From assembly GCA_027014125.1 (NCBI GenBank), contig JALWEI010000039.1:1-64000 (forward strand): a stretch of DNA of 64,000 nt. The letters are read 5' to 3'. The DNA comes from Acidilobaceae archaeon (GTDB lineage: Archaea; Thermoproteota; Thermoprotei_A; Sulfolobales; Acidilobaceae). Position 1 is the first letter of the stretch; each line of letters starts with the position of its first letter. The notes under the pieces are model-generated. The model was not told the origin of the DNA. It saw only the letters and a list, made by a program, of their open reading frames with translations, and ran no database searches. Shown piece after piece: positions 1 to 64,000 of this stretch. The translations under genes and the position numbers were made by a program.

Positions 1-510
1 GGGCGGGTTGGGGTTGACCCATGTGTACCTTCCGGCCCTCGATATGCCCTCGTGCAGATCATACTTCACGCTGAGCTTTAGGGTCCTCCTGCTGAAGAGT
101 ATGACCCAGTCCGCGGCCCCGGCCTTCCTTGCGGTCTCCTCCACGTAACTTATGATCTCCTCCCTGGTGGGCCTCTTCACCACTATCCACACGTTGTAGT
201 GGGGGTGGTTCCTGAGGAAGTTGTGCGTGACCATGGGGTCCCTGTTGACTATCCTGGCCAGCTCCCTGTACCTACTTCCCATTGCATAGGCTACCAGGGC
301 CGCCACCTTGCCCCTAGCCCTATAGTTGTAGTAGTAGCCGATCCTCTTCAGCACGCCCTCCATGTTGAGCCTCCTCGCCCTCTCCAGGGCTTCCTGTAGG
401 CTCATCCCCACCCTACTGGCCACCCAGTCCAGGGGCCGGGTTGTATCGGTGGGGAACTCGTACTGGAGTGCCATGAGCAGGTCCACGTCCCTAGCGTCTA
501 GCCTGGTCAT
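1..510 (-). CDS. Siroheme decarboxylase subunit (AhbA/AhbB family), C-terminus cut by window edge
   Basis: The frame is open for 170 codons from an ATG at 508-510 and runs off the left edge, so the C-terminus is missing. The protein starts with an Lrp/AsnC-like helix-turn-helix (about residues 5-50), then KRIGYYYNYRARGKVAA and HNFLRNHPHYNVWIVVK, which match the His/Tyr-rich core of AhbA/AhbB. In the archaeal alternative heme pathway these proteins decarboxylate siroheme to 12,18-didecarboxysiroheme in the cytosol. The ATG overlaps the stop of the upstream radical SAM gene (ATGA), so the two genes are probably translated together, which supports a shared role in heme synthesis. I cannot tell AhbA from AhbB, nor whether the gene continues as a fusion. 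A plain Lrp regulator is the alternative, but the aromatic/His core argues against it. Confidence 0.75.
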   Translation of the reverse strand, partial: MTRLDARDVDLLMALQYEFPTDTTRPLDWVASRVGMSLQEALERARRLNMEGVLKRIGYYYNYRARGKVAALVAYAMGSRYRELARIVNRDPMVTHNFLRNHPHYNVWIVVKRPTREEIISYVEETARKAGAADWVILFSRRTLKLSVKYDLHEGISRAGRYTWVNPNPP

Positions 511-1643
511 AGTGCCACACCCCAGGATCCCGGCTCGTAGGGGCATGCCGGGTCCTCCTCTAGGGGGTTCCCGGTGTAGGCGAAGGCCCTGGCCCTGCTA
601 CCCCCGCAGATCTCCTTGAACTCGCACCTGCCGCATCTACCCTTGAGGTTGGAGCGTAGCTTCCTGAAGAGGATGGTCTCCCTGTATATCTCCCTGAGGC
701 TCTTGACCTTCACGTTTCCCGCTGGTAGGGGCAGGAAGCCGCTGGGGTAGACGGTGCCGTTGTATGAGATGAATACTATGCCCCTCCCATCCATGGTGCC
801 CACTGTGTGGGCCTGCGGGGGGCCGCGTGGCTCTCCTAGGAGGCTGATAAGCCTGTTCATCAGCCTCTTGTATAGGGGCCCGGGCCTGACTAGGTCCTCT
901 ATGCTCTCCCCCTTCTCCTCCAGCCTTGAGGCTACCAGCGCTATCCTCCTGAACATGGGGCCCTCTGTGGTCCTTATCCTCACCCCGTACTTGCTGGCCT
1001 GGTAGAGGAAGAGGCTTACATCCTCCCACTCGCCCGGGGTTAGGTCCTCTGCGAAGCCCGCCCTGCCCACTGGGATGAGGTAGAAGACCTCCCAGATGGG
1101 TATACCTAGGTCTACTAGTAGCTTCACCATGTCGGCCAGGCCGTCTACGGTGCTCTTCATCACCACCGTGTTGACCTGGACCCTGAGTGGCCTCTTGAGG
1201 AGCTCTCGAAGCGCCCATATGCTCCTCTCCCAGGTGCCCTCGATCCCCCTTATCTTATCGTGGACCTCAGGGTAGGGGGAGTCTATGCTTATGCTAACAC
1301 CACCCACCCCAAGCTCGACGAACTTGTCCATGGCCTCCGTGGTTAGCAGGGGAGTGACGCTGGGCGCCACCGCGGTCCTTACTCCAAGCTTCTTAGCGTA
1401 GGCCAGCAGGTCCCATATGTCGCTCCTCATGAGGAGGTCGCCGCCGGTGAAGACCATTATGGGTGAGGGCTTGCCGAAGCCTGCCACATCCTCTATTAGG
1501 CTTAGCGCCTGGCTTGTGGAGAGCTCGCCGGGTAGGGGCTCCTTGATGGCTTCTGCGCGGCAGTGGGTACACTCTAGTAGGCATGCCTTTGTGGACTCCC
1601 AGAATACTAGTAGTGGCTTCAGCTCGTAGGGCCATGTGCGCAA
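507..1643 (-). CDS. ahbD: Radical SAM/SPASM enzyme, AhbD-like heme synthase
   Basis: A 378-residue protein starting at TTG (1641-1643). The radical SAM cluster motif CLLECTHC (CxxxCxxC) lies near residues 18-25, followed by the SAM-binding glycines FTGGD. The C-terminal auxiliary cluster region carries CGRCEFKEICGGSRARA and then DPACPYEP, as in AhbD/AhbC proteins. AhbD converts Fe-coproporphyrin III to heme b; AhbC makes the preceding step. The phrase FISYNGTVYPSGFLPL before the SPASM region and the overlap with a siroheme decarboxylase gene favour the heme pathway, and a heme-requiring cytochrome b is encoded further right in this window. AhbC or a related SPASM maturase are the alternatives; which of the two steps it catalyses is inferred. 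Confidence 0.65.
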   Translation of the reverse strand: MRTWPYELKPLLVFWESTKACLLECTHCRAEAIKEPLPGELSTSQALSLIEDVAGFGKPSPIMVFTGGDLLMRSDIWDLLAYAKKLGVRTAVAPSVTPLLTTEAMDKFVELGVGGVSISIDSPYPEVHDKIRGIEGTWERSIWALRELLKRPLRVQVNTVVMKSTVDGLADMVKLLVDLGIPIWEVFYLIPVGRAGFAEDLTPGEWEDVSLFLYQASKYGVRIRTTEGPMFRRIALVASRLEEKGESIEDLVRPGPLYKRLMNRLISLLGEPRGPPQAHTVGTMDGRGIVFISYNGTVYPSGFLPLPAGNVKVKSLREIYRETILFRKLRSNLKGRCGRCEFKEICGGSRARAFAYTGNPLEEDPACPYEPGSWGVAL

Positions 1644-1777
1644 GTCCCCGGCACACCCCTCCTACTCCAAGGTAGAGGGGTGTGCCCTTCCAGGCCTCAT
1701 GTTCTGGTGCAGGTACTGGCATATAGCCGGGGCTAGACGGGACATATCAATATATACCCGGGGGCTGGGGGTATAGG

Positions 1778-2332
1778 CTAGCCCTCCCGTGGGAGCCTGG
1801 CCTTTATGGCCTCGTAGAGCCTCCTGGCCGACTCCTCGGGCTCCTCGGCCTCGGTGTCTAGGATGAGGTCCGGGTTCTCTGGGGGCTCGTAGGGGTCGCT
1901 TATCCCGGTCATGTGCTTGACCTGGCCTTGGAGTGCCTTCTTGTAGAGGCCCTTGGGGTCTCTCTTCATAACGGTCTCCAGGCTGGCCTTGACGTAGACC
2001 TCCATGAAGGGTGCGTCCTCCTCTATTATCCCCCGGGCTAGGCTCCTCGCCTCCCTGTAGGGTGATACGAGGCTGGTGATCACTATCACCCCGTTCCTGG
2101 CTAGTAGCCTGGCTATCCAGGCGATCCTCTTGATGTGCCTCAGCCTCTCTTCCCTGGTGAACCCTGCCCCCTCGCTAACGGTGGTTCTCGCCCAGTCGCC
2201 GTCGATCACCTCGACCCTGTAACCCTCGCTCCTGAGCCTCTCAGCGACGAGCCTTGCAACCGTGGTCTTCCCGCTGCCCGGGAGTCCTGTTAGCCAGGCG
2301 ACGAGCCCCCTCTCTATGCACCTACGTGTCAT
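1778..2332 (-). CDS. cysC: Adenylylsulfate (APS) kinase
   Basis: 184 residues, the usual size of the single-domain enzyme. The P-loop is GLPGSGKTT at about residues 15-23, with a DGD motif after it, and the family pattern DPKGLYKKA sits at about residues 124-132. The enzyme phosphorylates adenosine 5'-phosphosulfate to PAPS with ATP in the cytosol. The ATG at 2330-2332 is the only good start. The next gene upstream on the same strand, 42 bases away, is an anion/cation permease, so the two may form an operon; a link to sulfate uptake is possible but unproven. No ATP sulfurylase is in the window. Confidence 0.85.
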   Translation of the reverse strand: MTRRCIERGLVAWLTGLPGSGKTTVARLVAERLRSEGYRVEVIDGDWARTTVSEGAGFTREERLRHIKRIAWIARLLARNGVIVITSLVSPYREARSLARGIIEEDAPFMEVYVKASLETVMKRDPKGLYKKALQGQVKHMTGISDPYEPPENPDLILDTEAEEPEESARRLYEAIKARLPREG

Positions 2333-2374
2333 CCCGGTCGCACCGCCGTGGGGCTCCTGGCGTTTTGCGGGGTT

Positions 2375-3688
2375 TTATGGTGGGTGGCTCCAGAAGGGTA
2401 TTGTTACGAGGTAGTGTACGGTTAGTGATATGAGGGCGAAGGTTAGGCTGTACCTTAGGAATGTTGTGGGCTTTATCCTGTATCCCTTCTCCTCGGCTAT
2501 GGTTACGGCTACGTAGAGTGCTGGGGCCGCGGCTGTGGTGGCGTTGCTGGCCAGGGTGGCGCTCCACGCCATTGCCCAGTATAGGTTCCACGGGTTCACG
2601 CCGGCCAGCTCCGCGGCGTCCCTGGTTATGTATAGGAATGTGAGTAGGAGGGCGTCGTGCTCTATGAAGAGGCTTAGGAGCCCGACTATCCAGTACATCA
2701 CAGTGTAGGAGGTCAGGCCGGGCTCGCTTATATAACCCACCACGCTGGAGGCTACCTCCTCAAGCACGCCCAGCTCCTCTAGACCCCCAACCAGCGAGAA
2801 GAGGGTGGCGTAGAATAGGAGGGCCCTCCACTCCACATGGCCCAGCGCGACCTCGAAGCTGGGCAGCCTGCCGCCGGCCCTCCTCCATAGCTCCACGGTG
2901 AGTGCTAGGAACGCTGCACCTGCTAGCGTTATGAAGCCTAGGGGGAGCCCTAGGAGGGGGCGTAGCGCCATCCCGGCCACGGTGAGGAGGAAGAATGCTA
3001 GGGAGACGTGGAGTAGTAGCGGGTCCCACTCCGCCTCTTCCCGGGTCTCCACGTTGTCGAGGGGCTTATCGGGCTCCCTCCTTATGAATACCATGTAGTA
3101 GGCTGCCAGTGTTATTATGAAGGTTACAGTTAGTAGGGGGAAGCTGCTGGGCCTGCCATGGCTCCATATGAAGTCTATGAACTCCGCCCCGGCTACGCTG
3201 TGGAGTAGCTGTGGTGGGAGGTCCCCCATTAGTAGGGCTGTGCCCATGAAGTTTGCTGAGAAGCCTATGAGGAGTATCGCTAGTACCGGGTTAGCCCCGG
3301 CCCTCCTGGCTGCCTCTATCGTTATGCTACCTACGAGCAGTATCACTAGGACGTTGTCTATGAACATTGATATGAAGCCTGAGAATAGCGCCATGAGTAG
3401 GAGGAACCGCCTGTAGGTCGTGGCGTACCTCGACACTAGGCGTAGGGTTGCGCTGGTGAATCCACCCTCGATCATGTACCCTGCTATGATCCACATGCCT
3501 AGGAGTATTGCTATCACGTTCCAGTCTACATAGTTGAACGCGTCCTCAGGCGTGTAGGCTGTCAAGAGTACCATGGCCACTAGGCCAGCTAGGGCGGCGA
3601 CCGTCTCATCCACGATCCTAGCTACTATCGCTGCTATGCTTGCTAGGAAGATGATTGCCGCTACCAGCTCCACGTCCACCACTGGCAC
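2375..3688 (-). CDS. ArsB/NhaD/citrate-type ion transporter
   Basis: 437 residues, almost wholly hydrophobic, with about 11-12 membrane segments. Family features include the DETVAALAGLV region near the N-terminus, FIDNVLVILLVGSI in the first half and an equivalent FIEHDALLLTFLYI plus SNATTAAAPALYVA in the second, the two-fold pseudo-repeat of the ion transporter superfamily. Members carry arsenite, sodium/proton, dicarboxylate or sulfate. Start is GTG at 3686-3688. It lies just upstream of APS kinase on the same strand, which makes an oxyanion substrate attractive, but the sequence alone does not settle the substrate. Confidence 0.75.
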   Translation of the reverse strand: MPVVDVELVAAIIFLASIAAIVARIVDETVAALAGLVAMVLLTAYTPEDAFNYVDWNVIAILLGMWIIAGYMIEGGFTSATLRLVSRYATTYRRFLLLMALFSGFISMFIDNVLVILLVGSITIEAARRAGANPVLAILLIGFSANFMGTALLMGDLPPQLLHSVAGAEFIDFIWSHGRPSSFPLLTVTFIITLAAYYMVFIRREPDKPLDNVETREEAEWDPLLLHVSLAFFLLTVAGMALRPLLGLPLGFITLAGAAFLALTVELWRRAGGRLPSFEVALGHVEWRALLFYATLFSLVGGLEELGVLEEVASSVVGYISEPGLTSYTVMYWIVGLLSLFIEHDALLLTFLYITRDAAELAGVNPWNLYWAMAWSATLASNATTAAAPALYVAVTIAEEKGYRIKPTTFLRYSLTFALISLTVHYLVTIPFWSHPP

Positions 3689-3717
3689 CGGCTCCAGTGG
3701 CTACGCTTATGGGATTA

Positions 3718-5601
3718 TTAACTGGAGTACAACCCGAGCCTGGCCCTTACAACCCTGAGCGCCCTCTCGGCGTCGCTGGCCGCCCAGGGTATGCCTAGGG
3801 CCTCCATGGTTGATGGTAGTGGCACTCCCAGCTCCTCGTGCCACCCCCTGATCCTGTAGTACTCCCTCCTGGCCTCTTCGAAGTCCGTCCAGTCGTTGAA
3901 GGCCTTGACGCCCTTGAGGGGGCCCTCTGGTATGGGCTCCATCCACCTGGGGGGCACCACATCGTCTAGAGGCGAGGTTACCCAGTCGAGGGTGTTGTGT
4001 ATCCTGGCCAGGGCCTCCACCCTCTGGGATGCCCTCCTGAGGTCCTCCACGGTGTACCTCCTCCCCGTTATGCTGGTCATTAGGGCTGCTATGTCCTCCA
4101 TACTGTAGGATACGAATTTGCATAGGCCTGTCATGTCGAAGACTGCATCCCTGTCCCTCCCCTCTGCTAGGCTCTCCATCATCTCCCTAGCCGGGCCTGC
4201 TGTAGGCGGCTCGTGGGGTCTTGGCCATCCCCTGAGGTGGCTGGCCCCCACGTCAGCGGTGGCATAGCTCACACCGTAGCCCCTCCTGCCTCTGGGGTCC
4301 CATGCAGGTGCCTCGAGGCCCTTCACCTCCACCGCCTTCTCCGCGCCTACGCCTAGTATCCTTGAGGCTGCCCTTACTCCCTCTGCGAGCACTGCCCCTA
4401 GGCCCCTCCTGTACGCTATGTTTATTATCAGCCTCTCCACCGCATCCTCGTCGCCGAAGCCTGTGGGGGCGTCTGGGAAGGCTGCCCTGTCTATTAGCCC
4501 CTCCTCGGCGAGCTCCATGGCCCAGGCTATCGCGTTCCCCACGCTGATCGTATCCATGCCCAGATCATCCACTAGCCTGTTGTAGTAGAGTACTGTGTCC
4601 CTATCGAATACCCCGGTTGCGGCTCCTAGCATTGCCAGGTTCTCGTACTCGCTCTTCACCTTGAACCTCTTGCCCCTTGCACTGGTCTCCACGTATCTGG
4701 TGCACTGTAGGGGGCAGGGCTTGTACCTTATATACCACTCCGGCTCGACCTCGACCTCCTTTATCGCCTCCCCGGCTAGCCTTGAGGCCTGCTCCTCTGG
4801 TATGTGTGGCTTCTTGAAGTTGTAAGAGGGGCTCATACCCAGGCTTGCGCTGGTCATGAGGGCGTTGGTGGTCCCGTACCTCCTCATGTCCTCGTACCTG
4901 GGGCTGGTGGCTAGCTCCCTGTATAGCCTGGCTATCCTCGTGTGGAGTCCCTCAGGGTCTGCGACCCTCGGCTTCCCGGCTCCGTGTACCGCTATGGCCT
5001 TGAGCTTCTTGGCCCCCATTACGGCTCCTAGGCCTCCCCTGCCGGCGGCCCTGTCGCTGTCGAACATTATGCTTGCCAGTTTGACCATGTTCTCCCCGGC
5101 CGGGCCTATAGCGGCTATTGAGGCCCTTGGGTGCGTCTCTCTCCGGATCTCCTCGGTTGCTCTAGATACTGGTTGGCCCCAGTGCTTGGAGGCGTCTCTT
5201 ATCTCCACCTCTCCCCTGTTTATCCACAGGTACACCGGGTCCCTAGACTCGCCCTCAACTACGAGGACGTCATAGCCAGCCGCCTTGAGGCGGGTGGCGA
5301 AGAATTCCCCGGCGTAGGAGTCGTGTACGAGCCTGGTTAGGGGGCTCTTCGCTGCTACCGCCACCTTGCTTGCCCCAGGGACTATGGCGTTGAAGGGGCC
5401 GGTGGCGTAGACGAGCTTGTTCCCCGGTGAGAGGGGGTCTGTGCCTGGGGGGACCTCCCTGTAGAGTATTAGGGTTGCCAGTCCCTTGCCTCCTATGAAG
5501 AGGGTTAGGTCCTCCTGGCTTAGCTCCTCCTCTCTCGCCCTCCCCGTGGTGAGGTTTATCCTGAGGAGCTTGTGGTTGTAGCCTCCCAGCAAGTATGCCA
5601 C
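3718..5601 (-). CDS. Tungsten-containing aldehyde:ferredoxin oxidoreductase family protein
   Basis: 627 residues, normal for the AOR family. The N-terminal tungstopterin-binding domain starts GGYNHKLLRINLTTG, and RGGLGAVMGAKKLKAIAV (about residues 188-205) is the family signature. The enzymes oxidise aldehydes to acids and reduce ferredoxin in the cytosol. The 4Fe-4S site is normally CxxCxxxC plus a distal Cys; here the first cysteine is a tyrosine (YKPCPLQC), while CPLQC and the distal Cys in GLCKFVSY remain. The start is GTG at 5599-5601. A divergent antiporter gene begins close by. Substrate range is unknown; it may be an atypical paralogue rather than the main peptide-catabolic AOR. Confidence 0.9.
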   Translation of the reverse strand: MAYLLGGYNHKLLRINLTTGRAREEELSQEDLTLFIGGKGLATLILYREVPPGTDPLSPGNKLVYATGPFNAIVPGASKVAVAAKSPLTRLVHDSYAGEFFATRLKAAGYDVLVVEGESRDPVYLWINRGEVEIRDASKHWGQPVSRATEEIRRETHPRASIAAIGPAGENMVKLASIMFDSDRAAGRGGLGAVMGAKKLKAIAVHGAGKPRVADPEGLHTRIARLYRELATSPRYEDMRRYGTTNALMTSASLGMSPSYNFKKPHIPEEQASRLAGEAIKEVEVEPEWYIRYKPCPLQCTRYVETSARGKRFKVKSEYENLAMLGAATGVFDRDTVLYYNRLVDDLGMDTISVGNAIAWAMELAEEGLIDRAAFPDAPTGFGDEDAVERLIINIAYRRGLGAVLAEGVRAASRILGVGAEKAVEVKGLEAPAWDPRGRRGYGVSYATADVGASHLRGWPRPHEPPTAGPAREMMESLAEGRDRDAVFDMTGLCKFVSYSMEDIAALMTSITGRRYTVEDLRRASQRVEALARIHNTLDWVTSPLDDVVPPRWMEPIPEGPLKGVKAFNDWTDFEEARREYYRIRGWHEELGVPLPSTMEALGIPWAASDAERALRVVRARLGLYSS

Positions 5602-5666
5602 CGTGCGCCTCTCTGCATTGCGGCCGGTGTTATTGTGGGGGTAGGTATTGTTCTATGTATATATGT

Positions 5667-6857
5667 ATGGAGCGTGTCCCCACCCCTGGGGGCTGGGGGT
5701 CTGTGCTCCGCACCAAGCTTGGCCTGGCAGGCCTCCTGGTCGCTGCCGCCAGTCTGGGGCTTGCCAGGGTAGAGGGCTCGGGGGAGTTCGGGGTATTAAC
5801 GGTTGTAGGCGGCGTTCTCCTGGCCTCCGCCCTCCTTGCCGAGGCTACCGGTGTTGTGGCTGCCATCTACGAGATCCTTCTTGGCTTCCTAGTTGGCCTT
5901 GCTGGGGCTGTGGAGTCCCATATTATAGATGTGATCGCCCTGATCGGTGGCAGCCTCCTCATGTTTGCCGCTGGCCTGGAGATAGATACGAGGATCATCT
6001 CTAGGTACCTTGTGAGGAGCATCGCTGTTGGGCTTACCAGCTTCCTGGCTCCTATGGCCTCCACCTTTACGGTGCTCCACTATGTTATGGGGTACCCGGT
6101 GGGGGATAGCCTGCTAGCCGCTGTCGGGGTGTCCACGACTAGCGTGGCCGTGGTGTACTCTATAGCTAGGAGGCACGGTGTCTTGTCCAGCTGGAGGGGC
6201 CAGGTCCTCCTAGCCTCTGCTATGGCTGCTGATGTCCTCAGTATACTGGCCTTCACCCTGATGGTCCTCGACCCTAGCCCCCTCCTGGCCATCTACGTCG
6301 TAGCCCTCCTGGCTGTGCCTCCTATAGCCTCGAGGCTCCTGGACCGCCTCCCGTCTACGGCTTATGAGGCAGAGGTTAGGGTGATTATTGCGATGGTGAT
6401 GGCTGTCACCCTCTTCTCGGAGGCCGTCGGGGTTCATGGGATCCTGTTCTCCTTCCTCCTGGGCGCCGCCCTCTCGGGGGCTAGGGTTAAGAGGAGGGTT
6501 GAGGAGAGGCTTGGCCCCCTGATATTCGGCTTCATGGCCCCCGTCTTCTTCGTCAACGCGGGGCTCCATATTGCCCCGGTTGGATTGTCTAGGCTGAAGA
6601 CTGTGGTGGCTGTGCTCCTACTCTCGAGCTACCCGGCTAAGCTCCTCGCAACGGGTCTGGCCCTCAGGGTTGCCGCCGGGATTAGGGGGTGGAGGCTCCC
6701 TAATGTCATGGCTGCTAGGCTGACCGTGTCGACTATAATAGCGTATGCGGGGTTGAAGGGGGGCCTCATGGACCCCCAGCTGGCGGCTGGGGTTATGGCC
6801 TCGGCCCTCCTGGCTACGCTCTTATCCACCCTGGGTGGGGGGCCTGTGGAGGGCTAG
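5667..6857 (+). CDS. Cation/proton antiporter, CPA2 (Kef/NapA-type) family
   Basis: A strongly hydrophobic protein of about 396 residues with 11-12 predicted membrane spans and the Na_H_Exchanger arrangement: DVIALIGGSLLMFAAGLEID (a typical early span), then FLLGAALSGARV and LIFGFMAPVFFVNAGLHI in the second half. It would exchange Na+ or K+ for H+ across the cell membrane. The frame opens at 5595, but that would overlap the start of the divergent oxidoreductase and give a Cys-rich unlikely N-terminus. A TATA-like stretch at 5655-5664 suggests the true start is ATG 5667 or GTG 5703. No cytoplasmic TrkA-N domain is attached. Its stop overlaps the end of glnA by four bases. Confidence 0.8.
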   Translation: MERVPTPGGWGSVLRTKLGLAGLLVAAASLGLARVEGSGEFGVLTVVGGVLLASALLAEATGVVAAIYEILLGFLVGLAGAVESHIIDVIALIGGSLLMFAAGLEIDTRIISRYLVRSIAVGLTSFLAPMASTFTVLHYVMGYPVGDSLLAAVGVSTTSVAVVYSIARRHGVLSSWRGQVLLASAMAADVLSILAFTLMVLDPSPLLAIYVVALLAVPPIASRLLDRLPSTAYEAEVRVIIAMVMAVTLFSEAVGVHGILFSFLLGAALSGARVKRRVEERLGPLIFGFMAPVFFVNAGLHIAPVGLSRLKTVVAVLLLSSYPAKLLATGLALRVAAGIRGWRLPNVMAARLTVSTIIAYAGLKGGLMDPQLAAGVMASALLATLLSTLGGGPVEG

Positions 6858-8272
6858 ACGTCGTGGTACATTAGGAACTCGACGGGGCTTGGGTGTAGCC
6901 TGGCCTCCTTGACCTCGCCCCACTTTAGGTCGAGGTACGCCTCTATCACTGACTCGCTGAATGCTGGCTTGAGGAACTCGTTGTCTGTCTCTAGCTCCTG
7001 TAGGGCCTCCTCTAGGCTTCCTGGGAGGCTCTTTATGCCTAGGCTCCTCCTCTTCTCGGGGGTCATGAGGTATATGTTCTCGTCAACGTGGTCTCCGGGG
7101 TCTATCTTCTTCCTAACCCCATCTAGGCCCGCCATTATTATGGCTGCTAGGGCTAGGTAGGGGTTGGCCGAGGGGTCTGGGGGCCTGTACTCTATCCTCT
7201 TGCTCTTGGCGTCGCCCTTGTAGTAGACGGGGATCCTCACCGCTGCGCTCCTGTTTGCCCTGCTCCACGCCAGGTATACTGGGGCCTCGAAGCCTGGGAC
7301 GAGCCTCCTGTAGCTGTTTACAGTGGGGGATAGTATTGCTGAGAGGGCCCTGCCGTGCTCTAGTAGGCCGCCTATGAAGTACCTTGCATACTGGCTTACC
7401 TCCGCGTACTCGTCGTCGGGGTCGTAGAATAGGTTGGTGTCTCCCCTCCATATGCTTACGTGGGTGTGCATACCGCTCCCGTTGTCGTTCAGCACGGGCT
7501 TGGGCATGAATGTGGCTACCTTGCCATGCTTGTACGCCACCATCTTGGCCACGTACTTGAGGGTCTGTAGCCTGTCAGCCGTCACCGTTGGGGTCCCGTA
7601 GCGGAAGTTGACCTCGGCCTGGCCTCCTGTGGCTACCTCGTGGTGGTGCACCTCCGCTGGGACGTTGAAGCTCTTCCTCAGCGTCTGGGCTATCTCCATC
7701 CTGATATCCATCATCTGGTCCTGGGGCGGCGCCGGGTAGTAGCCCTTCTTGGGCCTTGTCCTTATCCCCCTGTACTCGTCCTGGCTCCAGGTGGCCTCGC
7801 TGGAGTAGAGCCTGTAGTACGACTCGCCCATGGATACCTTGAACTCTATCCCGTCGAATATGAAGAACTCGGGCTCCACGCTGGTATAAGCCTTGAGGCC
7901 CTCCCCTGCGAGTAGCTCCTCGACCCTCTCCGAGACCCACCTTGGGTCCCTGGGGAACCTGCCCCTGCCCAGGTTCCAGTATACCTGGGTTAGGAACCTC
8001 GCCGTTGCCTCGTGCCAGGGCAGGACTGCGTATGTCTCAACTACGGGCTTCAGGACTAGGTCGCTGTCGTCTATCGTTGAGAAGCCCGCTACGCTGCTCC
8101 CGTCCAGCTTCCCGAATCCCTCTGATAGCGACTCCTCGTCAACCATGCTTATGTGGATCGTGACATGGTGCAGCTTTCCGGCGAGATCCGTTACTTGGAG
8201 GTCCACCCACTCTATCCCGTCCCTGGAGAGGGCCTCCAGGGCCTCCCCGACAGTCTTAGGCGGTGCCAACAC
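6854..8272 (-). CDS. glnA: Glutamine synthetase
   Basis: 472 residues, the length of prokaryotic type I glutamine synthetase. Seen motifs: NGSGMHTHVSIW (ammonium/glutamate site loop), VNSYRRLVPGFEAP, ATP-site NRSAAVRIPV and the C-terminal DPSANPYLALAAIIMAGLDG. The enzyme makes glutamine from glutamate, ammonia and ATP, the main ammonium assimilation step. Start is GTG at 8270-8272. An Lrp/AsnC-type regulator is divergently transcribed 136 bases away, and a palindrome lies between the genes, so control by that regulator is plausible. No adenylylation tyrosine motif was recognised. Confidence 0.95.
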   Translation of the reverse strand: MLAPPKTVGEALEALSRDGIEWVDLQVTDLAGKLHHVTIHISMVDEESLSEGFGKLDGSSVAGFSTIDDSDLVLKPVVETYAVLPWHEATARFLTQVYWNLGRGRFPRDPRWVSERVEELLAGEGLKAYTSVEPEFFIFDGIEFKVSMGESYYRLYSSEATWSQDEYRGIRTRPKKGYYPAPPQDQMMDIRMEIAQTLRKSFNVPAEVHHHEVATGGQAEVNFRYGTPTVTADRLQTLKYVAKMVAYKHGKVATFMPKPVLNDNGSGMHTHVSIWRGDTNLFYDPDDEYAEVSQYARYFIGGLLEHGRALSAILSPTVNSYRRLVPGFEAPVYLAWSRANRSAAVRIPVYYKGDAKSKRIEYRPPDPSANPYLALAAIIMAGLDGVRKKIDPGDHVDENIYLMTPEKRRSLGIKSLPGSLEEALQELETDNEFLKPAFSESVIEAYLDLKWGEVKEARLHPSPVEFLMYHDV

Positions 8273-8333
8273 GTATGCACCGTGCTTGGCCTACTGTTGC
8301 TGTTCATACACTCTATATCTATTCTCACACTAG

Positions 8334-8354
8334 AATGGGAATATATTCCATAGT
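8334..8354. promoter_or_regulatory. Palindromic operator candidate between glnA and the Lrp-type regulator
   Basis: GGAATATATTCC at 8338-8349 is a perfect 12-base palindrome, and allowing one bulged G the dyad widens to ATGG(g)AATA/TATTCCAT. It sits 66 bases upstream of glnA and 60 upstream of the regulator gene, and overlaps an A/T-rich stretch that could be a TATA box. A dyad in a divergent Lrp-family promoter fits autoregulation and control of glnA; the binding protein is inferred. Confidence 0.5.
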
Positions 8355-8408
8355 GTAGCATTTTTAATAGTACTATCGTTCATATTATGCCGGGGATGGT
8401 GGATACGA

Positions 8409-8879
8409 TTGGACAGCGTGGATCTGAGGATACTGGTTGAGCTGGCCCGCGACTCTAGGCTTAGCGTTAGGAAGCTTGCCTCCATCCTGGGCATGCCCCA
8501 CACCACGGTCTATGCCAGGATGAAGAAGCTGGAGGAGAGGGGGGTCGTCAGGAGGTACACCATAGACATAAACCCTGAGGCCCTTGGATACGATATCACG
8601 GCTGTGGTTAGCATATCCGTCGACGGCTCGGTGATCGAGGAGGTGGAGGAGGACCTGGCTAGGATAGCCAACGTGATAGCCGTCTACGACGTCACTGGGG
8701 ACTTCGACATTATGGCCATAGCCAGGTTCAGGAGCATAGGCGAGCTCGACAGGTTCATAAAGTGGCTCAACAAGCACCCCGGCGTGAAGAAGACGCTGAC
8801 CAGCATAGCGTTTAGGGTTGTTAAGGAGGATCCTACCAGCGTTCTAGACGCTGGGGCACACCCGGCGTCCACAGGTTAG
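8409..8879 (+). CDS. Lrp/AsnC family transcription regulator
   Basis: 156 residues with an N-terminal helix-turn-helix (DLRILVELARDSRLSVRKLA, then TTVYARMKKLEERGVVRRY) and a C-terminal ligand-binding RAM/AsnC domain (TAVVSISVDGS, then VTGDFDIMAIARF). Such proteins form octamers that sense amino acids and often control nitrogen metabolism. The start is TTG at 8409 with GGTGG six bases upstream; no in-frame ATG or GTG precedes it. The divergent neighbour is glnA, which makes glutamine metabolism the likely target. The effector is not visible from sequence. Confidence 0.9.
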   Translation: MDSVDLRILVELARDSRLSVRKLASILGMPHTTVYARMKKLEERGVVRRYTIDINPEALGYDITAVVSISVDGSVIEEVEEDLARIANVIAVYDVTGDFDIMAIARFRSIGELDRFIKWLNKHPGVKKTLTSIAFRVVKEDPTSVLDAGAHPASTG

Positions 8880-8948
8880 ATCCGGTAGGGCCCCCGCCTC
8901 CACTGGGGCCTCCACCAATTAAACCCGGGCCCCGGCGCTAGTCTAGGG

Positions 8949-10154
8949 GTGGGGGCCCGCGTATTGGCTAGGATAATCCATATGGCAGACATACACCTGG
9001 GTGCCCGGCCCTACGGCTTCCAGGAGCGCTGGATGGATATACTAGAGTCGTTCGAGGACGCCATGAGGAAGGCTGTGGGGGAGAGGCCTGACGTCATAGT
9101 GATAGCAGGGGACCTATTCGACCAGCCCAAGCCGGAGAACAGCGTGGTCAGGCACGCCGTTAAGGTCCTAAGAATAGCCACCGAGCGGGGCATACCGGTG
9201 GTAGCGGCGCACGGGGAGCATGACACCCCGGGGAGGAGGGACAATACCATACTCCAGGTGCTAGAGGCTGCCGTTGAGGGGTTCCACGCCCCGCTACCCC
9301 AGGGATCTGGGAGCGCGGCTGAGATCGCCAGGAGCCAGACACTGAGGGTCAATGGCGTGAATGTGCTCGTGTACCCCTTCAGGAAGGTGGATTTGGAGAC
9401 TAGGAGGAAGGTAGCGGGAGCCCTCCTCCCCGCCTTTGCACGGGCCGCCGAGGCCCTTGAGGGGCCCAGTGTGTTCCTAGCCCACTTCAGCCTGGACACC
9501 GTCTTCCCTATAGACGCTGTTGCTTCCCCCAGCGACCTGCCGCCCGTCGACTATGTAGCCCTGGGCCACGTGCATATGAGGCATATAGAGACGGGCGTCG
9601 ACCCTCCATACGCCTACACTGGTGTCCTGGATCCCCTGAATATCGCGGAGGCTAGGGCCAAGTACACGCACGGCCCCCTCCTAGTGGATATCGAGGGTGA
9701 CGGAGTGGTTATACAGGAGATACCGGTGGCGGTGAGGCCCCAGCTGGAGGTGGAGGGCGAGGCCCGGAGGCTGGAGGAGGCGGTTAGGATCATCAGGAGG
9801 GCGGCGGTGCGTAGGACCAGCGGCAAGCCGCCTCTGGTGCACGTTAAGCTGAGGATCCACCCGGGGATACCCCTCAGGAGCCTATACCAGGAGGCAGCCT
9901 CCGTGCATAGGAGCACGGGGGTGCTTGTTAGGGTAGCCCCCGAGAGGGTCGACCCCGAGGCTGGGAGGGTTGTCATGGGCAGGGAGGCTGTGGACCCCCT
10001 CGAGCTCCTGACCAGCGACATGGGGCTCCCCAGACCGGCGGCGGGCCTGATACTCGAGCTGAAGGAAGCCCTCCTGGAGGGCGACGAGGATAGGGTGCAG
10101 GAGGTGCTGGAGAAGCTGGCGGGTTATGAGAAGGTGCTGGGGAGGTGGCTCTAG
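8949..10154 (+). CDS. mre11: DNA double-strand break repair nuclease Mre11
   Basis: 401 residues with the calcineurin-like phosphoesterase motifs in order: MADIHLG (residues 12-18), GDLFD (about 54), GEHD (about 90), LAHFSLD and GHVHMR (about 206). The third motif reads GEHD where most of the superfamily has GNHD. With Rad50 it forms the two-Mn nuclease that starts DNA-end resection. GTG 8949 fits a leaderless transcript, since an AATTAAA TATA-like element lies about 30 bases upstream; TTG 8964 is the alternative. It is the first gene of a tight mre11-rad50-nurA-herA cluster, so all four products probably act together. Confidence 0.95.
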   Translation: MGARVLARIIHMADIHLGARPYGFQERWMDILESFEDAMRKAVGERPDVIVIAGDLFDQPKPENSVVRHAVKVLRIATERGIPVVAAHGEHDTPGRRDNTILQVLEAAVEGFHAPLPQGSGSAAEIARSQTLRVNGVNVLVYPFRKVDLETRRKVAGALLPAFARAAEALEGPSVFLAHFSLDTVFPIDAVASPSDLPPVDYVALGHVHMRHIETGVDPPYAYTGVLDPLNIAEARAKYTHGPLLVDIEGDGVVIQEIPVAVRPQLEVEGEARRLEEAVRIIRRAAVRRTSGKPPLVHVKLRIHPGIPLRSLYQEAASVHRSTGVLVRVAPERVDPEAGRVVMGREAVDPLELLTSDMGLPRPAAGLILELKEALLEGDEDRVQEVLEKLAGYEKVLGRWL

Positions 10155-10155
10155 G

Positions 10156-12867
10156 GTGCCCTACAGGCTAGGCGAGGTGAGGTTGAGGAACTTCAAGAGC
10201 CATGTGGATACCAGGATAGTGGTCCCCCAAGGGTCTGTGGCGCTCCTAGGCGAGAATGGCGCGGGGAAGAGTAGCATACTGGAGGCGGTCAGGCTAGCCC
10301 TGGCGGTGGACAGGAGGAGGACCCGGGGGCTAGCCCAACTGGTGAACGAGAGGAGGGGCGGCTCCTTCTCCATAAAGCTGACCCTGGAGCCCCTGGAGCA
10401 GGGAGCACCCCCGGTGGAGGCGCTGGTAGAGGCAGGGGGAGGAAGGCCAAGGTACATACTCAAGGTCGGCGGCAAGCTTGTTGCGAGCGGCATCGAAGCC
10501 TATAGGAGGGAGATGAACAAGATCCTCGGCCTCCAGTACCTCACCGACCCCGCCAGCTTCATAGAGAGGGCGGTGATAGTCAGGCAGGGGGGCCTACAGG
10601 CTATAGCGGAGAAGATGGACCGGGGAAGGGAGCTGCGGGAGGAGATAGAGGCAGCCATAGGTATACCAGACTACAAGGAGGCCATCAAGAAGCTAGACCA
10701 AGCCAGGGTGAGGGTGGGAAGCCAGGAGGCGGGGGTCTCCGAGTGGCACCTCAAGAGGGTGGCCAGGAGCCTACAGGAGGCCAGGGACAAGGCCGCCACC
10801 GCCAAGAGGAGCCTACAGGAGGCCAAAAAGAGGCTCAAGGACCTAGAGGAGAAGGCCAAGCGGGTCCAAGCAGAGATCGACAGGCTACTAGAGGAGAAGG
10901 CCAGGCTAGAGGCAGAAGCGGGGGAGGCAGAGGAGCTGGAGAGGCGCATAGCAGCGCTGGAGGCAAGAAGGGCCAGGCTGGGAGCCAGGATTAGGAGGCT
11001 GGAGGAGGAGCTGGAGGAGGCAAGGAGAGCGGGGGAGGAGCTGCCCAGGATCGAGGCCCTAGCGGGCCTAGGCGGGGTCCTCGATAGGATACAGGAGCTG
11101 GAGAGGCTCACAACCGAGCTAAGGGTTGAAGAGGAGAGGCTCACAACCGCCAGGGAGGCGCTGGAGGAGAGGGAGAAGACGAGGGAGGCCTACAACGAGC
11201 ACCGCAGGCTAACAGCTATGCTGGAGGAGTTGATCGAGAGGGAGAGGGAGGCCAGGAGCAGGCTTGCGGGGGTAGAGGCCAAGCTAGCCCAGGCAAGGGA
11301 GAGGCGGAGGAGGCTGGAGGAGAGGCTGGGGGCTGCGCTGAGGGAGGCCTCGAGGATCCTAGGCACCCCCCTCCAGGGGGTAGACGACCTGGCCAGGGGC
11401 CTAGCGGGCATCGAGGAGAAGCTAGCCCTGCTAGGAGAGGAGCTGGCGAGGACAAGGAACAGGATAGGCGCACTCCAGGCCAGGGTAGAGGAGGACAAGA
11501 GGCTCCTAGAGGTCCTACACGACGAGCACACGACCAGGTGCCCGGTATGCGGGAGGGAGCTGACGGAGGAGCATGCAAGGGAGATCAGGTCTAGGATAGC
11601 CGAGAGGCTCAGGAGAGGAGAAGAGGAGCTTAGGAGGCTGAAAGAGAAGCTAAGAAGGCTAGAGGAGGAGGAAGCCAGGCTCAGGGTCGCGAGGGACAGG
11701 CTGGCGAGGCTACTCCAGCAGGCCAGGGATGCAGAGGAGGAGGCAAGGAGCATAGACACCCTGCGGCTGGAGGAGGAGCACGAGAGGCTGGGGATGGAGG
11801 CTAGGAGGCTAAGGGAGGAGATAGCCGGGGCCAGGAGGAGGCTAGAGGAGCTGGAGCCCCTCAGGGACAGGTACATATGGGCACTTCGCCAGGTAAACAC
11901 GCTCAAGGCCAAAAGCCTGGAGGAGGTAGAGGAGAAGCTAGCACGGGTAAGAGGGGAGAGGAGGAGGCTAGAGGCGGAGCTGGAGGGGGCCAGGGCCAAG
12001 GTCCTGGAGGCGACTAGGGCCAAGAGCATGGCAGAGGCAAGGTCTAGGATAAGGGATGCAATCCACGAGCTAGGCAGGCTAAGGGAGCTGGCGGGCAAGG
12101 CAAGGTCCCTCGAGGAGGAGGTAAGCGAGGCGAGGAGGGAGCTAGAGGAGCTGGCAGGGGAGCTATCCAGGGCCAGGGAGAGGCTGGAGGAGGCGAGGAG
12201 GGCCCGGATGATGCTGAGAGAGGCGGAGGAGAGGCTGGAGGAGCTGGCGGGGGAGAAGAGGAGGCTGGAGGAGGAGATCCAGAAGGCCCGGGGCGAGATA
12301 GCCAGGCTAGAAGCGGCCCGTGAGGAGGCGGAGGAGCGGATCAGGGACCTGGAGAAGCTCTACAGGATCGTCAAGGCCGGGGCCGCCGCGAGGAGGATAC
12401 TAGAGAGGCTCCAGGAGACGCTCTACAAGAGGAGCCTGATGGCGCTGGAGGAGGAGATGGCCCAGATACTGGAGAGCTTCAACCTCGACCCGGCTAGGGT
12501 GGAGATAAGGGAGGACCACGGGGGCCTCAGCGTCAGGGTGCTAACCAGGAGCGGCGGGGAGAGGAGTGTATCCATGCTCAGCGGCGGGGAGAGGACCAGC
12601 GTGGCCCTGGCATACGTGCTAGCCCTGAACAGGATGATGAGGACCAACATAGGCTTCCTAGCCCTAGACGAGCCGACCTCGGAGCTGGACCAGGAGAGGA
12701 GGCAGGTCCTAGTAGACCTGGTCTCCAGGCTCACCGGGCCTGGCGGCCTGATCAGCCAGCTGATAATAGTCACACACCACGAGGACGTGATGGACAGGGT
12801 GGAGACGGTTTGCAGGGTGAGGAAGACCTCGGGCCAGAGCAGGGTGGAGTGCAGTGGAGGAGCTTAG
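10156..12867 (+). CDS. rad50: DNA double-strand break repair ATPase Rad50
   Basis: About 903 residues. The N-terminal half-ATPase has Walker A GENGAGKSS near residue 32; a very long, Glu/Arg/Lys-rich coiled coil follows, broken by the zinc hook CPVCG near residue 461; the C-terminal half has the ABC signature LSGGERTSVALAY (about 807) and Walker B FLALDEPTSELD (about 835). Rad50 bridges DNA ends and gates Mre11. The start is GTG 10156, one base after the mre11 stop with GGAGGTGG just upstream; the frame's longer opening lies inside mre11 and is not needed. Its stop overlaps nurA by 14 bases. Confidence 0.95.
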   Translation: MPYRLGEVRLRNFKSHVDTRIVVPQGSVALLGENGAGKSSILEAVRLALAVDRRRTRGLAQLVNERRGGSFSIKLTLEPLEQGAPPVEALVEAGGGRPRYILKVGGKLVASGIEAYRREMNKILGLQYLTDPASFIERAVIVRQGGLQAIAEKMDRGRELREEIEAAIGIPDYKEAIKKLDQARVRVGSQEAGVSEWHLKRVARSLQEARDKAATAKRSLQEAKKRLKDLEEKAKRVQAEIDRLLEEKARLEAEAGEAEELERRIAALEARRARLGARIRRLEEELEEARRAGEELPRIEALAGLGGVLDRIQELERLTTELRVEEERLTTAREALEEREKTREAYNEHRRLTAMLEELIEREREARSRLAGVEAKLAQARERRRRLEERLGAALREASRILGTPLQGVDDLARGLAGIEEKLALLGEELARTRNRIGALQARVEEDKRLLEVLHDEHTTRCPVCGRELTEEHAREIRSRIAERLRRGEEELRRLKEKLRRLEEEEARLRVARDRLARLLQQARDAEEEARSIDTLRLEEEHERLGMEARRLREEIAGARRRLEELEPLRDRYIWALRQVNTLKAKSLEEVEEKLARVRGERRRLEAELEGARAKVLEATRAKSMAEARSRIRDAIHELGRLRELAGKARSLEEEVSEARRELEELAGELSRARERLEEARRARMMLREAEERLEELAGEKRRLEEEIQKARGEIARLEAAREEAEERIRDLEKLYRIVKAGAAARRILERLQETLYKRSLMALEEEMAQILESFNLDPARVEIREDHGGLSVRVLTRSGGERSVSMLSGGERTSVALAYVLALNRMMRTNIGFLALDEPTSELDQERRQVLVDLVSRLTGPGGLISQLIIVTHHEDVMDRVETVCRVRKTSGQSRVECSGGA

Positions 12868-14047
12868 GCAGCCTAGAACCCTGGTAGAGGCGGCCCTCAG
12901 GGCCCGGGACAGGATAACCCACGCACCCCAGGAGCAGTGCAGCGTAGAGTGGAGGAGCCTACCCAGCCCCAGCCCCGAGCCGCCCCCCGTAGTGGCGGTG
13001 GACGGGGGCTCAATGAAGCTGGAGACCGAGACGACCACAATCTACGCTGTAAAGGCGTGGGCCGGAGTGTTCAACCCGACACTCGAGGGGGAGGAGGAGA
13101 TAGCCAACGCAGGACCCGTGGTGCCGCCGGAGAACGCTGAGGACAGGATAAGCATATACAGAGAGATACTAGAGGCCGCCCTAGCCGCTAGGCACACACC
13201 CAGGAGGGGCCTCCTCCTTCTGGATGGGAGCATAAGGCCCGTTCTAAGGTGGTGGCGCCCGGGCTTCACCAGGAGGGGTACAAGGATGAGCACGGCCCTC
13301 AGCGAGGCGCTGAGGAGAGTCGAGGAGTGGGCCAAGACCAGCAGCCCCCTGGCCCTAGCGGTGAGGGGGTGCCGGAGCCTGGGGGCGCCAAGCTGCCTGG
13401 AGGAGCTGATACGCTCCTCACCGATACGGCCCGCCTCAACGGAGCTGGCCCACGAGCTCGGCCCCAGGGTGGGGGACTGGATCGTGCTGGTCGAGGTCAT
13501 GGAGAAGCTGTACCTCTACAAGGAGGCCATAGAGGCCGCCTGGAGGGCGGGCTCAACCCCAGTCTTCATAACTAAGACCAGCAGGCAGAGGAGCCTGTGC
13601 GGCGAGGACCAGGCGAGGCCTGACGTCTACTACATCAAGAAGCTCCACCCAGCAGAGCCCGGCTACGCCATAGCCGGTGGGGGCGTCGTCGTCGGGGCCT
13701 ACAACATAACCGGGATAGCCCGGGGAGGCGATGAGAGGCTCGGGAGCCTATACCCCCAGCAAATGGGCATAGCAGACTTCTACGAGGAGAGGATAGCACT
13801 GGTCGAGGCCTACGCAAGGCTAGCCCCCGGGGCCCCCATACTCCTAGTGGGCGTAGTCCTCCCCGCCGAGGACGCCTCGATACACAGGCTGGAGGAGGCC
13901 CTATCCCGGCTCCAGGCGATACCCGGCGACGGCTACCCGGCGCCCCTCTTCATAGCCCACCACAAGGCCAGGATCCACAGGGACGAGGCCAACACCCTCG
14001 AGGGCATGCTAGTCGACTCGAGGGAGAGGACGATGCTCGAGTTCTAG
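12854..14047 (+). CDS. nurA: 5'-3' nuclease NurA
   Basis: 397 residues, typical for NurA. The NurA domain begins with VVAVDGGSMKLET (about residues 42-54), where the Asp is the first metal ligand, and the second half contains KTSRQRSLC and PQQMGIADFYEERIALVEAY. NurA is a nuclease that works with the HerA helicase to generate 3' single-stranded tails after Mre11-Rad50 has acted. GTG 12854 lies inside the end of rad50 and herA follows 40 bases later, so this is part of the resection operon. The fold is RNase H-like. Confidence 0.9.
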   Translation: MEELRQPRTLVEAALRARDRITHAPQEQCSVEWRSLPSPSPEPPPVVAVDGGSMKLETETTTIYAVKAWAGVFNPTLEGEEEIANAGPVVPPENAEDRISIYREILEAALAARHTPRRGLLLLDGSIRPVLRWWRPGFTRRGTRMSTALSEALRRVEEWAKTSSPLALAVRGCRSLGAPSCLEELIRSSPIRPASTELAHELGPRVGDWIVLVEVMEKLYLYKEAIEAAWRAGSTPVFITKTSRQRSLCGEDQARPDVYYIKKLHPAEPGYAIAGGGVVVGAYNITGIARGGDERLGSLYPQQMGIADFYEERIALVEAYARLAPGAPILLVGVVLPAEDASIHRLEEALSRLQAIPGDGYPAPLFIAHHKARIHRDEANTLEGMLVDSRERTMLEF

Positions 14048-14060
14048 CCGCAACCCACCG

Positions 14061-14067
14061 TATATAC
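14061..14067 (+). promoter_or_regulatory. TATA box for herA
   Basis: TATATAC lies 21-27 bases before the ATG of herA in the short nurA-herA gap, the spacing expected for a leaderless crenarchaeal transcript. It suggests herA (and the peptidase after it) can be transcribed separately from mre11-rad50-nurA. Confidence 0.45.
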
Positions 14068-14087
14068 CCGGGGCGGGGGCTAGAGGC

Positions 14088-15683
14088 ATGGATGGGGTGG
14101 CCACTATAAGGGAGGAAACCTGTGGGGGCAGGAAGCTGGGCCTGGTCATAGGGGAGAGCGCGCCCGAGAGGAGCATCGTTATATTCAACAGCGAGGCAGC
14201 GGGGAGCGTGAGGGCCGGGAGCTACCTGGTCGGGATGAGTCTAGAGGGCTGCGTGCTCGGCATAGTAGAGAGGCTCGTAGCCGGGTCCCTCCTCTACCCC
14301 AGCGACATGTCCAACCCGCTGAGGGCGGAGTCCGTCAGGGCCTCGATGGGGGGCAGGGCGGAGTACTACCTGAGGGGGAGTGTTAGGTGGCTTGCCAGGG
14401 TCGAGGACCTGGCGCGGGGCGTGATAATGGCGCCCAAGCACCCAGTCCTGCCGGGAACGGAGGTCTACACCGTTTCCAAGACCCTCCTAACCGCAGTGTT
14501 CGCCCCAAACGCGCCCGGGTGGGCCAGGCTAGGCGAGGTGCAGCCCGATGGCGTGGAGTACAGGGTGAACCTGAACAGGCTGACGAGGCACTTGGCCATA
14601 CTAGCGGTGACGGGCGGGGGTAAGAGTAACACCGTGTGCGTCCTAACCAAGCAGCTGGTAACGAGGGGCGCCACCGTCGTCCTATTCGATATGCACGGGG
14701 AGTACGGGGACCTCGGCCTCGGCCCCAGGGCGCTGGAGCACGACCCGGCCTCGGTCAACCCTGCCGCCCTCAGCTTCCCCGAGGTCCTCCAGCTGGCCAG
14801 GATGCCTGCCAACGCGATCAACCAGGAGAGGATACTCCGGTGGGCCTGGAAGACCGCTATGAAGCTCTACACCGCCGGGGCCATAAGGTCCTCGGAGATA
14901 CTGGAGACGGCGAGGGCCCTAGTCAAGGACCTGGCCGAGAATAGTAGGAGGACCATTAATAGCGTCCTTAAGAGCGGGGTCAAGGACCTCGAGGAGCCCC
15001 CCGGCGGGGTGAAGCAGGAGCAGGCCCAGGGGGTGCTCAACAAGCTTGACGACCTCCTAGACTACTACAGCGAGGTCCTAAACCCCAACCTCCCCCTGGA
15101 GCTGGATAGGGTGATAAGGCCCGGGGGGCTCACGGTCTTCAACCTATCCAGCCTCGACGAGCAGGGGGCAGACGCCGTGGTTAGCCACTACCTGAGGAGG
15201 CTCCTACAGGAGAGGAAGGCCTACAAGTCCCAGGGGAGGGGCTACCCCACGCCCGTGATAGCCATAGTAGAGGAGGCACACGTCCTCATACCAAACGGGG
15301 AGGACACCCTCACCAAGTACTGGGCAGCCAGGGTCGCCAGGGAGGGGAGGAAGTTCGGCCTAGGCCTAGCACTGGTAAGCCAGAGGCCCAGGAACGTGGA
15401 CCCCGACGTGCTCAGCCAGACAAACAACAAGATCATACTGAGGATGGTGGAGCCCCAGGACATAAGGTACGTCCAAGCCGCCAGCGAGGAGCTAAGCGAG
15501 GACCTATCAAGCCTACTCCCCAGCCTAAACCCGGGCGAAGCCATAGTCATAGGGAGCATGACCAGGCTACCCGCACTGGCCAAGATAGACCTGTGCAAGG
15601 GCAAGAAGGGAGGGGGAGACATACCCCTAATACCCGAGCCCGCGACAAGAGAGGACGAGGACATTCTAGACCAGGTGTTCTAG
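14088..15683 (+). CDS. herA: Bipolar DNA helicase HerA
   Basis: 531 residues. An N-terminal HAS-barrel (about 1-130) precedes a RecA/FtsK-like ATPase with Walker A VTGGGKSNTV (about residue 174), Walker B VIAIVEEAHVLIP (about 390) and the arginine-rich ALVSQRPRNVDPDVLSQ (about 430). HerA is a hexameric translocase that, with NurA, resects DNA ends. ATG 14088 follows a TATA box at leaderless spacing. The stop is one base from the start of the following isoaspartyl-peptidase gene. Confidence 0.93.
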   Translation: MDGVATIREETCGGRKLGLVIGESAPERSIVIFNSEAAGSVRAGSYLVGMSLEGCVLGIVERLVAGSLLYPSDMSNPLRAESVRASMGGRAEYYLRGSVRWLARVEDLARGVIMAPKHPVLPGTEVYTVSKTLLTAVFAPNAPGWARLGEVQPDGVEYRVNLNRLTRHLAILAVTGGGKSNTVCVLTKQLVTRGATVVLFDMHGEYGDLGLGPRALEHDPASVNPAALSFPEVLQLARMPANAINQERILRWAWKTAMKLYTAGAIRSSEILETARALVKDLAENSRRTINSVLKSGVKDLEEPPGGVKQEQAQGVLNKLDDLLDYYSEVLNPNLPLELDRVIRPGGLTVFNLSSLDEQGADAVVSHYLRRLLQERKAYKSQGRGYPTPVIAIVEEAHVLIPNGEDTLTKYWAARVAREGRKFGLGLALVSQRPRNVDPDVLSQTNNKIILRMVEPQDIRYVQAASEELSEDLSSLLPSLNPGEAIVIGSMTRLPALAKIDLCKGKKGGGDIPLIPEPATREDEDILDQVF

Positions 15684-15684
15684 G

Positions 15685-16608
15685 ATGAAGACCCTACTCA
15701 TCCACGGGGGAGCAGGGAGGATCAGGGAACCCAGCCCCCAGGCCCTAAAGGCGCTCCGAGGCGCCTGCGAGGCCGGGCTAAGCAGAGACAACGCCCTAGA
15801 CATGGTGGTAGAGGCAGTAGCGGCAATGGAGGACTCGGGCCAATTCAACGCAGGCCAGGGGAGCAGCCTCAACCTCCTGGGGGAGAGGGAGATGGACGCC
15901 GGGGTCATGTCATCCACCGGCCTCCTAGGCGCAGTAGCTGCGGTGAGGTACCCTAGGAACCCGGTTAGGCTGGCCAGGATAGTAGCGGAGGCAACCGATC
16001 ACGTGCTCCTAGCCGGCCCCGGGGCGGATAGGCTGGCGGAGGGCCTAGGGCTACCCCAGATACCCCCGCCAAGCCGTGGGATAGTGGAGAGGTACAGGAG
16101 GCTACTGGAAGAGTACCGCCGGGGAGAATACCCCATCTACAGGGGCAACCTGGAGACGGCTAGGAAGGCAGGCCTAATGGACACGGTAGGAGCCGTCGCC
16201 TGGGACGGCGAGGCCCTGGCAGCGGCCACCAGCACCGGTGGGGTGTGGCTCAAGCTACCCGGGAGGGTAGGGGACACCCCCATACCCGGGGCAGGCTTCC
16301 TAGCAACCCAGCGCCTAGCAGGCTCCTCCACAGGCCTCGGGGAGGCGATCATAAGGGCCATGCCCCTCCAGAGGCTCGACGGGCTCCTAGCCAGCGGGCT
16401 GGGCCTGCACGAGGCCCTGAAGACCCTAGGCAGGATCGTCGAGGACACTGTGGGGCCCGGAACAATGGGGCTTATAGCAGTAACGAGCAGGGGCGAAGCC
16501 GGGATATACTATAACACGGAGGGCATATACACCGCCTCCTGCACAAGCACAGGCGTAGAGGCCTCACTCCACATGGGCGGGGGTATAATAATACTACAGA
16601 GGGGCTAG
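15685..16608 (+). CDS. Isoaspartyl peptidase / plant-type L-asparaginase (Ntn hydrolase)
   Basis: 307 residues in the type 2 asparaginase family. The N-terminal half has LIHGGAGR and GQGSSLNLLGEREMDAGVM. The autocleavage site is the MDTVGAVAWD segment near residue 165: cleavage before the Thr would expose the catalytic N-terminal nucleophile. The second half has STGG and TSTGGVWLKLPGR, which bind substrate. The enzyme removes beta-aspartyl residues from peptides and hydrolyses asparagine, useful for repair of heat-damaged peptides. The residue before Thr is Asp rather than the common Gly. It follows herA by one base, so it is co-transcribed, though no functional link to DNA repair is evident. 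Confidence 0.88.
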   Translation: MKTLLIHGGAGRIREPSPQALKALRGACEAGLSRDNALDMVVEAVAAMEDSGQFNAGQGSSLNLLGEREMDAGVMSSTGLLGAVAAVRYPRNPVRLARIVAEATDHVLLAGPGADRLAEGLGLPQIPPPSRGIVERYRRLLEEYRRGEYPIYRGNLETARKAGLMDTVGAVAWDGEALAAATSTGGVWLKLPGRVGDTPIPGAGFLATQRLAGSSTGLGEAIIRAMPLQRLDGLLASGLGLHEALKTLGRIVEDTVGPGTMGLIAVTSRGEAGIYYNTEGIYTASCTSTGVEASLHMGGGIIILQRG

Positions 16609-16712
16609 GAAACGCCGCAAAGAACAACCATCCCGAGCCGGCATACTATAAACCCTATTATTATCCCCAAGCGTTCAGCGCCAGCACCGTCCCTATACTA
16701 CTTCTCTATTCT

Positions 16713-17147
16713 CTATGGGCTAGGGGACCGCGCCTCCGCTACGACCTTTCGCCGTATAGCATCCACCAGATCATCCAGGGTTACCGGCTTCCCGGGGTCC
16801 AGGCCCAGCCGCTTCAGCTCCTCGGGGCGGGCTGGTATTAGGATTACCTCGTCTGGGCTCCACTCCGTGCTCCCTAGGACTTCTAACTCTTCTCTTATGA
16901 GTGGGTCTAGCCTGCTCCAGATTATGTCGTCCTTGGTGTCCCAGTATTGGGCGTGTAGGTGTGTGGCCTTCCCTATTAGTATGACCGCGTAGGCCCTCTT
17001 CTTACCCCCAGTGAGCTCCTCTGCAATGTCTAGGGGGATCTTGGCGTGGGCCCTCTTGTACTTGCGTCCTTTGACTGTGGTGGTTGTTATGGATACTGGG
17101 ACTATGACTGGGTGTAGCCTCCGGGTTAGGAGTCTCAGCACTGTCAT
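16713..17147 (-). CDS. AbrB-like regulator, module copy 1
   Basis: 144 residues; not a family I can name with certainty. The N-terminal half contains AHAKIPLDIAEELTGG, which resembles the swapped-hairpin AbrB/SpoVT DNA-binding fold (a strand, IP, then a helix). The C-terminus, LGLDPGKPVTLDDLVDAIR followed by RKVVAEARSPSP, is shared with two paralogues at 17655-18113 and 21847-22281. Each of the three faces a small winged-helix gene in divergent orientation; the partner of this copy (17304-17549) is broken. I infer a DNA-binding regulator of its own divergent promoter. AT position 17145-17147 is a clear ATG start. Confidence 0.6.
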   Translation of the reverse strand: MTVLRLLTRRLHPVIVPVSITTTTVKGRKYKRAHAKIPLDIAEELTGGKKRAYAVILIGKATHLHAQYWDTKDDIIWSRLDPLIREELEVLGSTEWSPDEVILIPARPEELKRLGLDPGKPVTLDDLVDAIRRKVVAEARSPSP

Positions 17148-17211
17148 TCCCCGTCCTCCTGGGCCCCTCTTTTCTCCCGTATATAGGGTATAGGGGTTTG
17201 CGGGGTTTAAG

Positions 17212-17246
17212 TAGTTTGCTCTTGTTATACTTGTTAGCGCAAACTA
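17212..17246. promoter_or_regulatory. Inverted repeat in module 1 divergent promoter
   Basis: TAGTTTGC at 17212-17219 is repeated inverted as GCAAACTA at 17239-17246 with 19 bases between. It lies between the AbrB-like gene and the winged-helix pseudogene, next to the TATA-like CTATAAATATAGG. It is a candidate operator of this module and differs from the palindromes of the other two copies. Confidence 0.5.
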
Positions 17247-17303
17247 TAAATATAGGATGCGTGGGATAGTAGTTACTGGGATCGGCATGAGCCTAGGCAG
17301 GGT

Positions 17304-17549
17304 ATGGGGGAGCTCGCCGAGGAGGAGAGACACGGCAGGAAGCCGCACCACACGCCAATAGGCGAGATAATGAGGAAGCTGGCACCAAGCCTCAGAGACA
17401 CGGCAACAATCCGGTGAGCCCTCAAAGGGCTCAAGAGGAGGGGGCTCGCTAGGACGGTGAAGTCCGGGGGAGAAAGGAGAGCTGGACCCTAACCCGGGGA
17501 GGGAGCAAACCTAGCAGCAGAGTACTGTCCAAGGCTATGGGAGGACTAA
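17304..17549 (+). pseudogene. Winged-helix gene remnant, module copy 1 (two in-frame stops)
   Basis: From ATG 17304 the frame gives a product resembling the 85- and 86-residue winged-helix proteins at 18236 and 22405: HHTPIGEIMRKLAPSLRD, then ALKGLKRRGLARTVKSGG (compare GIKQLERQGLVYRKGG). TGA at 17415-17417 and TAA at 17490-17492 interrupt it, but the same frame continues to a TAA at 17547, giving about 81 codons, close to the intact length. Its position, divergent from an AbrB-like gene, matches the two intact copies. Simple decay is the best reading; readthrough would need evidence that is not here. Confidence 0.7.
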
Positions 17550-17654
17550 CACCAGGCCCAGCACTGGCATAGGCAAGGGCCGGAGTAGCCCCCATGAGCC
17601 AACCGACACTACACTAGTACCAGATGCCAGCCAGAGGGATGCCTACCCGTCACC

Positions 17655-18113
17655 CTATTGGGTGGGAGCCTCTGCTAGGACCTTGCGCTTTATCGCTTCT
17701 TCTATGTCCTCGAGGGTTATGGGCCTGTCGGGGTCTAGGCCTAGCTGTCTTAGCCTTTCTGGGTCTGCTGGTATGAGGGTTATGGGCTTGTTGGGGTTGT
17801 CTAGGGTTAGGGCTTTGATCTCCTTGGCTATCCTCTCGGGGAGGTCTTCTGTTGGCAGGGTGGCCCAGTCTAGTAGGTGGTGCCATGGCGCCTTGGTTGC
17901 TAGCACTGTTATGGGCACGCCCTCGCTGCCCGGCTCTGGGAGCCTCTCCCCTAGCAGCTCCCTGGCTAGCCTCTTGGGGAGGCTTATGTAGTACTGGGTG
18001 TAGCTCCTCCCCTTCGCCCCGGCCTTCTTCGCCTTTACCGTTAGGGGCATCAGCAGGTACCTGCGGCCTGCGAGTGTGATCCACTTGGCGTGGTACTCCC
18101 ATAGGTCCTCCAT
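17655..18113 (-). CDS. AbrB-like regulator, module copy 2
   Basis: 152 residues, paralogue of 16713-17147 and 21847-22281. YTQYYISLPKRLARELLGE (about residues 39-57) matches the AbrB/SpoVT pattern, and the C-terminal LGLDPDRPITLEDIEEAIK plus RKVLAEA is nearly the same as in copy 3, including at the DNA level over the last roughly 100 bases. The gene is divergent from the winged-helix gene at 18236, with 122 bases between that carry several dyads. Expected role: DNA-binding regulator, probably autoregulating; function beyond this is unknown. The start is ATG at 18111-18113. Confidence 0.6.
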   Translation of the reverse strand: MEDLWEYHAKWITLAGRRYLLMPLTVKAKKAGAKGRSYTQYYISLPKRLARELLGERLPEPGSEGVPITVLATKAPWHHLLDWATLPTEDLPERIAKEIKALTLDNPNKPITLIPADPERLRQLGLDPDRPITLEDIEEAIKRKVLAEAPTQ

Positions 18114-18143
18114 ACTGCCCGTACCCCCTATACCATGTATTGT

Positions 18144-18222
18144 TAGGCTAGCCTATATATGTTTAACCTATAACCAATTGTATAGGCTAAACTTATAAGT
18201 GTGCGGAGAGTATAGCCTAAAC
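18144..18222. promoter_or_regulatory. Cluster of palindromes in module 2 divergent promoter
   Basis: TAGGCTAGCCTA (18144-18155) is a perfect palindrome. GTTTAACCTATA (18161-18172) and TATAGGCTAAAC (18181-18192) form an inverted repeat with one mismatch and an 8-base spacer, and a third half-site TATAGCCTAAAC lies at 18211-18222. All contain the same core, so this looks like a multi-site operator covering both divergent promoters. The likely ligand is one of the two flanking regulators. Confidence 0.6.
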
Positions 18223-18235
18223 TCCTGGGGAGGAC

Positions 18236-18493
18236 GTGACGCCAAGAGTGGAGCCGGAGCACCTCCAAGCAGTCCTATGCAGCCTATACAGGCTATGCGG
18301 CGAGACGACACGCTGCCACGTGCCCGGAGAGGCAATCACGAGAACCCTGCCAAAGCACCAGAGGGGAGCAGCATGGAAGGCCCTAAAGCAGCTCATCAAG
18401 CAGGGCCTGGTATACAGAAAGGGCGGCACAGACAGCTACGGCCTCACCCGGGAGGGCCTGGAGAAGGCGAGGGAGACCTGTATGGAGGAGTAG
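18236..18493 (+). CDS. Small winged-helix protein, module copy 2
   Basis: 85 residues starting at GTG 18236 behind GGGGAGG. Helices are followed by KALKQLIKQGLVYRKGG and SYGLTREGLEKARETC, the recognition helix and wing pattern of small archaeal winged-helix DNA-binding proteins. The 86-residue protein at 22405 shares MTPR at the start and over half of the C-terminal residues. It is divergent from the AbrB-like gene at 17655. I infer a transcription regulator acting on the shared promoter; targets elsewhere are unknown. Confidence 0.6.
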   Translation: MTPRVEPEHLQAVLCSLYRLCGETTRCHVPGEAITRTLPKHQRGAAWKALKQLIKQGLVYRKGGTDSYGLTREGLEKARETCMEE

Positions 18494-18625
18494 CCGGGAC
18501 CTAGCTAGGTCCTAGGCGCAACCGGGGGTGCGCCCGACTGTTCTTATAGTTAATACGGTGGTTGCACATACCGGGGACTGCCTAGTCTCCCCGCCCCGCA
18601 TATATTCTGGTAGAGGGGTGAGGGC

Positions 18626-18985
18626 TTGGAGTTCGAGGAGTGGCTGCGTGGGAGGGCGCCTGAGAGCGTGGAGGGCTATATGCGCTACTACAGTAGGTTT
18701 AGGCGGGAGCTGGAGGGGCTCAGGATATCTGAGCTGCCCTGCAACAGCTGGGTGGAGAAGCTGGCCGGGCTCTGGCTGGACTACCTCCTCTTCCGGGGCC
18801 GGCTAGACGTGGACTCTTACAGCAGGAAGAAGGTGGAGCTCCAGGTGTATAGGAGGACTAGGTGGAGGAGCATAGCCCTCCTAGCCCCGGAGAGCGGGGT
18901 GAGGGCTAAGCACTTGCTAAACCATAGACTGCGTACAGCTATATTAGATACATTTTATCTTTCTAAATTGAAACCACTGCAATGA
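18626..18985 (+). pseudogene. N-terminal fragment of a tyrosine recombinase/integrase
   Basis: 119 residues from TTG 18626. SVEGYMRYYSRFRRELEGL is the SAM-like core-binding start common in archaeal tyrosine recombinases, and SIALLAPESGVRAKHLL looks like the box that holds the first catalytic Arg. The protein then leaves the family: the last 20 codons are AT-rich and end in TGA, and no box with HxxR or the catalytic Tyr follows in the window. So this is a catalytic domain cut off just after the first Arg. Base composition changes sharply at about 18920, suggesting the AT-rich segment was joined here. Confidence 0.5.
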
Positions 18986-19189
18986 CCCGGGAAACCTCCT
19001 GTTACCGTTATATTCTCTTGTATTTTAATTGCTTTGCAGACCAGTAATCACCACTAGATACCATGTATAGATACCATGTAGCCTGTCACATCATACCTGT
19101 ACATATCTCCAGATACTAGTATATAATATATTATGTAGGTAACGATCCTTCAATTAAATTATTATTCAAAAATACTATAGATAAGGGAT

Positions 19190-20151
19190 ATGAGAAGCAC
19201 AACACTAACTAAAGTAGACGAGTTGATACACGGTAACATTATTAAGAAGGATTCTACCCCAGTTATAATTATAGGCAACGTAAACGATGTAAACTCTATT
19301 ATGAAAATGCTAGGCTCGAGAATGTATGAAGTACCAATAGCTGTGAAAATGGAAATAAACGGTGAAACAACTGTAATAAAGTTAGAAACAATAGTTTATG
19401 GCTACATTCCTATTGGTGACGGTGTTGGCAAGATGTTCTCCGTCAATGGACTTAAGACCACGTTAAAGGATAATTTAGTATCAACATATTTAAATATGGA
19501 AAAATATATTGAATCAAACATGCCTGGTCGTGTAGGTATAGCCGAAGCCCAAGCTGACTTTACTTATAATGCATGTCCTTATGGAATACTAAATATATGG
19601 GATATTGTTGAAGATAAAAACGATAATAATCCATCTTATTGGTGGAGATCTTATCATTTTAAATCTCAAATAGTACCTGGAGTACTAAATTGTGCAAGTA
19701 ACTGGAAGAACTCTGAGATTAAGGAGGTCTTTGACGCAGACTACTATAATACTTCAGGTTTCCTATCTGATTACTCGCCAACTACAACATATGGTGTTAG
19801 ATCTGTAACTGTAGGATTATCTGTATCAGTTCAAGGAGATGAGATGGAATTAGCCCTGGAGTCTCAGTATCTGCATCTTGGACTTATAGTATTCCTAATG
19901 TGATAGTTCTAGATCAAAGTAACTTTGCTATTATGCAAGCAAAATGGATACATGATATAGATCAATCAAAGCAAGTAGGATCTAACACGTACTTGACAGA
20001 GCCAGGAACCATATTTAGATTTCCAGAACATGGAACATATTCTTGGTATACTAAAACTCTGGGACAGTGGGCTAGGACGAGCTGTTTCATCTGCGGTTGG
20101 CAATACTCTGGATACTATGGTTATATAGTACAGTGGACTGTAATAACTTAA
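19190..20151 (+). pseudogene. Frameshifted gene of unknown function in the AT-rich island
   Basis: The first part (19190-19903, 237 codons) and second part (19900-20151) are halves of one protein. Reading in the second frame before its first ATG gives PGVSVSASWTYSIPNVIVLD, which continues the beta-rich style of the first part and runs on to IT at 20149. The break is at GAGATGAGAT (19836-19845), a 5-base tandem duplication; removing one copy restores one frame of about 318 residues. The protein has no recognised family; it looks like a beta-rich exported or structural protein with a DQSNFAIMQAKWIHDIDQ segment. No signal peptide is visible at this start, so the N-terminus may also be incomplete. 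Confidence 0.55.
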
Positions 20152-20223
20152 AACTAATCAATCTCATAAAGCTAACTTTTTTCCCTCTGTAAACCTATAT
20201 TATTTCCTAGGATAGGTGGAATT

Positions 20224-21201
20224 ATGTCCATTGATAGACATTACGGTTTGTATGCTTTCATATTTATAGTATTTAGCTTAATCGCACTAGTGTTATTATA
20301 TTATGCTCAGTCTCCTGACGTCTCCTCTACTAATAATCGTTTTAGTGCGTGCATGTATGAGGTTAATGTTAGTGATGATTCTGGAGAATTACTAAGCAAG
20401 GCGGAGTGCGATGCTAACAAGATTATTACAGTGTATAGTGTAGCTAGTTATAATCTAGATAGTATAAATTATACAGTTGATAAGTATAAGGTAGTGCTGG
20501 TTCGTAATGTAAGTGGAATAATATTAGAGAATATCTATAGTCTAATTGGTTTATCGAGCATAGATTTCGGTCGTGAGCCTTCTTCTATAGTATTATATCA
20601 TTGTGGGAGTAGTATTTGCGTATTGTACTTGTCTCCCGATGACGAGTATTATATTGCGAATTATATAGAGTTGGGTTATAGGGTCTCTAGGCAGGTGCAG
20701 CATCCCTCTATTTTGCTGCCTGTTAGAGTCAATGATGTTCCATCCCTGTATAGCGTGTCTATATTAGAGCGGGATGTTGCCAGCAAGTCTAATATATCGG
20801 GGCCAAATATAGTGAGTTACAATAGGACGCTGAACTTGATCCTGACACTATTTATAGGTGGTTGCTTAGAGCGGGATATCGCTGTGAGTGAAACTGTGAA
20901 GGTGATCACAGGAGGTATACTTGCCGACTATAAGCCTTCGACGAGCTACTCCCCCCTACATGCCAGGCTGCCGGATGGCACTGTTTTGGAGTCTAACTTT
21001 ACTGGTGTGTATAAGGATAGGAGCGACTTCTCACAGGATCTTGCTAGGTGGGTTATAGAGGTTTCAAAGTGCAAGGGTGACGGGGTTCAGGTAATCTCCT
21101 CCTATGTAAGTATAGGTAAGACTAGCGGAGCACGGCCTACATGGGTTCTAATTGGCTTGGATACTGGCGGTGATAGGGTGGACCTGATGCTCAAGGACTA
21201 G
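20224..21201 (+). CDS. Membrane-anchored protein of unknown function
   Basis: 325 residues. One N-terminal membrane span (YAFIFIVFSLIALVLLYYA, about residues 10-28) is followed by a roughly 290-residue region with several cysteines (for example CMYEVNVSD, HCGSSICVLYL, GGCLERD) and N-glycosylation-type sites, so it is probably anchored with its bulk outside. I do not recognise the family. The gene is AT-rich at its start and less so near the end. It follows the frameshifted gene in the same orientation and is likely part of the same acquired segment. Confidence 0.55.
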   Translation: MSIDRHYGLYAFIFIVFSLIALVLLYYAQSPDVSSTNNRFSACMYEVNVSDDSGELLSKAECDANKIITVYSVASYNLDSINYTVDKYKVVLVRNVSGIILENIYSLIGLSSIDFGREPSSIVLYHCGSSICVLYLSPDDEYYIANYIELGYRVSRQVQHPSILLPVRVNDVPSLYSVSILERDVASKSNISGPNIVSYNRTLNLILTLFIGGCLERDIAVSETVKVITGGILADYKPSTSYSPLHARLPDGTVLESNFTGVYKDRSDFSQDLARWVIEVSKCKGDGVQVISSYVSIGKTSGARPTWVLIGLDTGGDRVDLMLKD

Positions 21202-21407
21202 GTCCTACACCTGGTTACTCCCTGTTCCGTGCCTGAACCGGGGATAATGGATTATATTAGTGTGCGGCTTAGTATGCGGCTCCCCCTTGTAGCTATGCTG
21301 TAAGGGCGTCCTAGTGTCAATCAGGGGGGAACTACGGGCCTTCATCCCCTCCGGGCAGTGGGGTGGTCATTGACGGTATTAGCATACATACACGGAGGTA
21401 TGAAGTA

Positions 21408-21749
21408 TTAGTTTCGTGGCTGGCCAGGATATATGGGATTAGTGGGGACGTATCCCCCCCCCTTTGTATCTGGCCCCTGGCCATCCATATACATCATCGA
21501 ATCACTGTAGAGCCTCGGGATTGCAGAGCTGGGCCCGTTGTACCCTTGGGGGGTCCTGGGCTGTGCTATTTCCTGCTTAGCTAGATTTCCCAGCTTGGCC
21601 AGGGCTTCTCTGTATGTAATCTCGCCCTTGCCCAGACTGTAGAGTATCCTGACGGCCTGCCTGTCCTTGCCGTTCTTCCTGGATTCCTCGGCTAGAGCCG
21701 TCAGCTCGACTAGGCGGTGCCTCATCACCAGCAACCTGGGGTGGCGCAT
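21408..21749 (-). CDS. Small hypothetical protein
   Basis: 113 residues with a GGAGGT ribosome site three bases before its ATG (21747-21749). The first 60 residues look like real helical protein (LVELTALAEESRKNGKDRQ, then ILYSLGKGEITYREALAKLG), while the C-terminal 50 are Pro/Gly/Tyr-rich and probably disordered. A second ATG eight codons in (MRHRLVEL) is possible. No family recognised. It lies between the AT-rich island and module copy 3, and its GC-rich composition matches the chromosome rather than the island. Confidence 0.45.
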   Translation of the reverse strand: MRHPRLLVMRHRLVELTALAEESRKNGKDRQAVRILYSLGKGEITYREALAKLGNLAKQEIAQPRTPQGYNGPSSAIPRLYSDSMMYMDGQGPDTKGGGYVPTNPIYPGQPRN

Positions 21750-21846
21750 GAGACCTCCACCCTCCTAGGCTTCTTACCGGGCATTAGGTTATGAAGCCAG
21801 CCTCGCCACCCCCCGCCTTTGCACTGGCGGGTTCCTCCGGCATTAT

Positions 21847-22281
21847 CTATGGGCTAGGCGACTGCGCCTCTGCTAGGACCTTGCGCTTTATCGCTTCTTC
21901 TAGATCCTCTAGGGTTACTGGCCTAGAGGGGTCCAGGCCCAACTGTCTTAGTTCTTCTGGGTTGGCTACTAGTATGTGTGGCCTCTTGCCCCTGCATACT
22001 GTCTGGGGGGCTAGGGTTGCACATAGCTCCAGCTTCTCCCCCTCGGTCAGCCTCGGCAACACCTCCCTGAGTACCTCAGGGTTGCTCCAATCGAATAGGT
22101 GGTACCAGCGTGGATGTTTTAGTGCTACTAGGAGTATTGTGTCTCCTCCTGTTAGGTCTAGGCTCTTGGCTAGGCTTGTTGGTAGGTTTATCCTGTAGGT
22201 TACGTACTCCTTCTCCCCCGTCTTGAGCCTCTTCCTTGACACGTTGGCCCTGGCCGGTAGCACATGGAATACTAGGCTCAC
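21847..22281 (-). CDS. AbrB-like regulator, module copy 3
   Basis: 144 residues from GTG 22279-22281. YRINLPTSLAKSLDLTGGD (about residues 29-47) fits the AbrB/SpoVT pattern of strand, LP and helix, the clearest of the three paralogues. The C-terminal LGLDPSRPVTLEDLEEAIK with RKVLAEAQSPSP nearly repeats copy 2, and the stop-proximal DNA resembles copy 1. The divergent partner at 22405 is intact. Role is inferred: DNA-binding regulator of its own divergent promoter. Confidence 0.6.
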   Translation of the reverse strand: MSLVFHVLPARANVSRKRLKTGEKEYVTYRINLPTSLAKSLDLTGGDTILLVALKHPRWYHLFDWSNPEVLREVLPRLTEGEKLELCATLAPQTVCRGKRPHILVANPEELRQLGLDPSRPVTLEDLEEAIKRKVLAEAQSPSP

Positions 22282-22298
22282 TGCATGAACCCCTGATC

Positions 22299-22310
22299 AC
22301 ATGTACATGT
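22299..22310. promoter_or_regulatory. Palindrome in module 3 divergent promoter
   Basis: ACATGTACATGT is a perfect 12-base palindrome 17 bases from the AbrB-like start. A weaker dyad ATCTTC/GAAGAT follows further into the gap, and a TATA-like TTTTTAAG precedes the winged-helix gene. This is a candidate operator and is unrelated in sequence to those of modules 1 and 2. Confidence 0.5.
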
Positions 22311-22404
22311 TTCCGGGGTAATATATCTTCCGCCATCCCAGCTTTTCCGTCAGAAGATTTTTAAGCCTGCGACCCCCGCCAGGAGGCATGGGGAGAAGGG
22401 GGGC

Positions 22405-22665
22405 TTGACTCCCAGGAGGCTGGAGGAGTGGATACTAGACCAAATCCTATGCGCCCTCTACAAGCTAACCGGCGAGAGCACCCATGCACACTACCCACTA
22501 GAGGCGGTGCTAAGGAAGATCCCTCCAGCCATAAGGGGCGACGTAAGGCAGGGCATAAAGCAGCTAGAGAGGCAGGGCCTGGTATACAGGAAGGGCGGAA
22601 CCAAGAGCTACGGACTGACCCGGGAGGGGCTGGAGCGTGCGAGGGAGGCATGCCTGGAGGAGTAG
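22405..22665 (+). CDS. Small winged-helix protein, module copy 3
   Basis: 86 residues from TTG 22405. It shares MTPR, GIKQLERQGLVYRKGG and SYGLTREGLERAREACLEE with the product of 18236-18493, a winged-helix pattern with recognition helix and wing at the C-terminal side. It faces the AbrB-like gene at 21847 across 123 bases, as in the other two modules. I infer a DNA-binding protein. No other domain is present. Confidence 0.6.
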   Translation: MTPRRLEEWILDQILCALYKLTGESTHAHYPLEAVLRKIPPAIRGDVRQGIKQLERQGLVYRKGGTKSYGLTREGLERAREACLEE

Positions 22666-23022
22666 CAGTGTAAATACACAACCCAGGAGGTCAACAGATA
22701 AACAGAAGGCCGGGAGCTAAGACCTGCCGGAGGGCGGCGAGGGTGATAATGCAACACAAGGCTAACACGTGATGTACACAAAACGCTGGCCACCACCCCA
22801 CTGTATCCTAGTACATATCCAGGGCAGAACACCATTCTCCTAAGGGAGCCCCAGGGACTCGATCATAACCATGGCTACCAATATTGGCCGGCTCGAGGAT
22901 CCCAGACCCACTGGTGGGGTCAAACACGCCACTCAGGCCGGGGTCTACCTTAAATTTTACTTGTAATCTAGGAAAATAACTTAAATGGCCCCCATACCCT
23001 ATAGCCTAGGGGTGTATTTGGC
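22666..23022. other. Intergenic stretch without recognised gene
   Basis: No convincing coding frame in 357 bases. The right end holds a probable promoter for the peptidase gene: CTTAAAT at about 22980-22986, about 40 bases before its TTG. A short RTGATAA/RTGATGT pair near 22747-22777 resembles C/D boxes but lacks CTGA boxes at the needed spacing. Confidence 0.5.
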
Positions 23023-24768
23023 TTGAGCCTATCAAGGCTTGTAGATGAGGTACTGTCATTAGTCAAGCTGGATCTATACGCTCCGCGGGGTGTTGTCGCC
23101 GGCGACAGGCTCCTAGTCTCGGCCCTCCGTGAGGGGGCCTCCAACCTCTACCTCCTAGAGGAGGGGAGGCTAGTCAGGCTGAATAGGGAGCCTATAAGCG
23201 GGGTAGCAGAGCCCCCATACGGCGCCGGCAGGGTGGTATTGTTCAGGGACGTGGCAAGGGGCAGGGAGCTGCATAGGGCGTACATAGTTGAGGTTGATAA
23301 GCCCGGGGAGGAGGAGCCCCTAACCGAGGACCTGGAGCCTATGAGGCTCTTCGGAATCGTGGACAAGGGCTCCCGGGTCTATCTAACCGGGGTCACGGCA
23401 ACCGGTATAGCGTTATACGAGGTGGAGCCCCGCGGGGCTGCGAGGAAGGTTGCAGACCTGCCGGGGCTCTCCTTCCTCCTCGACGCCCACAACGGGGTGG
23501 GGGCTGGGGCCGTGTTCCAGCAGGACGCCACCATAACCCTCTTCACCGTGGACCTCGAGACGGGGGAGGTAAGGATGCACAGCCACCCGGGGAGCGTGTC
23601 CGCCGTCAGGTTCACCAGCGGCGGGGACCTGATCGTGGCCCTAGAGGAGCCCGGGGGCCTGGGGCTCTACAGGATAGACCCCGACACGGGCTCCCGGGAG
23701 CCGCTAGACCTGCCCCACCGGGACCTGGAGGAGTACAGGCCTAGGGCGGCCAACTACCTCTCCACCCTGCCGGGCGGCGAGGTCCTAGTTGTCGCAAGGA
23801 GGGATGGGAGGAGTAGGGTTTTTGTGGACGGCAAGGAGATACCAGGCCCCACCGGCACCTATGGGGCGGCGTATAGCTGGAGGGACGGCCTGGCGGTTAG
23901 CTACACCAGCCTCAAGGCCCCCACCAGGGTCCTCCACCTCCGCGACGGTGGGTGGAGCGAGGTCCTCGCCCCCGAGACACCGGGGTGGCTCACGGAGGCC
24001 CTAGGAGACACAGGCTTCCACTGGGTCGAGTCCTTCGACGGGGAGAGGGTGCCGGTATTCACGCTGGAGTCCAGGAGGGCCGGGAGGCCTGGGCCTACGG
24101 TGGTCCTAGTCCACGGTGGCCCATTCGCCGAGGACCTTGACGCCTGGGACGTGATAGCGGCTGCCCTGGCCCTCACCGGGTTCAACGTGGTGATGCCCAA
24201 CTATAGGGGCTCCACGGGGTATGGGGATGAGTGGAGGAGCAAGATCATCGGGGACCCCTGCGGCGGGGAGCTGGAGGACATCGTGGCAGCAGCCAGGTGG
24301 GCCGTGGAGCAGGGGCTGGCTAGCTACAATGTGGTTATGGGCTACAGCTATGGGGGCTACGCCACCATGTGCGCCCTGACCAGGAAGCCCGGGGTGTTCA
24401 AGGCAGGGGTGGCTGGGGCCAGCGTTGTGGATTGGGAGGGTATGTATGAGCTGAGCGACCCCGCATTCAGGCAGCTTATAGAGCTCCTGCTAGGCGAGGA
24501 TAGGGGTAGGTGGAGGGAGAGGAGCCCGATAAACTATGTCGAGAACCTCAGGGAGCCCCTGTGCATCATACACCCCCAGAACGACTCTAGGACGCCTCTG
24601 AAGCCGGTGCTGAGGTTCATGGAGAAGGCGCTGGAGGCTGGTAAGACGTTTGAGGCCCATATCGCACCTGACATGGGCCACGCCATAATGAGGGTTGAGG
24701 ACATCGTTAAGATACTGCTGCCCGCCGTCGTCTTCCTCCACAGGATAAGGGGGGAGGGTGCGGGTTAG
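23023..24768 (+). CDS. Acylaminoacyl-peptidase-like serine peptidase (S9 family)
   Basis: 581 residues, almost the length of the well-studied Aeropyrum pernix enzyme (582). The first roughly 320 residues form a beta-propeller; the alpha/beta hydrolase domain follows with oxyanion motif HGGPFAED, nucleophile GYSYGGYA (Ser about 441), Asp in NDSRTP (about 521) and His in DMGHAIM (about 552). It removes N-acylated or unblocked residues from short peptides in the cytosol. Start is TTG 23023 after a TATA-like element. It is convergent with asnS and their ends overlap by four bases. Confidence 0.9.
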   Translation: MSLSRLVDEVLSLVKLDLYAPRGVVAGDRLLVSALREGASNLYLLEEGRLVRLNREPISGVAEPPYGAGRVVLFRDVARGRELHRAYIVEVDKPGEEEPLTEDLEPMRLFGIVDKGSRVYLTGVTATGIALYEVEPRGAARKVADLPGLSFLLDAHNGVGAGAVFQQDATITLFTVDLETGEVRMHSHPGSVSAVRFTSGGDLIVALEEPGGLGLYRIDPDTGSREPLDLPHRDLEEYRPRAANYLSTLPGGEVLVVARRDGRSRVFVDGKEIPGPTGTYGAAYSWRDGLAVSYTSLKAPTRVLHLRDGGWSEVLAPETPGWLTEALGDTGFHWVESFDGERVPVFTLESRRAGRPGPTVVLVHGGPFAEDLDAWDVIAAALALTGFNVVMPNYRGSTGYGDEWRSKIIGDPCGGELEDIVAAARWAVEQGLASYNVVMGYSYGGYATMCALTRKPGVFKAGVAGASVVDWEGMYELSDPAFRQLIELLLGEDRGRWRERSPINYVENLREPLCIIHPQNDSRTPLKPVLRFMEKALEAGKTFEAHIAPDMGHAIMRVEDIVKILLPAVVFLHRIRGEGAG

Positions 24769-26078
24769 GGGTATATCCTGTCCCTGAACCTGGGGAAGGG
24801 TATCGAGTCCCTTATGTGGTCCAGCCCCGCCACCCACATTACCTGCCTCTCCACTCCTAGCCCGAAGCCGCTGTGGGGGACGGTGCCGTACCTCCTCAGG
24901 TCGAGGTACCACTGGTAGTCCTCGGGGTTGAGGCCCCTCCTCCTTATGGCCTCCTCTAGTGCCTCCAGGTCGTCCTCCCTCTGGCTCCCGCCAACTATCT
25001 CCCCCACCCCCTCGGGGGCTAGGAGGTCGAAGGCCAGCGCCTCACCGGGGTTCTGGGGGTCTGGCTTCATGTAGAAGCTCTTCAGCTCTAGGGGGAAGTG
25101 GGTTACGAAGAATGGGGTCTCGTACTCCTCCGTCAGTATCCTCTCCTCATCCGCTCCCATGTCGTCCCCGTACCTTATCTCCACCCCCCTCCGGTTGAGG
25201 ATCCTTATGGCCTCCTCGTAGCGTATCCTCGGGTATGGGGTCCTCGTGGCTGGCTCCAGCTTCTCCGTGTCCCTCTTGAGGAGGCTGAGCTCCTCCAGCC
25301 TCTCCTCCAGCACCCTCTTGACTGTGTATGCGACAAGGTCCTCGACTAGCCTCATCTCCTCCTCCATCCCCGCCCAGGCCTCCTCGGCCTCCAGGTGCCA
25401 GTACTCGTAGAGGTGCCTCCTCGTCCTGCTCCTCTCCGCCCTGAAGCTTGGGGCTAGGGTCCACACCCTCTCTAGGCTGAATATGAGTGCCTCTAGGTAG
25501 AGCTGGGCGCTCTGGGTTAGGTAGGCCTTCTTGCCGAAGAAGTTTACCTCGAAGAGGGTGGCCCCGCCCTCCACTGCTGCCTGGGTTAGCATGGGGGGTG
25601 AGACCTCCCAGAAGCCCCTCTCCTGGAAGAACTCCCTGTACGCCCTGAACATGGTATCCCTGATCCTCATGACCGCGGTTAGCCTCCTGCTCCTGATCCA
25701 GAGGTGCCTCACGTCTAGTAGGTAGTCGACGCTCTCCCCGCCCTTGATGGGGAAGTCCCCCGCCAACCCTACGATCTCTAGCTTGTCCAGCCTCAGCTCA
25801 ACCCCGCCGGGCGCCCTCGGGTCCCTGGCTACGACGCCCTCAGCAACTATGCTAGACTCTATCGTGGCCCTCCTGGCCTCCTCGACCACCTCCCGGGGGC
25901 TTGCCTGGTCGGATGCGACTAGCTGGAGTATGCCCTCCGAGTCCCTAAGGACTATGAATACCCTCCTCCCCAGGTCCCTATGCCTGTACACCCAGCCCCT
26001 AACCCTTGCCCGGGAGCCGGGCTCCATACCCCTTACCTCCCTCGTGGTGTGGAAGCCGCTGTAGGGCACGCCGCGCAC
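24765..26078 (-). CDS. asnS: Asparaginyl-tRNA synthetase (archaeal type)
   Basis: 437 residues: an OB-fold anticodon-binding domain (RVRGWVYRHRDLGRRVFI) and a class II catalytic core with motif 2 SFRAERSRTRRHLYEYWHLE and motif 3 HSGFGLGVERQVMWVAGLDH. GLDHIRDSIPFPR at the end is the AsnRS form; AspRS would read NIREVILFPRDP. It charges tRNA-Asn with asparagine. The GTG at 26076-26078 overlaps its own GGAGGTG ribosome site, so GTG 26067-26069 with that site at good spacing may be the true start. A shared TATA element lies between it and the divergent mptE. Confidence 0.88.
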   Translation of the reverse strand: MRGVPYSGFHTTREVRGMEPGSRARVRGWVYRHRDLGRRVFIVLRDSEGILQLVASDQASPREVVEEARRATIESSIVAEGVVARDPRAPGGVELRLDKLEIVGLAGDFPIKGGESVDYLLDVRHLWIRSRRLTAVMRIRDTMFRAYREFFQERGFWEVSPPMLTQAAVEGGATLFEVNFFGKKAYLTQSAQLYLEALIFSLERVWTLAPSFRAERSRTRRHLYEYWHLEAEEAWAGMEEEMRLVEDLVAYTVKRVLEERLEELSLLKRDTEKLEPATRTPYPRIRYEEAIRILNRRGVEIRYGDDMGADEERILTEEYETPFFVTHFPLELKSFYMKPDPQNPGEALAFDLLAPEGVGEIVGGSQREDDLEALEEAIRRRGLNPEDYQWYLDLRRYGTVPHSGFGLGVERQVMWVAGLDHIRDSIPFPRFRDRIYP

Positions 26079-26109
26079 CTCCAGGGCCTCCTGGGTGGGC
26101 CTGGGTGTC

Positions 26110-26117
26110 CTATTAAC
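26110..26117. promoter_or_regulatory. Bidirectional TATA-like element between asnS and mptE
   Basis: TATTAA (26111-26116) reads as TTAATA on the other strand. It is about 32-43 bases upstream of either asnS start candidate and about 36 bases upstream of the preferred mptE start, so one element could serve both genes. Confidence 0.4.
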
Positions 26118-26151
26118 CCCGCTCCCCGGGGCTCTTAGCAGCCTGGGGCTT

Positions 26152-26883
26152 GTGGGGTTGTGTAGGGTCCTGGAGCTGGCCCGGGGTAGGGCGGCCCCGG
26201 CGTTGGAGGCGTATAGGGTCTACGCCGAGGGCCGGTATGGGATTAGTAGTAGCATGGAGAGGCTCTCATCCACCCTTGCACCTAGGCCGAGTGTGGATCC
26301 CTGCCTCGCGCTGGAGGAGATACGTGCCGGCGTTAACCGGGGGGTTTGCATCCTAGGCCCCCACACGCCCCCCAGCCTAGAGGGGTGCCCCGCCCTGGCT
26401 GGGCCTGAGCCCGCCGTGCACCATGCCCTGGCCCAGGGGAGGAGGCTCCTCTACCTGACCACCGATCTAGACATGAGCCTCAGGCTACTGGGGATGGCCG
26501 AGTACGGGTCATGGTATAAGCTGGTCCACGTGCATGGGGATAACCACTATAGGCTCAGCCTAGCCCGGGGGTGGAGCGGGGTCCTGTATACCAGCCAGGT
26601 TGACAACCCGTACACCCTCCCGGTGGGGGGCTTCACAGACGGCGACAGGGCGGTTGTGGTGGCCCTGATCCTGGGGGCGCCCTGGGTCAGGGTCATAGGC
26701 TTCCGCGAGGGGGAGGCGGCTTGGTATAAGGACTATAGCCTCCAGAAGGAGGGTAAGGTATGGGTCGCACACAGGATAATAGAGCACGTCGCCTCGAGGC
26801 TAGGTTATAGCGTGGAGCGGAGGGGGTGGAGCCTGGAGCTTATATCCCCCAGGCTACATGGTGGTATGGGGACCCGGCATTGA
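26152..26883 (+). CDS. mptE: MptE-like 6-hydroxymethyl-7,8-dihydropterin diphosphokinase
   Basis: About 243 residues. The core motifs HVHGDN and VGGFTDGDRAVVVALILGA are those of the archaeal MptE family, which phosphorylates hydroxymethyl-dihydropterin with ATP on the route to methanopterin-like or folate-like C1 carriers. The frame opens at 26095, but a TATA-like element at 26111 lies within that extension, so I prefer GTG 26152, which also gives the usual length. Its TGA overlaps the ATG of the aldo/keto reductase gene. The pterin made in this organism cannot be read from the window. Confidence 0.75.
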   Translation: MGLCRVLELARGRAAPALEAYRVYAEGRYGISSSMERLSSTLAPRPSVDPCLALEEIRAGVNRGVCILGPHTPPSLEGCPALAGPEPAVHHALAQGRRLLYLTTDLDMSLRLLGMAEYGSWYKLVHVHGDNHYRLSLARGWSGVLYTSQVDNPYTLPVGGFTDGDRAVVVALILGAPWVRVIGFREGEAAWYKDYSLQKEGKVWVAHRIIEHVASRLGYSVERRGWSLELISPRLHGGMGTRH

Positions 26884-27698
26884 TGATCGACACCTCAGAT
26901 AGGAAGCCTGTGGGGAGAACGGGGGAGACCGTCTCGGCCATCGGCCTCGGCACCTGGGCGGTAAGGAGCGGGGAGGCGATGGTGGAGGCCCTGCTCTACG
27001 CGTTCAGCAACGGGATCGATAACGTGGATACGGCGGAGATGTATGGGAGCGGGGAGGCAGAGAGGATCGTGGGTGAGGCGCTGAGGAGATTCGGGAGGAG
27101 CGGGGTGTTTGTGACAACGAAGCTGTACCCCCACCGGTTCAGGAGCAGGGAGGCAGCGATAAAGGCGGCGAGGGCCAGCCTCGAGAGGCTGGGCCTGGAC
27201 AGTGTGGACCTCATACTGATCCACTGGCCCGACGACCACACGCCGGTGGAGGTCCAGGTCAGGAACCTGGAGGCCCTGGCCATGGAGGGGCTCGCTAGGT
27301 ACATTGGGGTGAGCAACTTCGACCGGAGCCTCCTGGAGAGGGCGGTCACCGCCACGAGGAAGCACGATATCGTCGTGAACCAAGTCCACTATAGTGTCTA
27401 CCATAGGAGGGAGGTGGAGGACCAGCTCCTCCCCTACACCCTGGAGGCTGGGATAACGATCCAGGCCTACACGCCCCTGGAGAGGGGTAGGGTGGCCAGG
27501 GACCCCCTGCTAGAGAGGATTGGGAGGAAGTATGGGAAGACCCCGGTGCAGGTGGCGCTGAACTACCTCATATCCCAGCCCAGGGTGGTGGCGATCCCCA
27601 AGACCGAGAGGGTGGATCGGGTTAAGGAGCTCCTCGGCGCCATGGGTTGGCGCCTCTCGCCAGAAGACCTGGAAGCCATAAGGGAGAGCACCGGCTAG
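26883..27698 (+). CDS. Aldo/keto reductase
   Basis: 271 residues, an (alpha/beta)8 oxidoreductase. The catalytic tetrad is visible: Asp in NVDTAEMYGSGEAE with its Tyr, Lys in TTKLYPHRF and His in LIHWPD. NADPH-binding features appear in IPKTERVDRVKE near the C-terminus. It reduces aldehydes or ketones; the substrate is not evident. ATG 26883 overlaps the stop of mptE (TGATG), which removes the upstream extension of the frame. The next gene, a glycosyltransferase, starts three bases after the stop. Confidence 0.88.
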   Translation: MIDTSDRKPVGRTGETVSAIGLGTWAVRSGEAMVEALLYAFSNGIDNVDTAEMYGSGEAERIVGEALRRFGRSGVFVTTKLYPHRFRSREAAIKAARASLERLGLDSVDLILIHWPDDHTPVEVQVRNLEALAMEGLARYIGVSNFDRSLLERAVTATRKHDIVVNQVHYSVYHRREVEDQLLPYTLEAGITIQAYTPLERGRVARDPLLERIGRKYGKTPVQVALNYLISQPRVVAIPKTERVDRVKELLGAMGWRLSPEDLEAIRESTG

Positions 27699-27701
27699 GG
27701 G

Positions 27702-28673
27702 GTGCCCAGAGGCCTGGCTAGGATCCTCATAACGGCCAGCGGCGGGGGGCATACTGGCTATGCGAGGGCCGTGGCCCTCCACCTAGCAGGGAGGCACCAG
27801 CTAGTCTTCGCGATCCGCCGGGGTGATGGGTGGAGTAGGAGCCGGCTAGCCGGGCTGGGCAGGGTGTATGAGACGTGGCCGGGGAGGAGCCCCGGGGACC
27901 CGGTGTGGAGGAGCATAGGCCTTGCCCGGGGCCTCTACGACGGGCTAAGGCTCCCCAGGGTTGATGCGGCGCTGTGTACTGGGCACAACCACTCTATCCC
28001 CCCATGCATAGCGGCGTGGCTCCGGGGCGCCAGGCTGATCCTCCTGGAGGATGTCTACAGGATTAGCGGAGGGAGTAGGAGTGTGAGGCTCCTCTCCCCC
28101 CTCTCTACATTGGTGGCGCTCCACTGGAGGGAGCAGCTTGGCCTCTATAGTAGGGGGATCGTCGTTGGCCCGGTGTATGAGCCCCCGACCCATAGGCCCT
28201 GGGATGGGGGGTACGTGTTGGTGACCACCGGCTCCCACGGCTTCAAGAGGCTCTTCGACACGATCCTGGGCCTGGCTGGTAGGTGGAGGCTCGTACTCCA
28301 GACCGGGAGGGTGGATCCTGGGCCCTATAAGAGGGCTGGGGTTGAGGCGTTCAGGTTCGACCCCGATATCGAGAGGTGGATAGCCGGGGCCAGCGTAGTG
28401 GTCACCCACATAGGCGTCACCGCCATCAATGCAGCGCTGGGGTATGGGAAGCCGGTTGTGATTGTGTATAACCCGGAGTGGAGGCTCGCTGCCCCGCCCC
28501 AGGATGCTAGGGTCGTGGCCTCGAGGATAGGGGCCCGCTTCCTAGAGAGGCTCACCCTGGATGGGCTGGTTGAGGCTGTGGAGGGTGCCCTGGCATCGAG
28601 GCCGCCCCGTATACCTAGCGGCGCTGCTAGGCTTGCCAGGCTCGTGGAGGCTACGTCCAGCCAGCGTATTTAA
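27702..28673 (+). CDS. Fused Alg14/Alg13-like glycosyltransferase (GT-B)
   Basis: 323 residues. The N-terminal half starts ILITASGGGHTGYARAVALH, the Alg14/MurG-type glycine-rich loop, and the C-terminal half has VVTHIGVTAINAALGYGKPV, the Alg13/GT28 nucleotide-sugar site. In eukaryotes these halves are separate Alg14 and Alg13 proteins that add the second GlcNAc to dolichol-linked glycans; in archaea related enzymes work in S-layer or N-glycan assembly at the membrane. GTG 27702 lies three bases after the aldo/keto reductase stop. Donor and acceptor are inferred only by family. Confidence 0.65.
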   Translation: MPRGLARILITASGGGHTGYARAVALHLAGRHQLVFAIRRGDGWSRSRLAGLGRVYETWPGRSPGDPVWRSIGLARGLYDGLRLPRVDAALCTGHNHSIPPCIAAWLRGARLILLEDVYRISGGSRSVRLLSPLSTLVALHWREQLGLYSRGIVVGPVYEPPTHRPWDGGYVLVTTGSHGFKRLFDTILGLAGRWRLVLQTGRVDPGPYKRAGVEAFRFDPDIERWIAGASVVVTHIGVTAINAALGYGKPVVIVYNPEWRLAAPPQDARVVASRIGARFLERLTLDGLVEAVEGALASRPPRIPSGAARLARLVEATSSQRI

Positions 28674-28738
28674 CCCCCCGGTATACACCATGCTATAGTA
28701 CGGGGCCCCCTATACTACTTACCCCCGGGGCTGGCGGG

Positions 28739-30004
28739 TTGCCTGATGAGCCTAAGACCGGCTTGGTGTTCATAACCGACGCGGTCAAGTGCGAGTACAG
28801 GGATAGTTCCCCCATGGGGAGGAGGCCCCTCACCCTCGCCCTGATAGGCCTCAACCTGACCCTCTTCATAGCCTCCATGGACCTCGTATACCCGATCCTC
28901 TGGGGCCACCTTAGGGACCCCCGGGTCTTCGAGTACCTGGCCTCCCCCGCCTGCGTCGCCTCCGGGGGGTGCCTGCCCCAGGTGCTCCTCTCCATGTTCC
29001 TCCACGCCGGGCTCCTACACCTTGCTGGTAACATGATCTTCCTCTACATTATCGGGGACAACGTGGAGGTGGCCCTGGGGTGGCGCAGGGCCCTCCTGGT
29101 ATACCTCGCCTCCGGCATAGCGGGGGCAGCGGTGCAGGCGATAGCCAGCCTCAGGGACACGGAGCCCGCCCTCTTCATGGTCGGCGCCTCGGCGGCGGTC
29201 AGCGGCTTCCTCGGGGCATACCTGATCCTGTACCCCGGCTCCACCATGTGCTACTGCCTCGGAATCCCCATGATCCCCCTGTTCTACTACTGCTTCCGGC
29301 TGAAGGCCTCCAACTACATCGCGATCTGGCTACTCATACAGACCATCATACTGGCCACCGTGCCCTACATAGCGGTGTGGGCCCACCTAGCCGGGCTCCT
29401 CACCGGCCTCGCCCTGGCCAGGCACCTGGCCGACAGGGCCAGGATAGCTAGGCTCCGGATCCAGTTCGCCCGCGGCCTCTACAAGGGGCACCGGATCGAC
29501 CGGGCCGAGCTGAGGCAGCCCTCCCTCTCCCCACTGGCCCAGATCCTGGTAATCGCATCCGCGGCCATAGTCCTAGTAGGCCTGGCCGCCTCCGTCCCCA
29601 CAGCGCTCGGCCTGGAGGGGAAGTACTATAACGTGTATATGGATGTGACCGTAGCGGAGCACCGCCTAGCCGGGCAGATATACGTGATCAGGGACGTGGA
29701 GGTCAGGGTAGAGGACTCCCCGCCCCAGGGCTTCTACCTAGCCTACAAGGAGCTGAAGCCCAGGGCAACCCCAGGGGTCAGCGTGGAGGTGCTGGCTGGC
29801 AGGGGGGACTCTAGGAACCTGGTCCCCCTCGCGAGGGCTGAGATAGCCGCCGCGTCATACCATATGGAGCATGTCTCGTGGATGGCGTACGCAACCCTGG
29901 CCCTGGGCCTGGCCTCTAGCCTGGCGGCCCTCCACGCCGCATTGTATAGGCCTGAGGAGGTCGAGGTCACATATATAGGCGGCCTGGATGGGGAAGACTT
30001 ATAA
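28739..30004 (+). CDS. Rhomboid family intramembrane serine protease
   Basis: 421 residues. RPLTLALIGLNLTLFIASM is the first span; LLHLAGNMIFLYIIGDNVE carries the conserved HxxxN region; the catalytic Ser is in VGASAAVSGFLGAY and the catalytic His in VWAHLAGLLTGLALA. It cuts substrates within the membrane. A further C-terminal membrane segment pair with a soluble roughly 120-residue domain between them extends the protein beyond the minimal core. TTG 28739 is the chosen start; a later ATG 28814 (MGRRPLT) is possible and is closer to the usual N-terminus. Confidence 0.85.
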   Translation: MPDEPKTGLVFITDAVKCEYRDSSPMGRRPLTLALIGLNLTLFIASMDLVYPILWGHLRDPRVFEYLASPACVASGGCLPQVLLSMFLHAGLLHLAGNMIFLYIIGDNVEVALGWRRALLVYLASGIAGAAVQAIASLRDTEPALFMVGASAAVSGFLGAYLILYPGSTMCYCLGIPMIPLFYYCFRLKASNYIAIWLLIQTIILATVPYIAVWAHLAGLLTGLALARHLADRARIARLRIQFARGLYKGHRIDRAELRQPSLSPLAQILVIASAAIVLVGLAASVPTALGLEGKYYNVYMDVTVAEHRLAGQIYVIRDVEVRVEDSPPQGFYLAYKELKPRATPGVSVEVLAGRGDSRNLVPLARAEIAAASYHMEHVSWMAYATLALGLASSLAALHAALYRPEEVEVTYIGGLDGEDL

Positions 30005-30049
30005 ACCCCTCCAGGGGGCGTGGTGGAGGGCCTGGGTGCATGAGGTGGA

Positions 30050-30892
30050 CTGGCGGGACTCGAGATAACCCCCCGGCTCCTCGACCCCCGCGAGTGTGTA
30101 GCCTGCTTCCTACACGCTAGGCACCTCCTACCCAGGGAGAAGGCCTACGCCCTACTCGAGGGGAGCCGGGGGCGTACCCAGCTCTTCGTCGAGTCATACA
30201 GGATCGCCCGCGAGAGGGTGGACCACATAAAGGACACGCTTAACTCCCACACCCTCCAGGCACTCCCAAGGATAGCCGGGCTCCTTAGAGAGGAGAGGAG
30301 CGCCCTAGCAGTCATGGCCAACGCCAACGCCGTGGACTATAGGATGCCCTGGCTCCAGGGAGGCCCCCTGGAAGAGGCCGGGTTCCGGGCCCACGTCGAC
30401 GAGGGGGCGGTGAGGCTCCTCAGGAGGGCTGGCAGCATCGCGATACTCCTGGACAACGCCGGGGAGGCGGTGGTTGACATAGCATACGCCCTCACCAAGG
30501 CCTCCCAGGGCGTTAGGGTTGTCCTGGTGGCGAGGAGCATGGAGTATGAGACAGACGTGACCCGGGCAGAGGCTAGGAGGCTCCTAGCAGACATAGCGGA
30601 GGCCCTAGGCCTAGACCCAGGCCCAGTGGAGGTCCTGGGCACGGGCACAGACTACCCAGCGCCTATCCGCTCCAAGCTACACCCCTCCACCGCGGAGGCC
30701 CTCGAGGGGGTCGACGTGGTCATATCCAAGGGTATAGCAAACTTCGAGGCCCTCATGGAGGAGTGCTGGCCCGCCCCGGAGAGGGTGATCGTGGCCCTCA
30801 AGGCTAAGTGCCCACCGGTGGCGAGGGAGCTTGGCGTTAGGCTAGGGGACGCGGTGGCCAGGCTAGGGTACAGGTGCAGGCTGAGGGGGTGA
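30050..30892 (+). CDS. DUF89/ARMT1-like metal-dependent phosphatase, start unresolved
   Basis: The family motifs are DNAGEAVVDIAYA and ISKGIANFEALMEE (the DNxGE and KGxxNFE metal-site motifs); DUF89 proteins are damage-control phosphohydrolases for sugar phosphates and related metabolites. The first standard start in frame is GTG 30218, but coding clearly extends upstream through DPRECVACFLHARHLL, the conserved N-terminal Cys region, to an in-frame TGA at 30041. Within that extension only CTG 30050 could start. Either CTG is used or one base is missing or extra near 30045-30075, which would join ATG 30040. The stop overlaps the next gene (GTGA). Confidence 0.75.
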   Translation: MAGLEITPRLLDPRECVACFLHARHLLPREKAYALLEGSRGRTQLFVESYRIARERVDHIKDTLNSHTLQALPRIAGLLREERSALAVMANANAVDYRMPWLQGGPLEEAGFRAHVDEGAVRLLRRAGSIAILLDNAGEAVVDIAYALTKASQGVRVVLVARSMEYETDVTRAEARRLLADIAEALGLDPGPVEVLGTGTDYPAPIRSKLHPSTAEALEGVDVVISKGIANFEALMEECWPAPERVIVALKAKCPPVARELGVRLGDAVARLGYRCRLRG

Positions 30893-31824
30893 CCGGGGTG
30901 GAGGTACTCATATCAGACAGGGTCTCACAGCTCCTCCTCGACGAGCTCGCACGGCACGGGGTTCCAGTTGCCTATAAGCCCGGCCTAGCCCGGGGGGAGC
31001 TGCTCGAGCTAGTACCCAGGGCTAGGGTGCTGATCGTTAGGAGCCGGACTAGGGTCGATAGGGAGATGCTCGAGGCCGGGGCCCGGGGGAGGCTCAGGGC
31101 CGTGATCAGGGCAGGCGTGGGGCTAGACAACATAGACCTAGAGGCAGCCAGAGCCCTGGGGGTGAGGGTCTACAACACGCCCGAGGCCCCAGTGGAGAGC
31201 GTTGCAGAGCTGGCGATAGGCCTCATGATAGCAGCGGCCAGGAGGGTGGTGGAGCTTAACCTATACGCCAGGCAGGGCAAGTGGGTCAAGGGCACCGGGG
31301 TGGAGCTGGCCGGGAAGAACCTACTCATAGCTGGGCTGGGCAGGATAGGGTCAAGGGTAGCGGAGCTAGCCAGGGCCTTCGGGATGAGGACCCTAGCCTA
31401 CGACCTACCCGAGGTACTCAAGACCAGGAGGAGCCTAGCAGAGCCCGTGGAGGACCTATGCAATGGCCTATCCCAGGCAGACTTCATAAGCATACACCTC
31501 CCCCTAACACCCGAGACCAGGCTCCTCTTCAACAGGGAGACCCTCAAGTGCACCAAGCCCGGTGCTATACTAGTAAACACGGGGAGGGGCCACGTGGTGG
31601 ATCCCCAGGCCCTGCTAGAGGCGATAGAGGAGGGCAGGATAGCAGCTGCCGCCCTGGATGTGTTACAGGAGGAGCCCCCCACCGGCGGCCCGGAGCTGGA
31701 GCTACTCAACCACCCAAGGGTTATAGTGACCCCCCACATAGGAAGCCAGACCAGGGAGGCCCAGGACAGGATAGCGCTACACGCAGCCAAGATAACACTC
31801 AAGGTCCTAGGTGTGGAGCCGTGA
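30889..31824 (+). CDS. serA: D-3-phosphoglycerate dehydrogenase
   Basis: About 311 residues, the short form without an ACT domain. The NAD-binding loop is GLGRIGSRVAELA; catalytic Arg is in VNTGRGHVVD, Glu in LDVLQEEPPTG and His in TPHIGSQT. It oxidises 3-phosphoglycerate, the first step of phosphorylated serine synthesis. GTG 30889 overlaps the upstream stop, GTG 30898 is an alternative. Its stop overlaps an aminotransferase gene, giving a two-step serine or related pathway in one operon. Glyoxylate/hydroxypyruvate reductase activity is the main alternative. Confidence 0.85.
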   Translation: MTGVEVLISDRVSQLLLDELARHGVPVAYKPGLARGELLELVPRARVLIVRSRTRVDREMLEAGARGRLRAVIRAGVGLDNIDLEAARALGVRVYNTPEAPVESVAELAIGLMIAAARRVVELNLYARQGKWVKGTGVELAGKNLLIAGLGRIGSRVAELARAFGMRTLAYDLPEVLKTRRSLAEPVEDLCNGLSQADFISIHLPLTPETRLLFNRETLKCTKPGAILVNTGRGHVVDPQALLEAIEEGRIAAAALDVLQEEPPTGGPELELLNHPRVIVTPHIGSQTREAQDRIALHAAKITLKVLGVEP

Positions 31825-32885
31825 AGCTCCTAACACCCGGCCCGGTGATGGTCAGGAGGAGCGTCCTCGAGGCCGCCAGCAGGCAGGTGATAAGCCACAG
31901 GAGCCCAGCGTTCAGGAGGCTAATGAGGAGCCTACAGGAGAAGCTGGCGGAGATACTAGGCCTAGCCGACGGTATGGTAGCGGTAATGCCGGGCAGCGGG
32001 ACCACCGCGGTGGACTCAATGCTATGGAGCCTCATACCCCCACGATCCAGGGTCACGGTGCTATCCTGGGGAGACTTCGGGGAGAGGATCGCCAAAAGCC
32101 TCCAGGCCCGGGGGGCCAGGGTCAGGCTAGCCACGGCGCCCTGGGGCCAAGCCCTAAGCGTCGAGGAGGCGCTGGAGGCCCTAGAGGGCTCCGAGTACGC
32201 AGCTGTGGTGCACAACGAGACCAGCACCGGGGTGGCGTACAGGCAGCTCAAGAGGCTCGCCGAGGAGGCCAGCGGCATGGGGGTGAAGCTCCTAGTAGAC
32301 ACGGTATCAGGCCTAGGGGGAGAACACATCTCGATGGAGTGGGGCATCTACGCCGCAGCCACGTGCAGCCACAAAGCCATAGCGGCGCCCCCAGGGGTGG
32401 GCATGGTAGCCCTCAGCAGGGAGGCGGTAAAGGACCTCAGAGAGAGGGGCACACAGGGGGTGCCACCAATACTAGACCTAGACAAGTACAGGCGCTTCCT
32501 AGAGGAGAGGATGGAGACCCCATTCACACCCCCAGTAAACACGCTCTACGCCCTAGAAAAGGCCCTAGAACACATACTCCAACAGGGCATAAGAAACCAC
32601 ATAGAAGCCCACAGGATGAGGGCAGCGATACTCTACAACGCAGGCCCCCAACCACTACCCCCAGAGGAGCTACGGAGCAACACCGTGGTAGCCCTCAAGG
32701 TCCAAGACGCCCACAAGGTAAAGGAGGAGCTAGAACGCAGGGGATACATAATAGCCCACGGCATGGGCAAACTAAAGAACACAATAATCAGGATAGGAAC
32801 AATGGGAGACATAACCACGGAAGATATAAGACAAGTAGCAGAACTACTATCAACATTCTATGGAAGTAAATACAAGAGCCTCTAG
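31821..32885 (+). CDS. PLP aminotransferase (alanine-glyoxylate / serine-pyruvate type)
   Basis: 354 residues from GTG 31821, which overlaps the serA stop (GTGA); longer readings of this frame lie inside serA. LTPGPVMVRRSVLEA is the class V N-terminus, VAVMPGSGTTAVDSM binds the cofactor phosphate, VDTVSGLGGEH supplies the Asp, and the PLP Lys is in ATCSHKAIAAPPGVGMV. In archaea such enzymes pair with SerA to aminate phosphohydroxypyruvate or hydroxypyruvate. The gene order supports serine synthesis; substrate choice is inferred. Confidence 0.88.
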   Translation: MKLLTPGPVMVRRSVLEAASRQVISHRSPAFRRLMRSLQEKLAEILGLADGMVAVMPGSGTTAVDSMLWSLIPPRSRVTVLSWGDFGERIAKSLQARGARVRLATAPWGQALSVEEALEALEGSEYAAVVHNETSTGVAYRQLKRLAEEASGMGVKLLVDTVSGLGGEHISMEWGIYAAATCSHKAIAAPPGVGMVALSREAVKDLRERGTQGVPPILDLDKYRRFLEERMETPFTPPVNTLYALEKALEHILQQGIRNHIEAHRMRAAILYNAGPQPLPPEELRSNTVVALKVQDAHKVKEELERRGYIIAHGMGKLKNTIIRIGTMGDITTEDIRQVAELLSTFYGSKYKSL

Positions 32886-32886
32886 C

Positions 32887-33240
32887 TTATAGAGTATGAC
32901 TTTCACCCCATGGTATCCGCCTGAAGCCACTGTCGAAGGCCAGTATTTCCTCTATCTCTCCCCTCCTCGCGTTGCTGCTATTAGAGCATCGCTTGGCAGT
33001 AACTTGCATTCTAATGCCAGCCTCTTGCTCTACTCGAATCCCTGTAGGTTAGAGGAAGCACGCTCAGCTTCCCAGCCATCCTGTCGAGTGCAGCTAGTCT
33101 GAGTCTAATGGTCTCTTCCACAGCTCCCTCTCGAATAGCTTCCTCACCCCTTGTAGGCGCCCCACAGGGCCCTCAGACTCGATTATGGAGAGGGCTATGA
33201 GCTTGTACGCCGTCTCCTCGAGGACGAGGGTGGAGGTTTG
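32887..33240 (-). pseudogene. VapC-like PIN-domain toxin remnant
   Basis: Three frames in sequence give pieces of a PIN nuclease: LVLEETAYKLIALSIIESEG to a TAG at 33094, ALDRMAGKLSVLPLTYRD, then KRLALECKLLPSDALIAATR, and finally IEEILAFDSGFRRIPW with a TAA at 32887. LPSDALIAAT and AFDSGFRRI are the late PIN motifs with metal-binding Asp residues. The pieces are out of frame and the N-terminal Asp region is absent, so no active toxin can be made. It follows an antitoxin remnant on the same strand, the order of a VapBC operon. Confidence 0.65.
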
Positions 33241-33356
33241 ATGACTATCCCTACCTCCTCCGCCTCTCTAAGCTCTAAGTGTTCTAGGGGCTTCAACACA
33301 CCCTTGTCATACCTAAACCCTAACCACTCTAGACAACACCAGTCCCAAACAACATT
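33195..33356 (-). pseudogene. VapB-like (DUF104 family) antitoxin remnant
   Basis: The frame holds RYDKGVLKPLEHLELREAEE and VGIVIK, the core of the DUF104 type of VapB antitoxin. The upstream part is bounded by a TAG at 33357 and lacks a start codon before the core, and the C-terminus reads into a Pro/Ser/Arg-rich tail from a wrong frame. The toxin remnant lies directly downstream. Both are decayed, leaving no functional pair. Confidence 0.6.
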
Positions 33357-33497
33357 CTAAGACCACCGGGTCCTCCAAGCTTTTATCTCAGCATTTCACC
33401 TCATTAGAATAAGCCCATATCAAGTATAATCATAATCTTATACAGGCCCCCCGGTGGCTCCCCGGATTTAACCCTTCTAGGATTGTCTAGGGTGTCA

Positions 33498-33567
33498 GGG
33501 CGGCGGGCTTGATGTGGACCCAACCCGCTGACCTGTGATTGGGACGGCTGACGCTGACCCGCCGCCC
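33498..33567 (+). ncRNA. Candidate C/D box sRNA
   Basis: An outer stem GGGCGGCGGG/CCCGCCGCCC (33498-33507 and 33558-33567) encloses C box TTGATGT (33509-33515), D' box CTGA (33528-33531), C' box TGTGATT (33534-33540) and D box CTGA (33554-33557). The spacers between C-D' (12 bases) and C'-D (13 bases) are the guide lengths of archaeal methylation guides. A TATA-like ATTTAA lies at about 33467. The guides (GGACCCAACCCG and GGGACGGCTGACG) would direct 2'-O-methylation in rRNA or tRNA; targets were not identified. Confidence 0.55.
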
Positions 33568-33618
33568 CCACGCTACTATAGCGCATGGGGACCGTAAATA
33601 TTATTCCTCCCGGGAGGG

Positions 33619-33703
33619 TGGCGCCGCGGGCCGGGGTTTGAACCCGCGCGGGCAGGCCACCGGCTTAGCAGGCCAGCGCCTTGCCAGGCTGGGTGACCGC
33701 GGC
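33619..33703 (-). tRNA. tRNA-Ser(GCU), possibly defective
   Basis: Acceptor GCCGCGG/CCGCGGC, discriminator G and encoded CCA, anticodon arm CTGGC-CTGCTAA-GCCGG (anticodon GCT), a long variable region and T-loop TTCAAAC identify a class II serine tRNA. Two details are off: the T stem 3' side has one extra G (CCCGGC against GCGGG), and the first D-stem pair would be A-C. It may be functional with a bulge, or be decaying; another copy elsewhere would be needed in the latter case. Confidence 0.75.
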
Positions 33704-33792
33704 GCCGGTTATCTCGCCCAGGGAAAACGGGGGGTGGGTAAATGCTCTGTCTGATATTATGCCTCCCCGCCTCCGCTCCCGCTTCCGGTGTT

Positions 33793-34323
33793 CTATCCTT
33801 GGTCGATTGGTATGAGGGCTATCCTCAGGTATATGGTGAATCCGTCGATCGCCGTCTCGCCGTAGACACGGCTGGCTTTGAACCATGAGGTGTAGGGTTG
33901 GCCGTAGGGGCTGTGGAATAGCTTGTCGTTCACCGGCACGGGGTAAAGGTAGGGGTATGACTGGTATATGGGGTTGTCTGGGTCGCCGGGGGCGTCCTTG
34001 TTGCGTGGTATGGCGTAGCCCCTGTCGGCGTACCACGCCGTGTCGGCGTCGGTGCCATAGAGGCGGATGCTACCGGGCAGGGTGCCCTGGGCGGTTAGGT
34101 TTATCCGGTACTCGCTGGTCATAGTGGTGTAGAACTGGTCTACGACCGCCTCGCCGGGGGTCTCGGGCAGTATGCTCCACGGGCCGTAGGCGGCGAGTAG
34201 TATGCCTCCCCTCCTCTTCGCCTCCTCAACAACCGAGAAATCGGTCGAGTTTACCTTCTCGCCGATCGCCTTACCGACGGTGTTGCTTAGGAAGTCGTCT
34301 AGCTGCCTCTTGTTCGCTATGAA
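33793..34323 (-). pseudogene. Gene truncated at its 5' end by the CRISPR array
   Basis: The frame is open from 34323 to the TAG at 33793 (about 176 codons) and reads as ordinary protein (KRQLDDFLSNTVGKAIGEKV, GGILLAAYGPWSILPETPGE, then YRINLTAQGTLPGSIRLYG). The first in-frame start is ATG 34122, well inside the conserved-looking part; the frame closes at 34324 with a TAG that lies within the last, truncated CRISPR repeat. So the coding sequence runs straight into the array and has lost its beginning. The family is not recognised; the sequence is beta-rich and could be an exported or viral protein. Confidence 0.5.
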
Positions 34324-37300
34324 CTAGATTCAATCAGTGTACCTGGACGGGCAGGGAAGGCTCCTGACCGTGTCGCTTTCAACTCTATGAACCAGATTCA
34401 TAGATACTTTGACATTAGGCTGGGCTTGGAGGATGACCTTCCAACCCTATGAACTAGATTCGGTCGACCTGACGGTAACCCCTCAGGCGCCGCCTGAGGT
34501 CTTTCAACTCTATGAACTAGATTCCACTCATCCCCATTACACAGCCGTACCTTGCACCCCTCGAAGCCTTTCAACTCTATGAACTAGATTCAGAGGTGGA
34601 GGTCTAGCCGGGGGTGGTGGTAGATGAGCACTTTCAACTCTATGAACTAGATTCTCGATGTCTATCCTAGCTAGCTCTTTCCTGACCCAGCGGCTCAGCT
34701 CTTCTTTCAACTCTATGAACTAGATTCACCGCTACAAGCGCTAGAGACAGTATCCTCACTCCTCACTCACCTCCCCTACTTTCAACTCTATGAACTAGAT
34801 TCCCTGCACTGCTGATCGACGGGTGGAGGGAGGACACCACGCCTTTCAACTCTATGAACTAGATTCGGCCCCAGGGGTGGCGGGCTTGGGGGCGGAGATG
34901 ATCCTTTCAACTCTATGAACTAGATTCCCACGACAGGTGCACGGAGGAGGCGATGGGGCCCTGTTAGCTTTCAACTCTATGAACTAGATTCCCGTGGTAG
35001 CCGCTCACGCCTGCGCCCTTCACGTACGCGTCTTTCAACTCTATGAACTAGATTCGCGGCTCTACTAGGCTGGCTAATGCTAGCCTAGGCTGGGCCTTTC
35101 AACTCTATGAACTAGATTCACTATGAACTCTACAAATACGAGTATTACCAGGTCAAAGTAGCTTTCAACTCTATGAACTAGATTCGCGTTACCTGAGGGA
35201 GCACCATAAGAGGGCTGTAGTGGATCACTTTCAACTCTATGAACTAGATTCGATTCGCACCTCTTCCCCGGCGACTCTACTAGCTTCCTAACAGCATCCT
35301 CCTTTCAACTCTATGAACTAGATTCAGACCGTTACGACAACGTGGGTTACGACCACAACAGTCATCCCTTTCAACTCTATGAACTAGATTCTCAAGAATC
35401 AGAGGAGTATACGAAGTTTATCTAGGGCCTGGCAACTTTCAACTCTATGAACTAGATTCTATCTCTAGTATTCCGGACTCGGCCAGCCTCCTCTCGCTTT
35501 CAACTCTATGAACTAGATTCCTAGACCTCTCTCAATACACGTGGCACACTCCAGACACTTTCAACTCTATGAACTAGATTCAATTATCAGACGTCAGGCT
35601 CCTAACGTTCTTCTCAAGTCCCTTTCAACTCTATGAACTAGATTCGTCTGGAGCTTGTGGTACTCGTACCTGAGCAATGTAAGGTAGCTTTCAACTCTAT
35701 GAACTAGATTCATGACCGGGTCCGGAAATGCCCCCAAGGCCACAGCCCACCTTTCAACTCTATGAACTAGATTCCTCCTCCCTTCTTTATCTTGGGCCTG
35801 ACACGGGCCACGGCCGCTTTCAACTCTATGAACTAGATTCCGTTCATCCTGATGAACACTGTGTTGCCTGGTTGTATTTCGACCTTTCAACTCTATGAAC
35901 TAGATTCTTGATGTGCATGACGTGGATGACGTTGTCGGCGAGCCTCCGTAGCGCGCTCTTTCAACTCTATGAACTAGATTCTTGGAACCTACTCAACCGA
36001 ACTCAACGACGCGGAAGCAATACCTTTCAACTCTATGAACTAGATTCGCTAGCTAGCGACTGGTTGCCGGCGCTATCCGTATCCGCCAAGAAAGACTTTC
36101 AACTCTATGAACTAGATTCTTTTGGAATGTGCGCCACTCGGGGCCGTCGTCTATGTTGTCGAGGTAGCTTTCAACTCTATGAACTAGATTCGCATCGTGG
36201 GGCGCTTTACGCCTCTGCTCATGTTCTTTGACTTTCAACTCTATGAACTAGATTCTTCGTTGTGTATGATGTAGTATAGCATCTCTGTGACCTGCTTTCA
36301 ACTCTATGAACTAGATTCCTAAGCCTGCTACAGGAGAGAATAGTCTACGACCCGATGACCTTTCAACTCTATGAACTAGATTCTCCTCCCTCAGTAGCGT
36401 AGGCCTCTGTCTCCTTCTGGAATACGTCTTTCAACTCTATGAACTAGATTCCTAGATTCGGAACTCTTCGGCTCGATAGACGTGGCCGAGCTCAGCAAAA
36501 CCTTTCAACTCTATGAACTAGATTCTTAAGAGTAGAAGGGTGTAGTACAACATGAAACTAATGCCTTTCAACTCTATGACTATGAACTAGATTCCTTCCA
36601 TCACAAGACCGGGAGCCTACGCTACAGCTTCACTTTCAACTCTATGAACTAGATTCGCGTTATTACCTTGTGCTAGACGTAAACATAAAGCTGAACACCA
36701 CCTTTCAACTCTATGAACTAGATTCAGCGCTCGGGGACGACGATCCGCTGAGGCTGATACTGACCTTTCAACTCTATGAACTAGATTCAGGTACCCGTGG
36801 CGACCCCGGAACGCCTAGCCAACCAGCCTTTCAACTCTATGAACTAGATTCGATATGTCAAGCAGGCGGCGAAGATAAGAGATAGAGCTGAACCTTTCAA
36901 CTCTATGAACTAGATTCAGGGATAGCAACGTCGGCCAATACGGGCGCTAGAGCTTCGACTTTCAACTCTATGAACTAGATTCGTGAGTTGGGGTGGGAGA
37001 GAAAGTGGAGGGTAGCCTTGGGCCTTTCAACTCTATGAACTAGATTCTCGGCGCAGTCTTGGCTTGGCTCTAGAATTTTGCCGTAACTTTCAACTCTATG
37101 AACTAGATTCCCACCGAATCCTATCCATCTTCACCACCCTCTCTTATTCCCTCACACCTTTCAACTCTATGAACTAGATTCGGTGTGTAGTGTGTCGTGT
37201 GGAATAAAGGAAGAGGAGCTTTCAACTCTATGAACTAGATTCCCTAGCCCTACAGGAGGCGATGTTCCACGCCAGCCACTTTCAACTCTATGAACTAGAT

Positions 37301-38347
37301 TCTATACCAATCCTTATAACCCCGGAGGGATCCTTAGCTTTCAACTCTATGAACTAGATTCACCATGTCCGCTAGGTGCTGGTGCTCCTCCACGTACCTT
37401 AGCTTTCAACTCTATGAACTAGATTCCTAGGCATAGACACAAAAAAGATCCTGCCAGCCTTATTGCTATACACTTTCAACTCTATGAACTAGATTCATAG
37501 CAGAGGCACAATTAGCGTATGACAACGGAAGGCTAGAGTGCGTAGCTTTCAACTCTATGAACTAGATTCATCACGTATTCTCCCCTTACCCCTATCTACC
37601 CTGACTACTCTATCTTTCAACTCTATGAACTAGATTCGGGTTCATGAACTTCGACGAAATTAACCGTAGGCATCCTGTACTTTCAACTCTATGAACTAGA
37701 TTCGCTATCTGGTCGAGGAGCCGGGTGGCGGGTCGCACTTCACTTTCAACTCTATGAACTAGATTCGATGTGGAGCGCCTTGAGCGAGTGATACGCATCG
37801 CAGTCCTTTCAACTCTATGAACTAGATTCCAGGAAAAAACCTATCCCCGATATTTTATCACCGTAAAGAAAAAGCTTTCAACTCTATGAACTAGATTCGT
37901 TGATCTTGTGCAGGTCGATAAAGTCCTCAAGTGGGGCGTCTTTCAACTCTATGAACTAGATTCACATAAGCGAGAATCCCTGCGCCGCCGCCGAGGAACC
38001 CAACTTTCAACTCTATGAACTAGATTCTTACCCTGAAGTTCTCGGCGAATAGCCCAGCCCCACCCAGCCGCCTTTCAACTCTATGAACTAGATTCGGACC
38101 CTTCTGGGCCTGGGGTTTGCAGCCTTGCCCCTAGCCTTTCAACTCTATGAACTAGATTCCGGTGCACGACCACACTGTCGCCCAGTTGGTCGGCCTCGGC
38201 TGCTTTCAACTCTATGAACTAGATTCACCACGTCGTCCCTACGCCTGGCCCTAAGCCCCAGCTTTCAACTCTATGAACTAGATTCCCACACCCGCGTATA
38301 CTCGGGGCTGGCGGCATCCACGCCTTTCAACTCTATGAACTAGATTC
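34317..38347 (-). CRISPR. CRISPR array, 61 repeats plus one truncated repeat, 61 spacers
   Basis: A 24-base repeat (for example 34501-34524) recurs at 59-75 base intervals, so spacers are 35-51 bases. On the minus strand the repeat begins GAATCTAG and ends TTGAAAG, the common 3' tag of crenarchaeal type I repeats, so transcription is right to left with the leader at 38348-38755. The far (left) end is degenerate: 34317-34331 keeps only the last 15 bases, 34376-34399 has one change and 34438-34461 has two. The repeat at 36565-36594 has a 6-base internal duplication (CTATGA). All others appear identical by eye. Cas6 encoded at 49107 would process the transcript. Confidence 0.99.
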
Positions 38348-38755
38348 TGCATTGCACTTGTAGGGTTCTATTCTATCATAGATCTTAGATTTTTCTATTA
38401 TCTCCTAGTGCCTTGCCTCTTGTCGTTTATTTTTCGGGGTCTGATGTATATGGTTTAGTTGTTCCTTATTAAATATTATCATCGTGTGGTGTATATATTC
38501 CCACTGTGTTGTGGGAAAATGGGTCCTGGTTGTGTTTAATGGAACATTGTGGTGGAGGAATACTAGTTTTTCTATTCGCCTTTAGGCGTGGAAAGCTTAT
38601 AGCTTTCCCGTGCTGGGTTGGGAAATCCCTGCCGGGGCCGGGAGGTTTATATGGGGGGTTATGTCGTTCCTATGGTGTTTCCCGGTCTAGTCTGGGAGTT
38701 GTGGCTCGTGGGGTTTCTAATGCGTTTCACTTTTACCTGCCGTAGTTTGTAGTCG
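38348..38755. promoter_or_regulatory. CRISPR leader and csa1 promoter region
   Basis: No real gene lies in these 408 bases. The array-proximal 170 bases are AT-rich with T-runs and TATA-like elements on the minus strand, as expected for a leader. The rest holds four dyads of the form TTCCC-N10-GGGAA (38498-38517, 38605-38624, 38625-38644, 38679-38698; the last two have A/T or G variants at the ends). TTTATAT at about 38646 lies between dyads and could be the csa1 TATA box. Confidence 0.75.
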
Positions 38756-39622
38756 GTGACTGGTGTGTTTGGTACAGTTCTGAGGAGGGCGTTGCGGAGG
38801 GTTCATGGGGCTGGAGGCCCCGTGCCGGGGGAGCTTAGGGGGTGGAGGTGGGATGAGCCCCCTGTTAGGCCTAGAGCTTATCTGGGGCTTGGTGTCAGCG
38901 AGGTAGCTTATAGGTACTGTGATAGCTTCCGGGACTTGTGGCTGAGGAGGGTTAAGAGGGTATCTAGCAGGAGTAGTGAGCCTCTCAGGGTTGGGCTGGT
39001 CGTTCACAGGGTTTTCCATGAGGCTGCCGGCGACTTGAAGAGGCTGCTGGGCAGGGGGCTGGAGCCTTGGGATGCTGTAGAGATGCTCCTAGCCAGGGCT
39101 GGTAGGGGGAGGGATTGGCCCCGCTGGGCCGTGGAGCTGTATAGAGCCTTGGTTACGATGTGGGCTGGCGAGAGTGCTGGTAGTAGCCTGCTCTATGGCG
39201 GGGTTGGAGCTGGCTGGCTTCCATGGCTGAGCGAGTATGTGGTTGACGGGTCTCCGCTGGGCTTGTCGCATAGGCTTAGGGTCGATGCTGTGGAGGGTTC
39301 TGGCGTTGTGGTAGAGGTGAAGTATGGCCAGGCTGACTGGAGGCACCGTATCGGGCTGGCTGGATATGCGCTAGCGCTGGAAGCAGCTTTCGAGGTGCCG
39401 TACGACTACGGCGTCTTGGTTAGGGTTAGCGGTGTACCCGGCGGCAAGCCTAGGGTGGCCCTAGAGCCCGTGTATATAGGCGAGGAGTTGAGGAGGAGGT
39501 TCCTGGAGAATAGGGATGACGCTATAGACGTGGTCCTTTCGGGAATCGACCCCGGGCTGTCATCATCGTGCAGCACTGCATGCCCCTTCTATACCGTGTG
39601 CCATGGGGGTGCTGAAGGGTGA
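38756..39622 (+). CDS. csa1: Csa1 (Cas4-like adaptation protein)
   Basis: 288 residues from GTG 38756 (GTG 38765 also possible). GVSEVAYRYCDSFRDLWLRR near residues 47-66 is the Csa1 hallmark. A PD-(D/E)xK-type nuclease core is visible as LRVDAVEGSGVVVEVKYGQ with Asp, Glu and Lys, and CSTACPFYTVC at the C-terminus supplies cysteines for a 4Fe-4S cluster, as in Cas4. In type I-A systems Csa1 acts with Cas1, Cas2 and Cas4 in trimming and integrating new spacers. Its stop overlaps the cas1 start (GTGA). Confidence 0.85.
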   Translation: MTGVFGTVLRRALRRVHGAGGPVPGELRGWRWDEPPVRPRAYLGLGVSEVAYRYCDSFRDLWLRRVKRVSSRSSEPLRVGLVVHRVFHEAAGDLKRLLGRGLEPWDAVEMLLARAGRGRDWPRWAVELYRALVTMWAGESAGSSLLYGGVGAGWLPWLSEYVVDGSPLGLSHRLRVDAVEGSGVVVEVKYGQADWRHRIGLAGYALALEAAFEVPYDYGVLVRVSGVPGGKPRVALEPVYIGEELRRRFLENRDDAIDVVLSGIDPGLSSSCSTACPFYTVCHGGAEG

Positions 39623-40587
39623 GGATGCTGGTCCTGGATGGGTATGGCCTAACGCTAGCCGCATCCCACGGAGCACTAGTCGTTAGGGGCAGGGATGGCA
39701 GGAGGAGCATCCCGCTAAGCGACGTCGACGTGGTTATAGTCGCCACCAGCGGCGTGTCGGTGACCAGCAACGCGATCAGGCTGCTAGCCAACTCCGGCGT
39801 AGAACTGGTAGTACTCGACCATAGGGGCATGCCAGTCTCAATACTATACGCTAGCCACTATACGAGGACCCCCGAGACGAGGAGAGCCCAATACGAGGCA
39901 CACCACAACGGCCTAGCCCCACAGATCATAAGGGAGATAGCATACACCAAGGCCTGGAACCAGAGCTGCATACTACGCAAGCTACGACACCACTCCCCGG
40001 AGGAGATTAACAGCTCCCTAGCAAGCATGATGGAGGCTCTAGACAGGCTAGCGGCAAGCCCGCCGAGGGATATTACAGAGGCCAGGAGGTGGGCAATGCA
40101 CCTCGAGGCAGCAGCCGCCAGGGCCTACTGGTCCGGGGTGGCTGCGGTACTACCCAGCGAGCTCGGATTCGACGGCAGAGACCAGGACGCCCCCGACCCG
40201 GTCAATGCAGCCCTGAATTATGGGTACGGTATACTATACGGCATAGCATGGAGGAGCCTGGTACTGGCGGGTCTAGACCCCTACGCAGGCTTCCTCCACG
40301 CGGACAGGAGCGGGAAGCCCGTGCTGGCGTTCGACTACGTGGAGCTGTTCAGGGCCCACCTGGTAGATTACCCGTTAATCCGGCTCCTGCTCAGGGGCTG
40401 GAGGCCGGGCTACAAGGAGGGCAGGCTCGACCCAGCTTCGAGGAGGAGGATAGCGGAGGAGGTGAACAAGACCCTCTCATCCAGCATCGCGGGAAAGAGG
40501 CTAGAGAACATAGTCAGGGGGAACGCATTGGAGCTCGCCAAGAGCCTCAGGACCGGGAGAGAGTACAGGGCGTGGAGGGGATGCTAG
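39619..40587 (+). CDS. cas1: CRISPR integrase Cas1
   Basis: 322 residues. The N-terminal beta domain has SDVDVVIVATSGVSVTSNAI and the helical domain has PVNAALNYGYGILYG and GFLHADRSGKPVLAFDYVEL, where the conserved His and acidic residues bind the metal that drives spacer integration. It works as a Cas1-Cas2 complex at the leader end of the array. GTG 39619 overlaps the csa1 stop and cas2 follows immediately. Confidence 0.97.
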   Translation: MRMLVLDGYGLTLAASHGALVVRGRDGRRSIPLSDVDVVIVATSGVSVTSNAIRLLANSGVELVVLDHRGMPVSILYASHYTRTPETRRAQYEAHHNGLAPQIIREIAYTKAWNQSCILRKLRHHSPEEINSSLASMMEALDRLAASPPRDITEARRWAMHLEAAAARAYWSGVAAVLPSELGFDGRDQDAPDPVNAALNYGYGILYGIAWRSLVLAGLDPYAGFLHADRSGKPVLAFDYVELFRAHLVDYPLIRLLLRGWRPGYKEGRLDPASRRRIAEEVNKTLSSSIAGKRLENIVRGNALELAKSLRTGREYRAWRGC

Positions 40588-40872
40588 GTGAGGGTAATGG
40601 TTGTATACGATGTAAGCGACGACAAGAGGAGGCTCAGGCTAGCCAGAACCCTTGAGAGGTGGGGGCTATCCAGGATACAGCGGAGCGCGTTCACAGGCGT
40701 GCTCCAACCCGCCAGGATAAAGGACCTGGAGAGGCTAGTCAAAACCATCGTGGACCCCAGCACCGACATAGTCCACATACTGCCGGTCCAAGACCAGGAT
40801 TGGAGGAGGGTCAGAGTAATTGGGAGGCAGTGGGGTGAGGCCGTTGTACCCGGAGCCGCTCTACTCAAGTAG
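40588..40872 (+). CDS. cas2: CRISPR adaptation protein Cas2
   Basis: 94 residues, usual size. MRVMVVYDVSDDKRRLRLAR is the ferredoxin-fold first strand with the conserved Asp, and GLSRIQRSAFTGVLQP follows. Cas2 dimers hold two Cas1 dimers together for spacer insertion. GTG 40588 directly follows the cas1 stop, and the end overlaps cas4. Confidence 0.96.
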   Translation: MRVMVVYDVSDDKRRLRLARTLERWGLSRIQRSAFTGVLQPARIKDLERLVKTIVDPSTDIVHILPVQDQDWRRVRVIGRQWGEAVVPGAALLK

Positions 40873-41416
40873 AATCCCCGTAACGCTGGTGAAGGACCAT
40901 GCCTACTGCCCAGCCATACCCTGGATAAGGAGGTTCCTGGGATACAGGGAGCCTAGGAGCCCAAGCATGGAGACGGCTAGGGTGGACGCTTCATACAAGG
41001 AGGAGGTCGCCAGGGAGCTGGGCCTGCCGAGGCCCTGGAGGATCGAGCTACCCGTCCAGGGCGTGAGCATCCCCCTGAGTGGCGTGGTGGATATTGTAGC
41101 CGGGGATAAGAGGCTCACGGTGGTAGAGGTTAAAGCGTATAAGAGGAGGATGGACAGGAGCAGGCACTTCAGGATCCAGCTTCTACTATATGCCTACATA
41201 GTGAACGAGACTATAGGGCCCGTCAGGGAGGCCATACTCTACATGCAGGGCCACGTATACAGGACCAGGGTGACGCTTGACCTGCTCGAGGAGGCTAGGA
41301 GGGAGGCGGAGAAGACTCTAAAGACGCTGGCCAGCGAGGAGCCCCCGAGGCCCAGGCAGCCCCGGAGGAAGTGCAGCTACTGCTGGTACAGGAGGGTTTG
41401 CCCATCCCACTACTGA
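40835..41416 (+). CDS. cas4: Cas4 nuclease
   Basis: About 193 residues. The RecB-type nuclease core is SGVVDIVAGDKRLTVVEVKA with Asp, Glu and Lys, followed by QLLLYAYIV (QhxxY motif). Four cysteines for the 4Fe-4S cluster are in DHAYCPAIPW and KCSYCWYRRVCPSHY. Cas4 trims prespacers and reads the PAM. GTG 40835 is preferred over the frame opening at 40820 because of the upstream G-rich site; the gene overlaps the end of cas2 by 38 bases. Confidence 0.93.
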   Translation: MRPLYPEPLYSSRIPVTLVKDHAYCPAIPWIRRFLGYREPRSPSMETARVDASYKEEVARELGLPRPWRIELPVQGVSIPLSGVVDIVAGDKRLTVVEVKAYKRRMDRSRHFRIQLLLYAYIVNETIGPVREAILYMQGHVYRTRVTLDLLEEARREAEKTLKTLASEEPPRPRQPRRKCSYCWYRRVCPSHY

Positions 41417-41475
41417 CGCCCTGCGCTTAAAGTATTTAGCCTCATAGACCTATAGATACTCCTGGAGGTTATAGT

Positions 41476-42141
41476 TTGCCCGAACGACTATTCGTCGCGA
41501 CGCTAGGCTTCAACGAGACATACCTAGTTAACACACTCCACAAGTATGGCGCCTCCCGGGGCGATGGCGTACTTATAATCACCCTCAACCCCCTGGTTGG
41601 GGGTGTTAGGAAGGCATTGAACAACCTGAACGGGATATCGCAGGTAATGGGATTCACTATGCATGGAGTGGTGGAGGTTGAAAGAGAGAGCCCTGCATCA
41701 TCGATAGTCGGGATTATAGAGAGGGTGAGCGAGGTATCGGAGAACCACGGGTACAAGAGGATTATCGCGGACCTCACCGGGGGCCCTAGGATAGCAGTCG
41801 TCTCTACAATGACCGCACTACTACTATTACCCCCCGGCCTGAGCGTGGAGGTAAGGGTCCAGGATGAGACTGGCGGAGAGGGCGACCTAAGGCTAAGCAT
41901 AGAGACGCTGAGGGTAGCGCTTAGGGGCCTTGGAGAGAAGGGCAAGGTCCTAGCGTACATTGTATCCAACCCCGGCTCGATGCCAGGGAGTATAGCAGAG
42001 TCACTAGGACTATCGCCCAAGACCGTGGCAAACTACATCACAAGCCTGAAGAAGATGGGGCTCGTGATCCAGAAGGGCAGGGGGAGGGGCGTCTACCCCA
42101 CGGAGTGGGGAATAATGCTCTCCAGGCTTGGGAGGGTGTAG
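41476..42141 (+). CDS. csa3: Csa3-type CARF/HTH regulator, first copy
   Basis: 221 residues from TTG 41476 behind GGAGG. An N-terminal CARF domain (LFVATLGFNETYLVNTL, then IIADLTGGPRIAVVST with the ligand loop) is followed by a C-terminal winged helix (PGSIAESLGLSPKTVANY, SLKKMGLVIQKGRGRG). Csa3 proteins bind cyclic tetra-adenylate and control adaptation or interference genes in type I-A loci. A second copy follows four bases after its stop. No Cas10 is in the window, so any cyclic oligoadenylate must come from another locus. Confidence 0.88.
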   Translation: MPERLFVATLGFNETYLVNTLHKYGASRGDGVLIITLNPLVGGVRKALNNLNGISQVMGFTMHGVVEVERESPASSIVGIIERVSEVSENHGYKRIIADLTGGPRIAVVSTMTALLLLPPGLSVEVRVQDETGGEGDLRLSIETLRVALRGLGEKGKVLAYIVSNPGSMPGSIAESLGLSPKTVANYITSLKKMGLVIQKGRGRGVYPTEWGIMLSRLGRV

Positions 42142-42145
42142 GGGC

Positions 42146-42790
42146 ATGACCAGGATCCTCGTGGCAACCCTAGGGTTCTCCATGGACTTCATACTCAAGA
42201 GGGTATACGACAGGGAGATGCCTGACGTGGACGAGGTTGTAATTCTAGCCCTGTGGACAGACGAGGGTAGCTGGGGCAGAATCAAGGATGCATACAACCT
42301 CCTACGCATGACCCTGGACAAGACCGGCGTGAAGTCGAGCCTCCACAAGATACCCTACAGCAACAGGATGATAGGCAACCTGAGGGAAAAGCTACGGGAA
42401 ATTGCATTGAAGAACCCTGAAGCAGGTATAGAGCTCTTCCTCACCGGGGGCCCCAGAATACTCGTAGTTGCCACGCTCCTAGCCGCTGTAAGCCTAAGAG
42501 AGGATATAGTGGGGCGGATTACGGTAACTGTTTATGGAGAGAACTTCCCGGGTACACTGAACATTAGACTATCCCAAATATTAGTCCTGAACAGGCTGGA
42601 CAAGAGGTCCGAGAAGATCCTCCACGCAATCGCTAAGGGGATCACTGATAGTGGGAGGCTCATGGAGGAGGTTAGAATGCCCAAGAGCAGCTTCTACCTC
42701 AAGCTTAGCGAACTCGAGGAGCTCGGCCTCATCAAGAGGATGGGTAGGGGTAAGGTGGGCCTCCAGGAGGGCGTGGACAACATAATATAA
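42146..42790 (+). CDS. csa3: Csa3-type CARF/HTH regulator, second copy
   Basis: 214 residues from ATG 42146. ILVATLGFSMDFILKRVYD and IELFLTGGPRILVVAT give the CARF fold; a winged helix follows (EKILHAIAKGITDSGRLMEE, LEELGLIKRMGRGKVG). It is clearly paralogous to the preceding gene but far from identical. In other type I-A loci two Csa3 proteins divide the control of adaptation and interference; the same split is likely here because the second copy sits next to the interference promoter. Confidence 0.85.
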   Translation: MTRILVATLGFSMDFILKRVYDREMPDVDEVVILALWTDEGSWGRIKDAYNLLRMTLDKTGVKSSLHKIPYSNRMIGNLREKLREIALKNPEAGIELFLTGGPRILVVATLLAAVSLREDIVGRITVTVYGENFPGTLNIRLSQILVLNRLDKRSEKILHAIAKGITDSGRLMEEVRMPKSSFYLKLSELEELGLIKRMGRGKVGLQEGVDNII

Positions 42791-42808
42791 AGTCCAATAT
42801 ACATGAAC

Positions 42809-42849
42809 CAATATTATAGCCAAATAACCCACTAAAACCACTAATATTG
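42809..42849. promoter_or_regulatory. Inverted repeat upstream of the interference operon
   Basis: CAATATTA (42809-42816) and TAATATTG (42842-42849) form perfect 8-base arms 25 bases apart in the AT-rich gap between the second csa3 and csa5. A TATA box CATATATA (42893-42900) follows. It may be an operator for Csa3 or another repressor of interference genes. Confidence 0.45.
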
Positions 42850-42930
42850 CCCTTAATCATACACAAACAATAGACTTATTAACCTCCGGCAACATATATA
42901 GGAACTAGAAACGAGGAGGTGGAAACAAGG

Positions 42931-43341
42931 TTGAGTTCAAGCCCGAATCTAGCCGAGACCGCCCCTAGGAGGGGCGACAAGCTGGATCCCATTATAGATA
43001 TCCTGGCATACTTCACGGCAGCCAGGAGGTACGGCTACGTAGACGCGCTAGCAGGCGCGCTTAACCCTGAGATCGCGAAGGCTGTTATAGCAGATGCACT
43101 GAGGGACTTCGAAGTATCCTGCGGCGGAGGTAAGAGCAAGGAGGAGTGTGTCAAGTGCCCGAGCATAGACCCTGATAGCCTAAGGAACGCCATAGAAATG
43201 CTGGACAGGATGCTCGGCAAGCTAGACAAGCCTGGGAAGGGTTTCTTCGAGACGATAAGGAGCATGACCCTCAAGGCGCTGAGCAGGGCTCCTAGCCTAA
43301 GGATCAGGCCTTGCAAGAAGGATGAGGGCTCCGGGTCCTAA
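42931..43341 (+). CDS. csa5: Csa5, small subunit of the type I-A Cascade (Cas11a)
   Basis: About 136 residues, mostly helical, with PIIDILAYFTAARRYGYVDA near the start and LRNAIEMLDRMLGKLDKPGK later, matching Csa5 in size and position immediately before cas7. Csa5 stabilises the R-loop in the complex. TTG 42931 is preferred: it lies about 30 bases after the TATA box and nine bases after GGAGGTG. GTG 42919 is the alternative. The CGGGKSKEECVKC stretch is an unusual cysteine cluster. Confidence 0.75.
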   Translation: MSSSPNLAETAPRRGDKLDPIIDILAYFTAARRYGYVDALAGALNPEIAKAVIADALRDFEVSCGGGKSKEECVKCPSIDPDSLRNAIEMLDRMLGKLDKPGKGFFETIRSMTLKALSRAPSLRIRPCKKDEGSGS

Positions 43342-43344
43342 GAG

Positions 43345-44397
43345 GTGATGACAGTGGCGAGTTTCAGGAGTATGGGCGGGTTCCTGTCCCTCACGCTTAG
43401 GGTGCTTGTGAACCTCGAGAGCCTTAACATGGCTGAGAGTGTTGGAAACGTCACCAGGCACAGGAAGGCGCCTGTGGTGGTCAAGGCTGAGGATGGCGGC
43501 TACAGGATGGTGTATGTCCCTGTGATAAGCGGGATGACCCTGGCACACCACTACCAGAGGCACCTGGCCATGGCAGCAGCATCCATGGGCCTGCCCGTCA
43601 CAAGGATGAGCCTGCTAGGCTACTTCATGAAGTTCGCAGAAGACTCGATAATACAGAATCATTACCCGGAGGTTAAAGACAAGGTAAAAAAGGATAAACC
43701 CTGTGAGAGCGAGGAGGCTATAGTGAGGGCCTGCACAGTAGCTGATGTAGGCGGCTTCCTCTACACCAATGGCGGGGTGAAGAGGACTAGCAGGTTTAGC
43801 TTCACCTACCTAGCCCCAGCGCTAGAGGCACTGGAGAAGGGAGCCGCTGGTGTACTCCCACAGCTACACACCAGGTACACGCCTGGAGCCAGGAAGGAGG
43901 AGCAGGCCCTGTACTATGTGGATACCGGAAGCGCACTGTATACGCTAACCTACACGCTGGAGGCCAGTAAGATAGCGAGGCTAGAGACATGCCCAGCCCT
44001 CAGAGAAAACAAGGAGGACCTTGGACCCGAGGAGAGGGTGAAAAGATTCGAGGCCTCCTACAAGGCCCTAGCTGCGATGCTTGGAAACATGGCATTCGGA
44101 GCGAAGAGGAGCAGGAGCCAACCACACTGGGTCGTGGATAGTGTGATAGTAGTCGCTGGCGTAGGGCTCACACCATTCATACCAACCCCAGGCCACTACA
44201 GCGACTATATGCAGGACACCATAAACAGGCTAAAGGTGCAGGCAAGTGTAGGTGTGCTACGAGACTACACGATAGAGTACTACATCAGAGGAGGATCCAC
44301 AACAGCCAAGCCGGGAAGCGGTAACGAGGCCGGGAACCTGGAGGAGGCGATAACAAGGGCATCAGAATGGCTAAAGGAGAGGCTAGGGGAGGCCTAG
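43345..44397 (+). CDS. cas7: Cas7 (Csa2) backbone subunit
   Basis: 350 residues of the DevR/Csa2 type. SMGGFLSLTLRVLVNLESLN at the N-terminus is the ferredoxin-like first strand, VGNVTRHRKAPVVV the crRNA-binding loop, and GGVKRTSRFSFTYLAP a conserved middle motif. Cas7 polymerises along the crRNA spacer. GTG 43345 is directly followed by ATG 43348 and either could start. The gene ends six bases before cas5. Confidence 0.9.
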   Translation: MMTVASFRSMGGFLSLTLRVLVNLESLNMAESVGNVTRHRKAPVVVKAEDGGYRMVYVPVISGMTLAHHYQRHLAMAAASMGLPVTRMSLLGYFMKFAEDSIIQNHYPEVKDKVKKDKPCESEEAIVRACTVADVGGFLYTNGGVKRTSRFSFTYLAPALEALEKGAAGVLPQLHTRYTPGARKEEQALYYVDTGSALYTLTYTLEASKIARLETCPALRENKEDLGPEERVKRFEASYKALAAMLGNMAFGAKRSRSQPHWVVDSVIVVAGVGLTPFIPTPGHYSDYMQDTINRLKVQASVGVLRDYTIEYYIRGGSTTAKPGSGNEAGNLEEAITRASEWLKERLGEA

Positions 44398-44402
44398 CAG
44401 GG

Positions 44403-45251
44403 ATGCGCCCCGTCCTACTATACTCCAAGATAAGGCTACACTGGGGCTTCATAACACGGGTGCCAGGAGCCAGCGCCGCCCAGCCAGCCTACCCCCTACC
44501 CCCTCCAACAACCGTGGTCGGGGCCTATGCAAACCCCCTGGCAAGGCTAGTAGGGGAGCCTGACTCGCTCTACACCGGGCTAGCAGGAGGCCCCCCTAGA
44601 GGCAGGAGGAGGCCCAGGCTAATGCCCAGGATCCTCAAGTGTAGCTTTGAAGCTACACTAGGTGCAGGGGCTGGGCTATCCGGCCTAGTAGGGGTTGCTA
44701 GTATAGAGGAGCCCTCGAGGATACTGGCAGGCCCCTACAAGGGTGGGGGCTCCTATGAGAAGGCGGTGAGGAGCCCACCGTATATTGGGGTACAGGAGGT
44801 TATGCCTGTACAAGCTATGGGCCACGCAATAGCGCCCGGAGCCATGATCGAGATGGCCTGGCTACTGGATGCGGATAGGCTTTCGGCCTGCCTGGGTGTT
44901 GGCGAGGAGAAGCTTGTGGGCATCCTCGAGCTGGTGGCTTGGTCCGTGTATAGGGTGGGCAGCCGTGAGGGGCTGGCTAGCGTGGTAGATGCTAGGGTGT
45001 ATGGTGAGCCCAGGATCGGGGAGGGCGTATTCAATTCCATACTGTACCAGAGGGCAGACTGCGCCACGCCGGAGATGGGTGGCACCATCGAAGTTACGCT
45101 GAACGATATACACTACGTGGAGGCGCTCTACCATGTCCCAGCCCGTGGCAGTGTGGGGGCGCTAGCCCCAGGAGACCCTGTAACGTTCACGACGCAGCCA
45201 TCATGCAAGTATGCCACGGTAGATGGCGTGGGCCTAGCCTTCAGGGGGTGA
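44403..45251 (+). CDS. cas5a: Cas5 of type I-A Cascade
   Basis: 282 residues from ATG 44403. LLYSKIRLHWGFITRVPGAS followed by AYPLPPPTTVVGAY is the Cas5 N-terminus, the fold that caps the crRNA 5' handle. GVGLAFRG at the end gives the glycine-rich C-terminal strand. Its stop overlaps the next gene (GTGA). Longer readings of this frame start inside cas7 and are not needed. Confidence 0.88.
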   Translation: MRPVLLYSKIRLHWGFITRVPGASAAQPAYPLPPPTTVVGAYANPLARLVGEPDSLYTGLAGGPPRGRRRPRLMPRILKCSFEATLGAGAGLSGLVGVASIEEPSRILAGPYKGGGSYEKAVRSPPYIGVQEVMPVQAMGHAIAPGAMIEMAWLLDADRLSACLGVGEEKLVGILELVAWSVYRVGSREGLASVVDARVYGEPRIGEGVFNSILYQRADCATPEMGGTIEVTLNDIHYVEALYHVPARGSVGALAPGDPVTFTTQPSCKYATVDGVGLAFRG

Positions 45252-46468
45252 CCAGGGTGGAGGCCAGGATAGGGCTCCTACCACCAGCATACATGGGGAG
45301 GAGGATGCAATACGCACTACTATCCCTATCACCCATAGCCAGGGACCCCGACAGGCTATCATACACGCTACTAAGCGGAGAGGCCAGGCTAAGCTCTACA
45401 GAGCTCAAAGCACTAGCAATGCAGGCACTAGGATTCATAACAGCATCCCTGAGGGCGAACCAGAGGAACTGCCGGGGCCCCATACTTGCTGGCGTGGACT
45501 GTTGCAGCATAAGCGGTGGCCCAACCCTATACACCTCAGGATCGAATGACAAGAAGATCCTAGAGAATGCCGGGCTGGCCGAGTGCCACATAGTCAAGGA
45601 GGCTAGGGGGAGGGGGAAACCCGGCCTAACCGTGGGGTGGACCCACGCAGCAGTAAGCTACGCCCACAAAGTGCTAGAGGGTAGGGTAGACGGCGGGGAG
45701 CGTAGGTACGACCTGCCTATGCTGGCCAAGTCATCGCTATTCAGCAGGAGCAGGGGATACACTGGCGTATGGGAGACGAGGAATTATAAGGTAACATTGC
45801 ACGAGCTAGGCACAACCCTACTAGGCGGCGCCATAGCGTATCTGGGGAGGCAACGGGTCTCCGAGGGCGGCGATAGAGGAGGTAGTATAGAGTTCTACCT
45901 CCTACCCGACAGGCCCTCCGGGGAGTACAGGGCCCTTGCATCGCTAGCCTCAATGGGGAGCCTGGGGGGCAACCTGGCAGCTAGGGCCGCGAGGCTAGCC
46001 AGGACCGGCGTTAGCCTGGAGGCCGCTATATCCCTGGCATTCGCAGTCATGGTGGACATGTATAGGAGCAAACTGTCCGGCCTGAACCCTGCCCTGGTAG
46101 CGGGGTCTGCTAGGATCTACATGGTAGGCACAGGGCAGAGGCCTATGATAAGGGGAGGAATACCCATCTCCCCCGCGTTCTACCAGGCATACACGAGACC
46201 TACAATCAGGAGGCTGTACAACATAGCAACCAATGCAGGAGGCAGCCTCAATGATGCAGCTGTAAACTGCATCAACAAACTATTCCTACAGGCACAGTCG
46301 GGGCCCCACGGCGACTACATACTAGACTGTGCGAGGACCCTAGAGGGAGCCCTCTCATCACTCAAGGGGAAGGAGGCCACGAGTGACCTGGCTGAGGAGG
46401 CCAGGAGGCTGCTTGAGAGCCTGCACCACGAGTATTTTAGGATAGTCGTGGGTGAACGTATTGCATAG
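45248..46468 (+). CDS. cas8a2: Cas8a2 (Csa4) large subunit
   Basis: 406 residues from GTG 45248, which overlaps the cas5 stop. The size, position between cas5 and cas3', and segments such as LPMLAKSSLFSRSRGYTGVW and SGLNPALVAGSARIYMVGTG agree with the Csa4/Cas8a2 family, the PAM-recognising large subunit. This family is poorly conserved, so assignment rests partly on context. The stop overlaps cas3' by 17 bases. Confidence 0.78.
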   Translation: MTRVEARIGLLPPAYMGRRMQYALLSLSPIARDPDRLSYTLLSGEARLSSTELKALAMQALGFITASLRANQRNCRGPILAGVDCCSISGGPTLYTSGSNDKKILENAGLAECHIVKEARGRGKPGLTVGWTHAAVSYAHKVLEGRVDGGERRYDLPMLAKSSLFSRSRGYTGVWETRNYKVTLHELGTTLLGGAIAYLGRQRVSEGGDRGGSIEFYLLPDRPSGEYRALASLASMGSLGGNLAARAARLARTGVSLEAAISLAFAVMVDMYRSKLSGLNPALVAGSARIYMVGTGQRPMIRGGIPISPAFYQAYTRPTIRRLYNIATNAGGSLNDAAVNCINKLFLQAQSGPHGDYILDCARTLEGALSSLKGKEATSDLAEEARRLLESLHHEYFRIVVGERIA

Positions 46469-48194
46469 CCCAAGACCCTTAATGGAGGCGGCGTGGAGGG
46501 AGGTTGAGGCAGGCCATATACCCATAATCGTAGCCCCCACAGGCTACGGGAAGACGAGGGCAAGCCCCTGGCTCTATGAGGAGGCCCGTAGGCGCGGGCT
46601 TGCTTCCGGCCTAATCCATGTCGCCCCCCTCAGGAGCCTGGTCACAAAGATATACCGTGACATCTTCAAGCCCGCGAGCCCAAGGGCGGGGTACCAGGCC
46701 CACATAGACCTGGGCGGGGATAAGAGTAGCTACTTCCTTAGGGAGCTGGTGGTTACCACTGTGGATAGCTTCCTGTGGAACCTGTATAGGCTCCCCGTAA
46801 CCGAGCTCATGGCCATGGAGAAGAGGGTTACTATGGGGCACTACTACCCCGTGTATACGAGCGTGTACACGAGCCTCACGGTGTTCGACGAGGCCCACGT
46901 GTATCTAGGAGGCGGGGGCCAGGATCCTGGTAGGGCGGCTTTCGTAGCATCGCTTATGCATCTAGCCAACCTGGAGGCTCCCCTGGTGGTGGAGACTGCT
47001 ACTATGCATCCAAGCATCCTGGGTTGGGTTAGCCTCATGCTAGAGCTTCAAGGCAGGAAGGCTAGTATAGCAACTCTCGATTGCTACGCGAGCCGCCTCC
47101 AGGATGCACTTGGCCCGGGAGCCCGTGTTGATGGTGTTAGCGACGGGGAGTGGGTTAGAGGCTACCGGCTAAAGTGGAGGACCTCGATAGTAGACGGCTG
47201 GGATAGCGTCCTAGACGATATAGTTAGCGACTCCAGCAGTGGCCCCGTACTGGTGGTCGCCAACACTGTGAAGACCGCTATAAGCCTCTACAGCAGCCTG
47301 AAGGACCGTGTAGAGGATGAGGATATTGTGCTTGTACACGGGAGGCTCGCATCACGGGACAGGGTGGCGGTGGAGAAGCGTATAGGCTCGATGAAGCGTG
47401 GCGTCATTGTTGCTACGCAGGTAGTAGAGGTTGGTGTTGACGTCAATGCGGTAGCGGTTTACAGCGAGGCTGCCCCCATAGAGAATCTCGTACAGAGGGC
47501 TGGCAGGGCGTGTAGGAGGGGAAAGGTTCTAGGCCAATGCCGGAGTAAGGGGGGCAAGCTAGTAGTGGTCAGGCCGCGGAGCCACCAGCCATATGAGAGG
47601 CGTAGCATAGACTACACTATAGGGGCGGTTGAGAAGTATGGGGTAATAGATTGGCGCCTGCCGTGCACGGAGCCGGAATCAGGGGCAACGCCGTATACAA
47701 GGCTGATAGAGGAGGCCGGGGATGATACAGCCTACAGCCTGACCCCTTACGCGGACCTGTATGAGGTTTATCTAAACGGCGATGACCGCCCCTCCGCTAT
47801 GCTGGATCTACTAAACGACATGGGATTGTGCAGTATATACAGGGACTCCTCAATGTACCCGATACACACTACGAGGGGCGAGGTTCTAGTGGACTTGAAA
47901 TGGCTAAACAAGAACTGGGCCAAGATCCTCGACACCAGCAAAGGCATTAGGATAACTATAATGAGGCAAAACAGCGAGATTGAGGTAGGCATCAGTGAGG
48001 ATGATTGGAAAGAGGCCATCAACTCGGGAAAGGGATGCAGGCACACCTATACGGCCTTGAACAAGCTTGTATCAAGAGCTGCTAAGGATGCAGGGATAGA
48101 GGGCGTCTTCAGCTGGGTGCTCAAGGCACGGGAAGGCGCGTACCATAGAGGTCTAGGATTCACCGTCGACCTGGAGGAGGCTGGTGTACTATGA
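46452..48194 (+). CDS. cas3': Cas3' helicase
   Basis: 580 residues, a superfamily 2 helicase without an HD domain. Walker A is APTGYGKTRAS (about residues 26-36), Walker B is the DEAH box in TVFDEAHVYLGGGG (about 144), motif V is ATQVVEVGVDVNA and motif VI QRAGRACRRG (about 348). It unwinds the target strand after Cascade binding. The HD nuclease is encoded separately by the next gene, overlapping by four bases, as in type I-A. Confidence 0.92.
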   Translation: MNVLHSPRPLMEAAWREVEAGHIPIIVAPTGYGKTRASPWLYEEARRRGLASGLIHVAPLRSLVTKIYRDIFKPASPRAGYQAHIDLGGDKSSYFLRELVVTTVDSFLWNLYRLPVTELMAMEKRVTMGHYYPVYTSVYTSLTVFDEAHVYLGGGGQDPGRAAFVASLMHLANLEAPLVVETATMHPSILGWVSLMLELQGRKASIATLDCYASRLQDALGPGARVDGVSDGEWVRGYRLKWRTSIVDGWDSVLDDIVSDSSSGPVLVVANTVKTAISLYSSLKDRVEDEDIVLVHGRLASRDRVAVEKRIGSMKRGVIVATQVVEVGVDVNAVAVYSEAAPIENLVQRAGRACRRGKVLGQCRSKGGKLVVVRPRSHQPYERRSIDYTIGAVEKYGVIDWRLPCTEPESGATPYTRLIEEAGDDTAYSLTPYADLYEVYLNGDDRPSAMLDLLNDMGLCSIYRDSSMYPIHTTRGEVLVDLKWLNKNWAKILDTSKGIRITIMRQNSEIEVGISEDDWKEAINSGKGCRHTYTALNKLVSRAAKDAGIEGVFSWVLKAREGAYHRGLGFTVDLEEAGVL

Positions 48195-49114
48195 GTGGTA
48201 TATGTGCTTACGCCGAGCTTGTAAATGGCAAGCTAAACTGCCTCAGCCTACAGGAGCACCTAGCAAGGACTGCATACATAGCCCACAGCCTATTCCAGAG
48301 GCGGATCGAGGTAAGCCACGGCCCCCTGGGGCGGCTGAACAGGCTATTCGAGACACGTGGACCTAGGCCGGCTACGATGATCCTGGTGCTAGCGGCGCTA
48401 CTACACGACGTGGGGAAGGCCTCAAGCGTGTATAGGCTCCACGAGGATAAGGGCTACGCCACATACCCCCTGCACGAGCACGTCTCGTCGCACCTAGTAG
48501 GCCTGAAGATTATAGACATGTATAGGGAAGGCGGCGGGGTTAACCTGGAATGTGCTAGGGGGCTCCGACTAGTGGCAGCGGTCATATCTAGGCACCACTC
48601 TGCCATGCATTGTAGGCACCCGGATGAGCTAGTTATGGGCGCATGCAGGTGGGGTATAGAGAGGCTCCAGAATGCGGTATCGGGAGTCTCCAGGGATAGG
48701 GTTCTGGAGGCTCTGCCAAGCAAGGTGAGGGGCCTGGTTGAGGGCTTAGGCCTAGCCGGGAGTGGCTCCACACACCACGTCGATAAGACACTACGCCTCA
48801 CTACGTCGCGAGCAATACTACAGAGCCTAGGCCATAGCCGGGGGCAGGCTAGCGGCAGGGGGCATGGTGTCTGGGTCCTGCCCTCGGTGCAGGCATTATC
48901 CGGAGCCTTGATAGTTAGTGATATCCTAGTAGCATGGAGGGAACGTTGCAAGAATGGTGAGTGCAAGGAGCCGGATAAGGCCTACGCCAGGAGCTGGCTC
49001 TCGGAGCTAGACGCTACCAGCCACCTCGATAAAGCCATGAATAAGCCGCTGGAAGAGTTGTTGGATCCGGTTGTAGATGTATTGGAGCAGTGGAGGATGA
49101 TTTGCGGTGGCTAG
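48191..49114 (+). CDS. cas3'': Cas3'' HD nuclease
   Basis: 307 residues. HD-domain motifs occur in order: LQEHLARTAYIAH, LLHDVGKASS (about residues 70-79), LHEHVSSH and RHHSAMH, together giving the histidines and aspartate that hold two metals. It degrades the target DNA strand exposed by Cas3'. ATG 48191 overlaps the cas3' stop; the stop overlaps cas6 by eight bases. The C-terminal region has CKNGECKEP, an extra Cys pair. Confidence 0.88.
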   Translation: MSGICAYAELVNGKLNCLSLQEHLARTAYIAHSLFQRRIEVSHGPLGRLNRLFETRGPRPATMILVLAALLHDVGKASSVYRLHEDKGYATYPLHEHVSSHLVGLKIIDMYREGGGVNLECARGLRLVAAVISRHHSAMHCRHPDELVMGACRWGIERLQNAVSGVSRDRVLEALPSKVRGLVEGLGLAGSGSTHHVDKTLRLTTSRAILQSLGHSRGQASGRGHGVWVLPSVQALSGALIVSDILVAWRERCKNGECKEPDKAYARSWLSELDATSHLDKAMNKPLEELLDPVVDVLEQWRMICGG

Positions 49115-50003
49115 GCTCCTGGCCAACACCTTATCGGGCTCTGGCTACCTGACAAGGTTTGTATTTAGTGTTGAGCCTGTCGAGGGGGATATCCTGCTGC
49201 CCCCATTCACTGGCAGGGTCACCAAGTCGATCGTCGCTAACATGGACTGCATGAAGCCGTTATGGAAGATGTATCGGGGCAAGTCCAGGTTCAAGCCCGT
49301 GACCTTCAAGGCGCTCAGGGATAGGGGCGGGAGGCCTCTTTACAAGAGGGACGGTGGCGGGAAGCCGCTGGAGTTGAGGAGGAATAGGCCCCTCTTCATG
49401 GAGGTGACCGTGTACTCCCCAGAGGCGCTCCTGCTCCCCTGCCGGGGCGAGGAGGTCAATATAGGGTATGGTAGGGTTGCGGTGGATCCGGTGGAGGCTA
49501 GCATAGCTAAGCTCGAAACCCTCAGCAGGGAGAGCTATGATACTATTACAATAAGGATTCTCACCCCAATGACCATCTCCAGCAAGATAATGATGCCCCC
49601 CGTCCCCCCAGGATCCAGGGTCGGGAGGCTACTCTTGGGGGCCAGGGAGATGTATAGGCTACTGCCAACGCCAGGCTACATACTAGCCCAGGCACTGAGG
49701 CAGTGGCTGGGCGTGGTGAACAACATACACGCGGACACGATGCTACACTACTATTTCGGCAGGATAGCGGACCTGCTACTGGCCGAGATAGATTATAGGC
49801 TCAGGCCGGAGACCGTGCTCTACGGGAAGGACGATAATGGCAACGAGCTTAAGGTCAGAGGTGTCACCGGCTATATCAGGCTAGCCGTTCTAGACCAGGG
49901 GATCAAATGGGCCGTCAGCAGGCTGCTGGGGCTAGCAGAGTACCTTGGCCTTGGCAAGAGCAGAAGCATAGGCTTCGGTGAGGTTAGGATACTATATGAA
50001 TAG
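49107..50003 (+). CDS. cas6: Cas6 pre-crRNA endoribonuclease
   Basis: 298 residues with two ferredoxin-like halves. The C-terminal glycine-rich loop GLAEYLGLGKSRSIGFGEVR is diagnostic. Cas6 cuts the repeat RNA to leave the 8-base 5' tag ending in GAAAG. GTG 49107 overlaps the cas3'' stop; this is the last gene of the interference operon. The catalytic residues could not be fixed by eye. Confidence 0.9.
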   Translation: MARLLANTLSGSGYLTRFVFSVEPVEGDILLPPFTGRVTKSIVANMDCMKPLWKMYRGKSRFKPVTFKALRDRGGRPLYKRDGGGKPLELRRNRPLFMEVTVYSPEALLLPCRGEEVNIGYGRVAVDPVEASIAKLETLSRESYDTITIRILTPMTISSKIMMPPVPPGSRVGRLLLGAREMYRLLPTPGYILAQALRQWLGVVNNIHADTMLHYYFGRIADLLLAEIDYRLRPETVLYGKDDNGNELKVRGVTGYIRLAVLDQGIKWAVSRLLGLAEYLGLGKSRSIGFGEVRILYE

Positions 50004-50162
50004 TTGCTGGGGAATAGTAGCCCCCCGGGGATACTCTACGCGTCATAATCCTCTAACAGCCTTATTAGGGCCGTCGGGCAGGCAATAGGGATGTATAGGG
50101 CGTGGCGCTGGGCCGTAATACTCGCGGCCTCTTGGTATGGCTGAAACCGGGGGGACGCTAAT

Positions 50163-50176
50163 TTAATATATAAATA
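50163..50176 (+). promoter_or_regulatory. TATA box for the Rieske/cytochrome b operon
   Basis: TTAATATATAAATA is a strong TATA box about 35-45 bases upstream of the Rieske ATG 50209, at the end of a 205-base gap after cas6. It gives the respiratory pair its own promoter. No other feature was seen in that gap. Confidence 0.55.
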
Positions 50177-50208
50177 CCTATTTCGACTGTTGAAAAACAG
50201 CGTGGATT

Positions 50209-51000
50209 ATGCTGGATGGGGTGTGGCTGTTGACGAGCAGGAGAGACTTCCTAAAGGTGCTCGGGGCCTTCGGCCTCGTCGGCGTGGCCGGGGGCCTAGC
50301 GCCGCCCATTATAAAGTACGTCATGCCGCCGATACCGCCACAGCAGCCGTTCCCGAGGACGAAGCTAGTGTGGGAGGACGGGACCCCTGTGAAGGCCAGC
50401 GAGCTTGAGGTCAACAAGATGTACCTGTTCGCCTATCCAATGGTGAATACGCCAAACTTCCTCCTAAACCTCGGCGATGAGAATGGGAACCCGGTTGAGA
50501 TACCTCCAGCAGAGCTCCCTATATCGATGGACCCGACCAAGGACGAGGCGGCGATCTTCAAGGCCCAGGGCGGGAGGGTTGAGATAGGCAAGATAGAGGG
50601 CAGGGGTGGTGTCTACCAGTTCCCCGGCGGCGTGGGCCCGCACAAGAGCGTGGTGGCCTACAGCGCGATATGCCAGCACTTCGCCTGCTTCTACCCGGCC
50701 CTCAAGTTCTTCCCACCCGGCGTCTCGCCGCCGAACCCGCCCAGCGAGGCTGTTGCGAAGGGTGGCGTCATATTCTGTGCATGCCACGGCTCCGCCTATG
50801 ACCCGTATAGGGGTGCGATAGTCACCGAGGCCCCCGCCGCCAGCCCGCTCCCAGCCGTGATCCTAGAGTGGGACCCGAATACTGATGAGCTTTGGGCCGT
50901 GAGGGTTGAGGGCGCCACGATCACTGGCAAATTCTGCAACACCTGTGCCCAGCCGGAGGAGATGGTCGGCAACACGACCACGGTCAGGCAGGTAGCATAG
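50209..51000 (+). CDS. Rieske iron-sulfur protein
   Basis: 263 residues. The N-terminus TSRRDFLKVLGAFGLVGVAG is a twin-arginine signal/anchor; the 2Fe-2S motifs are CQHFAC (about residue 154) and CACHGSAYDPYRG (about 190), with both disulfide cysteines present, so the cluster is the high-potential type. It passes electrons from quinol to an acceptor in a bc1-like complex on the outer face of the membrane. TTG 50230 is an alternative start. It is co-directional with a cytochrome b gene four bases after its stop. Confidence 0.9.
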   Translation: MLDGVWLLTSRRDFLKVLGAFGLVGVAGGLAPPIIKYVMPPIPPQQPFPRTKLVWEDGTPVKASELEVNKMYLFAYPMVNTPNFLLNLGDENGNPVEIPPAELPISMDPTKDEAAIFKAQGGRVEIGKIEGRGGVYQFPGGVGPHKSVVAYSAICQHFACFYPALKFFPPGVSPPNPPSEAVAKGGVIFCACHGSAYDPYRGAIVTEAPAASPLPAVILEWDPNTDELWAVRVEGATITGKFCNTCAQPEEMVGNTTTVRQVA

Positions 51001-51004
51001 GGGG

Positions 51005-52777
51005 GTGATTGGCGTGAGCAGTGGCGGAGGGCTCTGGGGCTGGCTGGAGGAGAGGCTCAGGCTCAGCCACCTACCCTTCTACAGGGTCCCCTACAGCTAC
51101 ATGACCCTGGAGTTCTGGCTAGGCGCTATAGTTGCTAGCAGCTTCATGCTCCTCGTCATAACTGGCCTCCTCCTGCTATTCTACTACAAGCCCGACAACC
51201 CGGTCCTGGCTAACTACGTGCTGATAACCGAGAAGCCCTTCGGCAGGTTCCTCCTGACAACACACCTATACGCCGCGCACGCCATGATATTCTCCGCTAT
51301 AATACACCTCTTCAGGAATATGTACAGGGGCGCCTATAAGAAGCCTAGGGAGCTGGTCTGGCTGGCGGGCATCATAACAGGGCTCATAATGATACAGACC
51401 GCCTTCTTCGGGTACAGCCTGATAGGGGATAAGATAGCAGAGGAGGCTGTAGCTATAGGCAGCGGCCTAGTCGCTAACAGCTTCGGGCCCTACTGGGGCA
51501 AGGTCCTCGTCGCGCTGGCCTTCGACATAGACGAGGCCCAGAGGTACTATAGGCTGCTGGCGATGCACATCATACTAGCCGGCCTCCTAGGCCTACTATT
51601 CATGCTCCACTTCGGCCTATTCGAGCAGCAGGGCCCACAGCCCAGCCACGAGGAGACTGGCTGGAAGACGAAGCCGGAGAGGATACCCCAGGACAGGGAG
51701 GACCTGGCCCCGTGGTTCCCTGTCAACTTCCTCTACATGACATTCCTAGGCCTCGGCGTGTGGGGCCTCATAGTGCTGCTCAACGCCATAAGCCAGGCCG
51801 CCGGGTTCGTGCACCAGCTACTCTACCCGCTACCGATATTCGACCCTGAGAAGCTGGCGGCTGCTGGGGTAAGCAACCCGCCGGAGTGGATCCTGGAGGC
51901 TGCCGAGAAGACTAGGCCGATGCCCCCATGGTTCCTAGTTTACGCCTTCAAGATATTCCAGCTGAACTTCCTCTACATCGATGCCATAGGGTATAGCGCC
52001 CTGCTGATATTCATAATAGCAATGGTCCTACCCCCGCTAGTGCTCGCCATATTCCCGTTCATAGACAGGCACGACTCAACCCACCCGCTTGACAGGCCTA
52101 TACCAACCATCGCGGGCGGCCTGCTAATCATATACCTGGTCCAGCTGACGATATGGGGCGCGCTAAGCATAGGATACTACAGCCTGACCACGACAGCCCT
52201 CATCTTCCTAGTCCCGCTACTAATAGTAGTGATGGGCTACATCATACTAGCCAAGCACAGGAGCGGGGAGCCCGTCGGCGCTGGCCTAGTGCTAGCGTTC
52301 ACCGGCATAATACTACTGGTCTTCCTGGCTCCCGGGGCCTGGATAGTCTTCAAGGGATCCCAGGGGGCCAGCGAGGCCCTATGGGCAGACATCGCCACGA
52401 TGCTGATAGGCATAGCCCTAGCCATAGGCTACGTGGCACTACTCGCCACATCCCTGCCGGGCGGGGAGAAGAGCCAGAGGACCGTGCAGGTCGGGAGCAA
52501 GGACGTGCCGCTCCCACTAGTTATACTAGCCGTGGTAGATCTATTCCTACTCATAGTCTCAGTGCTGTTACTAGCACTATGGGTAGACCCCATAGCCAAC
52601 CCCGCCGGGGCCACAGCACTAGTAGCACTACTATTCCTATCAGCCTATGGAGTGGTCCACGGAGCCTACAGGGCCGTCGTCGCCGATAAGGTCCCATACA
52701 CCTGGATAGGCAGGGAGCTACCCCCACACCTACTAGTCTACATAGCAGCGATAATAACAGCAGCAATCCTCATATAA
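51005..52777 (+). CDS. Cytochrome b of a quinol-oxidising bc1-like complex
   Basis: 590 residues, 12 or more membrane spans. The two heme b ligand pairs are in HLYAAHAMIFSAIIHLFRN (about 87-105) and MHIILAGLLGLLFMLHFGLF (about 186-205). The C-terminal 200 residues are extra hydrophobic spans beyond the usual b/b6 plus IV core, as in archaeal SoxN/SoxG-like proteins. With the upstream Rieske protein it would oxidise quinol and reduce a terminal acceptor. GTG 51005 or GTG 51014 starts it. Confidence 0.88.
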   Translation: MIGVSSGGGLWGWLEERLRLSHLPFYRVPYSYMTLEFWLGAIVASSFMLLVITGLLLLFYYKPDNPVLANYVLITEKPFGRFLLTTHLYAAHAMIFSAIIHLFRNMYRGAYKKPRELVWLAGIITGLIMIQTAFFGYSLIGDKIAEEAVAIGSGLVANSFGPYWGKVLVALAFDIDEAQRYYRLLAMHIILAGLLGLLFMLHFGLFEQQGPQPSHEETGWKTKPERIPQDREDLAPWFPVNFLYMTFLGLGVWGLIVLLNAISQAAGFVHQLLYPLPIFDPEKLAAAGVSNPPEWILEAAEKTRPMPPWFLVYAFKIFQLNFLYIDAIGYSALLIFIIAMVLPPLVLAIFPFIDRHDSTHPLDRPIPTIAGGLLIIYLVQLTIWGALSIGYYSLTTTALIFLVPLLIVVMGYIILAKHRSGEPVGAGLVLAFTGIILLVFLAPGAWIVFKGSQGASEALWADIATMLIGIALAIGYVALLATSLPGGEKSQRTVQVGSKDVPLPLVILAVVDLFLLIVSVLLLALWVDPIANPAGATALVALLFLSAYGVVHGAYRAVVADKVPYTWIGRELPPHLLVYIAAIITAAILI

Positions 52778-52806
52778 GCATCCCAGGACCCCTAACCCCT
52801 CCTCTT

Positions 52807-53643
52807 TCACAATCCACCCCTCAGCCTCAGGTATAGCCCTAGGACCCTGCGCGCCAAGACCGGGCTAGAGCTGTGAGCCTTCACAAGGAGGCCCCTCCTG
52901 GCGACGGCCTCAACCCTAGCCACATGGCGCCTCACACCCCCGTAGAGGCCCCAGACGCTGCCATAGACTACCCTGCTTGGCGAGGCTATCGAGGCTACAC
53001 CATCCACCGGAGGGGGCTCCACCTCCCTCCTATCATACACTATGGCCGTGAGCACCGGAACCCTGGCAGTCCTGGCCCTGGCTAGTAGGGACTCCAGGAC
53101 CGCCGGGTCCAGGTTGTAGTCCATAACTAGGGCTAGGGGCCACCTCTTCACATGCAGACCCTCCAGTAGCTTATCCGGGTCCCCGCCCCTGGGGCCCTTG
53201 CATATCTCCCTAAGCACCGTATAGGCGGCATGGGGCGGGCGTAGGAGCCTCCCCCTAGCCCCACCCTGGGCTAGTATCGACAGGTACAACTCGTCCCCAA
53301 GCCTATCAGCCGCCCTAGCTAGGAGGGTCACAAGGAAGGCCAGCACCCTGGGCTTCGCCCCGTAGAACATGGAGTCGTGGAGGCCGACGGCCAGGTGGAT
53401 CCTGCGTATGTGCTCCTCCTCGTACTCCCTAACCATGAGCCTGTAGCCCCGCTCCCCCGGGCTCCTAGCGGTCAGCCTCCAGTCTATCCTACCCGGCTCG
53501 TCCCCGGGACTATACTCCCTGAAGTCCACGTACTCGAGGCCCCTCCCCTTGAAGAACGAGGCGGAGTAGCCATGGTAGTAGATGTTGCTGACAGCACGGG
53601 CGGCCCTAACACCGATCCTAGCATTCCTACAATACTCCTCCAC
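52807..53643 (-). CDS. DUF58 protein
   Basis: 278 residues. GLEYVDFREYSPGDEPGRID followed by WRLTARS is the DUF58 signature, and the C-terminal part has a von Willebrand A-like fold. DUF58 proteins normally accompany a MoxR AAA+ ATPase; here the MoxR gene lies 1.25 kb away on the other strand, with a PRC-barrel-like gene and a small RHH gene between. The start is at 53641-53643. A role in maturation of membrane or metal-containing complexes is inferred from the family. Confidence 0.8.
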   Translation of the reverse strand: MEEYCRNARIGVRAARAVSNIYYHGYSASFFKGRGLEYVDFREYSPGDEPGRIDWRLTARSPGERGYRLMVREYEEEHIRRIHLAVGLHDSMFYGAKPRVLAFLVTLLARAADRLGDELYLSILAQGGARGRLLRPPHAAYTVLREICKGPRGGDPDKLLEGLHVKRWPLALVMDYNLDPAVLESLLARARTARVPVLTAIVYDRREVEPPPVDGVASIASPSRVVYGSVWGLYGGVRRHVARVEAVARRGLLVKAHSSSPVLARRVLGLYLRLRGGL

Positions 53644-53696
53644 GAGCCCGGCCCCAGCTATTATACCGGGGCTAGGCTATTAAACAAGGCCGGGGG

Positions 53697-54500
53697 TTGA
53701 ATGGGGTGGCTAGGTTCTACTCTGACAAGGAGCTCAGGGGCTCAACTGTTTACGATAAGCTAGGCCTAGCCTACGGCACCCTCCGGGGCGTCAGGGTGGA
53801 GGGCGGGAGCCTACTCCTCGAGATAGTAGTCAGGGCCAGCGGCAGGGTTGTAGACGTGGGCATGCTGAGGAGGAGGCTCGGGATAGAGGGGCCAGTGGAG
53901 GAGCTGGTGGCCGAGGCTCGGAGGAGGGGCGTGGGGATCCCCTACCGGAGGATGGAGGGGGAGGTTGAGATGCTCAAGGGCCTAGTACCGGTTGAGGAAG
54001 TATGGGTAGCCGACTATAGCGAGGAGCTTGGCATGGGGGTCGTACTACTATCCACGCCAAGGGAAGCCCGCTACAGGGGGCTACCCGAGGATCCCCCGAG
54101 GCCTAGGCTGGCGCCCTTGGAGGAGGTGCGTGGGAAGCCTGTAGTCAGCGTGGAGCGGGGGCTCCTAGGCCTGGCTGAGGGCTACGTGATTGGCCCCGGC
54201 GAGCCAGGGCTTAGGGCGGTGCGGAGCCCGGGTGAGGAGGGGTATGTAAGCTGGCTCAAGTTCATGAATGTGCTGAAGAAGACGGATAGGGGCCTCTACG
54301 AGAGACTAGCAGGGGTATATGACCCCCTGAGGCACACAACCCTGCCGCTTGGGGAGCTGGAGAGGGTTAAGCCCCTCCTAACAAGGGAGGCATGGGACCT
54401 GCTGGAGGGCTTCATAGTCTACAGGCCCAGGAGGGGAGGCTTCACAGACATACCCTGGAGTAAGGTCCTAGCCCTGGGTGATGCAGTGGTTGTAGAGTAG
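53697..54500 (+). CDS. PRC-barrel-like conserved hypothetical protein
   Basis: 267 residues from TTG 53697 (GTG 53706 also possible), after a TATTAAA promoter element that it shares with the divergent DUF58 gene. ARFYSDKELRGSTVYDKLGL followed by AYGTLRGVRVEGG resembles a PRC barrel, a small beta fold for RNA or protein contacts. The rest (for example MEGEVEMLKGLVPVEEVWV and YVSWLKFMNVLKKTDRGLYE) is not recognised. Function unknown. Confidence 0.55.
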   Translation: MNGVARFYSDKELRGSTVYDKLGLAYGTLRGVRVEGGSLLLEIVVRASGRVVDVGMLRRRLGIEGPVEELVAEARRRGVGIPYRRMEGEVEMLKGLVPVEEVWVADYSEELGMGVVLLSTPREARYRGLPEDPPRPRLAPLEEVRGKPVVSVERGLLGLAEGYVIGPGEPGLRAVRSPGEEGYVSWLKFMNVLKKTDRGLYERLAGVYDPLRHTTLPLGELERVKPLLTREAWDLLEGFIVYRPRRGGFTDIPWSKVLALGDAVVVE

Positions 54501-54564
54501 ACAGCATAGTATATCCTAGCCTCCCAGCACCATATTATAGCCTTTGGGCACGGGAGGCCTGAGT

Positions 54565-54708
54565 TTACTGTAGAAGGCCCCTCCTGAGGACCTCGTTAGC
54601 GACCCTGGATAGGGCCTTAACCGTTCCATACTTCCTAACGCTCTCCCGCACTAGGGCCTCATACACGTCATCATCCAGGACTAGCGTGGTCCTTCTAGGC
54701 ATACGCAT
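54565..54708 (-). CDS. Small ribbon-helix-helix DNA-binding protein
   Basis: 47 residues from ATG 54706-54708 (a second ATG two codons in). RRTTLVLDDDVYEALVRESV and then KALSRVANEVLRRGL give a strand followed by two helices, the MetJ/Arc/VapB-type ribbon-helix-helix fold. No toxin gene follows it: downstream on the same strand lies the end of the opposite-strand PRC-like gene. It may be a stand-alone repressor or the remnant of a toxin-antitoxin pair. Confidence 0.65.
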   Translation of the reverse strand: MRMPRRTTLVLDDDVYEALVRESVRKYGTVKALSRVANEVLRRGLLQ

Positions 54709-54892
54709 CTACCATGCCCCTCTCTACTCAGTGTATAGGGTGCCCGTGGACGGGTAATAAAGGCAGGGGCTACACCAAGGATCAAACTAAACTAATAAAT
54801 ATATATGCTGATATGCCTAGCCACACTCCAGCAACTTATATACCAAGGCCCTACCGCGTATAGCGGAGAGCCTATGGGAGGACCTAGAGGAG

Positions 54893-55933
54893 TTGAAGGC
54901 TTGGGATAGCATAGGGGATCTCCAGAAAGGCCTGGATAGGGTTGTAGTGGGTATGCGCTGGGAGAAGGAGATCCTACTCGCCACTATGATCGCCAACGGC
55001 CACATCCTACTAGAGGGGGTCCCAGGTATAGCTAAGACCACGATGGTCAGGGCCCTGGCAAGGCTCATGGGACTAACCACCGGGTGGGACTACGAGCTCG
55101 GGGGAACCAGGTTCAGGGGGTTCTCCAGGATCCAGTTCACCCCCGACCTCCTCCCCGGGGATGTGACTGGCAGCCTGGTCTTCGACCCGGAGAGGAGGAC
55201 CTTCACCCCCCACCCGGGCCCGATCTTCGCCTACCTGGTACTTGCCGATGAGATCAACAGGGCTACACCGAGGACCCAGAGCGCCCTCCTAGAGGCGATG
55301 CAGGAGAGGCAGGTAACGATAGGGGAGTGGACCTACAGGCTTGAGGACAGGGCCCGGGGCAAGTGGTTCCTAGTGGTTGCCACCCAGAACCCTGTGGAGC
55401 AGGAGGGCACCTACCCCCTCCCCGAGGCACAGCTCGACAGGTTCACCGTTAGGATACTAGTAGGCTACCCTGCAAGCCTGGAAGAGGAGAAGAGCATACT
55501 GAGGCTCCACCTAGGCGGCCTGGCCGAGCCTGTGGAGGCCCTGGAGCCAGTGGTGGATCCCGGGTGGCTTGTCCGAGCCCAGGAGGAGGCCCTTGAGGTG
55601 GGGGTGCCTGATGGCGTGTTGGAGGAGGCTACTAGGATAGTTAGGGCCACCAGGCCGGAGGTGTATGAGCCCGCTAGGAGGTTCTTCCAGCTGGGCGCCA
55701 GTCCCAGGGCTGGCATAGCCCTGGTGAGGGCTGCCAGGGCCCTGGCGTACCTGAGGGGGGAGGACGTTGTGAGCAGGGAGAGCCTGCGCGATATGGTCTT
55801 CCCCGTCCTCAACCATAGGGTTGTTCCGGATCCTGAGGCGCTGGTGGAGTATGAGGAGAGGTATGGCCTCTACACGGCTAGGGTCGAGCTTATAAGGGAG
55901 GGGCTACGGAGTGTCATGGAGAGCGTCTCCTAG
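54893..55933 (+). CDS. MoxR-family AAA+ ATPase
   Basis: 346 residues. Walker A is GVPGIAKTTMV (about 42), the family segment FTPDLLPGDVTGSLVFDP follows, Walker B is LVLADEINRATPRTQSALLE (about 114) and sensor 1 is VATQNPVEQEGTYPLPEAQL. MoxR proteins are chaperone-like ATPases that act with DUF58 and vWA proteins. TTG 54893 is the start; the TATA element CTTATATAC (54834-54842) lies upstream. The genes after it encode an ABC exporter. Confidence 0.88.
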   Translation: MKAWDSIGDLQKGLDRVVVGMRWEKEILLATMIANGHILLEGVPGIAKTTMVRALARLMGLTTGWDYELGGTRFRGFSRIQFTPDLLPGDVTGSLVFDPERRTFTPHPGPIFAYLVLADEINRATPRTQSALLEAMQERQVTIGEWTYRLEDRARGKWFLVVATQNPVEQEGTYPLPEAQLDRFTVRILVGYPASLEEEKSILRLHLGGLAEPVEALEPVVDPGWLVRAQEEALEVGVPDGVLEEATRIVRATRPEVYEPARRFFQLGASPRAGIALVRAARALAYLRGEDVVSRESLRDMVFPVLNHRVVPDPEALVEYEERYGLYTARVELIREGLRSVMESVS

Positions 55934-55944
55934 CCCCCCGGGGG

Positions 55945-56865
55945 ATGACTGGGATGCACGATGTGGTGTACTTCGAGGACGTCTACAAGGCCTATAACGA
56001 TAAGATGGCGCTTAGAGGCGCGTCATTCGCCATACCACGAGGCGCGGTCTCCGGGCTACTGGGCCCCAACGGCAGTGGGAAGACGACAAGCCTCAAGCTG
56101 GCCCTGGGCCTCCTCAAGCCCAGCAGGGGGGCAGTCCTGGTCCTGGGGGAGGACCCCTGGAGCGAGCCCGGGGTTAGGGCTAGCATAGGGTACCTCCCAG
56201 AGTCCCCGATATACCCGAGGGATGCGAGGGTTAGCACACTGCTCCACCATATAGCCAGGCTGAAGGGGGCCAGCCTGGGGGAGGCTGAGAGGGCTGCTAG
56301 GCTGGTGGGGATCGATAAGCTGATGGGGTACCCCATCTCATCCCTCTCCCGGGGCTACCTACAGAGGCTTGGCCTTGCACTAGCCCTCCTGGGTGAGCCC
56401 GAGCTCCTGCTCCTCGACGAGCCGACGGCTAACCTGGATCCGAGGGCTCGGGTCGAGATATTGAGGCTGGTTAGGGATGTGAGTAGCATGCTCGACGCCA
56501 CCGTGGTTATATCGAGCCACATACTCCCCGAGCTCCAGGAGGTTGTCGACTACCTTGTTATAATAAGCCAGGGTGAGGTCCTTGATCACGGCCCTGTGGA
56601 GGAGCTGGCCAGGAGGTATAGGGCCAGGATGCTCTACAGGGTCTCGACGCCCAACCCTAGGCTACTCGCTAGGGACCTCATAGTCCTCCACTATGTCGAT
56701 GGCGTGATGCTGGGAGAGGATTCTATTACGGTCTACGTCTCCTCCACCCACTACAGGGCCTTCGAGGCCAGGCTGGAGGAGCTAGCTGGGGAGGGCTTGG
56801 TGGAGGAGTACCGTGTAGAGACTGGGTTGCTGGGTGAGATCTATGAGGCCGCGGTTTCCGGGTAA
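55945..56865 (+). CDS. ABC transporter ATPase
   Basis: 306 residues. Walker A LGPNGSGKTTSLKLALGLL (about 37), signature LSRGYLQRLGLALALLGEP (about 133), Walker B LLLLDEPTANLD (about 155) and H-loop VISSHILPELQEV. It belongs to the drug/lipid export ATPases with a roughly 100-residue C-terminal extension. The permease gene overlaps its end. ATG 55945 or ATG 55954. Confidence 0.9.
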   Translation: MTGMHDVVYFEDVYKAYNDKMALRGASFAIPRGAVSGLLGPNGSGKTTSLKLALGLLKPSRGAVLVLGEDPWSEPGVRASIGYLPESPIYPRDARVSTLLHHIARLKGASLGEAERAARLVGIDKLMGYPISSLSRGYLQRLGLALALLGEPELLLLDEPTANLDPRARVEILRLVRDVSSMLDATVVISSHILPELQEVVDYLVIISQGEVLDHGPVEELARRYRARMLYRVSTPNPRLLARDLIVLHYVDGVMLGEDSITVYVSSTHYRAFEARLEELAGEGLVEEYRVETGLLGEIYEAAVSG

Positions 56866-57601
56866 GCCCAGGCTTGGCGGGCCGCTAGCCGGGCATGTGG
56901 ATTACATACTCTCCAGGTACAGCAAGGCCGTCGTGGCTAGTACAATAGTTGTCGGCCTGATCTACAGCACCTCTATACTGCTGGCTCTACTACCCTCCGG
57001 CGTGGACCTGGTTGTGTGGGTCGGCATACTAGTCATGCTCGTCTACCTGGCTGTCGTGATAGAGCTAGCGGGCAACATGGCCCAGGAGCTGGGCTCGGGA
57101 GAGGCAGCCCTCTACCTCGCAACCCCCCTATCCAGGGTGCAGTATACCCTGGCCTGGACCGCCAGCCTGGCCCTGCCTACTATAGCCTCCTATACAGCCT
57201 CCCTGCTCACCCCCCTCCTCGTGGTGAGCCCGGGGCTGGTGGCCCGGGATGTCGTGTGGGGCCTAGCCCTGGGGGTCTCGGGGGAGATACTCTACTACAC
57301 GGTGATCATAACCGGGCTTGCAATCATACTCAGGAGGAAGAACCTAGTATCCATCATAGGCCTCATGCTCCTAATCATGGGCCCGCTAGTAATCGTCCTC
57401 ACGGCTATAATCTACGCCTCCATAACCGGAACCGACGTAAACCCGGACACCCTGAAGAGCCTGATAGGCGTCTTCCACCCCATCGCCCTACTCAAGGAGG
57501 AGACGCTGGACTTCACAGCACCCATTATCTACTCCCTAACATCGTCCCTACTACTACTAGCGCTGGTGGCTAGATACGCCGCCAGGAGCCTGGAGGTGTA
57601 G
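56843..57601 (+). CDS. ABC-2 type membrane permease
   Basis: About 252 residues with six membrane spans, for example AVVASTIVVGLIYSTSILLA, WVGILVMLVYLAVVIELAG and VSIIGLMLLIMGPLVIVLTA. It overlaps the ATPase stop by 23 bases and would form the transporter pore. Substrate unknown. ATG 56843 is preferred over the GTG nine bases earlier. Confidence 0.8.
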   Translation: MRPRFPGKPRLGGPLAGHVDYILSRYSKAVVASTIVVGLIYSTSILLALLPSGVDLVVWVGILVMLVYLAVVIELAGNMAQELGSGEAALYLATPLSRVQYTLAWTASLALPTIASYTASLLTPLLVVSPGLVARDVVWGLALGVSGEILYYTVIITGLAIILRRKNLVSIIGLMLLIMGPLVIVLTAIIYASITGTDVNPDTLKSLIGVFHPIALLKEETLDFTAPIIYSLTSSLLLLALVARYAARSLEV

Positions 57602-57605
57602 CGGG

Positions 57606-58628
57606 TTGATACTCAGAGTCATCGGGGCCCTACTCCTGATAACATCCCTAATCACAGGCATGACCCTGGCAGGCTTCACGCTGGCAGGCATAGAGCCCTC
57701 TATAACCACAGGCATCCTCGCAGCCTATACCGGCTATGGGAGCTACTTTGTGACCGCCGACAAGGATAACCTGGTCGTGGTGTGGCTGGCCGACCTGGCA
57801 TACAGGAGCTCGGGAGCCGATGTGAGGGCTGACGTGTATAAGTATAAGATCGCATATAACTTCACCGTCCCTAAGGGGAGTAGGCCCCAGCCCGCCCCGA
57901 TGGTGCCGCCCATCCATGTTGCAACCATCACCTACACCAACACTACGGGAACCACAGCGACCATCGTCACGACCCAGGTACAGGTTCCATCATCCTATGG
58001 CATAACCTATGGCGGCCCCTTCAAGGGCTACTATATGAAGGAGTGCAGGATGTACGTTCTAACCAGTAGCGACATGGAGAAGGTCCTCAAGAACCCCGAT
58101 GTACTGGCTAGGCTGAGGAAGCCTCCCCTCAACGGCGACCCTCTACTAGGCCAAGCCTACATTAAGCTGGTCGAGTCCTACGCCTCTCATAAGTACATCG
58201 TTGAGGAGCCTGGAGTCTCGTGCAGCATTGAGGAGACTCTACAGGAGAGGCCCGTGATGGCCGTGATAGTCCACCTCGTCGACCCAGAACGGCTTAGTAT
58301 AGACGCCGGTTCAATCGTGGTCCCGGGCACCCTCATCCACAGCTTCATTCTAAACAGGTCCTCAGACCCACTTGAGCTAGAGACGCCCACCAGTAGGGCT
58401 GCGATCTTTGTAAGGGACTACCTTGAGACCATGGCCAACACTATGGCCGCGTCATCCACTATATCGGTCAGGGCTACGCTGGAGGCGAGCCCCATGGCAT
58501 TATGGAGGCTGGCCTCTATAGCCATACTAGGCCTCGCCCTAATGAGGCTCGACCGGGGGGAGAGGGGGGATCTCCTCCCGGGCCCGCTTAGAAGGCTAGC
58601 CCGGAGGCTCGGTATCGGTAGAGGCTAG
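57606..58628 (+). CDS. Membrane protein of unknown function in the MoxR/ABC cluster
   Basis: 340 residues from TTG 57606, four bases after the permease. An N-terminal span (VIGALLLITSLITGMTLAGF) and a C-terminal one (LWRLASIAILGLALMRL) enclose a roughly 240-residue extracytoplasmic region rich in Thr and Tyr with two cysteines. No family recognised. Gene order suggests a partner of the ABC exporter. Its end overlaps the convergent vWA gene by 41 bases. Confidence 0.6.
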   Translation: MILRVIGALLLITSLITGMTLAGFTLAGIEPSITTGILAAYTGYGSYFVTADKDNLVVVWLADLAYRSSGADVRADVYKYKIAYNFTVPKGSRPQPAPMVPPIHVATITYTNTTGTTATIVTTQVQVPSSYGITYGGPFKGYYMKECRMYVLTSSDMEKVLKNPDVLARLRKPPLNGDPLLGQAYIKLVESYASHKYIVEEPGVSCSIEETLQERPVMAVIVHLVDPERLSIDAGSIVVPGTLIHSFILNRSSDPLELETPTSRAAIFVRDYLETMANTMAASSTISVRATLEASPMALWRLASIAILGLALMRLDRGERGDLLPGPLRRLARRLGIGRG

Positions 58629-59556
58629 CCACCGTGGATAGCAGCGCACCTACCAAGGCCAGGTATGGCGCTAGGGGCTCCCTAGCCGTGACCTCTGCCC
58701 TTAGGCTCGCCTTAGCCGTTGCCTCCGCGACTAGCGTCGTGTTTACGTGGACCCCGATCTCCTTGAATGCCTCCAGTAGCTGGGCCTCGGAGCCTACCCT
58801 GTAGGACTTACCTCCCGTCTCCTCTGCTATGTACTCCATCAGCTCCACCCCGCTAGGGTCGTCTCCGGTGTATATAGTGTGGACCGGTATACCCTGCCTC
58901 TTGAGCTCCTCCACGAGATCTGGGATCTGCTGGGCATCGGCCGGGATACCGTCGGAGAGGAGTACTATAGCCGCTGGTAGCCCGAGCTTCGTGTATACGC
59001 TTAGCCATCCGAGCGCCGTGGCGAGTGGGTGGTAGAATATGGTGCCTCCCCCGGCGGTTAGGTTCCGTATTGCTAACACCACCTTCTCCCTGTCGTCGGT
59101 GGGCGGGATCCCAGCCTCTACTTTATGGCTGAAGGATATGAGGCCAACATCTATCCTAGGATCTAGGCCCTCAACCATGTTTACCGCGGCCCTCTTGACC
59201 GCCTCCAGCTTCCACCCCTCCATGCTCCCCGAGACGTCGATGGCAAGGACTAGGCCGGGCCTGGGTGGGATCCTTATCTGGGACTTGGAGGAGGCCTCCT
59301 CCTCAACGACGACCTTGTACTCTAGGGCTGGCCCGGCCAGTGCGAGCAGGATCGCCACCAGTGCTAGGACCTCCAGCGCTAGGAGTAGCCTTCCACCCCT
59401 CGGGGGGCTGGGTTGCACCCGGTGAGCTAGGGGGTGCCTTAACACTACTAGCCCTGTCCAGATCCTTCTCCCCCACCTGACCCTTGCCGCTATGTAGAGT
59501 AGCACTAGTAACGGAGTAAGCAGGGCGGCCTCGGGGTGCTCTAGGATTATCCTCAT
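58588..59556 (-). CDS. von Willebrand factor A domain membrane protein, BatA-like
   Basis: 322 residues. Two N-terminal spans (LLTPLLVLLYIAARV and LALEVLALVAILLALAGPAL) precede a vWA domain with the MIDAS motif AIDVSGSM (Asp 107), SFSHKVEAG and LLSDGIPAD, and a C-terminal span. Such proteins bind Mg through MIDAS and act with MoxR and DUF58. It overlaps the next vWA gene by four bases, so the two are translationally coupled. Confidence 0.85.
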   Translation of the reverse strand: MRIILEHPEAALLTPLLVLLYIAARVRWGRRIWTGLVVLRHPLAHRVQPSPPRGGRLLLALEVLALVAILLALAGPALEYKVVVEEEASSKSQIRIPPRPGLVLAIDVSGSMEGWKLEAVKRAAVNMVEGLDPRIDVGLISFSHKVEAGIPPTDDREKVVLAIRNLTAGGGTIFYHPLATALGWLSVYTKLGLPAAIVLLSDGIPADAQQIPDLVEELKRQGIPVHTIYTGDDPSGVELMEYIAEETGGKSYRVGSEAQLLEAFKEIGVHVNTTLVAEATAKASLRAEVTAREPLAPYLALVGALLSTVASLYRYRASGLAF

Positions 59557-60452
59557 GGGCCCGTCACCTTGGATGACGCCAGTAGTACTAGTGAGGCTAG
59601 GAGTAGTATCGTTGTGGGCGTGTAATCCCTCCTCTCGATAGGTATCATACCATCAACCGATGCAGCCTCCACCTTTGCCTCCTTGTACAGGTCCCTGGCC
59701 AAGTCTGCTAGAACCCCTGGGGGCGGGTTGGAGCCTAGCTTGTATAGCGGCCACCCTGTCTCCTGGGCTAGCTCCTCTAGGATACTCCTCGGATCCTCCC
59801 CCACCTTGACCAGTGCAACCGCCACGTTGCCCTCGTCTATGCCCCTAGCCACGGTCTTAGGGTCTGGACCCATATTGTTTGCCCCATCGCTCACCAGCAC
59901 GACCACTATAGGCAGGCCGGTGGCCCTAGCAACGGTGGCTGCATAGCCTAGGGCGGTGCCTATCGCCGTGTACCTCGAGGCCCCCCTTATCATTGAGAGG
60001 TTCCCCACACACCCCTGAGGCGGCCCGGGGCTGCAAACCTCCTCAACCCTCATGTGGAACTTGTATACCGCCACCCTATCCTTGGGGCCTAGGGCTTCTA
60101 GGTAGCTCTCCACGAAGGACCTAGTCTCCCCTATATGGGGCCCTATACTCTTAGAGTCGTCAACCAGCACGATGTGGAGGGCTGGGACCTCTGCCAGGAC
60201 CTCCCCGCTCACTCCGCTGGCAGGGATCCATGTCACCCTTACAATGTAGACCCCGGAGGCTGCCAGGACTGCTAGTAGTATCCCTATGGCCCGTGCGTAG
60301 CCTAGTATGGCTACTACCCTCGATGACCTGCCCCCTAGGTATGATATTAGGATCCGCCTCCGGGCCCCGGCCCTTTGCGCAAGGAGCAGGGGTATCAGGG
60401 GTAGGGGTAGGCCTGCTGCCAGCATCCAGGGGTGGCTTATGCCAGCCTCCAT
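59553..60452 (-). CDS. von Willebrand factor A domain membrane protein, second copy
   Basis: About 299 residues from ATG 60452. Spans near the N-terminus (WMLAAGLPLPLIPLLLA, AIGILLAVLAASGVYIV) precede a vWA domain with HIVLVDDSKSIGPH, DxSxS-type MIDAS, and LVSDGANNMGPDP. A C-terminal span TTILLLASLVLLASS ends it. Longer readings start inside the preceding gene. It pairs with the vWA gene downstream. Confidence 0.82.
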   Translation of the reverse strand: MEAGISHPWMLAAGLPLPLIPLLLAQRAGARRRILISYLGGRSSRVVAILGYARAIGILLAVLAASGVYIVRVTWIPASGVSGEVLAEVPALHIVLVDDSKSIGPHIGETRSFVESYLEALGPKDRVAVYKFHMRVEEVCSPGPPQGCVGNLSMIRGASRYTAIGTALGYAATVARATGLPIVVVLVSDGANNMGPDPKTVARGIDEGNVAVALVKVGEDPRSILEELAQETGWPLYKLGSNPPPGVLADLARDLYKEAKVEAASVDGMIPIERRDYTPTTILLLASLVLLASSKVTGP

Positions 60453-60462
60453 GGCATCCACC

Positions 60463-61281
60463 CTAGTCGTCGCTGGGCGGCTGTCCTCCTCCAGCACCTG
60501 AGCCCATCCCGTTGTTTACGCCAGCCTCCTGGCTGCTCTCTTGGAGCTTCTGTAGGAGTGTGTAGAGCTCGTAGGAGTATGGCGAGCCCCCTAACCCAGT
60601 GGTATCGATGCTTACGCCCAGGCTCATGTTGCCCTGGATGCACTTTGACTGCGCATCCGGGTCGTCCTGCACGGCCTTCATTATTGCCTTTAGTAGGGTT
60701 AGGTCGTTGTAGAGGCCCTGGACCGCTGCTAGGCCCTTCATGTAGACCTCCTTATGTTCATCCGAGAGCAGGCTGGCCAGGTCTACCTGGGTTGCATTGG
60801 ATAGCGCTACCCTCGTCGTTGCTAGGATGACATCCACCTGGCCCTCTATCTGGCTCCACTCGGCCACTGCCTCCTCTACCCTGCACTCGTTGAGGAGTAG
60901 TAACACCCTGGTTATGTTACCCGTTATACTGCTGTGGATCGTACTAGCGTTATACACAGCCGCGGCTGCCCAGGCCATGTGGGCGTAGCTCTTGAACGCC
61001 TCTGACATGAGGCCTAGGAGGCCTCCCCCGCCGCCTAGTAGGGATAGGTCCTCCAGCCTGGATGCCACGTCTAGGGCCTCCCCCGCGGCTCCGCTGCCCG
61101 GGCTCTTTCCCTCCGCTAGGAGCCTCGTCGACTGGTTGTAGTGCAGGACGGCTAGTTGTATGTCCTCTAGTAGGTCTCCGCTCCCTGCCTCGGCCCCGCT
61201 ATCCTCTTGTTTGGGTAGGAATGGGTAGAGGAGTAGTATTGCGAGTATGATGGATAGTATTGCCTTGTGGAGCCTCTTCAT
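60463..61281 (-). CDS. Exported helical protein of unknown function
   Basis: 272 residues. An N-terminal anchor/signal (ILSIILAILLLYPFLP) is followed by a mostly helical region with N-glycosylation-type sites (NQST, NITR, NATQ, NMSL) and a Gly/Ser/Pro-rich tail NNGMGSGAGGGQPPSDD. No family recognised. It is just upstream of the two vWA genes on the same strand, so it may be the exported partner of that machinery. Confidence 0.6.
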   Translation of the reverse strand: MKRLHKAILSIILAILLLYPFLPKQEDSGAEAGSGDLLEDIQLAVLHYNQSTRLLAEGKSPGSGAAGEALDVASRLEDLSLLGGGGGLLGLMSEAFKSYAHMAWAAAAVYNASTIHSSITGNITRVLLLLNECRVEEAVAEWSQIEGQVDVILATTRVALSNATQVDLASLLSDEHKEVYMKGLAAVQGLYNDLTLLKAIMKAVQDDPDAQSKCIQGNMSLGVSIDTTGLGGSPYSYELYTLLQKLQESSQEAGVNNGMGSGAGGGQPPSDD

Positions 61282-61287
61282 GCCATG

Positions 61288-61653
61288 TCAGCTCCTCGTT
61301 GCCCCCACCGCGAGGCCCACTATGAATCCTAGGGTGAAGGGTGATAGGGTCATTAGCCCTAGGACCTTGGCTGCCTCTACTAGTGCCTCCCTAACCTCAG
61401 CCCCGGCCTCTGCTGCTATCTTCTTTAGAGTGGCCAGCTCGTCTACGCTCCTCCCATAGGCCCACACGTTTAGGGCCAGCGTGGCCGCCATGAGGCCGAC
61501 TGCTGCTATGAGGTATTTGGCTATCCTTACTGCCAGGTAGCCCAGCGCGGCGCCGACTAGGAAGTTGACTATTATCACTCCTGCTAGGACTGGGTCGCTC
61601 GCTGCCGCCTCTGCTATGTTGCCTAGCAGCTCTAGGTTTCCTGCCTCTGGCAT
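61288..61653 (-). CDS. Small membrane protein, possibly FUN14-like
   Basis: 121 residues with spans VLAGVIIVNFLVGAALGYLA, YLIAAVGLMAATLALNVWA and GLMTLSPFTLGFIVGLAVG, Gly-rich in the FUN14 style, and one charged helix between. It ends six bases before the exported helical protein and heads this operon. Assignment to FUN14 is weak. Confidence 0.55.
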   Translation of the reverse strand: MPEAGNLELLGNIAEAAASDPVLAGVIIVNFLVGAALGYLAVRIAKYLIAAVGLMAATLALNVWAYGRSVDELATLKKIAAEAGAEVREALVEAAKVLGLMTLSPFTLGFIVGLAVGATRS

Positions 61654-61733
61654 GTTTCTGCTTCACCCCCTCCTAGGGTGTTTTTGGTTGTTGCGCCCAG
61701 AGGGTATAGTGTGTGGTCTCGTGGCTTTATCGG

Positions 61734-62510
61734 TTACCCGATGGCCTCTACCCTGTCGCCTACTCTCAGCGTGGATCCGTGGCCGTCGATCACTACTGTG
61801 TTTAGCACGAGCCTATAGCCGTGGTCGCTCTCCGGGTATTTGCCCCTTAGCATGGGCTTTCTCCTCCTTGATAGCTCCTTCTGGAAGCCTGGTGTGGGCA
61901 CCCCGGTGCAGGGGTCCCGGGAGGGGACTACGCACCTCTTCGATATACCCCTCCCCTCTAGGGTTACTGGGCCGATCCTGAACCTTGCGCCCCTCCCATT
62001 TCCGTGGTAGAGCTTGTCCTCCCAGAATGCCTCGACACCCATCACCTCTAGGTTGGGCCTGAACCTTAGCCTGGCCTGCATTAGGTCCCAGCCCTTGAAC
62101 CATGATGCGACCTCTGCTAGGGTGCTGGTGGAGACTACGGTGGGCCCGTTGTTCCTGGTGTCGTCCGGCAGGCCCTTGGGGTCCTTGACTAGCTTGACCT
62201 CGTAGCCTAGGAAGCTGGTTAGCCACTCCCCAACCTTATCCCTCTCATCATCCAGGTGGTACGCCTCCTCCTTCTTATCCCCGGGCCTAGCCAGTATTAT
62301 GAGGCCCTCCCTCAGGTCGAACCTGGCCCTAACAAGGTGTATCCTCCTTTCCCTCTTCCCGTTGACAATAACACCGTTCCTATCAACTATTGCGTAGAGC
62401 CGGTCCCACTCCAGGGTCCCATACCTGGTTACCCTGGCCTCGAGTACCTCCACTGGGGGGAGGCTCTTGACGGGGTATACCAGTATCTTGTAGAGGAACG
62501 CCCCCTCCAA
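61734..62510 (-). CDS. MOSC domain protein
   Basis: About 259 residues from TTG 62510. An N-terminal beta-barrel (YKILVYPVKSLPPVEVLEA, then DRLYAIVDRNG) precedes the MOSC core with RFRPNLEVMGVEAFWED and GRGISKRCVVPSRDPCTG, whose Cys is the expected molybdenum/sulfur-handling residue. These proteins bind or transfer sulfur to Mo/W cofactors, or reduce N-hydroxylated compounds. A longer frame begins at 62552. Possible functional link to the tungsten enzyme at 3718 is inference only. Confidence 0.82.
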   Translation of the reverse strand: MEGAFLYKILVYPVKSLPPVEVLEARVTRYGTLEWDRLYAIVDRNGVIVNGKRERRIHLVRARFDLREGLIILARPGDKKEEAYHLDDERDKVGEWLTSFLGYEVKLVKDPKGLPDDTRNNGPTVVSTSTLAEVASWFKGWDLMQARLRFRPNLEVMGVEAFWEDKLYHGNGRGARFRIGPVTLEGRGISKRCVVPSRDPCTGVPTPGFQKELSRRRKPMLRGKYPESDHGYRLVLNTVVIDGHGSTLRVGDRVEAIG

Positions 62511-62600
62511 TCCTAGACACCAGGCAACCTGGGGGATCCCGAGGGGCGCCACAATAAATAGCCCTAGCCCGGTGCGCTGGATGAAGGGGTGCCCCTCAGG

Positions 62601-62969
62601 ATGGCAGGAGTCAAGCAGACCATAGTGCTGAGGCGAGACCTAGGCATGGGTAGAGGCAAGGCAGCCGCCCAGGCAGCCCATGCGAGCTGCGAGGCAGTGT
62701 TCCGCATCCTAGACTCGAGGGAGCCGAGGTGGATGGAGTGGCTGAGGGCCTGGAGGGCCGGGGGCCAGGTCAAGGTGGTCCTCCGCGTAGACAGCGAGGA
62801 CGAGCTTGTCAGGGTCTATGGGGAGGCTCAGGCTCTAGGCCTCCCAGCCAGCCTGGTATCTGACGCTGGGAGGACGCAGTTGCCCCCAGGGACTAAGACC
62901 GCTGTAGCGGTGGGCCCGGGCCCCGAGGAGCTTGTGGATAGGGTGACAGGGAGGCTCAAGCTCTACTAG
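62601..62969 (+). CDS. pth2: Peptidyl-tRNA hydrolase (Pth2)
   Basis: 122 residues from ATG 62601. KQTIVLRRDLGMGRGKAAAQ followed by AAHAS is the Pth2 N-terminus with catalytic Lys and His, and SLVSDAGRTQLPPGT is the second conserved block. It releases stalled peptidyl-tRNA in the cytosol. A TATA-like ACAATAAAT lies about 50 bases upstream. truD follows 16 bases later in the same direction. Confidence 0.95.
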   Translation: MAGVKQTIVLRRDLGMGRGKAAAQAAHASCEAVFRILDSREPRWMEWLRAWRAGGQVKVVLRVDSEDELVRVYGEAQALGLPASLVSDAGRTQLPPGTKTAVAVGPGPEELVDRVTGRLKLY

Positions 62970-62985
62970 GCCCCGGGGGAGCTCA

Positions 62986-64000
62986 TTGCTGGACAGGTCC
63001 CTAGAGGCACTGTGGGGGATAGAGTCCCTGCACAGCAACAGGAGGAGGCCGCGGGGCTACGTAGAAAGGCCTGCTGGGTTCCACGTTATAGAGCCGAGGC
63101 CCATACCGCCCCGGGGGGATGGATGGAGCTGGTACCTTGTCAGGAGGGTTGGCATGGACTCGTGGAGGGCCCTGAAGACCCTGGCCAGGCTTACCGGTGC
63201 CACCCGTGGCGGGTTGCTGGGGCTTAAGGATGCCTGCTCCTACGCCACCCAGTACATGGCCCTCAAGGGCACCGGGCTCCCCGGGAGGCTAGAGGTCCCT
63301 GGTCTCAAGGCGTGGCTTATCGGGAGGGCAGGACCCCCCAGGCTAGGGCTCCACCGCTACAACATCTTCAAGATCACACTTAGGGCCGGGGGTAGGGTGG
63401 ACGCGGCGGGGGTAGAGTGGGTCCCCGGCTTCTATGGCCCCCAGAGGTTTGGGATCTCTAGGCCAAACACGCACTACCTGGGCCTCCTCTACGCGGAGGC
63501 CAGGATGGGCGAGGTTATACGAGAGTACCTCTTCAGGTACCCGCTGGAGGAGAGGAGCGGTCCTGGGGGGTATGAGGCTAGGGAGCTGGCCAGGCTTAGG
63601 GCTGGGATGCCCAGGCCCAGGATTCTGAGGATCATGGCTGAGGCCCTACAATCCTACATCTTCAACCGGGCACTATCCAGGAGCCTCCACGACCCTCGAG
63701 GGTACGCCGAGCACCATGTGACTGTGGAGTGCATGGGCTCCACCTACAAGGTCCCCGCAGCCAGGCTACCCGGGCCCCGGCTAGTTTCATCGAGGAGCAG
63801 GTGGGCCAAGCTTGTCGGGGAGATACTTGGGGAGGAGGGGCTATCCTGGCAGGCCCTCCGGGGCCTCGGGAGCCCCTTCCGGCCCCTCCTCTACCCCGTA
63901 TGCAACCTCCGCTCTAGGGAAACGCCCGAGGGTGCCGTGCTGCGCTTCGCCCTCCCCCGGGGGGCCTACGCCACCAGCCTCCTGAGGGAGCTGGTCGACA
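62986..64000 (+). CDS. truD: tRNA pseudouridine synthase TruD, C-terminus cut by window edge
   Basis: The frame is open from TTG 62986 to the right edge without a stop (338 codons). GLLGLKDACSYATQYMALKG carries the catalytic Asp, GFYGPQRFGISRPNTHYLG is the TruD NxxHxxxG-type motif and ATSLLRELVD near the edge is the C-terminal core. TruD makes pseudouridine 13 in tRNA. The start follows a GGGGGAG ribosome site. Roughly the last fifth of the protein is outside the window. Confidence 0.9.
   Translation, partial: MLDRSLEALWGIESLHSNRRRPRGYVERPAGFHVIEPRPIPPRGDGWSWYLVRRVGMDSWRALKTLARLTGATRGGLLGLKDACSYATQYMALKGTGLPGRLEVPGLKAWLIGRAGPPRLGLHRYNIFKITLRAGGRVDAAGVEWVPGFYGPQRFGISRPNTHYLGLLYAEARMGEVIREYLFRYPLEERSGPGGYEARELARLRAGMPRPRILRIMAEALQSYIFNRALSRSLHDPRGYAEHHVTVECMGSTYKVPAARLPGPRLVSSRSRWAKLVGEILGEEGLSWQALRGLGSPFRPLLYPVCNLRSRETPEGAVLRFALPRGAYATSLLRELVD

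Follow-up and report, generated by a model that had tools for sequence, protein, structure and literature searches.

What are three copies of the same small gene pair doing within 6 kb of archaeal DNA? The window, i.e. the whole 64,000-nucleotide stretch analysed (a hyperthermophilic Acidilobaceae archaeon, contig JALWEI010000039.1), contains three AbrB-like genes (A), each facing a winged-helix gene (B) or what is left of one. A preliminary description had suggested that they are self-regulating cassettes that spread or duplicate with mobile DNA. We propose, with moderate confidence, that the A/B pair serves as the control switch in a family of integrative conjugative elements of archaea, and that three such switches survive in the window as decayed remnants.

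Three facing pairs in the window

The facing pairs lie exactly where they had been placed, at 16713/17304, 17655/18236 and 21847/22405. The A genes are on the minus strand (A1, 16713..17147, 144 aa; A2, 17655..18113, 152 aa; A3, 21847..22281, 144 aa); they align over their full length and have the common C-terminus that had been noticed (LGLDPxxPxTLxD...). On the plus strand are two intact genes for small winged-helix proteins, B2 (18236..18493, 85 aa) and B3 (22405..22665, 86 aa), which share 60% identity, and a pseudogene, B1 (17304..17528), which has in-frame stops and is matched by B relatives in tblastn at 17349-17528 (best E 2e-6), as the wording "winged-helix gene or its remnant" had allowed. 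The gaps between A and B measure 156, 122 and 123 bp, in agreement with the sizes first given. A1, whose partner is dead, occupies the same locus in the genome of a sister species (G050, L120), A2 is 78% identical to the A of one pair in genome G055, and A3 is 74% identical to the A of C10, one of two further pairs in the same genome.

The suspected recombinase fragment and foreign DNA are both real. An integrase fragment of the tyrosine-recombinase type (N-terminal part, 18626..18930, plus strand) ends where an AT-rich island starts, with a GC content of 34-39% at 19-21 kb compared to about 60% in the surroundings, and intact homologues of the fragment flank the two further pairs of the genome (C10 and C33). 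The non-coding stretch from B2 to the integrase fragment (18500..18625, plus strand) is conserved, with 92% identity to its C33 counterpart and 82% over 74 bp in C10. For the 131-bp conserved stretch, a structural RNA was considered and rejected (no Rfam match, fold z-score -0.96).

The window remnants could be neutral debris without present function, whatever the role of the pair in live elements; neither B1 nor the integrase fragment is whole, and AT-rich DNA breaks up the remnant. However, A1, A2, A3, B2 and B3 are all intact, and the orphan A1 shows a Ka/Ks of 0.26 against its sister-species copy, although the adjoining host genes are more strongly constrained. The median Ka/Ks of A in Sulfolobales is 0.06. 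These ratios suggest that the A genes, the orphan A1 included, are under purifying selection, and we consider neutral debris an unlikely reading, albeit one with some standing.

The pair in related genomes and in conjugative elements

Gene maps across 229 related genomes revealed adjacent A/B pairs elsewhere, all but one of them divergent; the exception (L094) and an overlapping pair (L084) are due to over-long automatic reading frames. The similarity matrices of A and B are correlated (Mantel r 0.51, with none of 5000 permutations as high). The preliminary description thus clearly withstands its own test of whether the two genes are neighbours elsewhere. The threefold repeat reported for the window is correct and at the same time understated, as the genome contains two more pairs and several relatives carry tandem pairs. 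One genome (G173, L100) encodes an intact B with no credible A nearby. A profile scan of genome contigs with the five-copy alignment returned one named relative, a Desulfurococcales MAG. A viral origin of the pair was rejected, with no relatives in scans of viral contigs or in phage records.

The two further pairs of the genome each lie within an integrated conjugative element, in which the order is a tRNA 3' end, integrase, B facing A, a 193-aa gene, and then VirB6-, VirB4-, VirB2- and VirD4-like genes. The core of this arrangement, with VirB6 convergent, is common to C33, C10 and G055 C50; VirB4- and VirB2-like genes are found further on in C33 and C10, and C33 possesses a VirD4/TraG-like gene as well. 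Pfam confirms the integrase (PF16795), VirB4 and VirD4 types, C33 matching AAA_10, TraG-D_C and T4SS-DNA_transf. Conjugation genes of the VirB4/VirD4 type are thus present in C33, and none are left in the window remnant. A tRNA 3' half is located about 160-180 bp beyond the integrase stop in C33, C10 and G055, and that of C33 is an exact 49-bp match to tRNA-Glu; an integrase together with a tRNA attachment end is found in C10, C33 and G055 (tRNA-side end only), and not in the window remnants. G182 encodes a relative of the integrase with no A/B pair beside it. A 147-aa Sulfolobales protein (L108) first looked like the product of the 193-aa gene, and was rejected when the profile gave no support. 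In Sulfolobales, the pair sits among genes of pNOB8-like conjugative plasmids. Since intact pairs occupy a fixed place in tRNA-integrating elements or lie among pNOB8-like plasmid genes, solitary pairs, and with them the window copies, are best read as decayed remnants of conjugative elements and not as free-standing cassettes.

A stand-alone, self-spreading regulator cassette that is captured by such elements, rather than being part of them, appears improbable to us. In many Sulfolobales comparisons, also across genera, blastn similarity is confined to about 0.6 kb (about 607 bp) made up of B and A, which had suggested a self-mobile cassette of this size, and the tandem pairs point the same way. 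However, in three elements the pair is fixed in place, with the integrase on one side and the 193-aa/VirB6 genes on the other, pNOB8-like genes are near most Sulfolobales copies, the aligned copies show neither terminal repeats nor a transposase, and the L101 pair has matches in pNOB8 on both of its flanks, the pair interior alone being deleted there. The pNOB8 flanks and neighbouring plasmid genes weaken the 0.6-kb cassette, which was rejected for Sulfolobales as improbable. What endures of the preliminary description is the conserved facing pair, its tie to mobile DNA and its apparent self-regulation; the free-standing, self-spreading cassette is not supported.

Candidate operators and the two proteins

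The A-B intergenic regions contain two to three copies of a pair-specific near-palindrome around two TATA boxes that are 37-39 bp apart. In pair 2, a repeat search identified the candidate operators O1 (GTTTAGGCTATAC, 18210..18222), O2 (GTTTAGCCTATAC, 18180..18192; repeat score reached by 2/100 shuffles) and O3 (TATAGGTTAAAC, an inverted copy, 18161..18172), all on the minus strand, and inspection identified the TATA-like elements of A2 (ATATATAG, 18153..18160, minus strand) and B2 (CTTATAAG, 18192..18199, plus strand). Pair 3 has the minus-strand candidates O1 (TCCTGGCGGGG, degenerate, 22374..22384), O2 (TTCTGACGGAA, 22345..22355) and O3 (GGATGGCGGAA, 22328..22338). The layout O1-(27-31 bp)-O2-(16-20 bp)-O3 recurs in C10, G058, window pairs 2 and 3, and G055; C33 retains O2 and O3 with about the same TATA spacing, and the three-site layout was not seen in the Sulfolobales pairs. 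Divergent promoters with shared repeated operators are found in the better-preserved pairs; by a general shuffle test, about half of the A-B intergenic regions lack significant repeats, among them that of pair 3, whose sole support comes from the spacing-fixed test (three-site arrangement reached by 11/1000 shuffles).

The candidate operators are almost exclusive to these regions. TWCTGTAAGAA is present exactly three times in the whole genome (1.82 Mb), always within the C10 A-B intergenic region, and TTCAGACTGAA occurs twice in G181, 31 bp apart, both copies inside the intergenic region of its pair. GTTTAGSCTATAC has exactly three occurrences in G000, two of them in the pair 2 region and the third within a radical-SAM-like gene; the single extra GTTTAGCCTATAC is in a radical-SAM-like gene. 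Because the repeated sites lie in the shared promoter region and are nearly absent from the rest of the genome, the pair looks self-regulating, and a genome-wide regulon was rejected. As far as the C10 element is sequenced, it has no further copy of TWCTGTAAGAA, and so there is no sign that the pair controls the transfer genes directly. Two pairs sharing an operator were not seen within any one genome, which is consistent with superinfection immunity but not significant, since pairs of the same type are few across genomes. The type common to C10 and G058 consists of TTCTGTAAGAA-type sites. In G058, A is nearest to the A of C10 and the candidate operator is that of C10, while B is closest to a different type; the operator type therefore follows A.

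The AbrB assignment of A is provisional and rests on weak profile matches. PF04014 (SpoVT/AbrB) has no match among the window proteins, and TIGR01439 matches A3 weakly (E 0.064); PF04014 is reached by 15 of 33 A relatives (best E 1.6e-8), mostly below the cut-off, as were the named ones when rescanned. The monomer model of A (pLDDT 90) starts beta-beta-alpha, and the PDB fold search, which returned no match, was uninformative; the model is ambiguous as to a DNA-binding fold and to the dimeric swapped-hairpin barrel of the AbrB family. The model of B3 (mean pLDDT 88) has the order H-E-H-H-E-E-H, which corresponds to a predicted winged-helix topology, and its top Foldseek matches are HxlR, TubR, MarR and SSV1 F-93 (probability near 1, E above 0.02).

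The presence of TubR among these fold matches raises the question of whether B could be an AspA/TubR-type partition protein that binds a centromere formed by the repeats, with A as autoregulator. The B profile weakly matches AspA chains (E 0.3) and two AspA-like genes of pNOB8, and the pNOB8 AspA gene likewise faces another regulator, across 105 bp. However, neither a ParA nor a ParB gene adjoins B in C10, C33 or G055 C50, the sites number only two to three and straddle two promoters, an integrated element does not need partition, and in G058 the operator follows A and not B; we consider this role very unlikely. Barely credible is an addiction module akin to toxin-antitoxin systems, in which A would be an AbrB/MazE-type antitoxin. 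In its favour, the weak match of A to the MazE/AbrB Pfam model and the persistence of pairs beyond the decay of the element could be cited, whereas such modules have a toxic partner and are usually co-directional operons, and here B is predicted to be a plain 85-aa winged helix without a toxin domain, A and B are divergent, G173 has an intact B without A, and the window proteins have neither profile matches supporting a toxin-antitoxin or known defence system nor any such assignment by PADLOC, only a weak HTH match.

A proposed switch and its known counterparts

We propose that the pair acts as a switch in the following manner. In intact elements, B points to the integrase gene and A to the 193-aa gene, and their back-to-back promoters have two to three pair-specific palindromic candidate operators, which lie next to the two TATA boxes and between them. 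Binding at the operators would block the access of initiator factors at one or both promoters, and the pair would thus control itself and, via the direction of B, the integrase, so that the element is held quiescent or let excise. We infer that A is the main repressor at the candidate operators and that B is its antagonist or co-regulator. B and the integrase may share one transcript; the integrase gene is preceded by an upstream region of its own (132-164 bp from B), and co-transcription is therefore uncertain.

The repeats at conserved spacing are likely to represent an autoregulatory switch of the lambda-operator kind in an archaeal integrative element. In lambda, the DNA-binding proteins CI and Cro are divergently encoded in an integrating phage with specificity types, and an operator repeated about three times lies next to both of their promoters. 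The A/B pair resembles CI/Cro in its divergent regulators, shared repeated operators, integrating element and specificity types; the protein families are unrelated, the A/B promoters are archaeal TATA/BRE promoters, and the likeness is one of sequence layout, mutual repression, bistability and immunity being hypothetical for A/B. Such control was not found described for archaeal conjugative elements in the literature searched, and the pair-specific, repeated candidate operators at conserved spacing are new.

Among the closest known systems is C68/ORF60 of the Sulfolobus plasmid-virus pSSVx, in which an AbrB-like protein is likewise divergent from a second small regulator, and the intergenic region they share has two binding sites for C68, one of them on the BRE of its own promoter (PMC5569661, citing Contursi 2011). 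In the review's account of C68, its partner is CopG-like rather than winged-helix, C68 is without the C-terminal domain, pSSVx is a virus-plasmid hybrid rather than a conjugative element, and neither a three-site layout nor pair-specific operators are described (PMC5569661). The SSV1 lysogeny regulator F55 is a CI-like crenarchaeal repressor that uses tandem repeats to act at BRE/start sites, similar to what we propose, but it is a ribbon-helix-helix protein, controls several virus promoters and has no divergent winged-helix partner (PMC5569661). The pNOB8-like plasmids have homologous VirB4, VirB6, VirB2 and VirD4-like genes (PMC9899855; NC_006493.1), and pNOB8 itself retains a deleted copy of the A/B region (NC_006493.1); pNOB8 has no match to the integrase profile built here, and the A/B elements lack a pNOB8-type integrase. 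The published regulator of these plasmids is PlrA (PMC9899855), and the A/B pair was not found described in the pNOB8-like literature searched. The Ced/Ted DNA-import systems use the same kind of VirB4/VirB6/VirB2 machinery but are domesticated for import, whereas here the VirB genes accompany an integrase at a tRNA end (PMC9905601).

A 2021 review of archaeal integrases regards a lambda-type immunity system as unreported for archaeal mobile elements (PMC8371274), although immunity is documented in halovirus phiH (PMC6210493). The RepR/Imm system of phiH1 combines a repressor with demonstrated immunity in an integrating or plasmid-like archaeal element, but belongs to a euryarchaeal virus with different genes and no AbrB/winged-helix pair (PMC6210493). 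The pair may possibly confer heteroimmunity, and remnants may be retained for it; more speculatively, the differing operator types could be immunity groups, with remnants kept as a block on related incoming elements. That crenarchaeal conjugative elements have a lambda-like immunity in which repressor and operator are type-specific, and that hosts keep the pairs of dead elements against relatives of the same type, is a tentative and rather doubtful suggestion. Nevertheless, our results name a concrete lambda-type candidate, with a conserved regulator pair, candidate operators exactly defined in sequence and spacing, several specificity types found in nature and, in G058, a naturally mismatched A and B, and its small, soluble proteins make it accessible in vitro. 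If correct, the proposed switch would explain how archaeal conjugative elements keep quiet in the chromosome, and would offer a simple means of finding their remnants.

Gene pairs within integrated conjugative elements

We propose that the divergent gene pair, which encodes an AbrB-like protein (A) and a small winged-helix protein (B), is a regulatory switch of integrative conjugative elements, and that the copies in the window are decayed remnants of such elements. Two further pairs are present in the same genome, on contigs C10 and C33, each within an integrated element. In both, a tRNA 3' half is followed by the integrase gene and then by B and A, which face each other; beyond A come a 193-aa gene and genes for a VirB6-like protein, a surface protein, a VirB4-like protein and small membrane proteins, one of them VirB2-like. 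C33 also has a VirD4/TraG-like protein. Both elements extend past the contig ends, with one attachment end each within the assembled sequence. The tRNA half of C33 lies about 160 bp beyond the integrase stop and shares a 49-bp match with tRNA-Glu(CTC). Halves of this kind also adjoin the integrase in C10 and in the related genome G055, where a third element (L088) has the same gene order. Remnants in other genomes retain at least two element parts. A is likely, though not securely, a member of the AbrB family, and B is a predicted winged-helix protein with weak hints of AspA/TubR. No toxin or known defence gene was identified by PADLOC among the window's proteins.

Several other features of these elements were observed. 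The PADLOC model mad8 hits the VirD4-like protein (1087 aa, L015:1507-4770) with E 3e-22, probably owing to a common ATPase domain. Near the C10 element, a second integrase gene (L014:4956-6017; PF16795, E 5e-26) overlaps a tRNA-Leu gene on the opposite strand and perhaps belongs to a different integrated element. Between B and integrase lies a non-coding stretch whose window copy (18500-18625) is 92% identical to that of C33 (L015:13976-14101) and which is also found in C10 (30823-30896); the integrase proteins bordering it are just about 45-50% identical. Comparison with Rfam gave no match for this stretch, which could act in regulation, as a transfer origin or as an attachment site.

Probable remnants in the window

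The preliminary description placed the A/B genes at 16713/17304 (pair 1), 17655/18236 (pair 2) and 21847/22405 (pair 3); these positions are correct, alignment bears out the C-terminal block it had ascribed to all three A proteins, and the frame at 17304 is a decayed B. A Tyr/Pro/Trp-His pattern runs across the N-terminal part of all three A proteins, and the intact B2 and B3 are 60% identical. On its right, pair 2 ends in an N-terminal integrase fragment (18626-18930) that is truncated by an AT-rich island (18930-21200, 34-39% GC). The island interrupts the integrase remnant and contains three reading frames, of 237, 83 and 325 aa; the 237- and 325-aa frames have no credible Pfam, NCBIfam or PHROGs match. 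A 113-aa frame (21408-21749) adjoins pair 3; genome G173 encodes a related sequence close to an A/B pair of its own (L099:11100-11270; 46% over 57 aa, E 1e-4). Host genes, named by sequence inspection, flank the region: NurA/HerA-like and asparaginase-like on the left, acylaminoacyl-peptidase-like on the right. This left side recurs, together with an A1 orthologue, in the sister genome G050 (a match to MAG contig WAKG01000030.1, which carries the label Desulfurococcales), and pair 1 is therefore judged to be old. In G058, two units of integrase fragment, B, A and 193-aa fragment stand in tandem, as would be expected from repeated integration followed by decay, which is also the simplest account of the window remnants. 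A second low-GC stretch (about 46%) lies at 35000-38000.

Conservation of the pair across relatives

A occurs in 31 and B in 26 of the 229 genomes of the class. Of the adjacent pairs in the gene maps, nearly all are divergent, with mostly 50-190 bp between the genes, so the arrangement first noted in the window holds elsewhere; the non-divergent exception (L094) and an overlap (L084) both stem from over-long automatic reading frames. Similarity of A correlates with that of B (Mantel r 0.51, or 0.58 when restricted to the family; in either test none of 5000 permutations was as high). In Sulfolobales, A is without the C-terminal part, and the pair is mostly 85-92% identical between genera in differing surroundings, with pNOB8 homologues near most copies and median Ka/Ks of 0.06 (A) and 0.12 (B). 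Window A1, whose partner is dead, has a Ka/Ks of 0.26 against the sister copy. By eye, and in small numbers, about six loci have an intact A with a broken or absent B, and about two the reverse. Plasmid pNOB8 retains the sequence on either side of the L101 pair but not the interior of the pair. In this region (L121/L157, 540-826) a deletion removed B together with the first half of A, and what is left of A carries the annotation of a hypothetical protein of 55 aa.

Candidate operators and the proposed switch

Most A-B intergenic regions contain repeated, often palindromic words that vary from pair to pair. C10 has TTCTGTAAGAA at three places, the third copy being TACTGTAAGAA, with no others in the genome; TTCAGACTGAA occurs twice in the whole of G181, both within the pair's region and 31 bp apart; and window pair 2 has two copies of GTTTAGSCTATAC plus an inverted variant. 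Repeat scores were reached in 0-2 of 100 shuffles for C10, G051, G055a, G055b, G058a, G058c, G159, G181b, G174, G173 and window pair 2; in the remaining regions shuffles often reached them. The layout of the candidate operators is kept while the words change (O1, 27-31 bp, O2, 16-20 bp, O3), and O2 and O3 lie between two TATA-like boxes, that of B and that of A, which are separated by 37-39 bp. C33 has O2 and O3 and nearly this TATA spacing, G181b has two sites only, and window pair 3 fits only in degenerate form (11 of 1000 shuffles, spacing fixed).

In G058, A is nearest to the A of C10 and the operator is that of C10, with B nearest to a different type; in this single case the operator goes with A, so that A is more likely than B to set operator specificity. 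Operators of pairs in one genome all appear different and matching types are found in separate genomes, a contrast that is not significant, same-type pairs being few. This is the pattern expected of immunity groups, a reading of the operator types that we consider possible but rather doubtful. A search of the open-licence literature, bioRxiv preprints aside, gave no description of this A/B pair, nor of operators of the lambda type in conjugative elements of crenarchaea, an absence that is weak evidence; the nearest described system is C68 of pSSVx.

Archaeal repressors act chiefly by occlusion of TATA/BRE or the start site (PMC5569661). The candidate sites abut both TATA boxes, which suggests that a protein bound there would repress both itself and its partner, and the pair may thereby act as a switch that keeps the element quiet in its integrated form or lets it become active. 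We favour A as the putative holder of the quiet state, because the operator goes with A and A tends to persist alone. B is transcribed toward the integrase and A toward the 193-aa gene. The latter (L014:9736-10317, L015:12502-13083, L089:5591-6055) shows weak similarity to PqqD (E 7e-4 in L089).
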